Of a stretch of 64,000 bases of DNA, positions 1 to 64,000 are shown piece by piece. The DNA comes from Flavobacterium cutihirudinis (GTDB taxonomy: Bacteria > Bacteroidota > Bacteroidia > Flavobacteriales > Flavobacteriaceae). Under the pieces are notes generated by a model, which saw only the letters and a program-made list of their open reading frames with translations, was not told where the DNA came from and ran no database searches. How positions within the stretch are numbered: position 1 is the stretch's first letter; the number at the start of each line of letters is the position of its first letter. The stretch spans positions 372,001 through 436,000 of the forward strand of contig NZ_QRDQ01000010.1 of the NCBI RefSeq assembly GCF_003385895.1, read 5' to 3'. The position numbers and the translations under genes were made by a program.

Positions 1-6
1 AGTACA

Positions 7-906
7 ATGAAAAAGGATCAATTATTAGCCAAATGGCTTAACAATGATTTGTCAGAAGATGAATTAGCCGAGTTTAAAGCAAGCCCCGATTTTGAAAAAT
101 ACCAAAAAATAAAAAACTATACGGATCATTTAGAAGTAGGCGATCTGGATGAAAATACTATGCTTTCTAACGTTCTAAAACAGAAAAAAGCGACTCCAAA
201 AGTGGTTCCGTTATATAAAACATGGATGTTTAGAGCTGTAGCGGTCTTTGTTTTAGCTCTTGGAGTTATGTTTGTTTTGAAATTTTTTATACCTGAAACA
301 CAAACGGCGAATTTTGGAGAGAAAACCAGTTTTTCATTACCGGATAATTCAGAAGTTGTCCTAAACTCGGGCTCAGAAATAAACTATAAAAAATGGAATT
401 GGGACAATCACAGACATCTCGAACTAAAAGGTGAAGCTTATTTTAGAGTAGCGAAAGGCCGAAAATTTGAAGTACAAACCAGTCTGGGGAAAGTAACGGT
501 TTTAGGAACCCAGTTTGATGTTAAAGCAAGAAAAAACAGGTTTGATGTTGTGTGTTACGAAGGGCGTGTAAAAGTAAATTATGCCAATACTCAAATTTTA
601 TTAACGCACGGACAAAGTGTTAGTTTCGAAAACGGTAAGCAAGCTAACATAAACGTAACGTCTTTAAAACCGGAATGGATTGACGATCAAATATGTTTTT
701 ATAAAGAAGATATCAGAAGCATTTTAGACGAAGTTGAGAGACAATATAATATTTCAATTGAATTAAATTCAAAAGATACAACCTCCTTGTTTACAGGAAA
801 ATTACCCGCTAAAGACTTAAATGTTGCTTTGCAGATTATTAGCACAACTTATCATTTGAAGGCGAATAAAGTTTCAAAAAATAAAATAATTTTTGACGGA
901 AAGTAA
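7..906 (+). CDS. FecR family anti-sigma factor
   Basis: A 299-residue FecR-type inner-membrane anti-sigma factor. It should hold an ECF sigma factor in the cytoplasm and release it when the outer-membrane transducer signals. A short cytoplasmic N-terminal part (about 1-70) precedes one membrane helix at about 73-94. The periplasmic FecR domain follows (about 100-200, with typical GEAYFRVAK and LGTQFDVKA segments), then a C-terminal DUF4974-like region (about 225-295). The stop codon directly abuts the start of the TonB-receptor gene, so the two are translationally coupled. The cognate sigma gene is expected left of the window edge. Family assignment is firm; the signal is unknown. Confidence 0.93.
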   Translation: MKKDQLLAKWLNNDLSEDELAEFKASPDFEKYQKIKNYTDHLEVGDLDENTMLSNVLKQKKATPKVVPLYKTWMFRAVAVFVLALGVMFVLKFFIPETQTANFGEKTSFSLPDNSEVVLNSGSEINYKKWNWDNHRHLELKGEAYFRVAKGRKFEVQTSLGKVTVLGTQFDVKARKNRFDVVCYEGRVKVNYANTQILLTHGQSVSFENGKQANINVTSLKPEWIDDQICFYKEDIRSILDEVERQYNISIELNSKDTTSLFTGKLPAKDLNVALQIISTTYHLKANKVSKNKIIFDGK

Positions 907-3441
907 ATGTTGCTCCCCAAACAATTTCATTTTTTGTTTTTCCTGTTTTTCCTTGCCCTAAGTGCTTTTGCTCAGGACAAAGGCGAAGCTGTGCCACTGA
1001 AAAACATAATGATGGAAATGGAGCAGCAACATCATGTAAATTTTAATTATACAGAAAATAATGTTGAAGACGTTCAATTAATACCACCCAAAAAGTCACT
1101 TTCCTTAGAGCAAAAACTAGAATATCTTTCAAAGAAAACAAATTTGTCTTTTGAAAATATTGATAATAAATTCATCAATATTTATAAAAAAGAGAAAGAT
1201 TCACTGATCGTTTGCGGATACGTTTTTTCTAATTCAGACAACAAACCAATTGGGAATGCCAATATTAGTTTGCCCAATAAAACACTGGCTTCAACTAACT
1301 CAAACGGTTATTTTGAGTTTAAAAAAGAAAACGAAACAAGCATCCTGATTAGTCACGTCGGATTTATAAGCAAACGAATTGCGCTACCCAATTCCGACTC
1401 TAAAAATTGTCTTCAAATACAATTAGAACCTGAAATTACAGCACTTGCAGAAATTAAAACCAACGCTATTTTGGCTTCCGGAATTTCTAAAAACAAGGAT
1501 GGTTCATTTGAAATTAAACCTAAGAAATTCGGTATTTTACCTGGGCTTATTGAGCCTGATGCATTGCAAACCATGCAGCAAATTCCCGGCGTAAACAGTA
1601 TTGATGAAAGTGTTTCAAGCATTAATGTTCGTGGCGGTACGCACGACCAGAATTTATTTTTGTGGAATGGAATACGAATGTACCAAACGGGACATTTTTT
1701 TGGTTTAATATCGGTTTTTAATCCCAATTTGGCGCATACCATTTCGATTTATAAAAACGGAAGTTCTGCATTTTTTGGGGAAAGTGTTTCCAGTGTAGTC
1801 GCTATTTCGTCGACTCCGGAAACGGCAGAAAAGAATTCATTTAGCGCAGGAATCAATATGATTAATGCTGATGTTTATGGGAAGTATAATCTTTCGAAAA
1901 AAAGTTATATCGAAATTTCAGCACGAAAATCGATTACTGATTTTGTAGAAACACCTACTTACAAAGAATATTTCGACAAAATTTTTCAGAACACTACAAT
2001 TAAAGATTTTTTGCAAAACCAAAATGTTGATTATGAAAGTGACAAAAAATTTGGTTTCTACGACGCAACATTAAAATATGGTCAAAAAATAGGAAGTAAA
2101 GACCAAATAATCCTCGATTTAATTACCATCAAAGACAATCTGGAAGTATTTCAAAGTGCGATGGGTAACAACATATATAAATCGGAAGATAATGTTTTAC
2201 GTCAACAGAATTACGGTGGAAATTTGTCTTGGAAGAGAAATTGGAATAGTTTCAATACTACGAAAATCAATGTTTATACTTCAGCGTATGAACTTTTAGC
2301 CAAGCAAAAAACGACCAATGAAAATCAAATCGTGATTCAGGAAAACACAGTTAATAATAATGGAATTAACTTAGAGAATAATCATATCATCAGTTCCAGA
2401 TTTAGTTTTAATGACGGATATCAGTTTAATGAAACAGGTATTACGAACTTAGAGGATGTAACGAATCCAGATTTTTATCGAAAAGTTAAAGATGTGTTGA
2501 GAACTCATGCCTTAATTTTGGAAGGAAAATATAACGATACACTTTCCCGAATATATTTTAAGGCTGGTACGCGTATTAATTATATTGAAAAGTTTAAAAA
2601 ATATATTGTTGAACCACGAGTTCAGTTTAGTTATGGTCTTAGCAAAAGTTTAATTTTAGAATTGTTGGGCGAGTTAAAAAGTCAAAACTCGCAACAAATC
2701 ATCGATTTGCAAAAAGATTATTTTGGTATTGAAAAAAGACGCTGGATTATCTCCAATAATACCACCATTCCGATTCAGAAAAGTAAGCAGCTATCTTTAA
2801 ATTTATTCTACAAAAAAAATGACTGGTTATTAGATATTGAGAATTTTTACAAGAAAGTAGAAGGAATTACAACCTCTAGTCAAGGTTTTCAGAATCAGTT
2901 AGAGTTTGTGAAAACCACTGGTGACTATGAAGTTTGGGGAACAGAAATTCTGGTTCAGAAGAAAATGAATCATTTTCTGACTTGGTTAAGCTATACTTAT
3001 AATCATAACAATTATAATTTTTCCAATTACCAATATCCAATTTTCCCGAACAACTTTGAGCTAATGCATACAGTTTCGTGGGCCGGAATTTTTGAGAAAA
3101 ATAATTTCAAAATTGCTTTGGGAACAAAATTATCTTCGGGCAGACCAAAAACTTCTCCTAAAAGCTCTCTTATAGACGTTTCAAATCCAACACTGATTTA
3201 TAATACTCCGAATAATACCAATTTAGATTTTTTTTCGCAGGTTAATTTCTCGTCTACTTATAAGTGGGACACTGAAAAAGGAATTCAGTATAAAGTAGGA
3301 GTGTCCATTTTGAATGTCTTAAACAGGAAAAATGAAATCAGCGAATATTATAGAATTAGTTCTCTCACCAATTCTATAGAAGAAGTTGAAACATTTGCAT
3401 TGCAAAGAACTCCAAACATGAGTTTTAGGGTTTCATTCTAA
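907..3441 (+). CDS. TonB-dependent receptor/transducer with STN domain
   Basis: An 844-residue outer-membrane TonB-dependent transducer, FecA-like. The signal peptide ends near residue 22 (SAFA-Q). Next come an STN signalling domain (about 30-95), a carboxypeptidase-regulatory-like domain (about 100-180), a plug (about 210-300, with INVRGGTHDQNLFLWNG) and a beta-barrel ending in the C-terminal aromatic of outer-membrane proteins (SFRVSF). STN-domain receptors pass ligand occupancy to the FecR partner, which is encoded immediately upstream with no gap. No SusD-like gene follows, so this is not a standard SusCD glycan importer. The ligand cannot be read from the sequence. Confidence 0.92.
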   Translation: MLLPKQFHFLFFLFFLALSAFAQDKGEAVPLKNIMMEMEQQHHVNFNYTENNVEDVQLIPPKKSLSLEQKLEYLSKKTNLSFENIDNKFINIYKKEKDSLIVCGYVFSNSDNKPIGNANISLPNKTLASTNSNGYFEFKKENETSILISHVGFISKRIALPNSDSKNCLQIQLEPEITALAEIKTNAILASGISKNKDGSFEIKPKKFGILPGLIEPDALQTMQQIPGVNSIDESVSSINVRGGTHDQNLFLWNGIRMYQTGHFFGLISVFNPNLAHTISIYKNGSSAFFGESVSSVVAISSTPETAEKNSFSAGINMINADVYGKYNLSKKSYIEISARKSITDFVETPTYKEYFDKIFQNTTIKDFLQNQNVDYESDKKFGFYDATLKYGQKIGSKDQIILDLITIKDNLEVFQSAMGNNIYKSEDNVLRQQNYGGNLSWKRNWNSFNTTKINVYTSAYELLAKQKTTNENQIVIQENTVNNNGINLENNHIISSRFSFNDGYQFNETGITNLEDVTNPDFYRKVKDVLRTHALILEGKYNDTLSRIYFKAGTRINYIEKFKKYIVEPRVQFSYGLSKSLILELLGELKSQNSQQIIDLQKDYFGIEKRRWIISNNTTIPIQKSKQLSLNLFYKKNDWLLDIENFYKKVEGITTSSQGFQNQLEFVKTTGDYEVWGTEILVQKKMNHFLTWLSYTYNHNNYNFSNYQYPIFPNNFELMHTVSWAGIFEKNNFKIALGTKLSSGRPKTSPKSSLIDVSNPTLIYNTPNNTNLDFFSQVNFSSTYKWDTEKGIQYKVGVSILNVLNRKNEISEYYRISSLTNSIEEVETFALQRTPNMSFRVSF

Positions 3442-3705
3442 GACTATTTAGGCAAGGTTGTAAAAAGTCTTTTTCTCTCTTTTTTATTTTTTTTTATAAA
3501 ATAATAATTCTTTGGTAGGGTAATCTACTTCAAGGCTGTTTTACTATGGAATCCTATTAAAAGAAAAAAAATGATTCCTTTAAAACACCATCAGAGCTAT
3601 TTTTTCTATGACAGCTCATAATACAAATTATGATCAAGCAAAGACTTTACATATTCTGTAAAGCATAGAATTCTTTCTTATCAATATCAATCTAAAAAAT
3701 AAACC
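3442..3705. promoter_or_regulatory. Intergenic region with two short palindromes before the envelope operon
   Basis: 264 bp between the receptor and the lipoprotein gene. A T-rich run at 3468-3500 could aid termination. GAGCT...AGCTC arms lie at about 3594-3617, and the dyad TTTACATATTCTGTAAA at about 3646-3662 sits about 45 bp before the next start. The dyad could be an operator or a small hairpin. I see no clear TTTG/TAnnTTTG promoter, which would be compatible with transcription by an alternative sigma factor, but that is inference. Confidence 0.3.
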
Positions 3706-4608
3706 ATGAAATTAAAACTAAGTAAGTTCGTTTTGGTTGCTATTGTAGCAACAACATTTTTCGTAAGCTGTAGCAGTGATAATAGTGACAATCCAAATCC
3801 AGTTCCTCCAACCCAGGAAACAAAAATGGAAGTTAATCTTTCTAACAGCGCAACATTAGGTTCTTATCTTTCAGATAAAGACGGAAGGTCTTTATATTTT
3901 TTCGCAACAGACGCCAACGGACAATCTTCTTGTACAGGAGGATGTGAAGCTGCATGGCCACCTTTTTTTGTAGATAATTTAACAGCAGATAAATTAGGCG
4001 CTGGATTGTCATTTTCAGATTTTGCTACCATAACTACTTCATCCAGCAAAAAACAATTAACCTACAAAGGCTGGCCCTTATATTACTACTCGCCGGTTAC
4101 CAGTGGCGATGGGTATGGAGGTGTAAACACACCTGAACCTGCAGGTAAAACTACAGGAGATGGCGTTAATGGCACTTGGTTTATTGCTAAACCGGATTAT
4201 TCTATCATGATCGTAAGTAGTCAGTTAGTAGGACATGATGGTAAAAACTACAAATCTGATTATACGGTAGGCGATGGCGCAACGACTTATTTTACCGATG
4301 CTAAAGGTCTAACATTGTATACTTTCAAAAATGATAATTTCAATAAAAACAATTTTACAAGTGCAGATTTTTCAAACAATGGTGTTTGGCCAATCTATGA
4401 GACAGATAAAATTGTAGTTCCTTCTATTCTTGACAAATCAAAATTTAGTGTCATTACAGTATTTGGTAAATCTCAATTGACTTACAATGGCTGGCCTTTG
4501 TATTATTTTGGACAAGATGCAGGCGTTAGAGGTGCAAATAAGGGTATTAGTTTTCCTAGTCCGGGAGTATGGCCAGTACCAGTAAAAGATATTCCACTTG
4601 CAATGTAA
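3706..4608 (+). CDS. Lipoprotein with duplicated secreted-repeat (Yx[FWY]xxD) domains
   Basis: A 300-residue exported lipoprotein with a lipobox ending at Cys22 (FFVSC) and an Asn/Pro-rich linker. It matches the secreted-repeat family Lipoprotein_15 (COG4315). The body has two homologous halves. Each opens with a display motif (RSLYFFATD near residue 63; LTLYTFKND near 203) and closes with LTYxGWPLYY (near 120 and 260). The first half holds a CTGGC Cys pair, and WPP/WPI/WPV follow the repeats. The family function is unknown, though relatives often sit beside redox proteins. It is the first of six same-strand genes, all exported or membrane-anchored. Confidence 0.85.
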   Translation: MKLKLSKFVLVAIVATTFFVSCSSDNSDNPNPVPPTQETKMEVNLSNSATLGSYLSDKDGRSLYFFATDANGQSSCTGGCEAAWPPFFVDNLTADKLGAGLSFSDFATITTSSSKKQLTYKGWPLYYYSPVTSGDGYGGVNTPEPAGKTTGDGVNGTWFIAKPDYSIMIVSSQLVGHDGKNYKSDYTVGDGATTYFTDAKGLTLYTFKNDNFNKNNFTSADFSNNGVWPIYETDKIVVPSILDKSKFSVITVFGKSQLTYNGWPLYYFGQDAGVRGANKGISFPSPGVWPVPVKDIPLAM

Positions 4609-4677
4609 ACGGCTACCATTTTACAGTAATTAAAGTAGTCCGAAATTGATAAATCCTGATAGTAAAAAGTACAAAAA

Positions 4678-5076
4678 ATGAATAAAAAAATCATACTTAT
4701 TATTTTAATAATCGTCGTAGCAATTGGCGTGATAGCATTTGGTTCTTACAATTATATAATGCATGGAGGAGCCAGAAATTTAACCACCGAAAAAACAAAT
4801 TTCACGGTTAGTTCGGCTTTTATTACATCAGAATTTTTGGGAGATATAGAGGCGGCAAATAAAAAATATCTTGAAAAAGCAGTCGCAATTAAAGGTAAAA
4901 TAACCGCTTTGAAAGGGAAAGAAGTAATTCTCGACGGTACTGTTATCTGTAGTTTTAATAATCAGGATTTATCAATTAAAAAAGACCAAATAGTAACTGT
5001 AAAAGGCAGAGTTGTAGGTTATGATGATTTAATGGGTGAATTAAAATTAGACCAATGTTTTATAATCAAAAATTAA
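4678..5076 (+). CDS. Membrane-anchored OB-fold (tRNA_anti-like) protein
   Basis: 132 residues. An N-terminal hydrophobic helix (about 4-25) acts as an anchor or uncleaved signal. A small beta-rich domain follows, with KAVAIKGKI, a middle strand and IVTVKGRVVGYDDLMGEL, which fits the tRNA_anti-like OB-fold family common in Bacteroidota. Despite the family name, exported members are not known to bind tRNA. The gap to the next gene is 4 bp, so they are cotranscribed. Function unknown; a ligand- or cation-binding envelope protein is possible. Confidence 0.7.
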   Translation: MNKKIILIILIIVVAIGVIAFGSYNYIMHGGARNLTTEKTNFTVSSAFITSEFLGDIEAANKKYLEKAVAIKGKITALKGKEVILDGTVICSFNNQDLSIKKDQIVTVKGRVVGYDDLMGELKLDQCFIIKN

Positions 5077-5080
5077 TTAA

Positions 5081-5944
5081 ATGAACGTAAAATTATTTTT
5101 ATCCTTAGCATTTTTTCTTTCGGTTATTGGTCATTTAGCAGCACAGGATGATTTGTTAAAGGAATTGGACACTGTAAAATCTAAAGAAAAACAAATAGAA
5201 ACTTTAGGTTTCAAAGGGCTCCAGATTTGCAACATGCAATCGACAAAACTAACTGCCAAAGGCGAATGGTATATATTAATATCGCATCGCTTTGGTGATT
5301 TGACCCAGGGTTTTGATAACTTTTTTGGATTAGATGATGCTTACACCAAATTAGGAGCCATTTACGGATTGACAGATTGGTTGTCACTAGGAGCATCGAG
5401 ACAAACAAACAATAAGATTTATGAATTAACCGCAAAGTACAGGCTTAAAAATCAGGAAGAAAACGGTTTTCCGGTATCTATTGTTGGCTATAATACGATG
5501 GATGTTAATACCAATTTAAGTACAGATCAATATCCTTATTTAAAATTTAATAATCGATTGGCTTTTACCACACAATTACTGGTTTCAAGAAAATTTTCAG
5601 ATGCGATTACCCTCGAAATAGCTCCAATTTATATTCACAAAAATCTGTATGATGAAACCACTGAAAGAAAAGATCAGTTTGTGGTGGGACTTGGCGGAAG
5701 ATATAAATTCACAAAAAGGTTAAGTATGAATCTCGAATATGCGCCACGAATTGATGCACCGGAAAATGAGGTGTATCATAATTTGCTTACGGTAGGATTG
5801 GATATTGACACCGGCGGACATATTTTTCAGATGGTTTTCTCAAACTGTCAGACTATGAATGACGTGTATGTATTCTCTAATGCGACTGGGAAATGGAATG
5901 GAGGAGGTATTTATTTTGGATTTAATTTATATAGAGTCTTTTAA
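5081..5944 (+). CDS. DUF5777 family outer-membrane beta-barrel protein
   Basis: 287 residues with a signal peptide (cleavage near LAAQ, about residue 21). The body consists of alternating amphipathic strands and includes HRFGDLTQGFDNFFGLDD and TDWLSLGASR, typical of the DUF5777 family. It ends in a C-terminal aromatic (YRVF), as outer-membrane barrels do. Family members are found beside YceI and cytochrome-like proteins in Bacteroidota. Here it lies between an OB-fold protein and a haem-motif lipoprotein. Role unknown; it may be a channel or scaffold for the small redox and lipid-binding partners encoded next to it. Confidence 0.8.
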   Translation: MNVKLFLSLAFFLSVIGHLAAQDDLLKELDTVKSKEKQIETLGFKGLQICNMQSTKLTAKGEWYILISHRFGDLTQGFDNFFGLDDAYTKLGAIYGLTDWLSLGASRQTNNKIYELTAKYRLKNQEENGFPVSIVGYNTMDVNTNLSTDQYPYLKFNNRLAFTTQLLVSRKFSDAITLEIAPIYIHKNLYDETTERKDQFVVGLGGRYKFTKRLSMNLEYAPRIDAPENEVYHNLLTVGLDIDTGGHIFQMVFSNCQTMNDVYVFSNATGKWNGGGIYFGFNLYRVF

Positions 5945-5962
5945 AATTAATAAAATATTTCG

Positions 5963-6307
5963 ATGAAAAAAATAAGAATATTTTTAATAGCACTATGCAG
6001 CATATTCATAGTTTCTTGTGAATCTAACACCTATAGTGAAATAGGAAGACCAGCCGGAAATCCAACTTATGAGGCCAATATAGAACATATTATAGAACAT
6101 AATTGCCTGAGTTGCCATTACGGAGCAATTCAATATCCTAATCTGGAAACGTATGAAGGAGTAAAAAATGCCTGTCTTAATGCCAATTTGGTTTGTAGGA
6201 TTGAATCTGAAGATTGTGGCATTAGAATGCCGCAGGGAGGAAGCCTTCCTCAAACAGATATTGATTTAATAAAACTTTGGGTAGCAAACGGATTTGTAGA
6301 AGAATAA
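5963..6307 (+). CDS. Small c-type cytochrome-like lipoprotein
   Basis: 114 residues. The lipobox is at Cys19 (FIVSC). A single haem-attachment motif CLSCH lies at 48-52, and a plausible distal ligand Met89 lies in RMPQGG, so a mono-haem envelope cytochrome is likely. Four further Cys residues (12, 71, 78 and 85) are unusual for this class; the last three could form a disulphide. Downstream spacing to yceI is 9 bp. It would accept or donate electrons at the membrane surface. The donor within this operon is not obvious. Confidence 0.8.
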   Translation: MKKIRIFLIALCSIFIVSCESNTYSEIGRPAGNPTYEANIEHIIEHNCLSCHYGAIQYPNLETYEGVKNACLNANLVCRIESEDCGIRMPQGGSLPQTDIDLIKLWVANGFVEE

Positions 6308-6316
6308 GCGAAACTT

Positions 6317-6859
6317 ATGAAAAGACTAACATTTTTAATAGTATTTATTTTTTTGGGAAATATGCTATTTGCCCAAAAAATGATGACGCGAACAGGACAA
6401 ATAAAATTTGAAGCTTCGGTGCCTTCATTTGATCCTGTTGCGGCTGTAAATAATTCGGTTTCTGCAATTTTGGATGAGTCGAATGGCGAAATTGCTGTTT
6501 TGGCTCTGGTAAAAGCTTTCAAATTTAAAATTCCTTTGATGGAGGAACATTTTAATGAAAATTATATGGAATCTTCGCAATATCCAAAGGCAACTTTTAA
6601 AGGAAGAATAACAAATTTTGATGCTTCAAAATTAAGCAGTTCTCAAAAATATGATTTAGAAGGAGATTTGACTATACATGGTGTAACCAAAAAAATTAAA
6701 ACCAAAATTAGTCTCATATCAAAGGAAGGAAAAGTATACGTCTCAAATAATCTAATAGTTAAGGCTCAAGATTTTAATATCAAAATACCAAGCGTTGTAA
6801 AAAGTAAAGTAGCAGAAGATGTTTCTATTAATCTGGATTTGATCCTTGATGAAAAATAG
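6317..6859 (+). CDS. YceI-like periplasmic lipocalin-fold protein
   Basis: 180 residues with a signal peptide ending near FAQ (about residue 20). The YceI domain follows, with GQIKFEASVP, YPKATFKGRI near residue 92 and LTIHGVTKKI near 115. YceI proteins have a lipocalin-like barrel and bind long isoprenoid or lipid chains. In this operon the protein may carry a quinone-like or lipid molecule for the neighbouring cytochrome and barrel, which is inference from context. Family identification is strong. Confidence 0.88.
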   Translation: MKRLTFLIVFIFLGNMLFAQKMMTRTGQIKFEASVPSFDPVAAVNNSVSAILDESNGEIAVLALVKAFKFKIPLMEEHFNENYMESSQYPKATFKGRITNFDASKLSSSQKYDLEGDLTIHGVTKKIKTKISLISKEGKVYVSNNLIVKAQDFNIKIPSVVKSKVAEDVSINLDLILDEK

Positions 6860-6919
6860 CATAACTATATAATCAATAGTTTTTTTAATCTTTTTATTAA
6901 TCTAAAAAATATACAAATT

Positions 6920-7420
6920 ATGAAATCACTATTAAATTTCTCAGTAATCGTATGTTTGTTTTTTATTGGAGTTTCGTGCTCCAGTAATAACGACGACAAC
7001 CCAACGCCACCCAAGCCTGTTATTGTTACCTTTAATGCGACTTTAAGTGGCGCAAGTGAAGTACCTGCAAATGCTTCAACCGCAACAGGAACTGCAACAT
7101 TGAGTTATAACAAAACCACAAAAATTTTCACGCTCAATGTGAATTATTCCGGATTAACACCAACTATGGGACATATACACAAAGGTGCCGCTGGTACTAA
7201 TGGAGCTATAATATTTCCGTTTACCGATATAGCATCGCCTATTAGTTACACAAGTCCTGTACTGACTGCAGCACAAGAAACGGATCTTTTGGCAAATAAT
7301 TATTATGTAAACTTACACACCGAGGCTTTTACAGCGGGAGAAATAAGAGGACAACTTATTACTGAAAACCCTGGCGGAAGCGATGGCGGCGGTGGAGGCG
7401 GCGGTGGAGGCGGCTACTAA
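6920..7420 (+). CDS. CHRD domain lipoprotein with polyglycine tail
   Basis: 166 residues. The lipobox is at Cys20 (GVSCSS), with an Asp/Asn/Pro linker. A single CHRD domain spans about 35-150 and contains LSGASEVPANAS, MGHIHKGAAG and the closing YYVNLHTEAFTAGEIRGQL. The C-terminus is a Gly-rich tail (GGSDGG plus a run of ten Gly, then Tyr), encoded by imperfect ggcggtgga repeats that could slip. CHRD domains occur in chordin and in many bacterial exported proteins; their bacterial function is unresolved. It is the last gene of the envelope operon, before a strong terminator. Confidence 0.85.
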   Translation: MKSLLNFSVIVCLFFIGVSCSSNNDDNPTPPKPVIVTFNATLSGASEVPANASTATGTATLSYNKTTKIFTLNVNYSGLTPTMGHIHKGAAGTNGAIIFPFTDIASPISYTSPVLTAAQETDLLANNYYVNLHTEAFTAGEIRGQLITENPGGSDGGGGGGGGGGY

Positions 7421-7442
7421 AACCGGCTCTTTATCTTTAGAG

Positions 7443-7480
7443 AAAAAAAGCTTTTCTAACTAATTAGAAAAGCTTTTTTT
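7443..7480. terminator. Bidirectional intrinsic terminator
   Basis: Perfect 17-bp inverted repeat (AAAAAAAGCTTTTCTAA and its complement) around a CTAA loop, with T-tracts on both strands. It ends the plus-strand envelope operon and the convergent minus-strand sugar operon. Confidence 0.92.
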
Positions 7481-7540
7481 AATTTATAATATATAAAATT
7501 TGTTTTCAATATTTTCTAAAAGCAGTTTTAGAAATTACAT

Positions 7541-8413
7541 TTAAATTAATTGCTTAGTAACATAATCGCAGCTTGTTTTAATTGATTCTGCTGGATTTGG
7601 CGAATAATTAGTTTCTTGTTCGACAAAAAAATGTTTCATACCAGATAATTTAGCTTGTGCAAAAATGGTTTTAAAGTCGATGCTTCCGTCGCCAATTTCG
7701 GTATTCCACTCAGCTTTAGATTTATCCATATCTTTTACATGCCACATTGTAAATCGGCCGGGATTAGCCTTAAACAATGCTAACGGATCATTTCCAGAAC
7801 GAACTGCCCAGTATAGATCCAATTCAAAATCGACTAATTTTTTATCAGTTTCTTGTAATAGAATATCATATCCTGTTTTATCTCCAAACTTTTTAAATTC
7901 AAAATCATGATTATGATAAGCCAATTTCAAACCTGATTGTTTGCATAAAACGGCTGCTTCATTTATTTTTTGAGCAACTCGTTTAAAACCATCTAAATCA
8001 TGTCTTAAATTTTCATCTAAATAAGGAACAGTAATATACTCGCTTTCAAGTTGTTTAGCACATTCAATACAAGCTTTAAGAAAATCAGCATTGTTGTCTT
8101 TTATAAAAGAATTAAAATCATAATGTCCGCTTGGCGCTTTTAGTCCATTATCGTTCATTATTTTTTTGAAATCTTTTGAAGAAGTGCCAAAAAAGCCATC
8201 TTTGCCTGAATATCCATAAGTTTCCACTTCTTTATATCCTGACTTAGCCACATGCTCTAAAACTCCTTTTACGTTTTTAGAAAAATCATCTCTCAACGTA
8301 TACAATTGAAGTCCGATATTTTTTGGCTTAGCCGAAAATGCAAGTGAAGGAGCAATTGCTACTGCACCTAAAGCCAAACCGCTAGTAATTAAGAAATCTC
8401 TTCTCTTTATCAT
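7541..8413 (-). CDS. Tat-exported sugar phosphate isomerase/epimerase-like TIM barrel
   Basis: 290 residues of the xylose-isomerase-like TIM-barrel superfamily. The N-terminus carries a twin-Arg signal (KRRDFL, then a hydrophobic stretch to about residue 27), so it probably acts in the periplasm. Likely metal and substrate residues sit in YHNHDFEF, FELDLYWA, HVKDMDK and VEQETNY. It is the last gene of the ten-gene operon, 15 bp after the preceding gene. In this context a 3-keto-sugar or epimerised sugar is a likely substrate, but the exact reaction cannot be read from the sequence. Confidence 0.85.
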   Translation of the reverse strand: MIKRRDFLITSGLALGAVAIAPSLAFSAKPKNIGLQLYTLRDDFSKNVKGVLEHVAKSGYKEVETYGYSGKDGFFGTSSKDFKKIMNDNGLKAPSGHYDFNSFIKDNNADFLKACIECAKQLESEYITVPYLDENLRHDLDGFKRVAQKINEAAVLCKQSGLKLAYHNHDFEFKKFGDKTGYDILLQETDKKLVDFELDLYWAVRSGNDPLALFKANPGRFTMWHVKDMDKSKAEWNTEIGDGSIDFKTIFAQAKLSGMKHFFVEQETNYSPNPAESIKTSCDYVTKQLI

Positions 8414-8428
8414 AGTTTTTAGTTTTTT

Positions 8429-9322
8429 TTAAATATCACAAATCTCAATTGCTTTTTTTAAAGAAGCTATTTTGTTTTTTTGTTTCGGAATAAATTCTTG
8501 TCCAACGAAACCTGTAAAACCAGTATCGGCAATAGCTTTCATTATCGCGATATAATTGAGTTCTTGTGTTTCATCAATTTCATTACGTCCCGGAACTCCG
8601 CCAGTATGATAGTGTGTAATGTATTTATGATTTTCGCGGATTGTTCTGATTACATCGCCTTCATCAATTTGCATATGGTAAATATCATAGAGCAGTTTAA
8701 AATTTTCCGAATTGATTCGTTTTGCTAATTCTACACCCCAAGAGGTTTTGTCACATTGATAATCTTTGTGATCAATTTTACTGTTCAGCAATTCCATAAC
8801 CAACGTTATTTTATGTTTCTCGGCTAACGGAATTAATTTTTGAAGACCAATTACACAATTATTCCAGCCTTCTTCATCGGTTTTTCCTCTTCTGTTTCCA
8901 CTAAAGCAAATCAGATTTTTGTAGCCTGCTTTCGCAACTAGCGGAATCATTTCTATATAATTTTTGATCAGTTGTTCATGAAATTTCAGATCATTGAAAC
9001 CATCCACAAGGTTTAATTCGGCACCATTACACATGGTCGAAACAAGATTGTATTTCTGTAGTATTGGCCATTCTTTGGGCCCAACCAGATCAATTCCGGT
9101 AATTCCAATTTTTGTAGCTTCCTGGCAAAGTGTTTCGATATCAAAATCACTAAAGCACCAACGAGCTACAGAATGATTAATTTTTCCTTTCAAAATAGTT
9201 GTATTTAATTGAAGTTCTTCCTGAGGATTGCCCAAAGCTAATAAATCGTGTGGGATTGCAAAAGCCACAGTTCCGGCAAGGATACCTTTTATCGCAGTTC
9301 TTCTATCAAAATTTGCACTCAT
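8429..9322 (-). CDS. Hydroxypyruvate isomerase-like TIM-barrel protein
   Basis: 297 residues with a twin-Arg N-terminus (DRRTAIKG followed by a hydrophobic segment), so it is probably exported. The barrel carries Hyi-like signatures: VMELLNS (Glu ligand), LLYDIYHMQIDEGD (Asp/His), HTGGVPGRNE and VGQEFIPK (Glu ligand). In classical Hyi these bind a divalent metal for aldose-ketose isomerisation. Export and the surrounding genes point to a sugar-derived substrate rather than hydroxypyruvate. It lies 20 bp after the permease gene in transcription order. Confidence 0.83.
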   Translation of the reverse strand: MSANFDRRTAIKGILAGTVAFAIPHDLLALGNPQEELQLNTTILKGKINHSVARWCFSDFDIETLCQEATKIGITGIDLVGPKEWPILQKYNLVSTMCNGAELNLVDGFNDLKFHEQLIKNYIEMIPLVAKAGYKNLICFSGNRRGKTDEEGWNNCVIGLQKLIPLAEKHKITLVMELLNSKIDHKDYQCDKTSWGVELAKRINSENFKLLYDIYHMQIDEGDVIRTIRENHKYITHYHTGGVPGRNEIDETQELNYIAIMKAIADTGFTGFVGQEFIPKQKNKIASLKKAIEICDI

Positions 9323-9342
9323 TACTTTTGTTTTTTTAATGC

Positions 9343-10572
9343 TTAAATTTCATTTGCCAGTTTGTTTTTATCTTGAAACAGAAGAGCAAAAATCAGGAAT
9401 ACAGCGAAGGCGATTCCGGCTGGGATAATCCAAACGATCAACCAGTTGATTGCTCCTTCGACAGTTTTGTAATTATCCGTAATCCAACCTGCAACTGCAA
9501 AGCCAATCAACATTCCGATACCATAAGTTGCTAATGTTATCAAACCCTGAGCGGCACTTTTATATTTTTCTCCAGCTTTTGAATTGGTATAAATTTGTCC
9601 TGAAACAAAGAAAAAATCATAGCATATTCCGTGCAAAGCAATTCCGGTAATGAGCATGAAACTTAAATCGCCACCATTTCCGTAGGCAAACAAAACATAT
9701 CGAATTGCCCAAGCAAGCATTCCGACCAAAATGGTTTTCTTAAATCCAAAACGGGCAAAAAAGACAGGAATAAATAATAAAAATACAGCTTCAGAGATTT
9801 GCCCAATTGCCATTTTTCCTGTCGGATTTTCGACTCCGGCATTAGTTAGGAAAGGGTGTGCATTTTGATAATAAAAAGCCAACGGAATACAAATCAAAAT
9901 TGAGGAAATAAAAAAGATGAGGAAATTTTTATCTTTTAAAAGCTTTAACGCATCAAGACCAATAATGTCAGCAATTTTAACTTTTTCGGTACTAACTTTT
10001 GGAGGTGTTTTTGGCAATGTAAAACTCAATAATCCTAAAATCAAAGCCGCAATTCCAGCCAAAAGAAAAGTGTTTTTAAGTAATCCGTTAGAAACAGCTT
10101 CTGCAGAATCCCAGTGAAATAAAAAGCTGATTACTAAACCGGCTAAAATCCAACCTATTGTTCCCCAAACTCGAATGTTGGCAAACTCTTTTTCGGGATC
10201 TTTCATTTGGTTAAAAGCTACGGAGTTTACTAAAGCCAATGTTGGCATATACAATACCATATAACTCAATACATAGATATAAAACAATCCGATATCTGTC
10301 GACTGATACATTTGATACATTAAAAAGGCTCCAGCCAAATGTAAAAAGCCTAGAATTTTCTCTGCATTAAAATAGCGATCTGCAATTAAACCAATGATAA
10401 AAGGCGCTATAATAGCTCCCCAGGATTGTGTAGAAAAAACAGCTGCAGTTTCAGATCCTGAAGCTTTTAAATTGTTTCCCAGAAAAGTACCAAGGGTAAC
10501 AAACCATGCGCCCCAGATAAAGAATTCCAGAAACATCATGACAGATAATTTAATGCGGATTGTTGTATTCAT
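9343..10572 (-). CDS. MFS transporter, nucleoside/sugar:H+ symporter-like
   Basis: 409 residues with about 12 hydrophobic helices, beginning RIKLSVMMFLEFFIWGAWFV. That opening is characteristic of the nucleoside:H+ symporter (NupG-like) branch of the major facilitator superfamily. In Bacteroidota this branch is often found in sugar-catabolic clusters and may import mono- or oligosaccharide derivatives. Within this operon it most likely imports the product released by the periplasmic oxidation and hydrolysis steps. That is inference; nucleoside transport remains possible. Confidence 0.85.
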   Translation of the reverse strand: MNTTIRIKLSVMMFLEFFIWGAWFVTLGTFLGNNLKASGSETAAVFSTQSWGAIIAPFIIGLIADRYFNAEKILGFLHLAGAFLMYQMYQSTDIGLFYIYVLSYMVLYMPTLALVNSVAFNQMKDPEKEFANIRVWGTIGWILAGLVISFLFHWDSAEAVSNGLLKNTFLLAGIAALILGLLSFTLPKTPPKVSTEKVKIADIIGLDALKLLKDKNFLIFFISSILICIPLAFYYQNAHPFLTNAGVENPTGKMAIGQISEAVFLLFIPVFFARFGFKKTILVGMLAWAIRYVLFAYGNGGDLSFMLITGIALHGICYDFFFVSGQIYTNSKAGEKYKSAAQGLITLATYGIGMLIGFAVAGWITDNYKTVEGAINWLIVWIIPAGIAFAVFLIFALLFQDKNKLANEI

Positions 10573-10612
10573 AAAATATGGTTGGTTTTTTGGTTATAGT
10601 GTTTTGGAGCAA

Positions 10613-11323
10613 TTATTTACAGCCTGTAGTAGTTTCCATAGTATTCCATTCTTTAATAGAAATATTACGGTACCATACATTATTGCCGTGATCTTGTAAT
10701 GCAATATGACCTTTTTTGAAAGTTCCAAAACCTGGCCAGCCAGCAAATTTACTTCCGGCAACTAACGCTTTAAAGTTATCATCCCAAAGTACTGTTTCAA
10801 CTATGATAACGCCGTTTAATACTAAAGTCAGTTTTCCGTTTTTGCAAACAACTTCAGCAGTATTCCATTCGCCAACAGGCTTAACTGGCTCCGATTTACT
10901 TTGAATTAAATCATACAAATCTCCTGCGCGGTGTTTTGTGATTTTTCCGTCAGAGTGACCATCATTGTCTAAAACTTGCATTTCGAGACCCGTTTCGTAA
11001 GTGTTTTTATATTTTGTTGGATTATCATTAACATAAAAAATGATACCGCTATTTGCATTTGGAGCAACTTTCCAATCTAATTTTAGGTGAAAGTTTTCAT
11101 ATTCTGCATCGGTTACTAAATCACCTCCCTGACCATTTTTTGCTGCTTCAGGATCAAAATGAAGAACGCCGTCTTCGACTTTCCAGCCTGCACTGGCAGT
11201 AGTTTTTCCGTAAGTATGCCAGCCTGCTGTGGTTTTTCCGTCAAAAATTGGTTTAAAACCTTTTTGAGCATGAGCGGTTTGTAAAAATGCGAATAATACT
11301 GCGGTTGTAATAATTTTTATCAT
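10613..11323 (-). CDS. DUF1080 / 3-keto-disaccharide hydrolase family protein
   Basis: 236 residues with a Sec signal (cleavage near AHAQ, residue 20) and a DUF1080 concanavalin-like domain. Typical elements are FKPIFDGKTTAGWHTYGK, the ANSGIIFYVN strand, ETGLEMQVLDNDGH and HIALQDHGNNVWYRNISIKEW. The family is annotated as 3-keto-glycoside hydrolases, which cleave glycosides after C3 oxidation by elimination chemistry. The neighbouring GMC dehydrogenase and Gfo/Idh/MocA genes match that role. Periplasmic or surface location is predicted. Confidence 0.88.
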   Translation of the reverse strand: MIKIITTAVLFAFLQTAHAQKGFKPIFDGKTTAGWHTYGKTTASAGWKVEDGVLHFDPEAAKNGQGGDLVTDAEYENFHLKLDWKVAPNANSGIIFYVNDNPTKYKNTYETGLEMQVLDNDGHSDGKITKHRAGDLYDLIQSKSEPVKPVGEWNTAEVVCKNGKLTLVLNGVIIVETVLWDDNFKALVAGSKFAGWPGFGTFKKGHIALQDHGNNVWYRNISIKEWNTMETTTGCK

Positions 11324-11342
11324 GATTCTTAATATTTAAAAT

Positions 11343-12806
11343 TTAAAAGCTTAGGTTTTTCCAGCCTTCTCTATAATTACGTTTTACAAATTGATTTACA
11401 TCGTCTACATTGGTTACTTTCTTGGCATCATTATCCCAAAGTAATTTAACGGAACGCCCAGGATATACATCTTCACCTAATACTTCCTTATGTAAATCAT
11501 AACCTCTAACAGCCAGATTTGCCATTAGCAATGCTTCGGTTAGAGGACCGGCGATTTCAAAAGGAGAACTAAGTTCTTTTTTTCCATAACCCGCAATACA
11601 GCCTTCAACCCATTGTTTATAATGTCCGTTGGCGCCATCTTTTACTCGAGGGTATTTTTCGGCTATTTTTAGATTTTCATTTCGAGATAAAGGCAATAAT
11701 CTTGGATTTTCACTATAAGTGTCACAAATCATTTTTCCTTTTGTTCCAATGAATAAAGTACCGTTTCCGCCATCGCCAAAAATCTCATTGGCTCCTAATT
11801 CTTCTGGACGTTCAGGCTGAATACCGCCATCCATCCAATGGACTTTGACATCGCCTTTGGTTTTATTTGTTTTTGGAAAAGTTAATGTTACATGACTTGA
11901 CGGCGGACAACTATCTGGGAAATAACCTCTTCTAAACTCATCAACATAGACAGAGCCAACGCTACACTGCACATCTTTGGCATATTTTAGATTTAAGACC
12001 GAAAACGGAGCTTCCATTAAATGGCAACCCATATCTCCAAGTGCTCCAGTTCCGTAATCCCACCAACCGCGCCAGTTGAATGGCACTAATTTGTCAGCAT
12101 AGTTTTTGTTGGGAGCAGTACCAAGCCATAAATCCCAATCGAGTTCTTTTGGTATTTCTGTTTTTGCTGTCGACCATGGAATTCCCTGAGGCCATACAGG
12201 TCTGTCAGTCCAGGCATAAACAGTATGAACATCACCAATTAAATCAGCTTCATACCATTCTTTTAAAATTCGGGTACCATCATTAGATGATCCCTGATTT
12301 CCCATCTGCGTAACAACTTTATATCTTGCCGCTGCCTGCGTCATCATATGCGCTTCGTAAATATCGTGTGCCATTGGTTTTTGCACATACACGTGTTTTC
12401 CTAACTGCATCGCCGAAAAGGCTTGAATAGCATGATTATGATCTGGTGTAGAAACAGAAACAGCATCAAAATTTTTATGTTCTTTGTCCAGCATTTCGCG
12501 CCAGTCTTTGTAGAATTTTGCTTTAGGATACGCTTTTACACTGTCAGCAGCTCTTCTGGTATCAACATCACACAAATAAGCAATATTTGCTAGTCCGCTT
12601 CTGTTAAAATTAGAAAGGTCAGATTGTCCTTTTCCACCAACACCAATACCGGCAATTAATAATTTGTCACTTGGCGCTACAAATCCTCTTCCCATAACAT
12701 GTCTGGGAATAATCATAAAAGCGGCAGTAGCTAATACTCCTTTTTTTAGGAAATCCCTGCGATCATTCGATTCAGGTTCTTTACTTTTATTGAAGTCTTG
12801 ATCCAT
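11343..12806 (-). CDS. Tat-exported Gfo/Idh/MocA family oxidoreductase
   Basis: 487 residues. A twin-Arg signal (NDRRDFLKKG, then a hydrophobic run) leads to a Rossmann NAD(P)-binding domain (IAGIGVGGKGQSD). A lysine-proline step (VYVQKPMAHD, near residue 145) and the C-terminal fold follow, with GALGDMGCHLMEAP as the likely catalytic Asp/His region. Exported members retain a tightly bound cofactor and can act as glycosidases (GH109-type redox mechanism) or sugar oxidoreductases. Given the cluster, oxidation or reduction at C3 of a glycoside is favoured. It ends 19 bp before the DUF1080 gene. Confidence 0.88.
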   Translation of the reverse strand: MDQDFNKSKEPESNDRRDFLKKGVLATAAFMIIPRHVMGRGFVAPSDKLLIAGIGVGGKGQSDLSNFNRSGLANIAYLCDVDTRRAADSVKAYPKAKFYKDWREMLDKEHKNFDAVSVSTPDHNHAIQAFSAMQLGKHVYVQKPMAHDIYEAHMMTQAAARYKVVTQMGNQGSSNDGTRILKEWYEADLIGDVHTVYAWTDRPVWPQGIPWSTAKTEIPKELDWDLWLGTAPNKNYADKLVPFNWRGWWDYGTGALGDMGCHLMEAPFSVLNLKYAKDVQCSVGSVYVDEFRRGYFPDSCPPSSHVTLTFPKTNKTKGDVKVHWMDGGIQPERPEELGANEIFGDGGNGTLFIGTKGKMICDTYSENPRLLPLSRNENLKIAEKYPRVKDGANGHYKQWVEGCIAGYGKKELSSPFEIAGPLTEALLMANLAVRGYDLHKEVLGEDVYPGRSVKLLWDNDAKKVTNVDDVNQFVKRNYREGWKNLSF

Positions 12807-12818
12807 ATAGAGTATATT

Positions 12819-13181
12819 TTATTTATTGAGTGAGAGAATGTATTTTGCAATTTTTTTCGCGTCATCTTTTTTTAATGCCGCATGAGGTAACATAGGAACG
12901 GCGCCCCAAACTCCAGAACCTCCTTTAATAATTTTATCCGATAAGTAATTGATGTTTTTCTCGTTGTGCGGATATTTTTTGGCAATATCCAAATAGGAAG
13001 GGCCCGCAACTTTTTTTTCTATTTTGTGGCAGGTAGCACAATCTAATTTTTTTAATATTGCCTCGGCTTCGGCGTGTTGAGTGTCTTGAATGTCAGTGTA
13101 GACATTTGGAATTGCTTGATAATTCGAAAAAGAGGTTGATCCATTCAGAGTTATTATCGCAATAAATAAAAATAATTTCAT
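12819..13181 (-). CDS. Periplasmic mono-haem cytochrome c
   Basis: 120 residues with a signal peptide (about 1-19), one CATCH haem site at residues 48-52 and an axial Met97 in VPMLPH. Class I c-type cytochrome, c551/c552-like. In FAD-dependent glucoside and alcohol dehydrogenases of the GMC plus small-subunit type, a cytochrome c takes the electrons from the flavin. Its place in the same operon as those subunits makes it the probable electron acceptor for the GMC enzyme, passing electrons to a terminal oxidase. Confidence 0.9.
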   Translation of the reverse strand: MKLFLFIAIITLNGSTSFSNYQAIPNVYTDIQDTQHAEAEAILKKLDCATCHKIEKKVAGPSYLDIAKKYPHNEKNINYLSDKIIKGGSGVWGAVPMLPHAALKKDDAKKIAKYILSLNK

Positions 13182-13199
13182 CTTATACTATTTAATAAT

Positions 13200-14252
13200 T
13201 TAAAGTCCTAAATTTTTTCTATTAAGCTGCGTGTTCGTTTCTACAGCAGCAAAATCATCAAAGGCTTTATCAGTTACTTTGATAATATGTTTTTTTATAA
13301 ATTCGGCTCCCTCGCGAGCACCATCTTCCTGGTTTTTCAGACAGCATTCCCATTCCATTACTGCCCAGCCTTTATAATCGTATTGCGCTAATTTGCTAAA
13401 GATGGTTTTAAAATCAATTTGACCATCTCCCGGAGAACGATAACGACCTGCACGATTTATCCAATTTTGGTATCCTCCAAAAGTACCTTGCTTTCCTGTT
13501 GGATTAAACTCAGCATCTTTTACGTGGAAAGCTTTGATTCGTTCGTGATAAAAATCGATATATTGAATATAATCCAATTGCTGTAAAACGAAATGTGAAG
13601 GATCATAAAGTAAGCAGGCTCGCTCATGATTGTTTACCGCTTTGAGAAACATTTCGTAAGTTTCGCCATCAAACAAATCTTCTCCAGGGTGAATTTCATA
13701 ACAAACATCCACACCATTTTTATCAAATTCGTTAAGGATTGGCAGCCAACGATTAGCCAGTTCTTTGAAACCTTCTTCAATTAAACCCGGCGGTCTTTGT
13801 GGCCAAGGATGAAAATATTGCCAAAGTAACGATCCGCTAAATGTAGCGTGGGCATTAAGACCTAGATTCTGGGAAGCTTTTGCCGCATAATGTAATTGTT
13901 GAACCGCCCATTCTTGCCTTGCTTTTGGATTTCCTCGCAAGTTTTTTGGAGCAAATCCATCAAAAAAATCATCATAAGCAGGATGAACAGCAACTAACTG
14001 ACCTTGCAAATGAGTAGAAAGTTCTGATATTTTTAATCCGTAAGAAGCAACAATTCCCGTAAGTTCATCAGCATAAGTTTTGCTTTCTGCGGCTTTTTGC
14101 AAATCGATAAAGCGAGTGTCTAAAGTTGGGATTTGTATTCCTTTAAAACCGAGATCGGCAGCCCATTGACAAATTCCTTCCAAAGAATTAAATGGAGCTT
14201 CGTCAGAAATAAACTGAGCTAAAAAGACTGCTGGTCCTTGTATTGTGGTCAT
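13200..14252 (-). CDS. Sugar phosphate isomerase/epimerase (TIM barrel)
   Basis: 350 residues with no signal peptide, so a cytoplasmic member of the xylose-isomerase-like superfamily. Metal-ligand regions are VCYEIHPGEDLFDG, CLLYDPSHFVL, AFHVKDAEFN and AVMEWECCLK. Flavobacterial relatives commonly accompany a cytoplasmic Gfo/Idh/MocA gene, as here (11 bp gap). It probably isomerises or epimerises an imported keto-sugar to a form that can enter central metabolism. The substrate cannot be deduced. Confidence 0.87.
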   Translation of the reverse strand: MTTIQGPAVFLAQFISDEAPFNSLEGICQWAADLGFKGIQIPTLDTRFIDLQKAAESKTYADELTGIVASYGLKISELSTHLQGQLVAVHPAYDDFFDGFAPKNLRGNPKARQEWAVQQLHYAAKASQNLGLNAHATFSGSLLWQYFHPWPQRPPGLIEEGFKELANRWLPILNEFDKNGVDVCYEIHPGEDLFDGETYEMFLKAVNNHERACLLYDPSHFVLQQLDYIQYIDFYHERIKAFHVKDAEFNPTGKQGTFGGYQNWINRAGRYRSPGDGQIDFKTIFSKLAQYDYKGWAVMEWECCLKNQEDGAREGAEFIKKHIIKVTDKAFDDFAAVETNTQLNRKNLGL

Positions 14253-14263
14253 ACTTTTTTAAT

Positions 14264-15418
14264 TTAAATTTTGAATTCCGTCCATTTTTGAGTTGATTTT
14301 CCGGAAGCGATTACATTTTCTATAAAAGCCATTCCTCTAACACCTTCTTCCACACTTGGAAAATCAAGCATAAATGCTGTTGGTTCTTTGTTTTCTAGTT
14401 TTGATTGTAGAGTAAGCGCAAAATTCTTGTATAAATTTCCAAAGGCTTCCAGATAACCTTCCGGATGTCCGCTTGGAATTCGTGTATTAAAAGCTGCTTC
14501 AGGCGATAAATAGCCGTTTCCGGTGCGATATAATTGAGCAGGGGAGTCCAGCCATTTTACAGTTAAGGTATTAGGCTCCATTTGATGCCATTCTAAACCG
14601 CCTTTTTCTCCATAGACTTTTATTTTTAGGCTATTCTCTTCGCCAGCAGCAATTTGGCTGGCTACTAAAATTCCGTTAGCGCCATTGTCGAATTTAAGCA
14701 AGACATTTCCGTCGTCATCTAATCTTCTGTTTGGGACGACAGTATTAATATCAGCACAAATTTGAGTGATTTTTAATCCTGAAATGTATTCAGCCAAATG
14801 AGCGGCATGAGTTCCAATATCACCCATACAACCACTAATACCACTTTTGGTAGGATCAGTTCTCCAAGCGGCTTGTTTGTTTCCATTGTTTTCAAAATCG
14901 CTACTCAGCCAGCCTTGAGGATATTCGACCATTATTTTCCGAATCTTTCCCAAATGATTTTCAGCTACCAGACTTCTGGCTTGTTTAACCATTGGATAAC
15001 CGGCGTAGGTATGTGTCAGACAAAGATAAAGTCCGGTTTCTTTTACTTTTTGTGCTAATAGTTTTGCTTCGTGTAAGCTCAAAGTCATTGGCTTGTCTAA
15101 AACAACGTGGAAGCCATTTTCTAATGCTAAAATTGCAGGAGCAAAGTGCGCATGATTTGGAGTTACTATCGAAACGAAATCCATTCGATCTTCAGGAGCC
15201 AGTTTTGCTTCTGTTTCTATCATTTGAGTATAAGATTCATAACATTTATCTTCAGATAAACCTAATTCTTTACCCGATTCAAGAGATACGTCAGGATTGG
15301 AACTAAAAGCTCCACAATGCAATTCGATTAATCCGTCCATGTTGGCAGCTATTCGGTGAACTGCTCCAATAAAAGCATTTTTACCACCACCAATCATTCC
15401 CATTTTTAATTTTCTCAT
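14264..15418 (-). CDS. Gfo/Idh/MocA family oxidoreductase (cytoplasmic)
   Basis: 384 residues without an export signal. The N-terminal Rossmann fold starts MGMIGGGKNAFIG. The catalytic lysine is in FHVVLDKPMTLSL near residue 110, and the C-terminal domain carries GCMGDIGTHAAHLAEY. It is predicted to be an NAD(P)-dependent sugar oxidoreductase, plausibly reducing a 3-keto sugar back to the aldose or oxidising an epimer. It sits between the GMC dehydrogenase gene and the cytoplasmic isomerase gene, with gaps of 17 and 11 bp. Confidence 0.89.
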   Translation of the reverse strand: MRKLKMGMIGGGKNAFIGAVHRIAANMDGLIELHCGAFSSNPDVSLESGKELGLSEDKCYESYTQMIETEAKLAPEDRMDFVSIVTPNHAHFAPAILALENGFHVVLDKPMTLSLHEAKLLAQKVKETGLYLCLTHTYAGYPMVKQARSLVAENHLGKIRKIMVEYPQGWLSSDFENNGNKQAAWRTDPTKSGISGCMGDIGTHAAHLAEYISGLKITQICADINTVVPNRRLDDDGNVLLKFDNGANGILVASQIAAGEENSLKIKVYGEKGGLEWHQMEPNTLTVKWLDSPAQLYRTGNGYLSPEAAFNTRIPSGHPEGYLEAFGNLYKNFALTLQSKLENKEPTAFMLDFPSVEEGVRGMAFIENVIASGKSTQKWTEFKI

Positions 15419-15435
15419 AACTGAATGTCCTGAAT

Positions 15436-17139
15436 CTAAATGTTTTTCTTCTTCAATTCTTTAACAGCATAATCGCAAGCTCTGGCCGTTAAAGCCATAT
15501 AAGTTAAAGAAGGATTCTGGCAAGCACTTGAAGGCATGCAAGATCCATCAGTAACAAATACATTGCTTACTTCATGCATTTGATTCCATTTATTCAATAC
15601 AGATTCTTTTGGATCATTCCCCATACGGGCAGTTCCCATTTCATGGATTGTCATTCCAGGATAACAACCATTATCGTAAGCTTTTACATTTTTAACACCA
15701 GCTGCTTCAAGCATTTCTACGGCGTCATACATCATATCTTCACGCATTTTAGCTTCATTCTCTTTATATTCACAATCTATAGCTAATACGGGTTGTCCCC
15801 ATTTGTCTTTTTTAGAATGATCGATATACACTTTGTTTTCGTAATAAGGAAGCATTTCTCCAAAGGCTCCTAATCCCATAGTCCACGAATCCGCTGGTTT
15901 TGATAAAAGATCTTTGAAATCTCCACCAAAATCCAGTTCGGCCACTTCTTTATGCCAGTGACCTCTACTTGCCGCACCCTGATATCCGAAGCCACGTAAA
16001 TAGTCTCTCTTATCATCTTTAAAGTTTTGATATCTTGGGATGTAGATACCATTTGGTCTTCGACCGTAAGTATATTTATCTTCAAAACCTTCAACAGTTC
16101 CCTCAGCGCCACATCTAAAATGATGATCCATTAAATTATGGCCTAAATGTCCACTACCATTGCCCAATCCATTAGGATGCGCTTCAGAAGTTGAATTCAA
16201 TAAAACAAATGTTGAACCCAATGTGGAGCCATTTACAAAAACAATTTTGGCATAAAATTCCATTGTTTCATTAGTCTGAGAATCGATTACCATTACACCT
16301 TTGGCTTTTTTGGTTTCCTTATCATAAATAATATGATTTACAATTGAATAAGGACGAACAGTCAGTTTTTTGGTAGCCATTGCAGCCGGTAACGTAGAAG
16401 ATTGTGTACTGAAATAAGCACCAAAAGGACAGCCTCTGCTGCATAAATTTCTGTACTGGCAATTTCCTCTGCCTAAATGTGGCACAGTAAGATTTGCAGA
16501 ACGACCAATAGTCAAAATTCTCGATTTATTATAGTGTTTTTCAATACGTTCTTTTACCGATTTTTCAACACAATTCATATCCATAGGAGGCAAAAATTGA
16601 CCGTCAGGTAATAAAGGCCAATTTTCATTTTGACCGCTTATTCCGGCAAATTTTTCTACATAATCATACCATGGAGCAATATCTTTATATCGGATTGGCC
16701 AATCATTACCATGACCATCTTTCAGGTTATCTTCGAAATTGTGATCACTGAAACGATAGCTTTGACGTCCCCACATTAATGATTTTCCACCAACGTGAAA
16801 TCCTCTGTACCAGTCAAAACGTTTGTCTTCAGTGTATGGACATTCTAAATCGTTTACCCACCAGCTTTCGTTAGCTTGACTGTATGGATAATCTCTTGTT
16901 TGTACAGGATGCGTTCTTTTTTGTTCTTCAGTCAATTTTCCGCAATAAGCTATTTCCCAAGGAGCTTTCATTGCCGATTCGTAATCTTTAACGTGCTCGA
17001 TGTTTTGTCCACGTTCCAGCATTAAGACTTTTAAACCTTTTTGTGTAAGTTCTTTAGCAGCCCATCCACCACTTATTCCAGAACCTATGACAATTGCGTC
17101 ATAAGTATTTTGTTTCTTTAAATCAGTATTTATATTCAC
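15436..17139 (-). CDS. GMC family FAD dehydrogenase, glucoside 3-dehydrogenase-like large subunit
   Basis: 567 residues. The FAD-binding motif VIGSGISGGWAAKEL lies at residues 17-31 and HVGGKSLMWGR near 115-125. The C-terminal catalytic pair is His in HEMGTARMG and Asn in QNPSLTYMAL. Cys227, Cys233 and Cys237 (CQYRNLCSRGC) resemble the Cys-rich segment that binds an Fe-S cluster in some related FAD-glucose dehydrogenases. There is no signal peptide; export probably relies on the Tat signal of the small subunit encoded 41 bp upstream. Expected to oxidise C3 of glucosides or disaccharides in the periplasm, donating electrons to the cytochrome c of this operon. Confidence 0.88.
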   Translation of the reverse strand: MNINTDLKKQNTYDAIVIGSGISGGWAAKELTQKGLKVLMLERGQNIEHVKDYESAMKAPWEIAYCGKLTEEQKRTHPVQTRDYPYSQANESWWVNDLECPYTEDKRFDWYRGFHVGGKSLMWGRQSYRFSDHNFEDNLKDGHGNDWPIRYKDIAPWYDYVEKFAGISGQNENWPLLPDGQFLPPMDMNCVEKSVKERIEKHYNKSRILTIGRSANLTVPHLGRGNCQYRNLCSRGCPFGAYFSTQSSTLPAAMATKKLTVRPYSIVNHIIYDKETKKAKGVMVIDSQTNETMEFYAKIVFVNGSTLGSTFVLLNSTSEAHPNGLGNGSGHLGHNLMDHHFRCGAEGTVEGFEDKYTYGRRPNGIYIPRYQNFKDDKRDYLRGFGYQGAASRGHWHKEVAELDFGGDFKDLLSKPADSWTMGLGAFGEMLPYYENKVYIDHSKKDKWGQPVLAIDCEYKENEAKMREDMMYDAVEMLEAAGVKNVKAYDNGCYPGMTIHEMGTARMGNDPKESVLNKWNQMHEVSNVFVTDGSCMPSSACQNPSLTYMALTARACDYAVKELKKKNI

Positions 17140-17180
17140 GGATGTAATTTTAGTATTAATATTTATAATTGCTTTGTCTT

Positions 17181-17741
17181 TTATGTTGCCCAGGCTTTTT
17201 GCCCAGTAACGTAGTCGACATTTCCATCATATTTGCCAGGTATTGGCAAATACTCTCTTGCGACTGTACAGCCTATTTCTGAAGAAAAATAACCTAATAG
17301 TGTTAAGTCTCTGGCAATCAAAAAGAATGAAGGTTCTTTATTGTTATCGATAGATTCTTGTCTAAGATCAGTTACCAGCATTTTTTTCTCTTCACTAGTA
17401 AGATTTAAGAATTCTTTATTGAATTTAGTTTTGCTTTTTGCCAGCATATTATCAAATCCATTTTTAAAAATTTTTTGCAAATCGGGAGGATAACATTCTT
17501 TTATAACCAAAGGAATAAATGCACCTACACCAGCGTCTTTAGCTCCGGGTGATGCTGCGGTTGTTGGTAAGATTATTTCTGAAAATTCAGATAATATTTC
17601 TTCATCTGTACTTGAAAAAGAATAACTGTTGTTTATTGGGTCAAATACAGTAAAACTTTCAAATATAACGCCCATTGTTGAGGCAGAAAGTGCTCCACCC
17701 AACAAATAAGCAAACTTTTTCAGTGCTTCTCTTCTTTCCAT
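17181..17741 (-). CDS. Gluconate 2-dehydrogenase subunit 3-like Tat-borne small subunit
   Basis: 186 residues beginning with a twin-Arg signal (ERREALKKFAYLLGGAL). The subunit-3 domain follows, with AGVGAFIPLVIKECYPPDLQ and DLTLLGYFSSEIGCTVAREYL. These small subunits stabilise and co-export the catalytic GMC subunit, which itself lacks a signal. This is the first gene of the operon, so the small subunit is made just before its partner. Family assignment is strong. Confidence 0.9.
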   Translation of the reverse strand: MERREALKKFAYLLGGALSASTMGVIFESFTVFDPINNSYSFSSTDEEILSEFSEIILPTTAASPGAKDAGVGAFIPLVIKECYPPDLQKIFKNGFDNMLAKSKTKFNKEFLNLTSEEKKMLVTDLRQESIDNNKEPSFFLIARDLTLLGYFSSEIGCTVAREYLPIPGKYDGNVDYVTGQKAWAT

Positions 17742-18296
17742 TTATAATATATTAAAAATACTGTTTATTTACTGTGAAAAATACATTTATCAATCACTTA
17801 CAATAATAGTAAAAAAACTATTGTATTGTCATTTTTAATATTAAATACATGATAGAAATCTATAATTATCATTTAATAAATCGTTTTAGTAAATATTTTT
17901 AAATTTGAGCGTCGTCTTTTATTAATTAGTAAGAAAAAATGCAATATTTTAAGAGTTGTTTTTTTAAATCATTTAATAAAACATTGTTATTTAATCTTGA
18001 TTATGGCAAAAGATTAGTAAAATTTTATTCTATTTTGATTTAATGGGGATAATGCACGTTTCTTTCACCCCGAATTCCATAGCTATTAATTTTATTGTTT
18101 TTTTAGTATTTGTAATTATTGCTGAAAACTCAAAATTTGAACTAGAGTGATATTATTTAGATGCAGATACCTTCCTTTTAATAATTTTCGAAATGTCTGA
18201 AAATGTAATTTTTGTGTCCGATTCTTACTTCTTTAAGATTCTGATATAGTGACATTTGTACTTTATTAGACAGTTTGGAAATTATATGTTTTTAGT
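17742..18296. other. 555-bp divergent intergenic region
   Basis: A very AT-rich region between the sugar operon (minus) and the CAP lipoprotein (plus), so it must hold both promoters. An imperfect dyad, TACAATAATAGT with ACTATTGTA, at about 17799-17825 lies about 60-85 bp upstream of the sugar operon and could be an operator. A plus-strand -7-like TAAATTTG is at 17900-17907. It is followed by a 34-codon reading frame from 17939 that has no support beyond being open. No RNA gene is apparent. Confidence 0.4.
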
Positions 18297-18797
18297 ATGA
18301 AAATTTTTAGAAGAAGTTATTTGTTTGTGATTCTTGGTCTTTTATTTTGTTGTTGCGATTCGGAAGATGCTAATCATGAAGATGCCAATTATAAAGAAGA
18401 AATAAGTCATGAGTTTGTGTATAATAATGATGAAATACAGACAATGAAAGTAATTAACGATTACCGAATCAGTATTGGTCTTAAGCCATTAAATAAAATT
18501 GATCATGTTTCAGAAAAGGCTAGTGAACATAATAATGATATGATTCTTAAAGATAATGTAGGTCATGAGGACTTTGTAAATCGTTCAGAATCTATTATTA
18601 AAGTTTTAGGAGCAAAGAATGTTGCAGAAAACATTGCTTATAATTATCGAAGTGCAGAAGGCGCTTTGAATTCATGGTTACAGAGTCCTTCTCATAGAGC
18701 GATTATAGAGGGTGATTTTACCGATTTTGGAATTTCGGTTATGGAAAACCCTGCTAATGGGAAAAAATATTATACAAACATTTTTGTTAAGTTTTAA
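18297..18797 (+). CDS. CAP (SCP/PR-1) domain lipoprotein
   Basis: 166 residues. The hydrophobic signal ends in a Cys triplet (FCCCDS, residues 18-20), so lipidation is likely. The CAP domain shows HNNDMILKDNVGHEDF, VAENIAYNY, the GALNSWLQSPSHRAII helix and DFGISVMENPANGKKYYT. Bacterial CAP proteins are envelope-associated; some bind lipids or sterols and others have nuclease or scaffold roles. The flanking gaps of 555 and about 396 bp suggest a single-gene transcript. Function is unassigned. Confidence 0.87.
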   Translation: MKIFRRSYLFVILGLLFCCCDSEDANHEDANYKEEISHEFVYNNDEIQTMKVINDYRISIGLKPLNKIDHVSEKASEHNNDMILKDNVGHEDFVNRSESIIKVLGAKNVAENIAYNYRSAEGALNSWLQSPSHRAIIEGDFTDFGISVMENPANGKKYYTNIFVKF

Positions 18798-19014
18798 AAT
18801 GTAAACCGTCTGGTAAAGTATTATTATATAGAGTTTCAATGCTTTTTGTCTGAAGATTTTTTCAATAAAAAGTGACCGAATATATTTACCCTTAAAATTG
18901 GTTTATTTAACTCAAGAAATAAATTCTTTAAAAAAAAAGACAGGATTAGTTATTTACTAAATTAATTGTATTTATTAGTGTTTCAGAGCTTAAAAGCAAT
19001 TTTGTAAATCTAAG

Positions 19015-19059
19015 TGTGACAAAAGATACAGAGATGATACTGAAGAAAATTTATTTTCG
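19015..19059 (+). promoter_or_regulatory. Putative trxB promoter with TGTGACAAAA box
   Basis: TGTGACAAAA at 19015-19024 is followed, after 27 bp, by the -7-like TATTTTCG at 19052-19059. The same two elements with the same 27-bp spacing occur before the class V aminotransferase gene. This predicts a leader of about 130 nt before trxB. The rest of the 396-bp gap (18798-19193) holds no gene I can support. Confidence 0.45.
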
Positions 19060-19193
19060 CTTTTTTTAAATCGTGCTTTTTGATTTAAAATAACATCAGG
19101 GAATAATTTTCATCAATAAAACAATGATTGCAAGAATCTTTGTATTGATTGAAATATCAATTACAGACTTATTGCAATTTAAACTATCATCAT

Positions 19194-20141
19194 ATGTCAG
19201 ATACAATAGAAAAAATTAAATGTCTTATTATAGGTTCGGGACCGGCGGGTTATACAGCATCAATCTATGCTGCCAGAGCAAATATGAATCCGGTTTTATA
19301 TCAGGGAATGCAGCCCGGAGGTCAATTGACTACCACAAATGAAGTAGAGAATTTTCCGGGTTATGTTGATGGTGTTACAGGTCCCGAAATGATGATCCAG
19401 TTACAGGAACAAGCAAAACGTTTTGGTGCGGATATCCGTGACGGCTGGGCTACAAAAGTTGATTTTTCAGGAGATATTCATAAAGTTTGGATTAATGATA
19501 CTATCGAATTGCATTGTGAAACTGTTATTATTTCGACAGGAGCATCTGCAAAATATTTAGGATTGCCATCAGAACAACATTATTTAAATATGGGAGGAGG
19601 AGTTTCTGCCTGCGCTGTTTGTGACGGATTTTTCTACAGAAATCAGGAAGTTGTAATTGTTGGAGCAGGTGACTCTGCTTGTGAAGAAGCGCATTATCTT
19701 TCTAAACTTTGTAAAAAAGTAACAATGTTGGTAAGAAGCGAAAAATTCAGAGCTTCTAAAATTATGGAAGAACGTGTTCGCAAAACTGAAAACATTGAGA
19801 TTTTAATGAATCACGATACTATTGAAGTTTTAGGTGATAATAACGTTGTTCATGCTATTAAAGCCTTAAACAAAACTACCGGAGAAGTAATCGAAATTCC
19901 TGCAACTGGTTTCTTCGTTGCAATTGGTCACAAACCAAATACAGACATCTTCAAAGATTATATCACGCTTGATGAAACAGGATATATTGTAAATACCCCT
20001 GGAACATCTAAAACAAATGTTGATGGTGTTTTTGTTGCAGGAGATGCTGCAGATCATGTCTATCGTCAGGCAATTACTGCAGCAGGAACGGGTTGTATGG
20101 CAGCTTTGGATGCAGAACATTATCTGGCGTCAAAAGACTAG
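19194..20141 (+). CDS. trxB: Thioredoxin-disulfide reductase
   Basis: 315 residues from the ATG at 19194. A TTG 45 bp upstream in frame would add 15 residues unlike the family, so the ATG is preferred. The FAD motif is IIGSGPAGYTAS (12-23), the redox-active pair is Cys140/Cys143 (SACAVCDG), the NADPH motif is VGAGDSACEEA, and the FAD-binding tail is VFVAGDAADHVYRQAITAAGTG. It reduces thioredoxin with NADPH in the cytoplasm. It converges on the ilvN-like gene and stands alone. Confidence 0.96.
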   Translation: MSDTIEKIKCLIIGSGPAGYTASIYAARANMNPVLYQGMQPGGQLTTTNEVENFPGYVDGVTGPEMMIQLQEQAKRFGADIRDGWATKVDFSGDIHKVWINDTIELHCETVIISTGASAKYLGLPSEQHYLNMGGGVSACAVCDGFFYRNQEVVIVGAGDSACEEAHYLSKLCKKVTMLVRSEKFRASKIMEERVRKTENIEILMNHDTIEVLGDNNVVHAIKALNKTTGEVIEIPATGFFVAIGHKPNTDIFKDYITLDETGYIVNTPGTSKTNVDGVFVAGDAADHVYRQAITAAGTGCMAALDAEHYLASKD

Positions 20142-20207
20142 ATTAAAATTTAAGAACAAGTGTTTATAGTTGTAGAGCGTTTTAAAGAAAAAGCAGCAAA
20201 TTAAGTG

Positions 20208-20777
20208 TTATAACGTATTAGGATATTCTAGTTTAGAATTATGAAACTGCATCGCCTGTTCTTCTAATTCTTTCAATTCTTTTTCAAAACCTTCACTGGA
20301 TTTGATAAGAGAAATTGTAGCACTCTTTACAAACTCAACAAGTTCGAATTTTTGAAAAGCCAGAGTTAGACAATCTATTTCGTTTTCCTGACCGGTGAAC
20401 TCAATGAAAGTGTATTTTTTTTCAACGGATACAAATTTGGCGCTATACTTTTTTAGTAAGACATCAAAATTTTCAGCTGTCATCAGAACCTTTGTTGGGA
20501 CTTTATATAAGACAGTTTGTACAATGACTATTTCCTCATTACTGTTACAATAACATTTAAAGACATCAATAATTTTTTCTATTTGAAGAGTAAGGTTTTT
20601 TACTATTTCTGAAGTTTCATTCACAACAATAGTAAAGCGGAACATTCTGGCAATTTCGCATGAAGAAATATTCAGGCTTTTCAAACTGATTTTTTTCCTT
20701 GAAAACATGATGGCTATTTTATTCATTAAGCCTATTTGATCTTCGGTGTAAACTGTTAACGTATATTCTTCTTTCAT
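20208..20777 (-). CDS. Acetolactate synthase small-subunit (IlvN/IlvH)-like ACT-domain protein, orphan
   Basis: 189 residues. The N-terminal ACT domain (about 3-75) has YTLTVYTEDQIGLMNKIAIM and KISLKSLNISS, matching the IlvN pattern. The C-terminal domain (about 80-165) also has the IlvN order, ending in EFVKSATISLIK. IlvN proteins bind valine-type effectors and activate or feedback-inhibit the large subunit. No ilvB, ilvC or ilvD lies nearby, so this is either a relocated ilvN or a paralogue; the gene is monocistronic. Regulation by branched-chain amino acids is strongly suggested by two Ile-rich leader peptides and terminators in the 300 bp upstream. Family placement is good; the partner is unknown. 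Confidence 0.82.
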   Translation of the reverse strand: MKEEYTLTVYTEDQIGLMNKIAIMFSRKKISLKSLNISSCEIARMFRFTIVVNETSEIVKNLTLQIEKIIDVFKCYCNSNEEIVIVQTVLYKVPTKVLMTAENFDVLLKKYSAKFVSVEKKYTFIEFTGQENEIDCLTLAFQKFELVEFVKSATISLIKSSEGFEKELKELEEQAMQFHNSKLEYPNTL

Positions 20778-20818
20778 TATGGTTTTATTGTTAAGCGATT
20801 AAAATTTTAGATAAAAAA

Positions 20819-20849
20819 AAACCTTCCTCGTTTTGACTGAGAAAGGTTT
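20819..20849 (-). terminator. Attenuator terminator 2 (proximal)
   Basis: On the minus strand AAACCTT.CTC pairs with GAG.AAGGTTT (20843-20849 with 20819-20825, plus an inner 3-bp stem) and is followed by a T9 run. It lies between the proximal leader peptide and the ilvN-like start codon at 20777, 42 bp away, so it must be bypassed for expression. The segment GACGAGTCAGG at 20867-20877, overlapping the leader stop, can instead pair with the 5' arm (CCTTTCTCAGTC, 20835-20846). That is the expected antiterminator. Confidence 0.8.
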
Positions 20850-20875
20850 GTATTAGACAATATAATCCTGACTCG

Positions 20876-20932
20876 TCATATGAGACAAATGATAATAATT
20901 GCGATAATGATACTAACTACTAAATTTTTCAT
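20876..20932 (-). CDS. Ile/Val/Leu-rich leader peptide 2
   Basis: An 18-codon frame, MKNLVVSIIIAIIIICLI, ending in TGA at 20876-20878. Eight Ile, two Val and two Leu make 12 of 18 residues branched-chain. It begins 11 bp after the T-run of the first attenuator terminator and ends 27 bp before the next one. Composition, size and position are those of an attenuation leader that senses charged Ile/Val/Leu tRNA. A membrane micropeptide is a weaker alternative, since it would not explain the flanking terminators. Confidence 0.82.
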   Translation of the reverse strand: MKNLVVSIIIAIIIICLI

Positions 20933-20943
20933 GTTTGTTTAAA

Positions 20944-20973
20944 TAAAAAAACCTCCCGTTTCAGGGAGGTTTT
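20944..20973 (-). terminator. Attenuator terminator 1 (distal)
   Basis: AAAACCTCCC (20964-20973) pairs perfectly with GGGAGGTTTT (20948-20957) around a 6-nt loop, followed on the minus strand by a T-run. The tract suits minus-strand transcription, so this is not a terminator for trxB. It lies 46 bp after leader peptide 1 and 12 bp before leader peptide 2. Confidence 0.88.
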
Positions 20974-21002
20974 AAAAAAATGGTATCGTAATACTTTTAT
21001 AT

Positions 21003-21050
21003 AAAATTCCCTCTACTACTATCGAATGATAATAATATTAATAATAGAGG
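21003..21050 (-). promoter_or_regulatory. Protector and antiterminator segments of attenuator 1
   Basis: CCTCTATTATTA inside leader 1 (21039-21050) can pair over 12 bp, two of them G-U, with TAGTAGTAGAGG at its end (21010-21021). This is a region 1:2 hairpin. The overlapping AGGGAATTTT (21003-21012) can instead pair with AAAACCTCCCT of the terminator 5' arm (20963-20973), a region 2:3 antiterminator. A ribosome stalled on the Ile codons would mask region 1 and favour readthrough. Confidence 0.75.
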
Positions 21051-21069
21051 TATTGATTTGTTTTTTCAT
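21019..21069 (-). CDS. Ile-rich leader peptide 1 with triple TAG stop
   Basis: A 16-codon frame, MKKQINTSIINIIIIR, with seven Ile. It is closed by TAG at 21019-21021 and followed directly by two more in-frame TAG codons. The ATG is about 16 bp after a TATATTTG -7 element, so it lies at the very start of the transcript. The mirrored codon runs ATT-ATT and TAG-TAG-TAG form the two arms of the protector hairpin, so the sequence is constrained both as code and as RNA structure. Confidence 0.82.
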   Translation of the reverse strand: MKKQINTSIINIIIIR

Positions 21070-21084
21070 TGTTAATGTAAAGTG

Positions 21085-21092
21085 CAAATATA
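21085..21092 (-). promoter_or_regulatory. Putative -7 promoter element of the attenuated transcript
   Basis: TATATTTG on the minus strand matches the Bacteroidota -7 consensus TAnnTTTG. Transcription would start near 21078-21080, giving a leader of about 300 nt before the ilvN-like gene. No clear TTTG -33 box lies about 20 bp upstream. Confidence 0.55.
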
Positions 21093-21278
21093 TCATTTTT
21101 TAGAATAGATAATGTGTTTTTTTTTATATGTGAATATGATTGTAATTTTTGAGCTCTTCATTGTAATTTAAAAATGAAATAAAAGCTGAAAGCAAAAAAC
21201 ACATAATTTAAAAAAGCAATTTGTAAGTGATATCCGTATGTAAGTGTTTGAAATGTAAAAGAATAATATTTACGGAAC

Positions 21279-21323
21279 TGTGACAAAAAACACAAAGACT
21301 CTAAATCTGATAATTTACTTTCG
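21279..21323 (+). promoter_or_regulatory. Putative promoter with TGTGACAAAA box before the aminotransferase
   Basis: TGTGACAAAA (21279-21288) precedes TACTTTCG (21316-21323) by 27 bp, matching the trxB promoter in both elements and in exact spacing. The conservation continues as ACAnAGA just after the first box. It predicts a leader of about 110 nt, within which CTAATC and GATTAG could form a small hairpin near 21383-21401. Confidence 0.45.
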
Positions 21324-21437
21324 CACTTTAATAACTAGAAAATATTGAAATTATAAATTATTTGATTTTAAAATTATAGACACTAATCTGTTACTGATTA
21401 GAAATTTTAAGAAATAAAAAACCATAACAAAAAGTAA

Positions 21438-22958
21438 ATGAACTCAGAAAATATAGATACAACAGTTAATTCAGGATTCTCCGAAAGAATAGAGAACTTG
21501 GAATCTTATTTCAGCGCATTTCGTGAAGGAATTGTCGGAACAGAACAAAGTTTTGAATCACCTTACGGGATTCAGAAAATTATTTATGCTGATTGGACTG
21601 CCAGCGGAAGATTGTACAGACCAATTGAAGAAAAATTGCTCAATGAAGTTGGACCGTATGTGGCAAATACCCACACAGAAACCGCTGTTACTGGCTCTGT
21701 CATGACTCATGCTTATCATGATGCGCGACAAATTATAAAAGACCACGTTAATGCATCGGTAGATGATATATTGATTACGGAAGGAACAGGAATGACTGGA
21801 GCGATTAATAAATTCCAACGTATTTTAGGCCTGAAAGTCAATGAAAACTTAAGAAAGCATACGAATGTTCCTGAGGATTTGAGACCGATTATTTTTGTTT
21901 CGCATATGGAGCATCATTCCAATCAGACATCATGGCTTGAAACTATTGCAAGAGTAGAGGTTATTCCTGCTGATTTAGATGGTTTGCCTTCTTTGACAGG
22001 TCTTGAGGATTTGCTTAAGAATTATAAAGAGACACCTATAAAAATTGCCGCGATAACGGGCTGTTCTAATGTAACAGGAATACGAACCAATTATCATGCA
22101 ATTGCAGGAATAATGCACAAACATGGCGGGCTTTGTTTTGTAGATTTTGCCTGTTCAGCGCCTTACACAGATATCGATATGCATCCGGAAAAAGAAGAAG
22201 AGTATTTAGATGCCATTACTTTTTCACCTCATAAATTCCTTGGAGGTCCGGGTTCTTGCGGTGTATTAATTTTCAATAAAAAACTGTATAAAAATCTAGT
22301 TCCTGATAATCCTGGAGGAGGTACTGTATCGTATACCAATCCGTGGGGAGACCGCGATTATATCGATGATATAGAAACCAGAGAAGATGGCGGTACACCA
22401 GGGTTTCTTCAGACTATTAGAACAGCTATGGCCATTAGACTGAAAGAACAGATGGGAACGGAGAATATTTTGAGAAGAGAGCACGAACTTAATTCAATTA
22501 TTTTTGAAAGACTTTCCAAAATAGAAAATCTACAGATACTTGCACCAAAAAACACAGATCGTCTTGGGCTATTTTCTTTTTATATTGAAGATCTGCATTA
22601 TAATTTGATTGTTAGGTTGCTAAATGACCGTTTCGGTATTCAAACTAGAGGAGGTTGTTCCTGCGCAGGTACATACGGACATTATTTATTAAATGTAGAT
22701 GTGTCATTGTCAAAATCAATCGAGCAGAAGATATTAGGCGGATGTTTGGCTGAGCGTCCAGGCTGGATCAGAATGTCAATTCATCCTACAATGACTAATA
22801 AAGAGATTGAATATATATGCGATGCTATTGCGCTTGTTGCACAAAATGCTGAGCACTGGCAGACTGCTTATCGTTATGATAATAAAAAGAACGACTTTAT
22901 TCATTTGGCAGGTGAATCAGTTGAAAAAGATATTATTAAAAATTGGTTCACTGCTTAA
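21438..22958 (+). CDS. Class V aminotransferase-fold PLP enzyme (cysteine desulfurase-like)
   Basis: 506 residues of fold-type I, class V PLP enzymes. Lys266 in SPHKFLGGPGS is the PLP Schiff-base lysine. VDFACSAPYTD near residue 235 supplies the cofactor Asp, and THTETAVTGSVMTHAYHDA is conserved near the start. Cys407 and Cys409 in RGGCSCAGTYGH sit where SufS/CsdA enzymes carry the persulfide Cys loop. It is about 100 residues longer than SufS and has no suf neighbours, so the substrate is uncertain. Cysteine desulfuration and another beta-elimination are both possible. Confidence 0.82.
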   Translation: MNSENIDTTVNSGFSERIENLESYFSAFREGIVGTEQSFESPYGIQKIIYADWTASGRLYRPIEEKLLNEVGPYVANTHTETAVTGSVMTHAYHDARQIIKDHVNASVDDILITEGTGMTGAINKFQRILGLKVNENLRKHTNVPEDLRPIIFVSHMEHHSNQTSWLETIARVEVIPADLDGLPSLTGLEDLLKNYKETPIKIAAITGCSNVTGIRTNYHAIAGIMHKHGGLCFVDFACSAPYTDIDMHPEKEEEYLDAITFSPHKFLGGPGSCGVLIFNKKLYKNLVPDNPGGGTVSYTNPWGDRDYIDDIETREDGGTPGFLQTIRTAMAIRLKEQMGTENILRREHELNSIIFERLSKIENLQILAPKNTDRLGLFSFYIEDLHYNLIVRLLNDRFGIQTRGGCSCAGTYGHYLLNVDVSLSKSIEQKILGGCLAERPGWIRMSIHPTMTNKEIEYICDAIALVAQNAEHWQTAYRYDNKKNDFIHLAGESVEKDIIKNWFTA

Positions 22959-23167
22959 AGCTATTTAATTAGTATTATAAATAAGAATTATTAATTTTGG
23001 AAAAGATACATATTGAATGAGTTGCGGATAATGCTTTGTTTATAGTAATAAAATTTATCGGAAAGTGAGCCTGATATAATTTTTTGCTTATTAAGAATAA
23101 AGCGTTTAGAAGCTACATTGCATTCAGTACTATAAAATTTGTTTAATATTTTATTTAAATTATTACG

Positions 23168-23385
23168 ATGAGAATAATTTCTAAAATGCCAGTTGCAAAT
23201 AGAGGAGAGATTGCACCGGAAGGATTCCGTACCGAAACGGAATTTGTAAAAAAAACTGCAGTAGTCAAAGAGCTATTGGTGCCGCGAATTTTATCAATGA
23301 TTTTACACTTTGTAAGAGAACTGGTATTTCTATGGAAGTATCGGAACTTTTGAAAAAACGAAATTATAGTTGGTGCATTTCTTAA
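23168..23385 (+). pseudogene. Degenerate pyruvate carboxylase/biotin carboxylase N-terminus
   Basis: The open frame 23168-23353 encodes 61 residues. Its start, KMPVANRGEIA followed by FRTETE at the family's spacing and then KTAVV, aligns with the N-terminus of biotin-carboxylase subunits (K-VLVANRGEIA-x3-FRT-x-TE...KTVAV). The similarity then stops; the ATP-grasp domain is absent. Another frame stays open to 23385, but I do not recognise its peptide. An intrinsic terminator follows. A relic is the best reading, and its place just upstream of ppdK, another pyruvate-anaplerosis enzyme, is suggestive. It is too short to function as a carboxylase. Confidence 0.5.
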
Positions 23386-23400
23386 TAAGAAAACGCATTG

Positions 23401-23430
23401 AAAAAAATATGAAGCAATTCATATTTTTTT
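23401..23430 (+). terminator. Intrinsic terminator after the carboxylase relic
   Basis: Perfect 13-bp inverted repeat (AAAAAAATATGAA, loop GCAA, complement) ending in a T-tract. It separates the relic from ppdK. Confidence 0.75.
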
Positions 23431-23502
23431 TAACTCATTCAACTATATCGATTTCGTAAATCTTAAATCATTTTAAAACCAACACACTAAATAACTTAAA
23501 CA

Positions 23503-26283
23503 ATGACTGAGTTAAAAAAAACAGTATACACTTTTGGGAGTAAAAAAGCCCAAGGGAATGCCCAAATGAAAGATCTTCTTGGGGGCAAAGGAGCAAACTT
23601 ATGTGAGATGAATCTTTTGGGAATGCCAGTTCCTCCGGGATTTACAATAAGTACCGAAATGTGCGCACTCTATTCTGCCGGTAGGCGTTCAGTAGTTCTA
23701 AGCAGAATCAAAGATGAAGTACAAAGTGCTATCACAGAAATGGAAAGCCAGATGGGAAACTTATTTGGCAGTAATACAGAACCACTTCTAGTTTCTGTCC
23801 GTTCTGGTTCAAGAGCTTCTATGCCCGGAATGATGGACACAATACTAAATTTAGGATTGAACGATCAATCAGCAGAAGGATTGGCAAACAAAACAGAAAA
23901 TCCTCGTTTTGTTTGGGATTCGTATCGCAGATTTATTCAAATGTACAGCGAGGTCGTTTTGCACATCAAGCCTTTAAACAGAGAAGATAAAAATCCGTTT
24001 GAAGAAATTATTGAGGAACTAAAAAAAGTAAAAAACGTAAAACTGGATAATGAATTCACAGCCGAAGATTTAAAAGAAATGGTTTACCTTTTTAAATCAA
24101 TGGTAAAAAAGTTTTCAGGAGCAGATTTTCCATCAGATCCCTGGGAGCAGTTGGGGGGAGCGATTACAGCAGTTTTTGACAGCTGGATGAATGAAAGAGC
24201 TGTTTATTATCGTCAGTTAAATAATATTCCAGAAGATTGGGGAACAGCTGTAAATGTTCAGGCAATGGTATTTGGTAATATGGGAATAAATTCCGCAACA
24301 GGAGTTGCTTTTACTCGCGATGCCAGTACGGGTGAGAATATTTTCAATGGGGAATACTTGATCAATGCGCAGGGTGAAGATGTGGTGGCCGGTATCCGTA
24401 CGCCTCAGCAAATTTCTTTGGAAGGTTCAAGAAGATGGGCTGCATCAGCTGGAATTTCAGAGAAGGAGCGCTTAGAAAAATTTCCTTCATTGGAAGAAAC
24501 CATGCCTAAAATTTTTAAAGAACTTCAAGATATTGGAATAAGACTCGAAAATCATTACAAGGATATGCAGGATATTGAATTTACCATTCAGGAAGGTCAG
24601 TTATGGATGCTGCAGACCAGAAATGGAAAGCGTACCGGCGCGGCGATGGTAAAAATGGCAGTAGATATGTATGAAGAAGGAATTTTGACCGAGAAAGAAG
24701 CTTTGTTAAGAGTACAGCCAGAGCGACTAGACGAATTATTACACCCTGTTTTTGAAAAAAATAATCTGAACAAAGCAGTTGTTTTAGGACAAGGACTTCC
24801 GGCTTCACCCGGGGCAGCTTCAGGTCAGATTGTGTTTTTTGCCGAAGATGCTGTTAAATGGGAAGAAGAAGGAAAGACAGTTATTTTGGTCAGATTAGAA
24901 ACCTCTCCGGAAGATTTAAAAGGAATGGTAGCCGCACAAGGTATTCTTACCGCTCGAGGCGGAATGACTTCTCATGCCGCTGTTGTAGCTAGAGGGATGG
25001 GGAAATGTTGCGTATCAGGAGCAGAAAACTTTAGGATTAATTATAAGACACGTAGTCTGAAATGTGATAATGTTGAACTTCAGGAAGGAGACTGGATTTC
25101 TCTTGACGGTTCTACCGGGAAAATTTATAAGGGACAAATTGCAACGACGGCAGCAACATTAAGCGGTGATTTTGATACATTGATGAATATGACTGATAAC
25201 CATGCAAAAATGAAAGTCCGCACCAATGCAGATACGCCTCAGGATGCAGAAGCAGCAAGACGTTTTGGAGCACAGGGAATTGGGTTGTGCCGCACGGAGC
25301 ATATGTTTTTCGAAGGAGATAAAATAAAAGCTGTACGAGAGATGATTTTGGCAGAAGATAAAGCTGGACGCAATGCGGCACTTGCTAAATTGCTTCCGAT
25401 GCAGCGTCAGGATTTAGAAGGAATTCTTTGGGCTATGGAAGGCTTACCTGTTACTATTCGTTTATTAGATCCTCCGTTGCATGAATTCGTTCCTCATGAA
25501 GAAGCAAGCCAGAAAGAAATGGCAGAAGAAATGGGTATTTCACTTGCAAAGCTGCAGGAAAAAATAAGAACGATGCATGAGTCTAACCCAATGTTGGGCC
25601 ACAGAGGATGCCGCTTAGGAAATACTTATCCTGAAATTTCAGAAATGCAGACAAGGGCAATTTTAGAAGCAGCTTTAAATCTAAAAAAAGCAGCTATTAA
25701 AACTTTCCCGGAAATCATGATTCCTTTAACGGGAACTCCTGCCGAAATGGAAATGCAGAAAGAGATCGTAAATCAAACCGCAGAGAAGGTTTTTCGTGAA
25801 TATGGTGTGCGTATCGATTATAAAGTGGGAACGATGATAGAGGTTCCCCGTGCAGCTTTAGTTGCCGATAAAATTGCTCATAGTGCTGAATTTTTCTCTT
25901 TCGGGACAAATGATCTTACACAGATGACTTTTGGTTATTCAAGAGATGATGCTGGGAAATTCCTTCCGTTCTATCTGGAAAACGGTATTTTAGAAAATGA
26001 TCCTTTTCAGGTGCTAGATCGAAAAGGAGTAGGGCAACTTATGAAAATGGCTGCTGCCAAAGGTTTATCTGAAAGACCTGATCTAAAATTAGGAATTTGT
26101 GGTGAGCATGGGGGAGATCCATCTTCTATAGAATTCTGTCATAGTATTGGTATGGATTATGTCAGCTGTTCTCCGTTTCGAGTTCCAATTGCTCGTCTTG
26201 CGGCAGCTCAGGCGGCAATTAAAGACGGTGAGTTAAATGAATTAAAATCGGTTAATAGTGAGGTTGAGATGTCTCTGCTATGA
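23503..26283 (+). CDS. ppdK: Pyruvate, phosphate dikinase
   Basis: 926 residues, slightly longer than typical PPDK. The order is an N-terminal ATP-grasp domain (LLGGKGANLCEMNLLGMPVP; SVRSGSRASMPGMMDT), a central swivelling domain with the phospho-accepting His491 in GGMTSHAAVVARGMGK, and a C-terminal PEP/pyruvate TIM barrel (GLCRTEHMFFE; FGTNDLTQMTFGYSRDDA; GICGEHGGDPSS). It interconverts pyruvate + ATP + Pi and PEP + AMP + PPi. The next gene, 60 bp downstream, is a Crp-type regulator. Confidence 0.96.
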   Translation: MTELKKTVYTFGSKKAQGNAQMKDLLGGKGANLCEMNLLGMPVPPGFTISTEMCALYSAGRRSVVLSRIKDEVQSAITEMESQMGNLFGSNTEPLLVSVRSGSRASMPGMMDTILNLGLNDQSAEGLANKTENPRFVWDSYRRFIQMYSEVVLHIKPLNREDKNPFEEIIEELKKVKNVKLDNEFTAEDLKEMVYLFKSMVKKFSGADFPSDPWEQLGGAITAVFDSWMNERAVYYRQLNNIPEDWGTAVNVQAMVFGNMGINSATGVAFTRDASTGENIFNGEYLINAQGEDVVAGIRTPQQISLEGSRRWAASAGISEKERLEKFPSLEETMPKIFKELQDIGIRLENHYKDMQDIEFTIQEGQLWMLQTRNGKRTGAAMVKMAVDMYEEGILTEKEALLRVQPERLDELLHPVFEKNNLNKAVVLGQGLPASPGAASGQIVFFAEDAVKWEEEGKTVILVRLETSPEDLKGMVAAQGILTARGGMTSHAAVVARGMGKCCVSGAENFRINYKTRSLKCDNVELQEGDWISLDGSTGKIYKGQIATTAATLSGDFDTLMNMTDNHAKMKVRTNADTPQDAEAARRFGAQGIGLCRTEHMFFEGDKIKAVREMILAEDKAGRNAALAKLLPMQRQDLEGILWAMEGLPVTIRLLDPPLHEFVPHEEASQKEMAEEMGISLAKLQEKIRTMHESNPMLGHRGCRLGNTYPEISEMQTRAILEAALNLKKAAIKTFPEIMIPLTGTPAEMEMQKEIVNQTAEKVFREYGVRIDYKVGTMIEVPRAALVADKIAHSAEFFSFGTNDLTQMTFGYSRDDAGKFLPFYLENGILENDPFQVLDRKGVGQLMKMAAAKGLSERPDLKLGICGEHGGDPSSIEFCHSIGMDYVSCSPFRVPIARLAAAQAAIKDGELNELKSVNSEVEMSLL

Positions 26284-26343
26284 TCCAATTATTCTTACCT
26301 GTCTTAAGCAGATTATCTTTAGTTAATATTAATTAAAAATCAG

Positions 26344-26901
26344 ATGCAGGAAATGCTGAAACAACATATAAATAAGATAGTACAAATATCACATGAGGAG
26401 TTTGCAGAGATAGAATCCTATTTTTACAAAGAATTTTACAAGAAAGGGAAATATTTGGTAGAAGCTGGAGAATTAGCTAATTCTGAATTTTACATAACCG
26501 AAGGATTAACAGCCTCGTCTTTTCTAAATGAATTTGGAAAAAAAAGTATTCTACATTTCGCTGCAGAAGATGAATGGATATCAGATACGGAGTCTTTTAA
26601 TACTGGTGTTAAAACGAGAATTAGCATAAAATGTCTTGAAGATACTGAAGTTTACCGAATATCATATCAAGATAAAGAAAAGCTCTGTGCAGTTTCAAAA
26701 AAAATGGAATACTTTTTTAGGAAGAAAAGCAATGATACCTGTATTATGCTTCAAAATAGAATCATGATTTTTATGTATACAAATTCAAAAGACAGATATG
26801 ATAAATTCAGGGCATTATACCCTTCGATTTTTTTAAGAGTACCCAAGTTGTTTCAGGCCTCTTTTTTAGGAATTACTGAAAGAACGTTGAGTGAAATTTG
26901 A
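26344..26901 (+). CDS. Crp/Fnr family regulator with truncated HTH end
   Basis: 185 residues. The cyclic-nucleotide-binding-like domain spans about 10-125 (KKGKYLVEAGELANSEFYI; HFAAEDEWISD), followed by a dimer helix and a C-terminal winged-helix remnant (RVPKLFQASFLGITERTLSEI). Bacteroidota relatives usually continue a few residues past TLSRIR. Here the frame stops at LSEI, within the recognition helix, so DNA binding may be altered. Classical cAMP-contact residues are not evident. It lies 60 bp after ppdK and before a strong terminator, so it probably shares the ppdK transcript. Confidence 0.82.
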   Translation: MQEMLKQHINKIVQISHEEFAEIESYFYKEFYKKGKYLVEAGELANSEFYITEGLTASSFLNEFGKKSILHFAAEDEWISDTESFNTGVKTRISIKCLEDTEVYRISYQDKEKLCAVSKKMEYFFRKKSNDTCIMLQNRIMIFMYTNSKDRYDKFRALYPSIFLRVPKLFQASFLGITERTLSEI

Positions 26902-26909
26902 TTTGTTTT

Positions 26910-26944
26910 AAATCCGTGAGTAAAGTTACTCACGGATTTTTTTA
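26910..26944 (+). terminator. Intrinsic terminator of the ppdK-regulator unit
   Basis: Perfect 14-bp stem (AAATCCGTGAGTAA and complement) with a 2-nt loop and a T-tract, starting 8 bp after the regulator stop. Confidence 0.9.
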
Positions 26945-27106
26945 TTTATGAGTTATATTGGTTTTTTATGTTTTCAAATAAGGCTTGCTAAACAACACTT
27001 TGAACAAATAAAAGATTTGTAAGTTTTGATAATAAGTTTATTGTATTTTCTGATGCAGAAAGTAGCAGTCCATATTTTAATATCAGAAATATATTTTGAT
27101 AGCTAG

Positions 27107-27889
27107 TTATAAAGAGTAGGCTTGTAGTGTTCTTTTCGCCCATTTTCCCCAGTCTTTCAAAGCATCCAAAAGTATTTTGTTCAGTCCTTTGTTGTCAGTA
27201 GGTTTGCCTTTAATTGGTGGAGCTAAATCTTTGTCAGTAACTTGAATTTCAGTAACTTTTGTGGCAAACCATGTCATGTTTTCATGTGGCATTGCCAAGC
27301 CTAAAATTGTTCCTGGTAAGCCTGTAAAAGATTCAGGACCACCTGAGAATGGAATTTGAATGGTGTAATAGGCAACAACATAAACAGAATCGAGAACTAT
27401 AGCATTTGCTCTGCGACATTCATAACCCGCAATTTCTCTGGTTTCATCGGTAATTTTCCAGTCAATTTTTCGTAAACTATCTTTAACTAAGTATAAATCA
27501 TCGTAAACGTTTTTTTGGGTAATACTGGTTTGGGTATCTAGATCTGTGGCGATAACATTTTTTAAATTAGCCATTACATCATCTGCAATCCAATTGTTGC
27601 TTGCTGATTGATTTGTCTCATCCCATTTGTATAAACTCTTGTTTTTTGAAAAACTGAGAATGCTTTTTGTGGTTTTAAATTGTGGATTGTTTTTTTTATA
27701 ACCATCAAAAGCGGCTTGATAATAACTATCCGTTTCTCCTTTTATTTTTTTTGTAATTAAAGCATACATATTCGATTTTTTCTCAAATTCGATTACGCCA
27801 TTTTGTACAAAGTGGTCATTTTGTGCAAAAGTATTGCTGCTTGTCAATATAATTATTAAAATTAAGATGCGATTTATTATTGTTTTCAT
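27107..27889 (-). CDS. GLPGLI family protein
   Basis: 260 residues with a signal peptide (cleavage near FAQ, residue 23). The family hallmark is present as GLPGTILGL near residue 195, preceded by the typical IAGYECRRA segment and followed by NMTWFATKV. GLPGLI proteins are a Bacteroidota-specific exported family of unknown function that often follows a TonB-type outer-membrane protein, as here (4 bp after the upstream gene). They may form a functional pair, which is inference from recurring gene order. Confidence 0.9.
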   Translation of the reverse strand: MKTIINRILILIIILTSSNTFAQNDHFVQNGVIEFEKKSNMYALITKKIKGETDSYYQAAFDGYKKNNPQFKTTKSILSFSKNKSLYKWDETNQSASNNWIADDVMANLKNVIATDLDTQTSITQKNVYDDLYLVKDSLRKIDWKITDETREIAGYECRRANAIVLDSVYVVAYYTIQIPFSGGPESFTGLPGTILGLAMPHENMTWFATKVTEIQVTDKDLAPPIKGKPTDNKGLNKILLDALKDWGKWAKRTLQAYSL

Positions 27890-27893
27890 GGTT

Positions 27894-30692
27894 TTAGTTT
27901 TGTTTAATTTCTCCTCCGCCCATTTTGCTGAAATCCCAGCTTACAGAGAACATAAAATATCTTTGGATAGTCGTATAAGTACTTTGGTAGATATTTCCAT
28001 TGAATGCAGAACGGTTAAATCCTACATTTTGGTTCAAAAGATCTCTTCCCGTTATAGAAACTCTTAAATCATTTGATTTTAAGAATTTTTTAGTGATAGC
28101 TGCATTCCAAATAAAACGCTCAAAACTTTCTTGAATCACTTGTGTTTTTCCATTATATTGATAATTGCCATCTGTGCTAATTTCTAGTTTGAAAGGTAAA
28201 TCTATACTGGCCCAGAAATTTCCATTAAAACCCCAACCATTACTATCACTGTTTTCGTTGATGCTTGCATCAGCAACGTTGTAAGTAGGTCCGAAGTTGA
28301 CATTAAAGTTGTATTTTTTTTCTTTATACTTTGATAAACTAAAATCAAAGGAATAACTTGAATTTTTAGTTTGATTCAGCTTTGTATTGATGTAATTATA
28401 GTTTACATTTTTGTTGGCACTTAAACCAATTCCTGCGTTCATGTCTATGGCTTTGATTGTTTTGCCAAAATTACTATTCAAATAATAACTTGTTGAAGCT
28501 TTGTTTTCCAGGTTTACAAATTGTGATATACTTTCTCCTCTATCATTTGTAAGCACATTACTGATTATTGGATTTAGCGTAAAATTATACGATCCACCAA
28601 CCGAAAAATACTGATTGCTAAGTACTTTATATGAATAATAATTTCCTCTAAATGTATTTCTAAAAGAAGGATCTAGATTTGGATTACCCACAATCGTGTT
28701 TAATTGGTTTTGATTATCTCGTATCGGCTGTATTTGTTCTAATGTTGGTTGATCGGTGTTTCCGTTATACGATAAACGCAATGATTGTCTTTGTTTAAAA
28801 TTATATTGATAATTTATCTGAGGCATGTAGTTGACAAATTTTCGTTTAAAAGAACTATCTGTATAAACATCATATTGTTTAAAGTGTACGCCACTAAATT
28901 TAGAACCAAAAGAAAGAACAGTTTTGTTTTTTTTGTAATTAAAAATTGCTCCAACTTGATTTATCGTTTGGTCTAATTCATAATTATTACTGAAGATGGA
29001 ATCCAAAACATTATAATCGCCATTTGCAGATTGATTAAAAGATTTACGATCAGCTTTTCCGTTACTAATGTTGAATCCATAATTAAGAATTAAAGATAGA
29101 CTTTTGGATAACGGTTCTGTATAGATCAAATTCGATTTAAAAGCTGTATTGCTAATATTGTCGACTTTGTTTTGATCGACTACTTTGGTACTATCCGGAC
29201 TAATTACAGATGTTGTAAAAAACTCAGCTTTAGAATTTAAATAACCATCACTTTTACTATCTGAACTTGATTGATTTAAATTAAGAGATAATGTTCGGCC
29301 TGTTTTTTTAAGTCTTTTGGTTAATAAAGTATTTATATTAAATACTTTATCATCAACATCGTTTGTAGTGGTCTGTTTCAAGTTATTCAATTGGTTACCT
29401 TGTTCGTCGGTACCTTTTTGCATTTCTGCTTCATTTGAATTACTCTTTTTAAATAATCCATCTACATTTAATTTTAAAGTTAAAGTAGTATCAATTTTAA
29501 TTTCATAAGCTAGATCAAGTTTGTTTTTAGTCATATTTTTCTCAAAACTCTTGTCTGAAGTATTGTAAATACTGCTTGAACTTAAATTTTGCTGGCTAAT
29601 ATCATTGCGATTTCCTGAAAGTTTGATATCGCCAATTTTATAATTTACATTGATAGATTCTTTATCGTTGTTCCATTTATTATCAAAATGTATTCCGCCA
29701 GTTTGAACTACTGGAATCCCTTCACCATTAAATTGTCCGTCCCAACTATCTAATTCATCATTACCATTGTTTGAAAAATAAATACCGCCGTCATCAGTTA
29801 CTTGATAACCGCTTTGGCCATATTTATCTTTATCTCCCCATCCTAATCCTACTTGTCCGGTGTTGCCTAGAATGCCATAAGCTGCTAGTTTTTTCTTATC
29901 CCAAAACTTATTAAACATGGCTTGACCTTTGTAAAAATTATTTGTTCCTCCTCCGAGTTCTACTTTCCCGAAATGACCATTTTTTTTGTCTTCTTTAAGT
30001 TTAACATTTAGAGTTTTGGTTTTCTGACCATCATCAATTCCTGTAAAAGCGGCTTGATCACTTTTTTTGTCGTACAATTGTACCTTATCAACCATGTCTG
30101 CACGTAGGTTTTTTGTAACTAAAGTAGGATCATCACCAAAAAATTCTTCACCATCAACCAAAACTTTAGTTACAGTTTCGCCTTGAGCAGTAATTTTTCC
30201 ATCCTTATCGATTTGTATTCCAGGGAATTGTTTTATCAGATCTTCCACTTTTGCATTAGGTTCTATTTTAAATGCTTTTGGATCAAATTCCAACGTATCT
30301 CCTTTGATTTTCATGGCAGCTCTATTGCCTTTGATAATTATTTCGGATAGTATTTTTCCTCTATCTTCTAAATTAATTTTACCATAATCCTTGATTAACT
30401 TTGTGGAATCGACAGAAAATTGATCTACAAAATCAGCATATTTAGGATAAGAAACCAGTAAAATAAATTTACCGGCTTTAACATTATTCAACTCAAAATA
30501 CCCATTTTCTTTGGTTCGGGTAAATTTTACTAAAATAGAATCTTTTGCTCTTAACAATGAGACTGATGCTTTCGTTAAAGTAGAATGGTTTATGGTGTCT
30601 GTTATATATCCTTTAACTGTGCCTGATGTTTGTGCCTTTAAAGTAGTTGATAAAAAAAGAAAGCAACATAATAATAGTATTGTTTGTCTCAT
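27894..30692 (-). CDS. TonB-dependent receptor-like outer-membrane beta-barrel protein
   Basis: 932 residues. The signal peptide ends near LKAQ (residue 21). The carboxypeptidase-regulatory-like domain spans about 25-105, a plug-like region about 125-230 (DLIKQFPGIQIDKDGKITAQ; KVLVDGEEFFGDDP), and a long barrel follows of the outer-membrane beta-barrel 3 type. It has no STN domain and no SusD partner, so it is distinct from the receptor at the left end and from SusC. It is cotranscribed with the GLPGLI gene. Cargo unknown. Confidence 0.88.
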   Translation of the reverse strand: MRQTILLLCCFLFLSTTLKAQTSGTVKGYITDTINHSTLTKASVSLLRAKDSILVKFTRTKENGYFELNNVKAGKFILLVSYPKYADFVDQFSVDSTKLIKDYGKINLEDRGKILSEIIIKGNRAAMKIKGDTLEFDPKAFKIEPNAKVEDLIKQFPGIQIDKDGKITAQGETVTKVLVDGEEFFGDDPTLVTKNLRADMVDKVQLYDKKSDQAAFTGIDDGQKTKTLNVKLKEDKKNGHFGKVELGGGTNNFYKGQAMFNKFWDKKKLAAYGILGNTGQVGLGWGDKDKYGQSGYQVTDDGGIYFSNNGNDELDSWDGQFNGEGIPVVQTGGIHFDNKWNNDKESINVNYKIGDIKLSGNRNDISQQNLSSSSIYNTSDKSFEKNMTKNKLDLAYEIKIDTTLTLKLNVDGLFKKSNSNEAEMQKGTDEQGNQLNNLKQTTTNDVDDKVFNINTLLTKRLKKTGRTLSLNLNQSSSDSKSDGYLNSKAEFFTTSVISPDSTKVVDQNKVDNISNTAFKSNLIYTEPLSKSLSLILNYGFNISNGKADRKSFNQSANGDYNVLDSIFSNNYELDQTINQVGAIFNYKKNKTVLSFGSKFSGVHFKQYDVYTDSSFKRKFVNYMPQINYQYNFKQRQSLRLSYNGNTDQPTLEQIQPIRDNQNQLNTIVGNPNLDPSFRNTFRGNYYSYKVLSNQYFSVGGSYNFTLNPIISNVLTNDRGESISQFVNLENKASTSYYLNSNFGKTIKAIDMNAGIGLSANKNVNYNYINTKLNQTKNSSYSFDFSLSKYKEKKYNFNVNFGPTYNVADASINENSDSNGWGFNGNFWASIDLPFKLEISTDGNYQYNGKTQVIQESFERFIWNAAITKKFLKSNDLRVSITGRDLLNQNVGFNRSAFNGNIYQSTYTTIQRYFMFSVSWDFSKMGGGEIKQN

Positions 30693-31017
30693 TAATTGGT
30701 TATGGTTTTTTGAAAAGAGGCATAATAATTCTATTCTATTTTTGAGAAATAGAAATAAAAATGCATTTGTTGTGTGATTTGTTTTGGTTATGAAGTTAGA
30801 AGATTGTAGGTTCTACAATAGAAATTGAAATAGCACTTTTTTATAAAGGTTTGCTGAAGAATAGTGATTTGATTTTATGAAATTCATATTTTTTTTGTGA
30901 GGTTTTGGTTGATAGCAGTGTTACTTTTAACGATTTTAATTATTAATTATTAGAATAATAGTTAAATGCGAATATGGTTCAAATCTAAGTAAAAATACTA
31001 CAATGTAAGAAAGGACT
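30693..31017. other. AT-rich intergenic stretch upstream of the TonB receptor
   Basis: This stretch should hold the minus-strand promoter of the receptor-GLPGLI pair. I see no convincing TAnnTTTG box, no strong hairpin and no coding signal. Confidence 0.3.
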
Positions 31018-31251
31018 TTACTTTTTTTTAACATATTTAATGTTAACATCTTGTTTTTTAGACAATATTGTTTGAACTCCAGTATGTACTTCTGCTTTGG
31101 TTTTTAGATTTCTTTTTATAGTCAAAGGTTTTGTTCTTCTGTGTCCATTTTTAGTTAGGAACTCTAGTATCTCTATATGCCATTGCCATAATTTGGCTAA
31201 GAAAATTATTCTTGCTCGTAAGTTTTTTGGAGGTAGAAAGGAGGTGCAGAT
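31018..31251 (-). pseudogene. Possible coding remnant, basic peptide without start codon
   Basis: A 77-codon stop-free frame on the minus strand with no ATG. It reads like protein: hydrophobic-basic segments such as FLPPKNLRARIIFLAKLWQW, then HRRTKPLTIKRNLKTKAE and a Lys-rich end. The opposite strand and other frames are closed. I do not recognise the family. It could be the C-terminal fragment of a lost gene, for example a mobile-element protein, or chance. It sits between mnmE and the TonB receptor, in the window's longest gap without a recognised gene. Confidence 0.3.
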
Positions 31252-31292
31252 TTAATCAAAATAGTATCTGTCAACCAAAAGTAAAGGTGAAT

Positions 31293-31340
31293 AAAAAACG
31301 AGTTAAAATATTAATTTTTTAATATTTTAACTCGTTTTTT
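31293..31340. terminator. Bidirectional intrinsic terminator downstream of mnmE
   Basis: Perfect 20-bp arms (AAAAAACGAGTTAAAATATT and complement) with an 8-nt loop and T-tracts on both strands, 22 bp after the mnmE stop. Confidence 0.93.
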
Positions 31341-31362
31341 TGTTTGATGTTATTTTGTTGCT

Positions 31363-32763
31363 CTATTTGCCGATGCAGAAATTAGCAAAAATATTCCCAA
31401 GTAATTCATCATTTGAAACCTGACCAGTGATCAACCCGAATTGATATAAAGCTTCCTTAATATCAAGTGCAATTAAGTCACTTGAAAGATTGGTTTCAAG
31501 ACCAAATTTTACTTTTTGTATTTCATCTAAAGCTTTAAGTAAAGAATCATAATGCCTTGTATTTGTTACAATAGTTTCATTGTTTCTTAAAGCCCCGGTG
31601 TTGACAAATGATAGTAATTCATTCTTTAAATCTTCTACGCCAAGTTTTTCTTTTGCAGAAATTAATAGCAGTTTTGCGTTAAGATTTTCAAGCTTAGATG
31701 TGATGTTTGAAACTTCATCAGCCGACAATATATCTTTCTTGTTTACTACAATTAATAAAGGTTTTAGCGGATATTTGTTTTTGATTTGTTCAATCTCAGA
31801 TACAAATTCAGTACTTGAAACCTGAAATTTTAAACCATCAAACAAATAAATCACAACCTGAGCCTGATCTATTTTTTCAAAAGTCTTTTTTATTCCAATA
31901 CTTTCTACAACGTCTTTTGTTTCGCGAATTCCAGCTGTATCAATAAATCGGAAACCAATTCCGCCAATTACCAATTCATCTTCAATTGTATCACGAGTTG
32001 TACCTGCAATATCCGAAACGATCGCTCTTTCTTCGTTTAATAAAGCATTCAATAAAGTTGATTTTCCAACGTTTGGTTCTCCAACAATAGCGACCGGAAT
32101 TCCATTTTTAATTACATTTCCAACTGCAAATGAATCAATCAAACGCTTTAAAACAAATTCAATTCGGTTTAATAATTCATAAAATTGAGTTCGGTCTGCA
32201 AATTCTACGTCTTCTTCAGCAAAATCAAGTTCTAATTCAATCAATGACGCGAAATTTAGAAGCTCTTCACGCAATTTGGCTATTTCGTTGCTAAAACCAC
32301 CACGCATTTGCTGCATGGCAATTTGATGTGATGCTTCGTTGTCAGATGATATTAAATCGGCAACAGCTTCCGCTTGTGATAAATCCAGTTTTCCGTTAAG
32401 GAAAGCGCGTAGCGTAAATTCTCCAGCATCGGCCATTCGGCATCCTTTTCGTAATAATAACTGAATAATTTGCTGCTGGATATAAGTAGAACCGTGGCAC
32501 GAAATTTCGATCGTATCTTCGCCTGTATAAGAATTTGGTCCTTTAAAAACCGAAACTAAAACTTCATCAAGCGTTTTTCCATTATCAGTAATATGGCCTA
32601 AATGCAGTGTATGCGTTTTTTGTTTAGTTAAATCTTTGTTTTTAATTGATTTAAAAACAGAGTTTCCAATTGATATTGCTTCAGCGCCAGAAATACGAAT
32701 TACCGCAATAGCTCCCGCTCCAGAAGGCGTTGCCAGTGCTACTATAGAATCTTGATTTATCAT
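31363..32763 (-). CDS. mnmE: tRNA modification GTPase MnmE
   Basis: 466 residues from the ATG at 32763; an in-frame ATG 24 bp upstream adds residues unlike the family. The N-terminal tetrahydrofolate-binding domain starts DSIVALATPSGAGAIAVIR. The helical domain is followed by the G domain with GEPNVGKSTLLN (P-loop), DIAGTTRD (G2), DTAGIRET (G3) and NKKD (G4). The C-terminus is the canonical FCIGK. With MnmG it makes the 5-carboxymethylaminomethyl modification of wobble U34 in tRNAs. Single-gene transcript. Confidence 0.97.
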   Translation of the reverse strand: MINQDSIVALATPSGAGAIAVIRISGAEAISIGNSVFKSIKNKDLTKQKTHTLHLGHITDNGKTLDEVLVSVFKGPNSYTGEDTIEISCHGSTYIQQQIIQLLLRKGCRMADAGEFTLRAFLNGKLDLSQAEAVADLISSDNEASHQIAMQQMRGGFSNEIAKLREELLNFASLIELELDFAEEDVEFADRTQFYELLNRIEFVLKRLIDSFAVGNVIKNGIPVAIVGEPNVGKSTLLNALLNEERAIVSDIAGTTRDTIEDELVIGGIGFRFIDTAGIRETKDVVESIGIKKTFEKIDQAQVVIYLFDGLKFQVSSTEFVSEIEQIKNKYPLKPLLIVVNKKDILSADEVSNITSKLENLNAKLLLISAKEKLGVEDLKNELLSFVNTGALRNNETIVTNTRHYDSLLKALDEIQKVKFGLETNLSSDLIALDIKEALYQFGLITGQVSNDELLGNIFANFCIGK

Positions 32764-32946
32764 GGCGCAAAGGTATGAAAAAAGCATAAATGTTTCGAAA
32801 AGCTCATCATGAGTAAATTGATAAAGTTTTTTTGAAGCAGAGTTGATTAAGGAAATATTTAAGTGTTAAATTCCTGATAATTGTCAGGTCTTTTTATTTT
32901 TAGAATGATTAAATTTGAGTAAGAAACTTAAATAATCTGAAATAAA

Positions 32947-33780
32947 ATGAAAAAAATATTATTCCCAACAGATTTTTCCGAAGCTGCAACGAATGCATTT
33001 GTGCATGCTTTAGAATTTGCTAAAATTGTCAAAGCCGAATTAATTTTGCTTCATACATTTGAGATTCCGGTTTACGACAGCCAGTTTTTTCCTGAGAATT
33101 ATGCGTCGATTTACAGTTCTATCGAGCTTGCTAAGTTTGAGATGTTCAAAGATGAAATTCCGAAACTTCGTGCAATTGCTTCCGAAAGGAAATTGGATGA
33201 TATCGTAATTAAACACCGTTTAATGGATGGTGATTTAATTTACAATTTAAAAAATGCAGTAGAAGAGGATCAGGTCGATTTTGTTATTATGGGTACGACG
33301 GGTGCTTCTGACTGGACAAAATTCTTTACAGGATCGAATACAAATTCAGTTATTTCTGAAGTTAAAGTTCCTGTTTTATGTGTTCCTGTCGATGCTAAGT
33401 ATAAGAAAGTCAAAACGATTGGTTTTACAACACGCTATAGAGAAAAAGATAAAGAAGTGCTTCGCCGAATTTTAAAAATTGCTAAAAAGACTGAAGCGAA
33501 AGTAAAAAGCTTATATGTGAAAACTTCAAATTCTGATGTTTCTGATGCTGTTATTAAAGAATGGGAAACAGAATTTGCTAATGAAAATGTGGATTTTCTG
33601 ATTTTGCCAAGTGATGAAGTGAAAGAAACAATTCTAGACTTTATACTTTATAAAGATATTGATATTCTAACAACAATAACACACAAAAGATCCTTCTTTG
33701 AATCTATTTTTGATTCGAGTTTTAGTAAAAAAATTACCAAAGAGGTTTCTGTGCCTGTTTTAGTAATGCATGAAAACTAA
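32947..33780 (+). CDS. Universal stress protein (tandem UspA)
   Basis: 277 residues with two UspA-type domains. The first (about 1-145) opens KKILFPTDFSEAATNAF and carries the ATP-binding pattern MGTTGASDWTKFFTGSNTN. The second (about 150-277) is more divergent and lacks a clear nucleotide loop, as is common in tandem Usps. Cytoplasmic stress or energy-limitation protein. A -7-like TAAATTTG at 32910-32917 lies 30 bp upstream, and a small dyad CCTGATAATTGTCAGG lies at 32873-32888. Confidence 0.92.
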   Translation: MKKILFPTDFSEAATNAFVHALEFAKIVKAELILLHTFEIPVYDSQFFPENYASIYSSIELAKFEMFKDEIPKLRAIASERKLDDIVIKHRLMDGDLIYNLKNAVEEDQVDFVIMGTTGASDWTKFFTGSNTNSVISEVKVPVLCVPVDAKYKKVKTIGFTTRYREKDKEVLRRILKIAKKTEAKVKSLYVKTSNSDVSDAVIKEWETEFANENVDFLILPSDEVKETILDFILYKDIDILTTITHKRSFFESIFDSSFSKKITKEVSVPVLVMHEN

Positions 33781-33845
33781 ATTAAGTTTTTTAATACTGA
33801 ATTTGTGTTTCAAGACTTATATTTGTAGTTCATCAAATTAATAAA

Positions 33846-35618
33846 ATGGAAATTTATATAAGTAAGGTTGCACATTATTCAGATGTTTTCAATAAAATCA
33901 GCAAAAGATATAATAGTATAAGTATTCTAAGGTTACTGAGTGTGTTTTTTTGTTTGGCTATGCTGTTTTACTACATCAAAACCTCTGAAACACTTTTTAT
34001 TGCTTTAGCTTTTCTATCTTTTGCTGGTTTTTTATTTTTGATGAGAATCCATTCCCGATTGTCTTTCAAAAGAGATTTAACAAAAGCAATACTAAAAATC
34101 AACCAAAATGAAATTTCTTTCCTAAAAAAAGAAAAACTTCCTTTCGAAAATGGTATTGAGTTCAACGATTTTCATCATCCTTATGCTTATGATCTTGATA
34201 TTTTTGGAGAACATTCTTTATTTCAAAATCTGAATAGAACGGAGACTTTTATTGGAAAGAAAACCTTAGCAACAAAATTACTAGGAATAGTTTCAAATGA
34301 AGAAATCCTTGCTAATCAGAAAGCAATTCATGAATTGGCGAAAAAAATTGATTGGCGTCAGGATTTTCAATCGCTTGCCGCCATTAGCAACGACTCAAAA
34401 GCTTCTTATGATGCATTAATGTATTGGAATTCATTTAAAAATAATACTTTACCTAAAGTATTGGTTTTATTGTCGTTTGCTTTTCCAGTATTATTTTTTG
34501 GCTTTTTAGCAGCTTATATTTTTACTTCAAAAACGATTATACTGTCATATGTGACTTATGTTTTTATTGGTAATTTAATGATTTTAGGAAGTGCAACTAA
34601 GCGAATTAAGTCTGAAATTGCCCAGGCAGATTATATTGATAAAATCATTAAGCAATACAGTCTTTTGGTAGAGAAGATTGAAACTGAAAAATTTGAGTCA
34701 GAAAAATTAATCAGCTTGCAACATCAATTAAAGTTTAAGAATGCGGATGCCAGTGCGCATTTAAAGCAATTATCAGAGTTGTTTTCAAGAATGGATACCA
34801 TTAGTAATTTTGTTACCGCACTTGTATTCAACGGAACTTTTTTATTTAATCTTCATGTTTTAAAAGCGCTTTTGAAATGGAAAGAAAATTATGCCGAAGA
34901 ACTTGAAAAATGGATTAAGATTATTGGAGAGTTTGAAGCCTTAAATAGTCTGGCTAATATATCATTTAATAATCCTGATTTTGTTTTTCCTCAAATTAAT
35001 TCTGAGCATAAAATTGACTTTAAAGATTTAAGTCATCCGTTGTTGAATGCAAACGGTAGAGTAGGGAATGATGTCGATTTTTCTCCGCAATCTTTTATTA
35101 TTTTAACGGGTTCCAATATGTCTGGAAAAAGTACTTTTTTAAGAAGTTTAGGTGTCAATATGGTATTAGGTGGAATGGGCTCAGTTGTTTGTGCTTCAAA
35201 AGCTAATATTCATCCACTTCCAGTATTGGTTTCAATGCGATTGTCTGATTCTTTAGCGGACAGCGAATCTTACTTTTTTGCCGAAATCAAACGTTTAAAA
35301 CAAATTATGGATGCATTAGAAGAAAGCTCGGCATTTGTTTTATTGGATGAAATTTTAAGAGGAACCAATTCAGATGATAAACGAAACGGAACTATTGAAG
35401 TCGTAAAAAAGGTTATTGCCAAAAGGGCTATCGGAGCAATTGCAACGCATGATATTGAAGTCTGTCTGACAACAAATGAATTTCCTGAAATATTGACGAA
35501 TCAATGTTTTGAAGTCGAAATTAAGAACAACGAACTCCATTTTGATTATAAACTTAGAAGCGGAATTTGTAAAAATAAAAGTGCCACTTTCCTCATGCAG
35601 AAAATGGGAGTTATTTAA
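33846..35618 (+). CDS. Membrane-anchored MutS-family ATPase
   Basis: 590 residues. The C-terminal MutS ATPase is intact, with Walker A TGSNMSGKSTFLRSLG near residue 425, Walker B VLLDEILRGTNSDD near 500, and IATHDIEV. The N-terminal mismatch-recognition domain is absent. Instead there are hydrophobic segments at about 25-65 and 205-250, about four membrane helices in total, with a coiled-coil/lever region between them and the ATPase. So it is not classical MutS or MutS2. Such membrane MutS proteins recur in Bacteroidota with unknown roles. A TATATTTG -7 element is at 33818-33825. Confidence 0.88.
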   Translation: MEIYISKVAHYSDVFNKISKRYNSISILRLLSVFFCLAMLFYYIKTSETLFIALAFLSFAGFLFLMRIHSRLSFKRDLTKAILKINQNEISFLKKEKLPFENGIEFNDFHHPYAYDLDIFGEHSLFQNLNRTETFIGKKTLATKLLGIVSNEEILANQKAIHELAKKIDWRQDFQSLAAISNDSKASYDALMYWNSFKNNTLPKVLVLLSFAFPVLFFGFLAAYIFTSKTIILSYVTYVFIGNLMILGSATKRIKSEIAQADYIDKIIKQYSLLVEKIETEKFESEKLISLQHQLKFKNADASAHLKQLSELFSRMDTISNFVTALVFNGTFLFNLHVLKALLKWKENYAEELEKWIKIIGEFEALNSLANISFNNPDFVFPQINSEHKIDFKDLSHPLLNANGRVGNDVDFSPQSFIILTGSNMSGKSTFLRSLGVNMVLGGMGSVVCASKANIHPLPVLVSMRLSDSLADSESYFFAEIKRLKQIMDALEESSAFVLLDEILRGTNSDDKRNGTIEVVKKVIAKRAIGAIATHDIEVCLTTNEFPEILTNQCFEVEIKNNELHFDYKLRSGICKNKSATFLMQKMGVI

Positions 35619-35622
35619 AAAC

Positions 35623-35659
35623 AAAAAAGCCAGAAGAAATTAATTCCTCCGGCTTTTTT
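35623..35659. terminator. Bidirectional intrinsic terminator
   Basis: AAAAAAGCC and GGCTTTTTT flank an interrupted stem that gains G-U pairs on the minus strand. It lies between convergent genes, the MutS-like ATPase and the amidohydrolase. Confidence 0.82.
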
Positions 35660-35661
35660 AG

Positions 35662-37002
35662 TTAAACAATATTCCCGTTATGTATAAGCATTTTTACCGG
35701 TGACATTCTGGAAACGGCTTCTGCAGAGCAGCTGGCTTTTAAGAAAACCAAATCGGCTTTATCTCCAGTTTTCGGCCATTGCTGAACCCCTTTATCATCC
35801 AACGGAATTGGTCCTGCTGTTGCTAGTTTTAACATTCTTGACAATCCAAATTCTGTTGCTTGTCCGTATAATTGTGCAGCAAGATTTGCTTTTTGCAAAA
35901 CACTTCCTGTTCCAAACGTATTCCAGTGATCAACAATGCTGTCGTTTCCTGTCATTACATTTACGCCGTATTTCATTAAAGTTGGAATCGGCATGATTAA
36001 ACCTCCAAATGGAACCGTAGAAACAATTCCAACTTGAGCAGCGCTTAGTTTCTCAGCCATTTCCTGCTCTTTGTTTTTTTCTAATTTGGCAAGAGCAAAA
36101 CAATGACTTAAAAACGTTTTTCCTTTTAAACTTGGGTTTTCGTTGACTTTGGCAATTAGATATTCGATCGTTTTTACTCCAGAATCTCCTGATTCATGCA
36201 AATGAATATCGATTCCTTTATTATTGTCTAATGCTAATTGTACCGTAAAATCTATCGTTTTTTCAATCGCTCCGTCAATGCTGAATGGATCAAGTCCGCC
36301 AATAAAATCAATATCCATTTTGGCTGCTTCTTTTAGATACGGAACCGAGTCGGTATAATAAACTCCATGTTGTGGAAATGCCACTAATTCAGCACCAAAA
36401 GTATTTTTTTTATTTTCTAAAGCTTTTTGAAGATTCTTTAATGACTGCAGTTTTGAAGTTGGTTCAATGTTTACATGACTGCGTGCAAATGAAGTTCCAT
36501 GAGATTGTAATAATTCGATTAATTTTTCGGCCTTTTGCGTAGAGTTTTTGAGCATGTCCGGTAATATTTGCTGCTCAAGTGCAATCATTCCTTTAACGCC
36601 TCCGTTTCTTCTTTTTATAGCCTGCCAGTCGTCGTAAAAAGTTTTATCCAAATGAATGTGCATATCTCTAAATGCCGGAAGCATCAACAAACCTTTTGCA
36701 TCAATGGCTTGAGCGTTTGGTTTGTTTGCTGAAACCGATTTTATTTTTCCGTCACTTATTTCGATGCAGAATAGTTCTGTTTTAGTATGAATAACTTCGT
36801 CTCCTTCATAATCAAAACCAGTTTCCAGTCTAACATTTTTTATGGTAAAAGTTTTACTAGTTGCTATTTCGGTATTTATTTCTGTTTCAATAATTGGTGA
36901 AGCGGCTGCGCTATTAATAAAGCTAGAACCTACAGCAAGTCCGGCAACTCCAAAAACCGAATTCCTTAAAAAATCTTTACGACTGATATTTGAATTTTTC
37001 AT
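35662..37002 (-). CDS. Exported amidohydrolase, cytosine-deaminase-like
   Basis: 446 residues with a Tat-like leader (SRKDFLRNS plus a hydrophobic stretch to about residue 33). The amidohydrolase barrel has metal ligands in FRDMHIHLDKTF (HxH), DIHLHESGDSG, FLSHCFAL and MTGNDSIVDHWNTFG, the pattern of the cytosine deaminase/atrazine chlorohydrolase subgroup. It probably deaminates or hydrolyses a heterocyclic or amide substrate outside the cytoplasm. An AraC-type regulator on the same strand lies 78 bp upstream of it. Substrate unknown. Confidence 0.87.
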   Translation of the reverse strand: MKNSNISRKDFLRNSVFGVAGLAVGSSFINSAAASPIIETEINTEIATSKTFTIKNVRLETGFDYEGDEVIHTKTELFCIEISDGKIKSVSANKPNAQAIDAKGLLMLPAFRDMHIHLDKTFYDDWQAIKRRNGGVKGMIALEQQILPDMLKNSTQKAEKLIELLQSHGTSFARSHVNIEPTSKLQSLKNLQKALENKKNTFGAELVAFPQHGVYYTDSVPYLKEAAKMDIDFIGGLDPFSIDGAIEKTIDFTVQLALDNNKGIDIHLHESGDSGVKTIEYLIAKVNENPSLKGKTFLSHCFALAKLEKNKEQEMAEKLSAAQVGIVSTVPFGGLIMPIPTLMKYGVNVMTGNDSIVDHWNTFGTGSVLQKANLAAQLYGQATEFGLSRMLKLATAGPIPLDDKGVQQWPKTGDKADLVFLKASCSAEAVSRMSPVKMLIHNGNIV

Positions 37003-37080
37003 ACAAAGTAATTTTGATTTACAAAAATATGCTTCGCAACAATATTAACCGTGAATAATTTATCTCAAGTCTTGAAGAAT

Positions 37081-37938
37081 TTATAACTGATCGCGAAAAT
37101 TTGTGGGAGTAATTCCGGTTTGAGTTTTGAAGAAATTCGAAAAATAGGCATGATCAATAAAGCCTAACTCAAAAGCAATTTCTTTAATAGAAAGGTTTGT
37201 GGCTTTTAGATAACGCTTAGATTCCAGAATAATTCGTTGCTGGATTAATTGTGTGGCAGAAATTTTCAAATGTTTTTTACAGAGGATATTCAGATAATTG
37301 GCTGAAACATGAAGCTTTGAAGCATAAAAAGAAACTAGTTTTTGCTCTTTCGAAAAAACATCAATAAGTTCCTGAAATTTTGCAATACGAGGTTCTGATT
37401 GATAAATATCCCGATCTGTAAAGATTTTGGCAGCTTCTTTACTTATGATTGTAGCAATAACAGAAGTGCGTGAATATATGAGTTCCTGAAGACTGTTTTC
37501 GCTTTGCAATTCATTTTTGATTGCATCAAATTCATAATGCAAAAGCTTATAAGATTCATGACTGAGATCTATAACGGGATGATTGTGGTATTGAACAAAT
37601 GAAAATCGGAAACTGGAAGAAAAACTTTCGAAAAAATCCCTTCCTATCATTAATTGATAACCTGTGGTTTCTGGTTCAATTTTCCATTTGTGTACTTGCC
37701 CTGGAAAAAGCAAATGAATTTGATGATTGCTGATTGGATAATCTACAAAATCGATATTATGAACTCCTTTTGCATGCTCGAAAAGCACGATAATAAAAAA
37801 ATCGTGCTGATGCGGTTTGTCAATGTGACGTTCTCCGTGCAGCTCATTAAATATGAGCTGATCGTTTTGTCTGTTTTGATCGTTCTGAAATTCCTGAAGT
37901 CCAAGAAGCGGAATGTTTTGTTCTTTTTTTGCTGGCAT
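37081..37938 (-). CDS. AraC family transcriptional regulator
   Basis: 285 residues. The N-terminal cupin-like sensing domain (about 30-150) carries the GERHIDKPHQHDFF histidine cluster. The C-terminal double helix-turn-helix (about 185-285) has VSANYLNILCKKHLKISATQ and IKEIAFELGFIDHAYFSNFF, ending in TPTNFRDQL. It probably controls the adjacent amidohydrolase gene downstream, the DsbA-family gene upstream, or both. Confidence 0.93.
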   Translation of the reverse strand: MPAKKEQNIPLLGLQEFQNDQNRQNDQLIFNELHGERHIDKPHQHDFFIIVLFEHAKGVHNIDFVDYPISNHQIHLLFPGQVHKWKIEPETTGYQLMIGRDFFESFSSSFRFSFVQYHNHPVIDLSHESYKLLHYEFDAIKNELQSENSLQELIYSRTSVIATIISKEAAKIFTDRDIYQSEPRIAKFQELIDVFSKEQKLVSFYASKLHVSANYLNILCKKHLKISATQLIQQRIILESKRYLKATNLSIKEIAFELGFIDHAYFSNFFKTQTGITPTNFRDQL

Positions 37939-37976
37939 TGGACTTGTTTGGTTTCTTTTTAAAGTAAGAACAGGAA

Positions 37977-38606
37977 TTATTTCAATACTTCATTAATAGT
38001 GTTTACAAAAGCTTCTACAGGCTGAGCTCCTGATACGGCATATTTTCTGTCAAAAACAAAAAAGGGAACGCCTTGAACGCCAATTTGCTGTGCTTCAGAA
38101 ATATCGTGTTCAACTTCTTTTAAATATAAGTTCTCGCTTTCTAAAACTTCCAAAACGTTGTCTCTTGATAATCCGGCTTTTTCTGCCAGTTCAATTAAAG
38201 TTGGACCATCATTTAAATCACGGCCTTCTGTAAAATACGCTTTAAAAAAGATTTCTTCCATTGCATCGCCTAAGTTTTGGCTTTTTGCAAGTTGAATGAT
38301 TCTGTGCGCAGTTAAAGAATTTGAAATAACAGCTTTGTCAAAATTATAATCTAAACCAACACTTTTGGCGCGTTCTGTTACGTCTTTGTGCATTTCTTTA
38401 GATTGTTCAACAGACATGCCTTTTCGTTCCGCTAAATACGTATAAACGTCTTTTTCTGGTTGTGGGGTAATTGTTGGATCAAGTTGAAAACTTTTCCATT
38501 CTATTTCAAACTGATCATTTGGAAATTTAGCTAAAGCCGATTCCAATTGTCTTTTTCCGATATAACAAAACGGACACATGATGTCCGACCAAATTTCTAT
38601 TTTCAT
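37977..38606 (-). CDS. DsbA family oxidoreductase, FrnE-like
   Basis: 209 residues, thioredoxin-like fold with a helical insertion. The active-site pair is Cys11/Cys14 (DIMCPFCYIG), and the cis-Pro loop is GVQGVPFFVFD near residue 175. There is no signal peptide, so it is cytoplasmic, as in the FrnE/2-hydroxychromene-2-carboxylate-isomerase-like branch. It probably acts in thiol redox handling or stress resistance. A 156-bp palindrome lies 42 bp upstream of its start. Confidence 0.93.
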   Translation of the reverse strand: MKIEIWSDIMCPFCYIGKRQLESALAKFPNDQFEIEWKSFQLDPTITPQPEKDVYTYLAERKGMSVEQSKEMHKDVTERAKSVGLDYNFDKAVISNSLTAHRIIQLAKSQNLGDAMEEIFFKAYFTEGRDLNDGPTLIELAEKAGLSRDNVLEVLESENLYLKEVEHDISEAQQIGVQGVPFFVFDRKYAVSGAQPVEAFVNTINEVLK

Positions 38607-38647
38607 ATTACAAAGTTAAAGAAAAATTTAGGTTTGTATTTGGGCGC

Positions 38648-38803
38648 GTAATTTTTAACACAGAGTACGCTAAGATTTTTTATATAATGTAGTTCTAAAT
38701 CACAAAGTTCACAAAGTTTTGTGTAGACATAGCTTTGTGAACTTTGTGTATTGTAAATGCAATCTACATATAAAATCTTAGCGTACTCTGTGTTAAAAAT
38801 TAC
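38648..38803. repeat. 156-bp nested intergenic palindrome
   Basis: The outer arms, 38648-38679 and 38772-38803, are perfect 32-bp complements and include ACACAGAGTACGCTAAGA. The inner arms, 38701-38716 and 38733-38748, are perfect 16-bp complements (CACAAAGTTCACAAAG). The whole would fold into one long hairpin. I see no coding or transposase content. It resembles the nonautonomous palindromic repeats scattered in flavobacterial genomes. It lies between the FrnE-like gene and dnaN. Confidence 0.85.
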
Positions 38804-38824
38804 ACACATAGTTTCCCAAATAAA

Positions 38825-38857
38825 AAACCGCAAATCTTAAAAAAAGAATTGCGGTTT
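38825..38857 (-). terminator. Intrinsic terminator downstream of dnaN
   Basis: AAACCGCAA and TTGCGGTTT form a 9-bp stem, followed on the minus strand by a T6 tract, about 105 bp after the dnaN stop. Confidence 0.8.
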
Positions 38858-38962
38858 CTAGGTATAAAAAATGGTTGGTTAATAGCGATATTTTTTTTTT
38901 ACAATGATATGTCTTTAATTCGAAACTAAAAAAAATCCCTGTAACAAAAAGAAGTTTTGATG

Positions 38963-40081
38963 TTAACTATTTAACATAACAGGCATTACTAACATTGTAA
39001 CGGTTTCTCCTTCTTCAAGACCATCAACCGGAGTCAAAATTCCGGCTCTGTTAGGTAATGACATTTCCAACATAATCATGTCAGATTGCAAATTAGTAAG
39101 CATTTCAGTTAAAAAACGTGAATTAAAACCAATTTGTAGATCATCTCCTTGATAATCGCAAGTTAGTCTTTCTTCGGCTTTATTGGAGTAATCGATATCT
39201 TCGGCAGAAACATTTAATTCAGCTCCAGCAATTTTTAAACGAATTTGGTGTGTGGTTTTGTTTGAGAAAATCGCAACACGTTTAACTGAACTTAAAAATA
39301 AAGAACGGTCAATCATTAATTTGTTTGGATTTTCTTTTGGAATTACCGCTTCGTAATTTGGGTATTTTCCATCAATTAAACGACACATTAAAATATAATT
39401 GTCAAATGAGAACGTTGCATTTGAATCATTGTATTCGATTTTTACTTCAGCATCAGAACTTCCTAAAATACTTTTTAAGATATTTAAAGGTTTCTTTGGC
39501 ATAATAAAGTCAGCAACCTGAGATGCTTTTACATCTGTACGTGCATATTTAACTAATTTGTGAGCATCTGTAGCAACAAAAGTTAAACCTTCTGGTGAAA
39601 ATTGGAAGAAAACTCCCGACATTACCGGACGTAAATCATCGTTTCCGGCAGCGAAAATAGTTTTGCTCACAGCAGTTGCTAAAACATCAGCAGGAACAAG
39701 AGTTACAGACGGATCCTCAAGATTTACAGATTTCGGAAATTCTTCACCTGCAGCATATGCTAAAGCATATTTTCCTGAGTTAGAACTAATCTCAACCGTA
39801 TTATTGTCTTCAACTGTAAAAGTTAAAGGTTGTTCCGGAAACGTTTTTAAAATTTCAAGCAAAAGTTTTGCAGGTACAGCAACACTTCCTTTACTTGTAG
39901 AATCGATTGATAATGTAGCCGACATAGTGGTTTCAAGATCTGAAGCCGAAACAGTCAACTCATTATTATCTAGTTCAAATAAAAAGTTATCTAAAATAGG
40001 TAGCGTATTGTTGCTGTTAATGACACTGCCTAAAACTTGTAATTGTTTTAATAAGTACGAACTCGATACTATAAATTTCAT
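38963..40081 (-). CDS. dnaN: DNA polymerase III beta sliding clamp
   Basis: 372 residues, the usual beta-clamp length, with three repeated domains. Conserved features include KFIVSSSYLLKQLQVLGSVI at the start, NNTLPILDNFLFEL, DLRPVMSGVFFQF, TDAHKLVKY and LTPVDGLEEGETVTMLVMPV-type C-terminal strands. It forms the dimeric ring that tethers the replicative polymerase. It is not next to dnaA or gyrB here, which is common in Bacteroidota. A minus-strand TATATTTG -7 element lies at 40141-40148. Confidence 0.97.
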   Translation of the reverse strand: MKFIVSSSYLLKQLQVLGSVINSNNTLPILDNFLFELDNNELTVSASDLETTMSATLSIDSTSKGSVAVPAKLLLEILKTFPEQPLTFTVEDNNTVEISSNSGKYALAYAAGEEFPKSVNLEDPSVTLVPADVLATAVSKTIFAAGNDDLRPVMSGVFFQFSPEGLTFVATDAHKLVKYARTDVKASQVADFIMPKKPLNILKSILGSSDAEVKIEYNDSNATFSFDNYILMCRLIDGKYPNYEAVIPKENPNKLMIDRSLFLSSVKRVAIFSNKTTHQIRLKIAGAELNVSAEDIDYSNKAEERLTCDYQGDDLQIGFNSRFLTEMLTNLQSDMIMLEMSLPNRAGILTPVDGLEEGETVTMLVMPVMLNS

Positions 40082-40140
40082 CTCTTTTGTTTTATTTTTT
40101 TGGTGTATTCCTTAACAATTCCCGCTAAAGATACGGATTA

Positions 40141-40148
40141 CAAATATA
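40141..40148 (-). promoter_or_regulatory. Putative -7 promoter element of dnaN
   Basis: TATATTTG on the minus strand, 60 bp before the dnaN start, matches TAnnTTTG. No TTTG is found at the expected -33 distance. Confidence 0.45.
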
Positions 40149-40187
40149 TCGTAAACTATCTTAGTTTTGCAATTTTTTTATTAACAT

Positions 40188-41873
40188 CTATTTGCTGTAT
40201 TTTCTTTTTCTGATGAAGGTAAAAGCCAGTCCAAAAAGTGCTAAAATTAGAATTGGAAGTCCGATAGTTATGAATTGTACTGTTGTATAATTTTCATAAA
40301 CCTTTTCTTTGTCCAATAATGGCAATTCGACATCTTTACTTCTAATGTTAATAAGTCCGGTATCATCTAAAAGATAATTGACGCAATTCATCATAAAATC
40401 TTTGTTGTCATAAAGGTTTCCTGTTCTTTGATCGTATCCCAATTCAACCGGCATCATGTTTTTGTCCAATTGATTTCTGGCGATATCGCCATCAGAAATA
40501 ACAATCATTTTTGCAGGCTTTCCTTTTGTGCTAAACGAATTGTCTTTAAAAGGTAAAACTCGATTTTCGAAAACCGAATGGAAGTTTCCTTCTAATAAAA
40601 CAGCTAGTGGCAAATTGCCTTTGTTTGCATATTCTTCTGGAGAAGTCTTTTCGGTTACTATATTCAGATTTATTTCGGTAGGCGTGCCAATTTGTTTTGA
40701 ATATTGAGAAGATTGTAATAAAACTGTTTTTTTGATTCCGTTTTTTAAAGTATCAATCGGGCTGGCGAAATCAAATTTAATTCCCCCCAGATTTTTTACT
40801 ATTGGATGTTGATTTGAAGGAATAACAATAGGAGCAAATTTCCAGATAAAATCCTGATATTGCGTGGCACTTCCTTGTTCTCCGGTTGCCAGTTTTATTG
40901 GAGCACCTTGTTCGTCTTTTATAAGATCAGGATTAATTCTGAAACCGTATTTGAAAAACATATCATTCAGGTTCAAATCTCTTGGATAAGCCAAAGTTGC
41001 GCCCGCCTGATTGTACAAACTATCCATATCAGAAGCAACCTGATCCACCATCCAGATTGTTTTTCCGCCATTTATAATAAACTGATCGAGAACTTGTTTT
41101 TCTTCATCAGAAAATTTCTCTGTTGGTTTTGATATAATAGCTAAATCGTATTTTTTTAAAGCATTCAAAGTTCCGTTTGGATCTTTGGTTACAGAGTCTA
41201 AAGTAAAAGGCCCGATGTAATAACTTTCTTTTATTTGACGCAATAATTTTCCGATATGTATTTCAGACAATTCGCCATTTCCTTTTATGATAGCGACTTT
41301 TTTCTGTCTTTCTTTGGTAATTTTATTTATCGCATCTGCAATCGAATATTCTAAATGCTGAATAGAACCGGTTACTTTTTTTGTAGTCGAAGCTCCCATT
41401 ATGTTTTTCAATAGAGGAATATTAACTTCTTTACTGTTATAAACTGCAACTGCCCAAGGAAAAACCATTGCCTGAGATTGTTTTCCTTTGTCATCAACAG
41501 TAATATTTACAGGCGTAAGACCTTTTTGATAAAGTGATTTTACAATTTCCATGCTTTCGTCCTCGTTCTCCATCGGATTTACGAATTCAAAAACAATATT
41601 GCTATTATAAGCCTGAAATTCTTCAAGTAATTGTTTGGTTTCCTGTTGTAAACGTCTAAAATCTGCAGGAAGTTCTCCTTGCATATAAATTTTAATCGAC
41701 AACGGATTTTTAACCTGTTTTACAATATTTAGTGAAGTTTGAGATAAAGTATAACGTTTGTCTTTCGTTAAATCAAAACGATGGAAAAATAGAGTTCCGA
41801 GTACATTTAAAACAATTAAAACAAAAATTGTAATGCCTAATGTTTTTAAATTTAATTTATTAGATACTTTCAT
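40188..41873 (-). CDS. gldG: Gliding-motility ABC transporter auxiliary protein GldG
   Basis: 561 residues. An N-terminal membrane helix (about 12-32) is followed by a large periplasmic GldG-type region (SLNIVKQVKNPLSIKIYMQG; VAIIKGNGELSEIHIGKLLR; IINGGKTIWMVDQ) and a C-terminal helix (about 535-555) with a basic tail. In Flavobacterium johnsoniae GldF and GldG with GldA form an ABC transporter linked to gliding. The start ATG overlaps the gldF stop (TAATG), indicating translational coupling. No gldA lies in this window. Confidence 0.95.
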   Translation of the reverse strand: MKVSNKLNLKTLGITIFVLIVLNVLGTLFFHRFDLTKDKRYTLSQTSLNIVKQVKNPLSIKIYMQGELPADFRRLQQETKQLLEEFQAYNSNIVFEFVNPMENEDESMEIVKSLYQKGLTPVNITVDDKGKQSQAMVFPWAVAVYNSKEVNIPLLKNIMGASTTKKVTGSIQHLEYSIADAINKITKERQKKVAIIKGNGELSEIHIGKLLRQIKESYYIGPFTLDSVTKDPNGTLNALKKYDLAIISKPTEKFSDEEKQVLDQFIINGGKTIWMVDQVASDMDSLYNQAGATLAYPRDLNLNDMFFKYGFRINPDLIKDEQGAPIKLATGEQGSATQYQDFIWKFAPIVIPSNQHPIVKNLGGIKFDFASPIDTLKNGIKKTVLLQSSQYSKQIGTPTEINLNIVTEKTSPEEYANKGNLPLAVLLEGNFHSVFENRVLPFKDNSFSTKGKPAKMIVISDGDIARNQLDKNMMPVELGYDQRTGNLYDNKDFMMNCVNYLLDDTGLINIRSKDVELPLLDKEKVYENYTTVQFITIGLPILILALFGLAFTFIRKRKYSK

Positions 41874-42598
41874 TACGCTTTAAAAGATTTTAATTGGTAA
41901 ACGGTAATTGACAGGAATAATATGGTAATGCTTAGGAAATAAATTATATCGCGAGTGTCAATGACGCCACGACTCATACTTTTAAAGTGATCCTGCATTC
42001 CAAAAGCCGAAATAATAGTAGACTGACCCGGAAGCAATGAAGCAATACCTTCAAAACCAAAATAAAATATAAAGCAAAGAAATACTGCAATTATAAAGGC
42101 AACGATTTGATTTTCTGATAAAGTAGAAGTGAAAACACCAATTGCAGAATAAGATGCAATCAAAAATAACAATCCAAAATAAGAACCAATCGTACTTCCC
42201 ATATCGATATTTCCTTCAGGTAAGCCTAAACTTGAAATCACTTTTACATAAATAAATGTTGGAATAATTGCCAAAATAATAAGCAAAAACGACCCGAAAA
42301 ATTTTCCGTTTACAATTTCCCAAGCTGACAATGGTTTAGTCAGTAGCAACTCAAGTGTTCCTTGTTTTCTCTCGTCAGAGAAACTTCTCATGGTAACGGC
42401 TGGGATTAAGAAAATTAAAATCCACGGTGCCAAAGTGAAAAACGGAGTCAAATCAGCATAACCTGTGTTTAGTATATTGTAATCTCCTTCAAATACCCAT
42501 AAAAATAGTCCGTTGCTGATTAAGAAAATCGCAATGACCAAATAGCCAATAGGAGAGCCAAAAAAGGATTTTATTTCTCTTAAAATGATTGATTTCAT
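41873..42598 (-). CDS. gldF: Gliding-motility ABC transporter permease GldF
   Basis: 241 residues with six predicted membrane helices, ABC-2 permease type. It opens with REIKSFFGSPIGYLVIAIFL and has the typical coupling loop MRSFSDERKQGTLELLLTKP near residue 70. It partners with GldG, encoded immediately downstream with an overlapping stop and start. The ATPase GldA must be encoded elsewhere if the transporter works. Confidence 0.95.
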   Translation of the reverse strand: MKSIILREIKSFFGSPIGYLVIAIFLISNGLFLWVFEGDYNILNTGYADLTPFFTLAPWILIFLIPAVTMRSFSDERKQGTLELLLTKPLSAWEIVNGKFFGSFLLIILAIIPTFIYVKVISSLGLPEGNIDMGSTIGSYFGLLFLIASYSAIGVFTSTLSENQIVAFIIAVFLCFIFYFGFEGIASLLPGQSTIISAFGMQDHFKSMSRGVIDTRDIIYFLSITILFLSITVYQLKSFKA

Positions 42599-42646
42599 GT
42601 ATAACGTTTATTCGTTTATTTGTTTAATGTGTAATTATTTTTTTTG

Positions 42647-42760
42647 GTTTCACGTTTCATGTTTCAAGTTGACTTACTTTGCGAACTTTGCGTTTTGTAA
42701 AACCTTTTTTAAATATACTCTTTGTGTTCTTTGCGTTAAAATTTTACCTTCTAGAAGTTA
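42647..42760. repeat. Degenerate repeat block upstream of gldF
   Basis: Three tandem 7-bp units GTTTCAC/GTTTCAT/GTTTCAA (42647-42667). Two imperfect copies of a TTTGYGNNCTTTGCG phrase follow (42679-42692 and about 42721-42735). They resemble the inner arm of the palindrome at 38648-38803 and may be a decayed half-copy of it. Confidence 0.45.
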
Positions 42761-42776
42761 CTAGAACCCTGAAAGT

Positions 42777-43073
42777 TTAAACTAAAGAAACAACTTTATC
42801 TACACTCCAGGCTTCTGGTTTTGCATTGAATAGTTTCTTTGTAAAACTCCAAACAGTGTCAAAAAGTTCAGATTGTCTGTAATTTTCTAAATCTTCTTCG
42901 GTTTCCCAATAACTATAGGTAAAGAAAATACATTTGTCATTTTTATCCTGATACAATTCTAAAAAACGATTTCCTTCGGCATTTCGTATTTTATGTTTTA
43001 TGGATTCAAAATTCTCTAGAAAATCAGGAATTTTTTCTTCGTGAAAACTCATTTTTACTATTCTTACGAACAT
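42777..43073 (-). CDS. Antibiotic biosynthesis monooxygenase (ABM) domain protein
   Basis: 98 residues. A ferredoxin-like ABM fold is suggested by FVRIVKMSFHEEKIPDFLEN, LELYQDKNDKCIFFTYSYW and a C-terminal helix near FDTVWSFTKKLF. ABM proteins include quinol and haem-degrading monooxygenases, and many are small dimers of unknown substrate. No haem-iron context is nearby. Single gene between repeat elements. Confidence 0.8.
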   Translation of the reverse strand: MFVRIVKMSFHEEKIPDFLENFESIKHKIRNAEGNRFLELYQDKNDKCIFFTYSYWETEEDLENYRQSELFDTVWSFTKKLFNAKPEAWSVDKVVSLV

Positions 43074-43200
43074 ATATTCAATTTTAGATTTCTGAAATTA
43101 GATTTTAGATTTGTTGCAGTCTAAAAGCATTTCAGGTGCGCAAAAATACCAAAATTGATTGTTCTTTTTGTGAAAATTTAGAATAGTTTTTAGACAATAT

Positions 43201-43302
43201 TGTCATTTCGACGAAGGAGAAATCTTCGCAAGAAACTCCGCATGAAAAGTAGTCAATCTTTGTAGAGTTACTCGTGGAGATTTCTCCTTCGTAGAAATGA
43301 CA
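43201..43302. repeat. 102-bp intergenic palindrome
   Basis: The arms at 43201-43225 and 43278-43302 are complementary over 25 bp with one mismatch (TGTCATTTCGACGAAGGAG...), and a partly matching inner ACTC/GAGT pair extends them. It is a hairpin-forming repeat, unrelated in sequence to the 38648 palindrome. It lies between the ABM gene and the SAM hydrolase gene. A 68-codon frame across it is an artefact. Confidence 0.82.
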
Positions 43303-43361
43303 AAAAAGGCGAAATAAATTCAGTGTAAATCTGCACAATCAGCTAAATCTACAAGCGATTA

Positions 43362-44192
43362 TTATGAAAACTTAATTGTAATAACATCACGATAATTCAA
43401 TCCCAACAAACTATTTGCAGAGCCAACTTTTGAAGGATTGCTTCTAAAAATTGCAATTTCAAGAAAACCGGCTTCATTGAAAATAGCTAGTTTTTCTCCT
43501 TCATAGGTTTTAATCGGATATTTATCTGAAGTTGCAATAGCCGAATAATTAGGAAGTATTGTTTTAATACTTTTTGGTTTCATCACGATTTCGTAAGGAC
43601 GGCCTCGGGAAATTTCCAAAAACTGTTTTTTAGAAATATTAGTCACAACGTTTCCGAAATGATCGATGTAAATAACATAGCCTTTTAATGAATTTCCGTC
43701 TGCACCAACAACAGCCTGAAGTTCTGTAACCTCTTTAACGGCCGAAATTTCTTTGCCAATTACATTCAGTAATCCGCCTTTAGCTAAATGTGAAGCCACT
43801 TGAATAAAAATATCCAAATCGGTAGATTCTATCGGGAAACGATCGTGAATATTGATTGCCACAATTTTTTGCGGAACAATTTTCTGCGTAAGCATACTTA
43901 ATATTCCGTTATCGGCACAAATAAAGTAATGATCATTCCATTGCATGGCAATATGCTGGTTCTCTTTATTGCGTTCAATATCAACACCAATAAGGTGTAC
44001 AGTTCCTTTTGGAAAACTCAAGTAGGAGGCGCCAATTACATAGCTAGCTTCGGCAGTATTAAAAGGATCAATGTCATGAGAAATGTCAACGATCTGAGCC
44101 TTTGGATTTTCAGAAAGTAATTTACCCTTCAGCGAACCAACAAAGTGGTCTTTTAAGCCGTAATCAGTAGTGAGGGTAATTATTGACATCAT
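43362..44192 (-). CDS. SAM hydrolase (DUF62 / SAM hydroxide adenosyltransferase family)
   Basis: 276 residues. The conserved N-terminus is IITLTTDYGLKDHFVGSLKG, followed by DISHDIDPFNTAEASYVI and PKGTVHLIGVDIER. The C-terminal barrel has YVIYIDHFGNVVTNI. Family members hydrolyse S-adenosyl-L-methionine to adenosine and methionine; related enzymes are SAM-dependent halogenases. No halogenase context is seen, so the hydrolase reading is preferred. Confidence 0.9.
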   Translation of the reverse strand: MMSIITLTTDYGLKDHFVGSLKGKLLSENPKAQIVDISHDIDPFNTAEASYVIGASYLSFPKGTVHLIGVDIERNKENQHIAMQWNDHYFICADNGILSMLTQKIVPQKIVAINIHDRFPIESTDLDIFIQVASHLAKGGLLNVIGKEISAVKEVTELQAVVGADGNSLKGYVIYIDHFGNVVTNISKKQFLEISRGRPYEIVMKPKSIKTILPNYSAIATSDKYPIKTYEGEKLAIFNEAGFLEIAIFRSNPSKVGSANSLLGLNYRDVITIKFS

Positions 44193-44504
44193 TTTGTTTA
44201 TAACTATTGATAGTATTTAAATCTAATTTTCATTAAATTTGAGAAATGCAAATCTAATAATACTAAATACAAATTGAAAGAAAGAAAAGACAAATTATTA
44301 TTAGAATAGTCTTAGTATTCAGTTTCAGTTTTCAGTCCGTAAAAAGAATTGAATTTTGAAAGATAGTAAATAATCAGTATTTAGTTTGGAAAGTTTCTTA
44401 AGAGATTTTTAAACTGAGACTGCTACTGAAAACTTTAAACTAAAAAATACCCGACAGCCATAGATTTACAAAACAAATTTATTTTTAATTTAAATTTATC
44501 TCAT
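44193..44504. repeat. Gap with imperfect CAGTTTTCAGT inverted repeat
   Basis: 312 bp between the divergent SAM hydrolase and phoH genes. CAGTTTCAGTTTTCAGTC (44320-44337) is partly mirrored by ACTGAAAACTTTAAACT (about 44425-44441). The same CAGTTTTCAGT phrase recurs at 50387-50463, so this looks like a worn copy of that element. Both promoters must also lie here; I could not fix them. Confidence 0.45.
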
Positions 44505-45455
44505 TTGAACGAAAGAATTATCGAGCTAATAGACATCGCTCCAAAAGACTTTTGGGGCGCGCAGGATTCTCATCTTGAAATTATTAAAAAGTACTACCCA
44601 AAGCTTAAAATCGTAGCGCGAGGGACCACTTTGAAAGCCTTTGGCGAAAAAGAAGTTTTAGATGAATTCGAAAAGAGATTTCAGAGGCTTATGCTTCATT
44701 TTACCAGATACAACAACATTGATGACAATGTAATTGAACGTGTAATAATGAGTGATGGTCAGGAAGAGAAAAAAGCTTATGATCATGACAAAATTTTAGT
44801 TCACGGAGTTGGCGGTAAAATAATTAAAGCCATGACGCCTAACCAGCAGTTACTGGTAGACACGATCAAAAAAAATGATATGGTGTTTGCAATTGGACCT
44901 GCCGGAACCGGAAAAACGTATACGGGTGTTGCAATGGCTGTTAAAGCGCTAAAAGACAAAGAAGTAAAAAGGATTATTTTAACGCGACCGGCGGTAGAAG
45001 CAGGGGAGAACCTTGGATTTTTACCCGGCGATATGAAAGAAAAACTGGATCCTTACATGCAGCCGCTTTATGACGCTTTGCGCGATATGCTTCCTAACGA
45101 AAAACTCGAAGATTACATCTTAAAAGGAATTATTCAGATTGCGCCTTTGGCTTTTATGCGCGGACGTACTCTAGATAATGCTTTTGTAATTTTGGATGAA
45201 GCGCAAAATACCACGCACTCACAAATGAAGATGTTCTTGACCCGTATGGGAAAAAACGCCAAATTTATGATTACAGGTGATCCTGGTCAGGTCGATTTGC
45301 CACGAAGAACTATTTCTGGTCTTAAAGAAGCGATTTTGGTTCTGAAAGACATTGAAGGAATCGGAATTATTTATCTTGATGATAAAGATATCGTTCGCCA
45401 CAGATTAGTGAAAAAGGTAATCGACGCTTACAAGCAAATAGAAAACCACGACTAA
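44505..45455 (+). CDS. phoH: PhoH family ATPase
   Basis: 316 residues from a TTG start (44505); no ATG lies at the family's expected N-terminus (NERIIELIDIAPKDFWGAQ), so TTG is chosen. An N-terminal RNA-binding-like region precedes the PhoH ATPase with Walker A AIGPAGTGKTYTG near residue 132, LTRPAVEAGENLGFLPGD, and Walker B FVILDEAQNTT near 230. It is a cytoplasmic ATPase linked to phosphate starvation and RNA metabolism. A strong terminator follows. Confidence 0.94.
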   Translation: MNERIIELIDIAPKDFWGAQDSHLEIIKKYYPKLKIVARGTTLKAFGEKEVLDEFEKRFQRLMLHFTRYNNIDDNVIERVIMSDGQEEKKAYDHDKILVHGVGGKIIKAMTPNQQLLVDTIKKNDMVFAIGPAGTGKTYTGVAMAVKALKDKEVKRIILTRPAVEAGENLGFLPGDMKEKLDPYMQPLYDALRDMLPNEKLEDYILKGIIQIAPLAFMRGRTLDNAFVILDEAQNTTHSQMKMFLTRMGKNAKFMITGDPGQVDLPRRTISGLKEAILVLKDIEGIGIIYLDDKDIVRHRLVKKVIDAYKQIENHD

Positions 45456-45512
45456 AGTTTAATTTTAGTGAAATGTTAAATGTAAATCGTGAAATGTGTT
45501 TTAACATTTATT

Positions 45513-45566
45513 AATATTCGTTTTGTGTCTTTCTTTTTGAAAGGTGCAAAACGAATATTTTTTTTA
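45513..45566 (+). terminator. Intrinsic terminator after phoH
   Basis: AATATTCGTTTTG (45513-45525) pairs with CAAAACGAATATT (45547-45559), with an inner CTTTC/GAAAG stem and a closing T-tract. Confidence 0.88.
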
Positions 45567-45576
45567 ATAATTTTTT

Positions 45577-45834
45577 ATGAAGGATATAATTGATAATTTC
45601 GAAGTTAATGATAGAGGAAGTTTTGCGAAATTTATCGAATTATTACATGAAGATCTTTTAGGTAATCCTGATAATTGGGAAAATAAAACTTTGCACGACT
45701 TCTTGGAAAGTTTAGCGAGCTATGCGGAAGATATTCAAGGTTATTATGATAATACAAAACAGAATGTTGACGCGGACAAACCTGACTGGAAGACTTTTTC
45801 TGATATTTTTAAAGGAGCAAGAATTTACGAATAA
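45577..45834 (+). CDS. DUF7660 family small protein
   Basis: 85 acidic residues, soluble. The pattern FIELLHEDLLGNPDNWENKT, then LHDFLESLASYAEDIQGYY and a closing PDWKTFSDIFKGARIYE fits the DUF7660 family of small proteins with conserved Trp/Tyr. Function unknown. It lies 8 bp before the DUF1801 gene, so the two are probably cotranscribed. Confidence 0.65.
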   Translation: MKDIIDNFEVNDRGSFAKFIELLHEDLLGNPDNWENKTLHDFLESLASYAEDIQGYYDNTKQNVDADKPDWKTFSDIFKGARIYE

Positions 45835-45842
45835 TTTGAAAA

Positions 45843-46205
45843 ATGAAACAACTAGACGATTTCTACTTAAATCAAGAAGAACCTATAAAAGGGACATTTC
45901 TTGCATTAAAAGAAATCATTTTAAAACAAGACAAAGACATTACGCACGTTCTAAAATACGGAATGCCATTTTTTTGTTATAAAGGAAAAATGTTCTGTTA
46001 TTTATGGATTCATAAAAAATACAAAAAGCCTTATTTGAGTATAGTTGAAGGAAAATACTTTGATGAACCTTTTATGCTTCAGGAAGCACGTTCAAGAATG
46101 AAAATAATGCTGTTGGATCCAAATCAGGATTTGCCTTTAGAACAAATTGAATCTGTTTTAATAAAAGCGTTGAATTTATATAAATCGGGAATTATAAAGC
46201 TTTAA
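45843..46205 (+). CDS. DUF1801 domain protein
   Basis: 120 residues. Conserved DUF1801/YdhG-type features include the early helix FLALKEIILKQDKDI, VLKYGMPFFCYKGKMFCYLW and PYLSIVEGKYFDEP. These small cytoplasmic proteins are often encoded near regulators and have no firm function. It follows the DUF7660 gene by 8 bp. Confidence 0.8.
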   Translation: MKQLDDFYLNQEEPIKGTFLALKEIILKQDKDITHVLKYGMPFFCYKGKMFCYLWIHKKYKKPYLSIVEGKYFDEPFMLQEARSRMKIMLLDPNQDLPLEQIESVLIKALNLYKSGIIKL

Positions 46206-46286
46206 ATTGTTTAATAAGTATTATTTAACGAAATAGTTAAATAAATAATAAACTTGCCTTATATCTGGCCTTAAAACCTTCTAAAC

Positions 46287-46318
46287 TTTGGTCTTCCCAT
46301 CTTAAAGCCTTAAATTTG
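46287..46318 (+). promoter_or_regulatory. Bacteroidota-type promoter of the HAD phosphatase gene
   Basis: TTTG (46287-46290), a 20-bp spacer, then TAAATTTG (46311-46318). This is the best full -33/-7 match in the window, 25 bp before the start codon. Confidence 0.7.
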
Positions 46319-46343
46319 CAAAACAAAATAGTTGACAATTAAT

Positions 46344-47174
46344 ATGACAAAACTTAAAAATATAAAAGTTGTAGTAAGTGATCTTGACGGAACTTTACTC
46401 AACCCTCAGCATAGAATTTCAGAATACACAAAATCCATTTTTCAGGAACTTCACAATCAAAATTATCTTATCGTTGTAGCTACAGGTCGTCATCATCTTG
46501 ATGCAATGGCTATTATTGATACGCTTGAAGTTCCGGTATATTTAGTGAGTTCAAACGGAGCGAGAATTCATTCGCCAAATAAAGAAGAACTTTTTGCATT
46601 TAATCTGGACAGTGAAGTAGTTAAAGCGGCTTTGAATGTTGAAATCGATCCGGAGATTACGGTGGTTTTATTCAAAGAAAATGTTTGGCAAACCAACAAA
46701 GTAAATGAAAAACTGAATGCTTTTCAGGCGGATCTAAAATACCGTCCTGAGCTGGTTGATTATAATAATCTGGAAGATTTTGGCGCAATAAAAATCTTCT
46801 TTTCATGCGAAAATCATGAGAAATTAGTAAAATTAAAAGATGCAGTTTTGGCCAATTCTTCAGAACATTTGCATCATGCATTTAGCTTGCCAACTTGTTT
46901 GGAGTTTATGGATAAATCTGTGGATAAAGCAGTTGCTATAGAACAGGTTTTGGAAAAAGAAGGTTTTACATTAGCGGAAGCGGTTTCATTTGGAGACGGA
47001 TTCAATGATGTCCAAATGTTGTCTTCTTCAGGAAAAGGTTTGATAATGGGGAATGCTCCAGCAATTTTGAAAGAAACATTACCAAATTTAGAGGTTATAA
47101 AAACAAATGCCGAAGATGGTGTTGCGAGATATATTGCATCAAAAATTCTTGATAAAGAATTTGCAGTAAGTTAA
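46344..47174 (+). CDS. HAD superfamily (Cof-type) phosphatase
   Basis: 276 residues from the ATG at 46344; a TTG four codons earlier is less likely. Class IIB HAD fold: motif I VVVSDLDGTLLN near residue 10, the motif II Ser/Thr in VVATGRHHLDA, and motif IV SFGDGFNDVQML near 218, with the large cap between. These enzymes dephosphorylate sugar phosphates and similar small molecules; the specific substrate is not evident. A clear promoter precedes it. Confidence 0.9.
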   Translation: MTKLKNIKVVVSDLDGTLLNPQHRISEYTKSIFQELHNQNYLIVVATGRHHLDAMAIIDTLEVPVYLVSSNGARIHSPNKEELFAFNLDSEVVKAALNVEIDPEITVVLFKENVWQTNKVNEKLNAFQADLKYRPELVDYNNLEDFGAIKIFFSCENHEKLVKLKDAVLANSSEHLHHAFSLPTCLEFMDKSVDKAVAIEQVLEKEGFTLAEAVSFGDGFNDVQMLSSSGKGLIMGNAPAILKETLPNLEVIKTNAEDGVARYIASKILDKEFAVS

Positions 47175-47233
47175 TTGCAAAAATGTTTTTGTAGTTATTT
47201 TATTGCTAACTAATAAATTATATTTATTTTTAT

Positions 47234-47270
47234 AAGAGCTAGTTCTTTGTGAATCAGCTCTTTTTTTTTT
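47234..47270 (+). terminator. Intrinsic terminator after the HAD phosphatase gene
   Basis: AAGAGCT/AGCTCTT stem (47234-47240 with 47256-47262) followed by a T-tract. Confidence 0.8.
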
Positions 47271-47290
47271 AATCTTAATTTATTTTAACG

Positions 47291-47878
47291 ATGAAAGAAT
47301 TCTTTGCTAAAGTTGAGAGAAATTGTATTTCCGGAGCATTGTTGTTACTGCCACTTCTTGTTTTTTTTGTCTTACTTGAAAAAGTCTGGAAGTTTTTTCA
47401 GAATTATGGTGAAAAATTCGCACACTTCCTCCGTCTGGATCTTGTGTTGGGAAAATACGCTACAGATATTGTAGGAGGTATAATTTTAGTACTTCTAATG
47501 TATTTTAGTGGGTATTTAATGCGTTTGTCATTATTAAAAAGATTTACAAAATGGGTCGACGATAAGTTGATGATATTTTTGCCAGGTTACGAAAAGAATA
47601 AAAAAGAAGCTGAAGAAAAATTAAATGGTAGAAAGAAAAAACCAAGTACTGATTTACCTATATTATTAAAAAATGGCGATTACTGGCAACCTGCGCATTT
47701 GATCGAAGAAGATCAAAATGGAAATGCAGTTGTTTTTGTACCCAATGCGCCGGCTAAAGATCACGGACAAATTTTAATTGTAAAAACCAGCGACTTTAAA
47801 AAACTTCCGAATACAACACTTGGGAATCTTGATAATTCAATAAAGTCTTTTGGAAAAGGAATTTTGGGTTTTAAATAA
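47291..47878 (+). CDS. DUF502 family membrane protein
   Basis: 195 residues. Two membrane helices (about 15-32 and 55-78) flank a short loop, then a basic cytoplasmic stretch rich in Lys/Glu and a small C-terminal beta domain with VFVPNAPAKDHGQILIV. The opening RNCISGALLLLPLLVFFVLL is typical of DUF502. Members are uncharacterised inner-membrane proteins of bacteria and plants. Flanked by terminators, so monocistronic. Confidence 0.85.
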   Translation: MKEFFAKVERNCISGALLLLPLLVFFVLLEKVWKFFQNYGEKFAHFLRLDLVLGKYATDIVGGIILVLLMYFSGYLMRLSLLKRFTKWVDDKLMIFLPGYEKNKKEAEEKLNGRKKKPSTDLPILLKNGDYWQPAHLIEEDQNGNAVVFVPNAPAKDHGQILIVKTSDFKKLPNTTLGNLDNSIKSFGKGILGFK

Positions 47879-47901
47879 GGTTTTCATTCAATTATATCTA
47901 C

Positions 47902-47935
47902 AATCCTCAAACTAAATATTTGAGGATTTTTTTTT
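47902..47935 (+). terminator. Intrinsic terminator after the DUF502 gene
   Basis: AATCCTCAAA (47902-47911) pairs with TTTGAGGATT (47919-47928), followed by a T-tract. Confidence 0.88.
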
Positions 47936-48033
47936 GTAATCATTTGAAAATTAATAGTGTGTGGTTGGTTAAGTAAAAACAATTTTTTTAATAGCGCTCA
48001 AAGTGTATTTTTGTTTTCTTAAATATAACTGCC

Positions 48034-50382
48034 ATGATAAAAAAATGTTTTATTCTAACCTTTTTACTGCTTTCCATAACTGGAAATTCTCAGCAATTAA
48101 AATTAGAAGAAATAATGAAAGGGGAATCTTTCATTGGAAATCAACCTACAAACGGACGATGGTCTTTAGATGGGAAAAAGGTTTATTTTGAATGGAATCC
48201 AAAAGATGAATTAGGAACAAGTACGTATTATTGGCAAAAAGGAATGACTAAGCCAGAAATCGTTCAGCCAAAAGAAGCTGTTTTTTCTCAAATGGATTTC
48301 AAAAGCAAACCCGGTTCTGATATTGTTTATTATATCTATGAGGGAAGTTTGTATTCGTGCTCAATTCAGTCAAAAATTAGTAAAAAGCTTCTTCAGCAAT
48401 CGACACCAATATCAAATCTGCAATTAGGATCTGAAGCTGGAGTGTTGTTTTTTTCTCAAAATGATAATATTTTCAAATACAATACGAAAGAGGGAACTGT
48501 TTTGCAGATTACCAATTTCAGTAAAGGAATTAAAAATGAAACAAAACCAGAAAAGGAAACTTTTTTGAACACACAGCAAAAAGAATTATTTCAGTTCATT
48601 AGAGACAAAGAAGCTAAAAAACAATGGAATCTCGCTAAATCTAAAGCTGTAAAATCTGATTTTGCTAAAGAATATTTTTATGGAAAAGACAATTTTACGA
48701 GTCTTAAAGTAAATCCAAACGGAAATTTTGCCACTTTCAGTTTGATTGAAGATATAGAAGTGAAGCAAGAAAAAATGGAAGTTTTTATTACTGCTGATGG
48801 TTATAACCAAAGTCCGGAAACGAAAGAAAAAGTTTCGGTAAATAATTTTGTAAAAACGAAATTCGGAATTTATTCTGTTGCAAAAGACACTGTTTATTAT
48901 GTGAATTTTTCGACTTTAAGTCATATTCAGGACACACCAAAATATTTTCAGGAATATGAAAATCTAAAAAACAAGCCTAAAGAGGATAAACTGATTGTAG
49001 CTCAAGCTCCTGTTTATAATGAAAACGGATCATTGGCTATTGTCGAAATTAGAAGTCAGGATAATAAAGACAGATGGCTTGTAAATTTAAATCTGGAAAA
49101 AGGGACTTTTGAAGAAATTGAATATCAGCATGATGAAGCGTGGATTGGTGGTCCCGGAATTCCATCGTATTCTTTTGAATCAGGAAATTTAGGTTTTTTA
49201 GCTGATAATGAAACCATTTACTTTCAATCTGAAGCTACAGGATATTCTCATTTATATACTTATAATGTAAAAACGAAGAAAAAAACGCAACTAACAAAAG
49301 GAAATTGGGAAGTTCGTGAGGTTTCTTTATCGAAAGATAAAAAAGTGTTTTATTTGACAACAAATACAACGCATCCCGGAAATAGAAATTTCTACAAATT
49401 AGCTGTTGCCGATGGTGTTATGCAACCAATTTTAACTAAAGATGGTGCACATGAAGTTGTGCTTTCGCCTGACGAAAAATCACTTTTAGTTCGTTATTCG
49501 TACAAAAATATCCCTTGGGATTTTTATGTTGCCGAAAATAAAAAGAATACAACTTTACAGCAGATTTCATCTTCGGTTACTGAAGGTTTCAAAAAATATC
49601 AATGGAGAACGCCTGAAGTGATTACGTTTAATGCACAGGATGGAACTCCGGTAAATGCGAGAATTTATACGCCAAGCGCAGAAACAAAAAATAAAGCAGC
49701 AATTATTTTTGTTCACGGTGCTGGCTACCTTCAAAATGCACATAATTTCTGGAGCAATTATTATAGAGAATATATGTTTCATAATATGCTGACTGATTTG
49801 GGATACACGGTTTTAGATATTGATTATAGGGGAAGTGATGGTTATGGGCGTGATTTTAGAACTGGAATTTATCGTTTTATGGGCGGAAAAGATTTATCTG
49901 ATCATTTAGACGGGAAAAAGTTATTAATTGAAAAATACGGAATTGATGCTGATAGAGTAGGTATTTATGGAGGTTCGTACGGAGGTTTCATTACTTTAAT
50001 GGGAATGTTGACAGCTCCTGGCGAGTTTGCTTCGGGCGCTGCATTACGTTCCGTTACAGACTGGGCACATTATAATCACGGTTATACCGGAAATATTTTG
50101 AATTTCCCAGAGACAGATCCACAAGCGTATAAAAAAAGTTCACCAATTTATTTCGCAGATAATTTAAAAGGAAATTTAGTAATGCTTCACGGAATGGTTG
50201 ACGATAATGTTGAATATAAAGATGTTGTGCGTTTGTCTCAGCGTTTTATTGAATTGGAGAAAAAGAATTGGAGTTTGGCTTCTTTCCCGGTTGAATCACA
50301 CGGTTTTAAAGAAACCTATTCCTGGATCGATGAATACAGCCGAATTTTGAATTTATTTAATTCGACGCTTCTAAAGAAATAG
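48034..50382 (+). CDS. S9 family (prolyl oligopeptidase/DPP-like) peptidase
   Basis: 782 residues with a signal peptide (cleavage near GNSQ, residue 19). An N-terminal beta-propeller spans about 30-520 (RWSLDGKKVYFEW; DNETIYFQSEATG). The alpha/beta-hydrolase domain has the nucleophile in GIYGGSYGGFITLMG near residue 645, the acid in HGMVDDNVEYKD and the His in VESHGFKETYSW. It should cleave oligopeptides in the periplasm, releasing dipeptides or acting after Pro. A -7 element TATTTTTG lies at 48006-48013. Confidence 0.95.
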   Translation: MIKKCFILTFLLLSITGNSQQLKLEEIMKGESFIGNQPTNGRWSLDGKKVYFEWNPKDELGTSTYYWQKGMTKPEIVQPKEAVFSQMDFKSKPGSDIVYYIYEGSLYSCSIQSKISKKLLQQSTPISNLQLGSEAGVLFFSQNDNIFKYNTKEGTVLQITNFSKGIKNETKPEKETFLNTQQKELFQFIRDKEAKKQWNLAKSKAVKSDFAKEYFYGKDNFTSLKVNPNGNFATFSLIEDIEVKQEKMEVFITADGYNQSPETKEKVSVNNFVKTKFGIYSVAKDTVYYVNFSTLSHIQDTPKYFQEYENLKNKPKEDKLIVAQAPVYNENGSLAIVEIRSQDNKDRWLVNLNLEKGTFEEIEYQHDEAWIGGPGIPSYSFESGNLGFLADNETIYFQSEATGYSHLYTYNVKTKKKTQLTKGNWEVREVSLSKDKKVFYLTTNTTHPGNRNFYKLAVADGVMQPILTKDGAHEVVLSPDEKSLLVRYSYKNIPWDFYVAENKKNTTLQQISSSVTEGFKKYQWRTPEVITFNAQDGTPVNARIYTPSAETKNKAAIIFVHGAGYLQNAHNFWSNYYREYMFHNMLTDLGYTVLDIDYRGSDGYGRDFRTGIYRFMGGKDLSDHLDGKKLLIEKYGIDADRVGIYGGSYGGFITLMGMLTAPGEFASGAALRSVTDWAHYNHGYTGNILNFPETDPQAYKKSSPIYFADNLKGNLVMLHGMVDDNVEYKDVVRLSQRFIELEKKNWSLASFPVESHGFKETYSWIDEYSRILNLFNSTLLKK

Positions 50383-50386
50383 TGTT

Positions 50387-50463
50387 CAGTTTTCAGTCTC
50401 AGTTTTCAGTCTCGATTTTCAGTCACAGTTTAAGACTGGTAACTGAGACTGAAAACTGAGACT
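50387..50463. repeat. 13-bp tandem repeat forming an inverted repeat
   Basis: Units CAGTTTTCAGTCT (twice), CGATTTTCAGTCA and CAGTTTAAGACTG run in tandem from 50387. The downstream block GAGACTGAAAACTGAGACT (50445-50463) is the exact complement of 50395-50413, making a 19-bp-arm hairpin. The same phrase appears in decayed form at 44320-44441. Confidence 0.8.
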
Positions 50464-50493
50464 AAAAAAAGAATCTGAATAGATTCTTTTTTT
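50464..50493 (+). terminator. Intrinsic terminator after the S9 peptidase gene
   Basis: Perfect 13-bp arms (AAAAAAAGAATCT and complement) around a GAAT loop, immediately after the tandem repeat. A -7-like TAAATTTG for purC follows at 50508-50515. Confidence 0.88.
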
Positions 50494-50546
50494 ACTTTAA
50501 TTAGTTTTAAATTTGCATTCATAAAAATACAACACAACTATAGATA

Positions 50547-51500
50547 ATGAGTAACACCATCACAACCACAAATTTTAATTTCCCGGGTCAAAAATCAGTT
50601 TACCGTGGAAAAGTAAGAGAAGTTTATAACATTAATGACGATCTTTTAGTAATGGTTGCAACCGACAGACTTTCGGCTTTTGATGTGGTATTGCCTAAAG
50701 GTATTCCATATAAAGGACAGATTCTGAATCAAATTGCAACAAAATTTATGGAGTTGACTGAAGATATTGTGCCAAACTGGCTAATTGCTACTCCAGATCC
50801 AAACGTTGCTGTTGGACATTTGTGCGAACCTTTCAAAGTAGAAATGGTTATTCGTGGTTATGTTTCTGGCCACGCGGCACGTGAATATGCTGCAGGAAGA
50901 AGACAAATCTGCGGAGTTACAATGGCTGAGGGTTTAAAAGAAAATGATAAATTTCCTGAACCAATTATTACACCAACTACAAAAGCAGATAATGGTTCTC
51001 ATGACGAAGATATTTCTCGTGAAGACATTTTGTCAAAAGGAATTGTTTCTGAAGAAGATTATTTAGTTTTAGAAAAGTATACTCGTGCTTTATTCCAAAG
51101 AGGAACTGAAATTGCTGCTTCACGCGGATTAATTTTAGTTGATACAAAGTACGAATTCGGAAAAACAAAAGACGGTGTTATTGTTTTAATTGATGAAATT
51201 CATACTCCGGATTCTTCTCGTTATTTTTATGCTGATGGATATGCAGAAAGACAAGAAAAAGGAGAGGAGCAAAAACAATTATCAAAAGAATTCGTTCGTC
51301 GCTGGTTGATTGAAAATGGTTTTCAAGGTCAGGAAGGGCAACAAATTCCGGAAATGACAGATACTTACATCGAATCAGTTTCTGAAAGATATATTGAATT
51401 ATACGAAAACATTCTAGGAGAAAAATTTGTTAAAGCTGATATTGATAATATTGACAAGCGTATTGATAAAAATGTATTAGATTATCTAGCATCTAGATAG
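50547..51500 (+). CDS. purC: Phosphoribosylaminoimidazole-succinocarboxamide synthase
   Basis: 317 residues, the long SAICAR-synthetase form. Conserved features: [20 protein letters not shown] near residue 15, [56 protein letters not shown] and [16 protein letters not shown]. It catalyses step 7 of de novo purine synthesis, joining aspartate to CAIR with ATP. It stands alone rather than in a pur operon. Confidence 0.97.
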
Positions 51501-51828
51501 TCTTTCATGGTTTAAAGAACTCTTTAAACTATGAAATTTATAACACAAAAATGCCTTACTATTCAGTAGGGCATTTTGTTTTTGTACAAATTGATAATAG
51601 ACAAAAAGCTAAAACGAATTATTTTGTTTGAACTTGGTTTGAATGATGTTTATTAAATAGATAGAAAAATATCGAGATTCTTTAATTTGTCTGGTCTTGT
51701 TTGAAAGTTCTGTTTTTAGTTTTTTAGAACGAAGAAAATATTTATTAAATTTTTGACGAAAGCATAATTATAATTCTGAGCAATAGTATATATTTGGGTA
51801 CTATTAATCTTAACCTAAAATTTTAAGT
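51501..51828. terminator. Gap holding the purC terminator and the next promoter
   Basis: AAAATGCCTTACT and AGTAGGGCATTTT (about 51547-51577) form the purC terminator, and a smaller TGGTTTAAAG/CTTTAAACTA hairpin lies at about 51508-51532. TATATTTG at 51789-51796 is a likely -7 element for the lipoprotein gene. Otherwise empty. Confidence 0.75.
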
Positions 51829-52740
51829 ATGAAAAAAACTTTACTTCTTTTGTTATTTGCTTTTAATCTATTCAGTTGCTCGAGCGATGAAAACGAGCCA
51901 GTTGCAACGGAAGCTACTTTGCGTATAAATGCAAAAACGGTTTCAAATACAAATCTTACAGGAAAACCTATAAAAAGAAACACTTTGCCAGTAAGTTTGC
52001 AAAATATCTATGTGTATACGCAAGCAACAGGTCTTACTGAAATCGAGAATCAGTTTGAAATTGTATCAGACGAAACTCTTGGAGCTAGCGATAATATTAT
52101 CTTAAGAGGAATTTCTTTAGGAGAAACAAGTCTTAGAGCAGTTGCAAGAACTTACAGTCCATCTGAAGATTTAGTTCCTTACATAGATAATAAATTTATA
52201 AGAGACAAAACATCTGCAAATTTGGTATATAATGAGTTAAGCAATTATGCACCATTTATTAAATATGTTTCGAAGCCAATTGATCCTGTTACTATAGTCG
52301 CAGGAGATAATGCTCCTGTAACGTTTGAATTAGTTCCAACTATTGGTAGAGCAATTTTTATTTTTCAATTATCAGAAGAATTAAAAACTTTAAATTACAG
52401 TTGTACATTTACTGTTCGTAGCCGTGGAGCAAGTACGAATCTTGCTTTCCCAGTTTTTGATACCTATACTATCAGTGGTGATCAAGTTACCGGAACAATT
52501 GTAGAAGGACCTGGAGTAGGCGATATATTTAATAAACCAACAATTGTCTATGAGATATTTGATGCGTCAAATGTGTCAAAATTTAAAGGAGCAGTTTCTA
52601 TTGATGTTGTAAAAGGAGCTAGTACGGATAAAATTTTTACTATTACTTCTGATAATATCCCAGTTGAAAATACTACACAGACAACTTTTAAAATTGATGA
52701 TATAATTACTGGCGCATTGACTAATGGTGGAAATTTGTAA
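51829..52740 (+). CDS. Hypothetical lipoprotein
   Basis: 303 residues. The lipobox is at Cys17 (LFSCSS), followed by an acidic Ser/Asp/Glu linker. The rest is beta-rich and Thr/Val-rich, with no recognised catalytic motif (segments such as SLQNIYVYTQATGLTEI and FELVPTIGRAIFIFQL). It could be a surface or periplasmic binding or fimbrial-like protein, though this is not resolved. Flanked by its own promoter and a terminator, so a single gene. Confidence 0.75.
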   Translation: MKKTLLLLLFAFNLFSCSSDENEPVATEATLRINAKTVSNTNLTGKPIKRNTLPVSLQNIYVYTQATGLTEIENQFEIVSDETLGASDNIILRGISLGETSLRAVARTYSPSEDLVPYIDNKFIRDKTSANLVYNELSNYAPFIKYVSKPIDPVTIVAGDNAPVTFELVPTIGRAIFIFQLSEELKTLNYSCTFTVRSRGASTNLAFPVFDTYTISGDQVTGTIVEGPGVGDIFNKPTIVYEIFDASNVSKFKGAVSIDVVKGASTDKIFTITSDNIPVENTTQTTFKIDDIITGALTNGGNL

Positions 52741-52824
52741 TGGTATTATTTAATGATAATCTTGTATTATAACTAAAATGTCATTTTTTTTGACTTTTAG
52801 TTTTACAGAACTAACTTAAAATGT

Positions 52825-52862
52825 AAAAAGAGCCTAACTTAAAAGAGTCAGGCTCTTTTTTT
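52825..52862. terminator. Bidirectional intrinsic terminator
   Basis: AAAAAGAGCCT and AGGCTCTTTTT with a 14-nt loop, between convergent genes. T-tracts on both strands. Confidence 0.88.
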
Positions 52863-52869
52863 AAGGAAC

Positions 52870-53409
52870 TTAATTTTCCATTTTTTCTTTTAGATTGTCT
52901 AAGCCTTTTTGTAAATCATTTCCAAGCATGGAATCCAAATTCATCATTGGCAGCATAATATTCATGGGGTACGGAATAATACCATTTATAGCCCATTTTA
53001 CTTTAGTTTGATTTTGAGCAATTTTTTCCGTCGACATAAAACCTTCAGCAGTGTCTTGCATTGGTTCTTTAAAGCGTAACGCGAAATCAATTCTTTTTCC
53101 TTCGGTAATTTTGGTAATTTCCTGCTCGCCAACACCTACTTCTTTTACTTTGCTTTCCCAAGAAGCGACTGAACCTACTGTACCATCTGTGCCTTTGTAA
53201 TTTGTTTTCATTTTGGGATCAATACTTGCCCAGTAACTAAATTCGTTTTGGTTCTTCAGAAATTTTACATAATTGAAAACTGTATCAACAGGTTTGTTGA
53301 TTGTTACTTCTCTTTGAACAGCATATTCTTTTGGCATAAAATAGGCAGAAATAAGTACCAGAGAAATGCCTAGAATAAGAATGATTAAAACTATTTTAAG
53401 AATTCGCAT
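52870..53409 (-). CDS. SRPBCC (START-like) family protein
   Basis: 179 residues. An N-terminal membrane helix (about 4-24) precedes a START/Bet v1-like domain, with VQREVTINKPVDTVFNYVKF, a central YKGTDGTVGSVASWESK and a closing long helix. These helix-grip folds bind hydrophobic ligands or act as polyketide-cyclase relatives. Membrane anchoring is common in this subgroup. Function unknown. Confidence 0.84.
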   Translation of the reverse strand: MRILKIVLIILILGISLVLISAYFMPKEYAVQREVTINKPVDTVFNYVKFLKNQNEFSYWASIDPKMKTNYKGTDGTVGSVASWESKVKEVGVGEQEITKITEGKRIDFALRFKEPMQDTAEGFMSTEKIAQNQTKVKWAINGIIPYPMNIMLPMMNLDSMLGNDLQKGLDNLKEKMEN

Positions 53410-53770
53410 ATTATTTTGGTTTTAAAGTTAGCCTTAAAAAAATTTGTAATTGTGAATTATCTACCACCTTTTTAGATAAATCTTTGTTTTTGAGTATAGT
53501 AAAGATAAAAAAGTTCATCTTAGATTGTATACGGTTAGAATGCTTAATTATTATTTTTTAAGATTTTTTTTATTTTTTGTGTAACATTTTACTTCTGTTA
53601 GCGTCTATTATAGAAACAAAGATTTTACATTCGGTTTCGTTCTTTATCCAAGTATTAAATGAATGTTAAGAATTAGTTAAAACATAGTACTTTGTAATGC
53701 ATAATACATGAATATAGATTATCTTTGTTTAGAAATTAAAAATCATCAATCAATTTAACAATCAATCAAC
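53410..53770 (+). promoter_or_regulatory. 361-bp divergent intergenic region with an imperfect dyad
   Basis: Holds the promoters of the SRPBCC and ankyrin genes. TATCTTTG at 53720-53727 is a -7-like element for the latter. GTACTTTGTAATGCATAATAC (about 53688-53708), just upstream, is an imperfect dyad and could be an operator. Otherwise AT-rich and apparently empty. Confidence 0.4.
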
Positions 53771-54154
53771 ATGAAAAATTCAGTAATTATTTTAGGAGTA
53801 GCTTTAGTAGCTTTTGCCAATGTATCAATGGCAGCAAATCACACAACAACAGTTAAAGAGAATCCAATTGTTGTTACAAATTATGATGCAACGCCACTTA
53901 ATGTTGCAGTTTTAAAAGGTGACATTGAAGTAGTAAAGAAATTTATCGAATACGGCGCAAATGTTAACGAAAAGTCTGATGATATGTCTCCTTTAATGAC
54001 GGCAGCCCGTTACAACAAAGTAGAAATTCTAAAGCTTTTATTGGCGAATGGCGCACGTCCATTAGATAAAAATGAGAAAGGATATACAGCATTAAAATAT
54101 GCAGAACTTTCAAATGCAACTGAGGCAATTGCAATTTTAAAAGATTTAAAATAA
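53771..54154 (+). CDS. Exported ankyrin-repeat protein
   Basis: 127 residues. A signal peptide (about 1-22, SMAANH) is followed by about three ankyrin repeats, at about 45-75 (TPLNVAVLKGDIEVVKKFIE), 76-108 (MSPLMTAARYNKVEILKLLL) and 109-127. It is a small periplasmic protein-protein interaction module. The partner is unknown, and relatives protect catalases or bind toxins in other species. Monocistronic, before a strong terminator. Confidence 0.9.
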   Translation: MKNSVIILGVALVAFANVSMAANHTTTVKENPIVVTNYDATPLNVAVLKGDIEVVKKFIEYGANVNEKSDDMSPLMTAARYNKVEILKLLLANGARPLDKNEKGYTALKYAELSNATEAIAILKDLK

Positions 54155-54187
54155 AACCTAGATTAAAAATTTAGTTTGAGTTAGTAT

Positions 54188-54234
54188 AAAGAAAACGACC
54201 TTCATTGAGCAGTAGGTCGTTTTCTTTTTTTTTT
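54188..54234. terminator. Bidirectional intrinsic terminator
   Basis: AAAGAAAACGACCT (54188-54201) pairs with AGGTCGTTTTCTTT (54214-54227), followed by T-runs on both strands. It lies between convergent genes. Confidence 0.9.
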
Positions 54235-54238
54235 GCAA

Positions 54239-54844
54239 TTATATGAAAGTCAATTCCTGTATTTTTCTATCCTGAATTTTTGATAATAATATAAGTGCTG
54301 TAATAGCTCCAATGGTAGCAAACAGCATATCAGATTGTGTATCCCAAATATATCCTTGTGTCCCAAGAAATGAATCTCCACCTTCGCCAGTTGCTAACGA
54401 AACAAACCATTCTATAAATTCGTAAGTAGCACTAATTGCGAGGCAAATGCTGACAATTATAAAATTGAAAAAACTTTTATTGCTGATTACTTCTTTCCGA
54501 ATGAACAATTCTCTAATAATCATCGCGGGAACAAAACCTTGTGCAAAGTGCCCAACTTTATCGTAGTTGTTTCTGCTTTGATGGAAAACTTCTTTGATGT
54601 AATCAAAAAAAGGAACTTCAGCATAAGTATAATGTCCACCAATAAATAAAATTATACAGTGTAGCAGAATTAAAGTATAGGTAAAATTTGTAAATCGGAA
54701 TTTTTTAAATGTAAATGCTAAAATTAGAAAACCTATAATGGCAGGAATGATCTCGAGAAAACACGTAAAACCTTCTTTAGCATTTATAACTGAAGCAAAT
54801 AAGGAGATGAAAAACAAGCTAATCAAAAAGTAAATATACTTCAT
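54239..54844 (-). CDS. DUF2238 (YjdF-like) membrane protein
   Basis: 201 residues with five or six hydrophobic helices. The family hallmark NYDKVGHFAQGFVPAMIIRE (near residue 95) and GTQGYIWDTQSDMLFATIGA match DUF2238. It is an inner-membrane protein of unknown function. No clear operon partner; the efflux operon downstream is separated by a terminator-like region. Confidence 0.86.
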   Translation of the reverse strand: MKYIYFLISLFFISLFASVINAKEGFTCFLEIIPAIIGFLILAFTFKKFRFTNFTYTLILLHCIILFIGGHYTYAEVPFFDYIKEVFHQSRNNYDKVGHFAQGFVPAMIIRELFIRKEVISNKSFFNFIIVSICLAISATYEFIEWFVSLATGEGGDSFLGTQGYIWDTQSDMLFATIGAITALILLSKIQDRKIQELTFI

Positions 54845-54967
54845 AAAATAGATTTTTTAGATATAGGCAAGATATTAAACAAAAACGTAACGAAATCAAA
54901 AAAGCATCATTAAAAATAATGATGCTTTTTCTTTAACCAAATTAATTTAACCAATTATCAAATTTCT

Positions 54968-57900
54968 TTATTCTAAAGGCACATTCTTTTTTCGGTTGAA
55001 AACCCAGAATATGATTGGAAATATAAGCAACGTCAGTATAGTTGCAGTTATTAAACCACCAATAATAACAATTGCAAGCGGCTTTTGTGATTCGGAACCA
55101 ATTCCGGTTGAAATTGCCGCGGGCATTAAACCAATCGAAGCCATTAAAGCAGTCATAACTACGGCTCTTGTTCGGGCTTTTACACCTTTAAATATCGATT
55201 CTTCGAGTGTAAATTTCGCTTTAATATTATGATGAAACTCTGATATTAGAATCACACCATTTTGAATACATATTCCAAGTAATGCTATAAAACCAACACC
55301 TGCCGAGATTCCAAAATTCATTCCTGTGATATGCAAAGCCATAATTCCTCCAATAATTGCAAAAGGAACGTTTGCCAAAACAAGCAACGAATCTTTTATG
55401 TTGCCAAACAAAATAAAAAGAAGAACAAATATTCCAAGTAAACTTATTGGAACTACCTGTGCCAAACGAGCACTTGCACGAACCTGATTTTCAAATTCTC
55501 CCGTCCATCCGGTTGTATATCCGGTAGGCATTTTTATTTCGGCCACTTTAGACTGAGCTTCTGCAATAGTACTTCCTAAATCTCTGTCACGCACTGAGAA
55601 TTTAACTCCGATAAAACGTTTTGTATTATCTCTGTAAATAAACGCTGGACCTGTTACGGTTTTTATATCGCAAATTTCTTTTAACGGAATTTTTGCTCCG
55701 CTGCTTGTTGGAACTTTAAGTTCCGCTAGATCTTCTTCATCTTTTCGGTATTCTTTAGAAAATCGGACTCTGACATCAAATTTCTTTTCATCTTCATACT
55801 TTTGTGTGGCAGTTTTTCCTCCAAAAGCCAGCTCTAAAACAGCTTGCGCATCACTTAAAGTTACACCGTAAGCTGCCATTTTTTCTCTGTCCAAAATAAC
55901 GCTGATTTCGGGTTGACCTACGTTTCTAAGAATTCCAACGTCTTTGATACCGGGAATGTTTTTAATTTTTGCTAAAACATCATTAGAAAGTTCATCCAGT
56001 TTATCTAAATCATCACCATAAATTTTTACTGCATTTGAAGCTTTAAAACCAGCTACAGACTCAGCAACGTTATCAATTACGGGTTGTGAATAATTATAAG
56101 TAATTCCCTGATGTACTTTCAACTTGTTGTCCATTTCATTAATTAAATCATCCATAGAAATTTTTCTTTTCCATTCTGATTTAGGTTTCAAATCAACCTG
56201 AAGTTGGATAAAACCAAATCCGTTGGGATCTGTTCCGTCATTGCTTCGGCCGGTTTGCGATAGTACATTTTTTACTTCAGGAAAACTTTCCAGATCTTTA
56301 CGAATTATGGCTGCAGTTTGTACACTTTCAGGAAGTGAAGTACTCATTGGCAATTCGGCCGTTACCCATAATGCTCCTTCATTTAACTGAGGTAGAAATT
56401 CGGTTCCTAAAAAAGAAGCAGAGAAAAATACAGCAACGATAATCCCAACTGATGCAGTTAGAGTTTTTACCTTGTGTTTAAAAGTCCATGCAAAACCTTT
56501 TTCTACCATTCGATCCCAGAAATTAACAAATGGATTGTGTTTTTCTTTTACATTTTTATTTAATAAAATGTGTGATAAAACAGGCACCAAAGTCAAAGTG
56601 AAAAGTAAAGCTCCCATTAATGCAAAGCCTAAAGTGTAGGCTAGGGGAGAAAACATTTTTCCTTCAACTTTCTGGAAAGAGAATATTGGCAATAAGGCAG
56701 TAATAATAATCAATTTTGAAAAGAAAATAGCTTTACCCATTTCTGTTCCGGTTTTCTTAATAATACTTCCTTTTGCAATTTTATTGTAGGCCGTCATTCC
56801 TAGCTGATGGGCTCGATGATCGAGTACAACAAATAATCCTTCAACCATAACAACGGCTCCGTCAATAATAATTCCAAAATCGACTGCTCCTAAACTTAGT
56901 AGATTGGCACTCATGCCCATCATTTTCAGACACAAAAAGGCAAATAATAAAGAAAGCGGAATGACAATCGAAACCGTAAATGTGGTTCTCCAGTCGGCCA
57001 TAAATAAGAAAACGACGCAGGTAACCAGAATAATTCCTTCAAATAAATTATGCATTACGGTTTCCGTCGTGAAATTCATTAGATTATCACGATCGTAAAA
57101 GGTTTCAATTTTAATGTCCTTTGGAAGTACATTCTCGTTAAGATCTTTTATCTTATCTTTAATCAAGGCCAAAGTTTCTTGTGCATTTTCGCCTTTTCGC
57201 ATTACAACAATTCCTTCAACAGCATCATCATTTTTTCCAATTCCGGTTTGTCCAACGCGCGGCATTGAACTTTCGTAAACGGATGCAACATTTTTGACCA
57301 AGATTGGATTTCCTCCGGCATCATCAACAATAATGTTTTCGATATCTGGAATCGATTTTAGAAGACCAACACCACGTACAACAAAAGCTTGTCCGTTTTT
57401 TTCAATAATATCACCACCAACATTTAAATTTCCGGCATTAACAGCATTATAAACCTGTAAAGGTGTAATGTTGTATTTTGCGAGTTTTATAGGATCAACA
57501 CCAACTTCGTAAGTTTTAGTCTGACCTCCAAAAACATTTAAATCAGCTACACCAGGAACGGCACGCAATTGTTTGTCGATAACCCAGTTTTGGTAAGTCA
57601 ATAATTCTCTACTGTCTCTGCTGTCACTTTTTACGATATATCTGAAGATTTCCCCAGTTGGTCCATAAGGCGGTTGTACATCTGGCTCAACATCGTCCGG
57701 AAGAGAAACATTTTTCAGTAAATTATTTACTTGTAAGCGGGCAAAAGTATCATCGACACCATCATCAAAAATGATTTTGATTACTGATAATCCAAACATG
57801 GTAATACTACGAACACTGGTCTTTTTTTGAACAGAATTCATGGAGATTTCTATTGGCGACGTTACGAAACGTTCTACTTCTTCAGCACTTTTACCATTCC

Positions 57901-58066
57901 ATTGTGTGATAATAATGATTTGTGTATTGGTTACATCCGGAAAGGCGTCAATAGGCATGTTTTTAAAGGAAATAAATCCCGCAACAGCCAATATACCAAC
58001 CCAGAAAAAGGTAAATGCTTTATTCTTAAGCGAAAAAGCAATAATATTTCTTATGAATTTGTTCAT
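54968..58066 (-). CDS. CzcA-type heavy-metal efflux RND pump
   Basis: 1032 residues, HME-RND family with 12 membrane helices and two large periplasmic loops. Helix 4 carries the DFGIIIDGAVVMVE pattern: Asp, Asp and Glu at the spacing of CzcA D402/D408/E415. This favours divalent Zn/Co/Cd/Ni export over CusA-type Cu(I)/Ag(I), whose motif lacks the first Asp. The N-terminus (LKNKAFTFFWVGILAV) and PIDAFPDVTNTQI are typical. Partners (adaptor and TolC) are encoded upstream in the same operon, with gaps of 3 and 12 bp. Confidence 0.94.
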   Translation of the reverse strand: MNKFIRNIIAFSLKNKAFTFFWVGILAVAGFISFKNMPIDAFPDVTNTQIIIITQWNGKSAEEVERFVTSPIEISMNSVQKKTSVRSITMFGLSVIKIIFDDGVDDTFARLQVNNLLKNVSLPDDVEPDVQPPYGPTGEIFRYIVKSDSRDSRELLTYQNWVIDKQLRAVPGVADLNVFGGQTKTYEVGVDPIKLAKYNITPLQVYNAVNAGNLNVGGDIIEKNGQAFVVRGVGLLKSIPDIENIIVDDAGGNPILVKNVASVYESSMPRVGQTGIGKNDDAVEGIVVMRKGENAQETLALIKDKIKDLNENVLPKDIKIETFYDRDNLMNFTTETVMHNLFEGIILVTCVVFLFMADWRTTFTVSIVIPLSLLFAFLCLKMMGMSANLLSLGAVDFGIIIDGAVVMVEGLFVVLDHRAHQLGMTAYNKIAKGSIIKKTGTEMGKAIFFSKLIIITALLPIFSFQKVEGKMFSPLAYTLGFALMGALLFTLTLVPVLSHILLNKNVKEKHNPFVNFWDRMVEKGFAWTFKHKVKTLTASVGIIVAVFFSASFLGTEFLPQLNEGALWVTAELPMSTSLPESVQTAAIIRKDLESFPEVKNVLSQTGRSNDGTDPNGFGFIQLQVDLKPKSEWKRKISMDDLINEMDNKLKVHQGITYNYSQPVIDNVAESVAGFKASNAVKIYGDDLDKLDELSNDVLAKIKNIPGIKDVGILRNVGQPEISVILDREKMAAYGVTLSDAQAVLELAFGGKTATQKYEDEKKFDVRVRFSKEYRKDEEDLAELKVPTSSGAKIPLKEICDIKTVTGPAFIYRDNTKRFIGVKFSVRDRDLGSTIAEAQSKVAEIKMPTGYTTGWTGEFENQVRASARLAQVVPISLLGIFVLLFILFGNIKDSLLVLANVPFAIIGGIMALHITGMNFGISAGVGFIALLGICIQNGVILISEFHHNIKAKFTLEESIFKGVKARTRAVVMTALMASIGLMPAAISTGIGSESQKPLAIVIIGGLITATILTLLIFPIIFWVFNRKKNVPLE

Positions 58067-58069
58067 GTC

Positions 58070-59155
58070 TTAATCGTTTAAAGCGCGATAAATAAATAAC
58101 TGATTGTTGGTAATTACCTTTTCATTTTCTTTTAGACCACTTGAAATATAAGTTGTTTTACCAACGACTCTATATACTTCGACCTGTCTGGTTTCTATAT
58201 TATGACGATCTTTAAAGATCATTACGAAGTTTTTACTTTTATCGAAAACAATAGCATTACTAGGAATCGCAATCATTGATTTGTCTTCGTTAATAGATAA
58301 TTTAATGTTGGCATTCATATCCGGTTTTAATAAATATCCAGGGTTTTGCAGTTTGATTCTGGCTTGCATTGCTTTGGTTTCAGGATCAATTACGTTAAAG
58401 ATTTTATCTACTTTTCCGTTAAAAACTTTATCTGGATAACTTAATGTTGTAACATCAGCGTCAATACCAAGCTTTACTTTATTGATGTCAATTTCATTGA
58501 TATTTGCCATTGCCCAAACTTCGCTAATTTCTGCAATGTCAAATATGTTTTCAGAACGATCAGATCGAAGCAACATATCCTGATTAATACTTTTCTGAAT
58601 GATAAAACCACTAATTGGTGCGGTTACTTCATAAATAGAACCGGCTTTAATATTGTAGATTTTATAGGTTTCCTGAATTTTACTTAATTGCGATTGCGCT
58701 TTCGTAACTTCAGATTTAGCCTGTAGCACATCACTTTCTGAATTTAGTTTGCCGTCAAATAATTCCTGTGCAACTTTTAAATTGTTTTTGGCAACAAGTA
58801 AATCACTTTTTGCATCCAGTGATTGTTTTTCAAAATCTGCAATATCAGTACTTTTTATGGTTGCAAGGACTTGTCCTTTTTTTACATAATCTCCAAGTTC
58901 AACATTTACTTTGATAACATTTCCGCCTACAAGAGGATATACGTCAATCATTTTGTTGTTATCGGCTGTAATTTTTCCGTAAAAACTAAGTTCATTTTTC
59001 ACACGTTGTGTTTGAGCTGTTGCCGTTGTAGTGGTTTTGAGCATATTATCGCTCAAGGCAAAAGATGTATTAGTTTGCGGATTTTCGACTTCTTTTTTGC
59101 AGCTTGTAATAGAAAGACTTACAATTGCAATACCTATGATTAGTTTATGTTTCAT
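58070..59155 (-). CDS. RND periplasmic adaptor (CzcB/CusB-like), lipoprotein
   Basis: 361 residues. The lipobox is at Cys19 (SITSCKK). Membrane-fusion-protein layout: barrel-sandwich hybrid (VGGNVIKVNVELGDYVKKGQ near 85), alpha-hairpin (about 115-180), second lipoyl half (VTAPISGFIIQKS), beta-barrel and membrane-proximal domain (GLKENEKVITNNQLF). No His-rich N-terminal metal site is evident. It links the pump to the TolC-type channel. Confidence 0.92.
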   Translation of the reverse strand: MKHKLIIGIAIVSLSITSCKKEVENPQTNTSFALSDNMLKTTTTATAQTQRVKNELSFYGKITADNNKMIDVYPLVGGNVIKVNVELGDYVKKGQVLATIKSTDIADFEKQSLDAKSDLLVAKNNLKVAQELFDGKLNSESDVLQAKSEVTKAQSQLSKIQETYKIYNIKAGSIYEVTAPISGFIIQKSINQDMLLRSDRSENIFDIAEISEVWAMANINEIDINKVKLGIDADVTTLSYPDKVFNGKVDKIFNVIDPETKAMQARIKLQNPGYLLKPDMNANIKLSINEDKSMIAIPSNAIVFDKSKNFVMIFKDRHNIETRQVEVYRVVGKTTYISSGLKENEKVITNNQLFIYRALND

Positions 59156-59167
59156 TATTATTTAGTT

Positions 59168-60415
59168 TTAAAATAAGTCTTTGTTGATTGTACTGTTTAA
59201 TTCCTCTCCTGAGAGCACAACTTTTTTCTTTAATTCATTTAGCTGAATTGAAGCTTGATTATAGCTTTCCATAAAATCAGTAAATTCTAGTAAACTTATA
59301 TTGCGTTTTTGAAAATTGGTTAGAATTCCATTGTAGACTGCTTCAAAATCTGAATTTACCGTTGGTTTTATTACAGCGTAGTTTTTTCGGGATTCATCCC
59401 ATTTGGTCCAAGCCGAAGTGATGTCAGTTTGCAACTGTAGTTCAAAATTTTGTTTATCTACTTTTGACTGTTCTAAAATAGTTTGAGCATATTTAATGTT
59501 TCCCTTATTCTTGTTCCAAAGGGGTAGTGGAATACCAAGTGTTAAATTGGCTTCTTTATTAAAAGCACCACTTCGTTGATCGTAATTTGCACCAACAGTA
59601 ATGTCGGGTACAGAAAGTGATTTTTGCCATTTGACATTTAAAGTATTGGCATCTATTTCTTTTTGCTTTGCTAAGTAATCAGGGCGGTTAGTTATAGCGT
59701 CATTTTCAAATGATTTTAAATCAAAATCAATAGTTTTTAAATATTTATTGAACTCCGTATCAGAAACTTTTGGAACTATAGTTTCATTTTCATTTAGTAA
59801 TAATTTTAAATTTGCCTGTTCCTCAATATTGTCATTTACAACTTCCATACGTTCATTTTTAAAATTCAAATACAACGATTGTAGGCGCACAAGATCTCTT
59901 AAAGGAATATTCCCTTTCTGTACCTGAACAGAATAGGAATTAATTAAATCTTCAATATGAGTCAATTGATTGTCTGTAGTTTCCAGACTTTTTGTATTAT
60001 AATAAACAGTATAAAAACTTTTGCGCAATTGCAGTTTTAAAGTCCTCAGTAAATCATTAAATTGTAACTCTGCTACCTGTTCGTTGGTTTGTGCTAGTTT
60101 TACTTCATTGCGCTTTTTTCCGCCTAAGTAAATTAACTGTTCAATACCAAACGCTTTCTGGCCTTCTTTTCCGATATCAAAATAACGATTGGCTTCTGGG
60201 TTATAAGCATTTAATTCGGCACTAAGTGTTGGGTTATCCCAAATTCTGGCTTGAATTGTTAGTGCTTTTGATGCATCAATGTTATATTGTGATGCCAACA
60301 AAAAAAGATTTTTTTTAAGGAACTGGCTTTCACAGTCTTGAAGTGTAACTGTTTTTTGAGCCAATACTGCCTGAGTGAGGGAGAAAAGCAGTAATAATGC
60401 AAATAGTTTTTTCAT
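59168..60415 (-). CDS. TolC-like outer-membrane efflux protein
   Basis: 415 residues with a signal peptide (cleavage near VLAQ, residue 20) and the two-fold repeated outer-membrane efflux protein domain with long coiled helices. Typical features include NIDASKALTIQARIWDNPTL and VGANYDQRSGAFNKEANLTL. It completes the tripartite CzcCBA-type system with the two genes downstream. A direct-repeat block and a weak -7 element lie in the 84 bp upstream. Confidence 0.91.
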   Translation of the reverse strand: MKKLFALLLLFSLTQAVLAQKTVTLQDCESQFLKKNLFLLASQYNIDASKALTIQARIWDNPTLSAELNAYNPEANRYFDIGKEGQKAFGIEQLIYLGGKKRNEVKLAQTNEQVAELQFNDLLRTLKLQLRKSFYTVYYNTKSLETTDNQLTHIEDLINSYSVQVQKGNIPLRDLVRLQSLYLNFKNERMEVVNDNIEEQANLKLLLNENETIVPKVSDTEFNKYLKTIDFDLKSFENDAITNRPDYLAKQKEIDANTLNVKWQKSLSVPDITVGANYDQRSGAFNKEANLTLGIPLPLWNKNKGNIKYAQTILEQSKVDKQNFELQLQTDITSAWTKWDESRKNYAVIKPTVNSDFEAVYNGILTNFQKRNISLLEFTDFMESYNQASIQLNELKKKVVLSGEELNSTINKDLF

Positions 60416-60435
60416 TGTATCAATTTTAAGTTGTA

Positions 60436-60495
60436 CAAATATGCTATCAGGAGACTTTAAGACACCTTAAAATCTACCTTAAAAATAGCTTAAAA
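60436..60495 (-). promoter_or_regulatory. Efflux-operon promoter with phased direct repeats
   Basis: On the minus strand, four TTTTAAGG-like units (CTTTAA at 60455; CCTTAAAA at 60465, 60477 and, as CTTAAAA, 60489) recur every 11-12 bp. They lie just upstream of a -7-like CATATTTG at 60436-60443. Helically phased direct repeats at this position suit an OmpR-family activator, presumably the response regulator encoded upstream. Confidence 0.55.
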
Positions 60496-60499
60496 TTAT

Positions 60500-61861
60500 T
60501 TACGAATGAAAAACTAGTTGAAATAAATTCGTGTTAATATCTGTAACACTGTAAGTTATAGTCGCATTGTGAAGTGTAAGGATTCGCTGTACGATACGTA
60601 AGCCTAACCCAAAACCTGAAGTTCCGTGGGCATTTTTACCACGCATAAAAGGTTGAAAAAGATTTCTTTGTTCGTTTTCGCTTAAAGTTTTTCCTGTGTT
60701 GGATACTGAAACAACAAGCTGATTATCATGTATACCGATTTTTACTTTTGCTTGTTTATTGTCTGAGTAAACACAGGCATTTTTTAAGACATTGCCTAAA
60801 GCAATTTCCAAAAGATTCTTGTTTCCTCTAATTTCCAAAGCAGAATCAAGATTTTCATTTTCTTCCATTTCGAAAAGAATTACAAAATCAGGAAAACTTT
60901 TATTCAAGTTTTCAATAGCTGAGAACAGAATTTCATCTATTCGTTGCATTTCGTTTTTTTCAAGACTTCTGTTGTCAATCTTTGAAAGAATAAGTAGAGA
61001 AGTGATTAATTCGGTTAATTGATTTACGTCGGATAAAATAGTTTTTAAAAATGATTTTCCTTTGTCAGATGTTGTTGTATCAGAGATAACGTTCTCAATT
61101 TGTGAAGTAATTCTGGATAGAGGTGTTCTTAATTCATGAGATGCATGCGCTGTAAATTCTTTTTGTTTTTGATAAGAAATTTCAATCCGGTCCATCATAA
61201 AATTAAACTCATTGGCAATCAGGTCAATCTCATTCTTGTTGCTTTTTGATTGAATTCTTGTGTCAAGATTATTTTCGTTTATGTTTTTTATTTTTTGATG
61301 AAAAATACTTAATGGACTCATGGCTTTTTTTACCATGAAAGAAGTTAGAATCCAACATATACAAGTGAAAAAAATGTAAGATATAATTAAGGTGTATCTT
61401 AAAAAAAGTAGTTTTCGTTTTCCATAATCATCCGTTGCAGAAATTAAGGCATAAAAATCTTTATCTTTTGTATCATAGAAAACGCCATAAACTTCATAAT
61501 CGCCTTGTTGTTTAAAAAAGGTTTTATGTTTTTTGAGGTATTTTAGATCTTCTATCGACCAGTTTATTTTTGCATCATCAATACTGCTGTAAATCAGCTT
61601 ATAATGAGAATCAAAAACCAAAGTTTTTTCATCGTATAACTTATTGATAGAATTTTGATCAATCATTTTTAAAAGCTGATCATCAACTTCTTTAACATTT
61701 ACAAGAAGTTTAATGTTCGAAAGTGCCTTTATTTCCAGTCGGTCTCTAAATTCTTCTTTTCTGAAATTAGAATACAAAACAAATATCACGGTTGAAGCCA
61801 ATCCAAAAAGGATTGTAAACAACAAACTTACTAAAAGTGATATTCTGTTTTTTAATGTCAT
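60500..61861 (-). CDS. Sensor histidine kinase (heavy-metal type)
   Basis: 453 residues. Two membrane helices (about 12-32 and 155-175) bound a periplasmic sensor domain of about 120 residues. A HAMP region follows, then the phospho-acceptor His242 in SHELRTPLSR, the N-box (LGNVLKNACVYS), an F-box (LFQPFMRG) and the G2-box (GFGLGLRIVQ). The G1 box reads VSNTGKT, with Asn where Asp is usual, a variant also seen in this subfamily. Its start overlaps the response-regulator stop (ATGA). It probably senses the metal exported by the adjacent pump. Confidence 0.93.
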   Translation of the reverse strand: MTLKNRISLLVSLLFTILFGLASTVIFVLYSNFRKEEFRDRLEIKALSNIKLLVNVKEVDDQLLKMIDQNSINKLYDEKTLVFDSHYKLIYSSIDDAKINWSIEDLKYLKKHKTFFKQQGDYEVYGVFYDTKDKDFYALISATDDYGKRKLLFLRYTLIISYIFFTCICWILTSFMVKKAMSPLSIFHQKIKNINENNLDTRIQSKSNKNEIDLIANEFNFMMDRIEISYQKQKEFTAHASHELRTPLSRITSQIENVISDTTTSDKGKSFLKTILSDVNQLTELITSLLILSKIDNRSLEKNEMQRIDEILFSAIENLNKSFPDFVILFEMEENENLDSALEIRGNKNLLEIALGNVLKNACVYSDNKQAKVKIGIHDNQLVVSVSNTGKTLSENEQRNLFQPFMRGKNAHGTSGFGLGLRIVQRILTLHNATITYSVTDINTNLFQLVFHS

Positions 61862-62538
61862 TCCTGATTACTTAAGTAATAACCATATCCAACTTTAGTT
61901 CTGATAAGTTTGGTTTCATGGTCTTTATCAATTTTCTTTCGAAGAAAATTTATGTATACTTCAATTGTGTTCTGATTTGTTTCTATATGATAATCCCAGA
62001 GCTTTTCGGCGATAAATTGTTTAGACAATACTTTTCCTTTAGCTTGCGCCAAAATCAAAATTAGCTTAAACTCTTTTGGGGTTAATTTTATTTCTTCTCC
62101 CGAACGAAAGACCTTCATTTCTTCTTCAAAAATTTCTAAATCTTCTATTTGAATATTTTTCTCAATTTGCTGGGGAATTTCTTTTCGTCTCAATAAAGAT
62201 GAAATACGGGCATATAATTCCTCGAAATGAAAAGGTTTTACCAGATAATCATCAGCTCCATTGTCAAACGAGGCTAGTTTATCTTCAATATCACTAAATG
62301 CAGTGAGCATTATTATGGGAGTTTTTTTATCGATGTCTCTAATTTCCTTGCACACTTCAATTCCGTTTTTCCCGGGAACATTAATATCGAGTATAATTAA
62401 ATCATAATCGTAAGGAAAATATTTCTTTAGCAGTAATGTGCCATCATAAAAAGGAATACACTCGAATTCTTTATTGGTAAAGAAAGTAGAGATTTCTTTT
62501 GATAAAGTAAAATCATCCTCGAGTAATAGAATCTTCAT
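61858..62538 (-). CDS. OmpR-family response regulator
   Basis: 226 residues. Receiver domain with acidic residues in LLLEDDF, phospho-acceptor Asp51 (IILDINVPG), Thr in IIMLTAFSD and Lys in DYLVKPFHFEE. The C-terminal winged helix (about 130-226) has the KLTPKEFKLILIL and VYINFLRKKID segments. Translationally coupled to the kinase. Its likely targets are the phased repeats before the efflux operon and possibly its own promoter, where a 13-bp-arm palindrome lies at 62556-62584. Confidence 0.95.
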   Translation of the reverse strand: MKILLLEDDFTLSKEISTFFTNKEFECIPFYDGTLLLKKYFPYDYDLIILDINVPGKNGIEVCKEIRDIDKKTPIIMLTAFSDIEDKLASFDNGADDYLVKPFHFEELYARISSLLRRKEIPQQIEKNIQIEDLEIFEEEMKVFRSGEEIKLTPKEFKLILILAQAKGKVLSKQFIAEKLWDYHIETNQNTIEVYINFLRKKIDKDHETKLIRTKVGYGYYLSNQE

Positions 62539-62555
62539 ATATTGTTTTTTAACAT

Positions 62556-62584
62556 ATTAGGCTACTATAAGATAATAGCCTAAT
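62556..62584. promoter_or_regulatory. Palindrome upstream of the response regulator
   Basis: ATTAGGCTACTAT and ATAATAGCCTAAT form 13-bp arms with one mismatch, 18 bp before the response-regulator start. No T-tract follows on either strand, so an operator or RNA hairpin is more likely than a terminator. Confidence 0.5.
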
Positions 62585-62597
62585 AGTATAATATTAT

Positions 62598-63686
62598 TTA
62601 TTTAAAATAAGAAAAAGTTTCATTGTTTTCAATTTTCAGCAATGATTCATATATAAGCTGAATAACATTTTCGACATCTTCCTTATGAACCATTTCAACG
62701 GTAGTATGCATATAACGTAAAGGCAATGAAATCAATGCCGATGCTACGCCACCATTACTGTAAGCAAAAGCATCTGTATCTGTACCAGTGGCACTAGATG
62801 TTGCATTACGTTGAAACGGAATATTATTTGCCTCCGCTGTATCAACAATCAAATCGCGCAATTTGTTCTGAACTGCAGGCGAATAGGCAATTACGGGACC
62901 TTTACCCATTTTTAGATCACCTTCAATTTTTTTGTCAATCATTGGTGTATTAGTATCATGACAGACATCGGTAATAATTGCGACATTTGGTTTTATAGTA
63001 TGTGCAATCATTTCGGCACCACGTAACCCAATTTCTTCCTGAACCGAATTTACAATATATAAACCAAACGGAAGTGTCTTTTTGTTTTCATGTAACAAAC
63101 GCGCTACTTCAGCAATCATAAAACCTCCCATTCTGTTGTCAATAGCGCGGCAAACAAATTTGTTTTCGTTCAAAATCATAAATTCATCCGGATACGTAAT
63201 AACACAACCCACATGAACGCCCATCGCTTCAACTTGTTCCTTAGTTTCGCAACCCAGATCAATAAATATATTACTCAATTTTGGAGTTTCTTCTTTATCT
63301 CTCAAACGGGTATGAATTGCCGGCCAGCCAAAAACACCTTTTACAATTCCTTTTTTAGTATGAATATCGACTCTTTTTGAAGGCGCAATCTGATGATCAG
63401 AACCTCCGTTTCTAATAACATATAATAATCCGTCATCAGTAATATAATTTACATACCATGAAATTTCATCAGCATGTCCTTCAATCACAACTTTAAAAGG
63501 AGCTTCTGGATTAATGACTCCAACTGCTGTCCCATAAGTATCCGTAATAAAAGTATCAACATAAGGTTTTAAATATTGCATCCAAAGTTTTTGACCTTCA
63601 CTTTCATATCCGGTAGGCGAGGCGTTATTTAGGTAGCTTTCAAGGAAGGCAATTGACGTATCTTTTAAGATAGAATTTGAACTCAT
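62598..63686 (-). CDS. M42 family aminopeptidase
   Basis: 362 residues. Dinuclear-metal ligands sit in EGHADEISW (His), AIDNRMGGFM (Asp), the catalytic pair in NSVQEEIGLRGAE (Glu-Glu), ITDVCHDTN (Asp) and YMHTTVEMVHKED (His). This is the M42/glutamyl aminopeptidase-like fold, a cytoplasmic tetrahedral peptidase trimming peptides. Upstream and divergent to it lies the DUF4294 gene. Confidence 0.93.
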   Translation of the reverse strand: MSSNSILKDTSIAFLESYLNNASPTGYESEGQKLWMQYLKPYVDTFITDTYGTAVGVINPEAPFKVVIEGHADEISWYVNYITDDGLLYVIRNGGSDHQIAPSKRVDIHTKKGIVKGVFGWPAIHTRLRDKEETPKLSNIFIDLGCETKEQVEAMGVHVGCVITYPDEFMILNENKFVCRAIDNRMGGFMIAEVARLLHENKKTLPFGLYIVNSVQEEIGLRGAEMIAHTIKPNVAIITDVCHDTNTPMIDKKIEGDLKMGKGPVIAYSPAVQNKLRDLIVDTAEANNIPFQRNATSSATGTDTDAFAYSNGGVASALISLPLRYMHTTVEMVHKEDVENVIQLIYESLLKIENNETFSYFK

Positions 63687-63767
63687 AAAAATATTTTTTT
63701 GCTAAATTAAAAATTTGGTATTAGAGTTGTGTATAAATATATAATTTTACATTTAAATTATGACTCG

Positions 63768-64000
63768 ATGAGATTTACCTACATTCTTTTATTTTTTATT
63801 TTGATATCTTTTTCAGGCCAGGCTCAGGTTACGCCAAAAGAAAATCAGCAAATGGGTTATGTACTAACAGAAAAAGATTCCATTTTGGGTGATACGATTG
63901 AATTACCTGAGATCATCATTACAAAAGAAAAACTCGATCCCGAAGCCCAAAAGCAATTTTTGATTCTTCAAAACAGGGTTTATAAGGTATATCCGTATGC
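63768..64000 (+). CDS. DUF4294 domain protein (partial, runs off the right edge)
   Basis: 77 complete codons plus a partial one from the ATG at 63768. A signal peptide (cleavage near SGQAQ, about residue 20) is followed by the conserved opening of the DUF4294 family: DTIELPEIIITKEKLDPEAQ and then FLILQNRVYKVYPYA. The family is exported, Bacteroidota-specific and uncharacterised. The C-terminus is outside the window. Confidence 0.83.
   Translation, partial: MRFTYILLFFILISFSGQAQVTPKENQQMGYVLTEKDSILGDTIELPEIIITKEKLDPEAQKQFLILQNRVYKVYPY

Follow-up and report, generated by a model that had tools for sequence, protein, structure and literature searches.

Putative tandem isoleucine-reading attenuators before a solo ilvN-like gene in Flavobacterium

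The double leader and its conservation

The analysed stretch of 64,000 nucleotides from Flavobacterium cutihirudinis (hereafter the window) carries a solo ilvN-like gene on the minus strand which is monocistronic in layout, being flanked by a convergent and a divergent neighbour. The region in front of it reads, on the same strand, as a promoter box, leader 1, terminator 1, leader 2, terminator 2 and the start of the ilvN-like gene. The features are given below in this order, with the two neighbours first:

21438-22958, plus strand: cysteine desulfurase-like gene, divergent from the ilvN-like gene
19149-20141, plus strand: pyridine nucleotide-disulphide oxidoreductase gene, trxB-like by eye, convergent to the ilvN-like gene
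21085-21092, minus strand: promoter -7 box TATATTTG of the Bacteroidota TAnnTTTG type
21019-21069, minus strand: leader peptide 1, MKKQINTSIINIIIIR, stop TAG; 16 aa with 7 Ile, the Ile run being conserved among relatives
21010-21050, minus strand: protector of unit 1, CCTCTATTATTA (21039-21050) paired with TAGTAGTAGAGG (21010-21021), from folds and arm-swap
20963-21012, minus strand: antiterminator of unit 1, AGGGAATTTTATATAAAAGTA paired with a stretch ending AAAACCTCCCT, from the stalled-state fold
20944-20973, minus strand: intrinsic terminator 1, AAAACCTCCC TGAAAC GGGAGGTTTT and a U tract, from the terminator scan and arm-swap
20876-20932, minus strand: leader peptide 2, MKNLVVSIIIAIIIICLI, stop TGA; 18 aa with 12 Ile/Val/Leu, of these 8 Ile
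20871-20890, minus strand: protector of unit 2, inner hairpin ATTTGTC/GACGAGT, from folds
20834-20878, minus strand: antiterminator of unit 2, TGACGAG..AGG paired with CCT..CTC(A)GTCA, from the stalled-state fold and arm-swap
20812-20849, minus strand: intrinsic terminator 2, AAACCTTTCTC AGTCAAAAC GAGGAAGGTTT and a U tract, from the custom terminator scanner and arm-swap
20208-20777, minus strand: solo ilvN-like gene with its start at 20777; 189 aa, homologue of the AHAS small subunit

The -7 box was assigned with the Bacteroidota consensus TAnnTTTG (PMC6847099) instead of a sigma-70 promoter scan, which is uninformative for this phylum. The consensus terminator scan listed terminator 1 only; terminator 2 came from the separate custom scanner. 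The initial annotation had described tandem leader-peptide attenuators between a single likely promoter and an ilvN-like gene; all of these parts are present, and the arrangement recurs in the 61 distinct solo upstreams analysed. It had also proposed folding of the 315-nt leader (20778-21092, minus strand), which resulted in z = -4.66, with none of 100 shuffles folding as well. Further along the minus strand, positions 11343-17741 of the window hold a cluster of a small redox-subunit-like ORF, a GMC-type oxidoreductase-like gene, two Gfo/Idh-like genes, a TIM-barrel isomerase-like gene and a cytochrome c-like gene, which, with gene names given by eye, probably serves sugar oxidation.

Relatives of the ilvN-like gene were found in 84 of 199 related genomes and in 218 of 398 genomes of the genus, with canonical and ilvB-linked ilvN being counted as well. 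From the named-genome scan, which gave 175 relatives, the best 80 were analysed, comprising 45 solo loci (in 44 genomes) and 35 loci behind a long ORF. In this set, similarity to IlvB was present upstream of every linked locus (35 of 35, at 33 of which it ended no more than 304 nt away) and of none of the 45 solo ones. The 44 genomes with solo loci are Flavobacterium, except for L082 and L114, which are named Flavobacteriaceae bacterium. F. johnsoniae strain CI04 has the locus as well (L068). Among the same best 80, the custom scanner recognised two terminators upstream of 44 of the 45 solo loci, and at the remaining one (L098) the second stem carries one inner mismatch, terminator 2 being recognisable by eye. 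The same scanner found no terminators within 450 nt upstream of the 35 ilvB-linked loci. The assignment as solo or linked followed a rule for most loci and was done by eye for L139-L151 (13, solo) and L152-L158 (seven, linked).

Pooling of all sources gave 97 solo loci with 61 distinct upstreams. The scanner found terminator 1 in every one of these and terminator 2 in 60 of them, the remaining upstream showing it by eye; leader 2 was identified in 61 and leader 1 in 60. At L062 a contig end removes leader 1, and this locus was omitted from the unit-1 alignment (54 of 55 rows). Both units were also found at two further, very diverged loci, with the protein at ~32-33% local identity, and in a genome with three solo copies (G367: L040, L139 and L140) every copy has its own pair of units. 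Because it recurs in the 61 distinct solo upstreams and at the two diverged loci, the arrangement in the window is beyond chance. On the protein tree the solo genes need a single origin, with a support of 88/42 when the long branch L149 is included and 100/99 for the other 60, and they adjoin the flavobacterial ilvB-linked ilvN.

All 60 loci with leader 1 have exactly one TAnnTTTG box within 60 nt before it, at a distance of 15-20 nt from the ATG of leader 1 in 59 loci and of 31 nt in the remaining locus. Between leader 1 and ilvN, a further box occurred in 2 of the 60 loci versus 225 of 1200 mononucleotide shuffles. The Rfam scan of the whole window gave no match at gathering level; the best one over the attenuators, Phe_leader (RF01859), scored 31.5 bits in unit 1 and 21.2 bits in unit 2 against a gathering cut-off of 55 bits, and this identity was rejected. 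No T-box covariance model was among the eight matches up to E = 1 in positions 20700-21200 of the window.

Leader peptides and alternative pairings

Leader 2 of the window includes 8 Ile, 2 Val and 2 Leu, and it had been read in the initial annotation as an Ile/Val/Leu sensor. The resulting dual-signal device, with leader 1 reading Ile and leader 2 reading Ile, Val and Leu together, finds its ground in this composition, but the comparison of species does not bear it out. The mean content was 7.8 Ile, 0.20 Val and 0.62 Leu in leader 1 (60 loci) and 7.7 Ile, 0.46 Val and 1.07 Leu in leader 2 (61 loci), so that Ile dominates both leaders across species, and neither Val nor Leu of the window's leader 2 is conserved over the 61 loci. 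Moreover, the mixed leader in these genomes is the Ile/Val one before ilvD. The dual-signal reading was rejected on the lack of conserved Val and Leu, and we regard it as highly improbable. The AUA codon made up 28 of 941 Ile codons in the leaders versus 361 of 1245 in the ilvN genes, as if the sensed tRNA were the one reading AUU/AUC. The codon and amino acid counts retain L074, L091 and L101, in which leader 1 was taken in a wrong frame; these three were dropped from the -3 counts given below.

In the alignment, the columns of leader 1 had 56 gap runs of three nucleotides and three of a single nucleotide; those of leader 2 had 85 runs of three and three of six nucleotides, all multiples of three. 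Variability was flat over the codon positions (0.149, 0.200 and 0.177 for leader 1; 0.171, 0.172 and 0.197 for leader 2), so that this test for translation gave no clear third-position excess. In F. johnsoniae an adenine at -3 acts as a positive determinant (PMC6847099); it was present before leader 1 in 30 of 57 cases and before leader 2 in 42 of 61. Over the 61 distinct loci both leaders carry runs of Ile codons, Ile being the end-product amino acid. At L074, L091, L108, L112, L128 and L148 leader 1 extends well past the Ile run, making the classical geometry less clear there.

The folds, available for 10 of 54 rows in unit 1 and 10 of 55 rows in unit 2, demonstrated alternative structures in both units. 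Masking of the Ile-stalled ribosome led to a long antiterminator in unit 1, GGGAuGUU...AACcUCCC plus inner pairs, and to the UGACGAG..AGG/CCU..CUCaGUCA antiterminator in unit 2; the protectors appeared in both units in the unmasked folds. Protector, antiterminator and terminator of unit 1, which had previously been drawn by hand, all came out of the folds. A protector of unit 2 had been considered unclear, but it is present as the inner pairing AUUUGUC/GACGAGU (20884-20890 with 20871-20877) with outer pairs running upstream into the Ile codons and downstream as far as ATTGTCTAAT. It is modest in the window, with -6.5 kcal/mol for the inner part and -8.8 kcal/mol for the whole. By sequence and folding, each unit combines an intrinsic terminator, an antiterminator which excludes it and a protector. 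In folds including the 3' arm the terminators beat the antiterminators past the stall edge in the 20 rows listed, and therefore the attenuation model needs kinetic precedence.

An RNAalifold consensus on MAFFT columns was mostly uninformative, with zero pairs for antiterminator 1, which we put down to misaligned AT-rich gaps; arm-swap tests and 5'-arm shuffles were therefore used. In the former, arms were exchanged between clusters at 80% identity (13 in unit 1 and 11 in unit 2) in 5000 permutations; the figures from both approaches are indications, since related sequences are not independent. The number of permutations equal to or better than the own pairing was 1 for terminator 1, 0 for protector 1, 75 for terminator 2 and 13 for antiterminator 2, each out of 5000. 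Antiterminator 1, with both arms too conserved to vary, had 1862 such permutations of 5000 and gained no covariation support. Protector 2 gave 236 of 5000 in the first run and 933 of 5000 for the inner hairpin alone; with wider arms and six hand-picked loci the result was 0 of 5000, helped by two strong loci. The mean z against shuffled 5' arms was -1.86 for the terminator, -2.34 for the protector and -1.33 for the antiterminator of unit 1, and -2.68 for the terminator, -1.88 for the antiterminator and -0.57 for the protector of unit 2, where the protector is the softest pairing. The alignment with orthologous loci that the initial annotation had asked for thus upheld the conservation of the Ile runs, and the search for matched arms spoke for both terminators, protector 1 and antiterminator 2, being uninformative for antiterminator 1 and softer for protector 2.

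At six loci (L015, L053, L054, L077, L082 and L087) region 2 is GAUGAG instead of GACGAG and the opposite leader codon is CAU (His), in place of the CGU or UGU found at most other loci; four of the six also have CUCAU in region 3 in place of CUCAGUC. Such a change in three strands fits mutually exclusive pairings, although by the protein tree it may represent only one or two events.

Taken by the sequence features tested, the best reading of each unit is a leader-peptide attenuator of the known kind. Alternatively, translation or RNA stability might be the main target of the leaders, or small RNAs might arise from the terminators, with little attenuation of ilvN; terminated leader RNAs would indeed accumulate, and a leader peptide acting in trans has been described in another bacterium (PMC7298713). 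We consider this very unlikely: attenuation requires just such antiterminator and protector pairings preceded closely by Ile codons, and terminator 2 ends 35 nt before ilvN, leaving the gene start uncovered.

Related units in the same genome and in relatives

A covariance search was run on 120 relatives with strict filters, so that its counts are lower bounds. In the own genome the unit-1 model recovered the window, a leader before ilvA and a leader before ilvD, together with three more matches at E 0.19-0.73. Two single leaders served for comparison:

G000:C5:270541-270696, own genome (L222, L211): single Ile leader MTNFNNIIIAFISIIAIQQ and one terminator before ilvA, the gene identified by NCBIfam
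L031:3794-3925: single mixed leader MQISVIIISSVVVVNVISTSASGML and a terminator before ilvD of the canonical operon

In three other genomes (L223-L225) an ilvA-like gene likewise follows a leader of this sort with its terminator, and the ilvD leader of L031 has the element GGGAAUGUUAUA in common with unit 1. Mixed Ile/Val leaders, such as MQISIIITSVVVVNVIHTSASGML, are typical of ilvD: a single mixed leader and a single terminator, the latter within 330 nt of ilvD, belong to the ilvD-B-N operon in 18 of 18 relatives, a count made from 20 loci after exclusion of L167 (without an ilvD start) and L178 (an operon of a different kind, in which an ilvE-like gene is preceded by one leader). The own genome likewise has, by eye, a single mixed Ile/Val leader before ilvD-B-N-C; its canonical second ilvN follows ilvD and ilvB and precedes ilvC, with leuA and leuB ahead identified by eye only.

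Multiple units were found before larger operons as well. Two units precede ilvBN in G070 (ilvB by NCBIfam, ilvN by eye) and ilvE-D-B-N operons in G011 and G061 (gene names by eye), and three leader/terminator units precede ilvE-D-B-N-C in G009 (L217:1041-1465; ilvE by NCBIfam, the rest by eye). Units 2 and 3 of the latter are identical in 121 of 136 aligned columns and represent, as judged from their sequences, a recent duplication. From these four operons it follows that serial units occur with ilvB still present and that units duplicate; the solo arrangement may have come from a multi-unit operon containing ilvB. The number of serial gates ranges from one before ilvA and two before solo ilvN or ilvBN to three in the one ilvE-D-B-N-C operon. 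The unit-2 model matched unit 1 weakly and in register in six genomes (E 2.4e-4 to 5.4e-3), which would fit an old duplication of the units, although scattered matches were equally strong.

Such duplications, seen in G009, give some ground to the view that only one unit of the solo loci works and the other is a leftover. However, the 61 distinct solo loci have retained the two units along with conserved terminators, Ile runs and pairing, and both have been kept at the two loci with a strongly diverged protein, making a leftover unlikely. Retention through speciation, gene duplication and strong protein divergence suggests that the gate number itself is under selection.

Two sequences from other families (L220:2010-2250 and L221:1700-1950, both on the reading strand) show by eye a hairpin resembling a terminator but no evident leader peptide with it, followed by a short leader (MLRFDIISNVIILLRET in L220), a second terminator-like hairpin and then ilvB.

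The encoded subunit and the proposed regulation

The ilvN-like product scored above the cut-offs of Pfam ALS_ss_C (44.9 vs 23.2 bits) and TIGR00119 (63.4 vs 56.9 bits) and below that of NF008864 (82.1 bits, cut-off 119). Its own genome has a single IlvB match. In E. coli IlvH, G14 is named first among the three residues that affect valine inhibition most strongly (PMC13158618). Of the distinct solo proteins, 33 of 61 carry a different residue at the equivalent position (R in 18, E in 4, D in 4, Q in 3, K in 2, A in 1 and N in 1), compared with none of 52 linked and none of 14 canonical ones. At the equivalent of N29 of E. coli IlvH, which we take to have a role in valine feedback, asparagine is found in 11 of 61 solo, 41 of 52 linked and 14 of 14 canonical proteins, and both residues are retained in 6 of 61, 41 of 52 and 14 of 14, respectively. 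The solo IlvN family is thus likely to be valine-desensitised. For the window's own protein this is not certain: it has G at the first position and S at the second, and S at the N29-equivalent was also found in 11 of 52 linked proteins.

With the anatomy, conservation, pairing potential and single promoter box observed at the locus, we consider it quite probable that two ribosome-mediated, Ile-reading attenuators stand in series before a monocistronic second AHAS small subunit. From these data we infer stalling, termination, a product rule for readthrough and a subunit serving as feedback-desensitised partner of the single IlvB. When Ile-tRNA is plentiful, ribosomes would run on to the stop codons of the leaders, thereby covering region 2, and the transcript could end at either terminator. 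When it is short, ribosomes would stall in both Ile runs, both antiterminators would form and the polymerase would reach ilvN; in an untranslated leader the protectors would favour termination. Since both gates must open, total readthrough would equal that of one gate multiplied by that of the other; basal expression would then be low, and a steeper response from serial gates would fit as well. With the desensitised solo subunit and the single IlvB, Ile synthesis could continue while valine inhibits the main enzyme.

A more far-reaching proposal, which we hold tentatively and at somewhat less than even confidence, is that a sharp AND-gate for Ile starvation releases a valine-insensitive subunit which takes over IlvB, and that the gate number is a tunable, duplicating module. 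If true, valine excess could not starve the cell of isoleucine, and threshold and steepness would be set by the unit count. The small-subunit swap would point to a regulatory answer against valine-induced isoleucine starvation.

Textbook amino acid attenuation uses one leader per operon, with ilvBN, ilvGMEDA, thr, his and trp of E. coli as the classical single-leader examples. The ilvN units share with them the regulatory codons in a leader peptide, the protector, the antiterminator and the intrinsic terminator; however, there are two units at the ilvN locus, and three in one relative, instead of one per operon. Repeated T-boxes, e.g., at B. subtilis thrZ, are tandem leader RNAs for the same signal and resemble the ilvN units as a series of terminators reading one amino acid, but they bind uncharged tRNA directly instead of acting through leader peptides.

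Among the cited cases, attenuation of E. coli ilvGMEDA (PMC8406616) is of the single-leader type. The leader of Salmonella mgtCBR holds the tandem attenuators mgtM and mgtP (PMC3641672), likewise two leader ORFs in one leader, each governing transcription into the same genes; according to the passages of that source, these respond to ATP and proline, independently and additively, through stem-loops unlike intrinsic terminators, whereas at the ilvN locus both leaders read Ile, intrinsic terminators follow both and the gene is biosynthetic. The tandem riboswitches of Bacillus clausii metE, as presented in the same passages, also place two units in one leader, each with its expected intrinsic terminator, but in that case two different metabolites are bound by the RNA itself, in contrast to the ilvN units, which would sense Ile through ribosomes in both cases. 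For Flavobacterium psychrophilum, of the same genus, the same general mechanism, leader-peptide attenuation before amino acid operons, has been suggested from transcriptome data (PMC9723704); the passages of that paper mention no tandem attenuators, and its main text has no words beginning with ilv. E. coli AHAS II provides, by the passages of PMC8406616, a comparable second regulatory state of AHAS which escapes valine inhibition, but as a whole separate isozyme, whereas the genome of the window has an extra small subunit only and a single IlvB match.

A leader-peptide tandem for one and the same signal was not found in the literature searched, which consisted mainly of papers open without subscription. 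Within that literature, the new element is the constant use of two leaders in series, and in one case three, for a single amino acid, since the printed tandem example that was found combines two different signals. The Flavobacterium double leader therefore offers a clean test of whether serial attenuation serves low leakage, steepness or both.

Finally, four solo loci (L150, L151, L182 and L183) encode products of only 142-146 aa in which the match to the query is confined to the N-terminal half; both attenuators are present there, and these short products may, judging by their sequences, have taken on another role.
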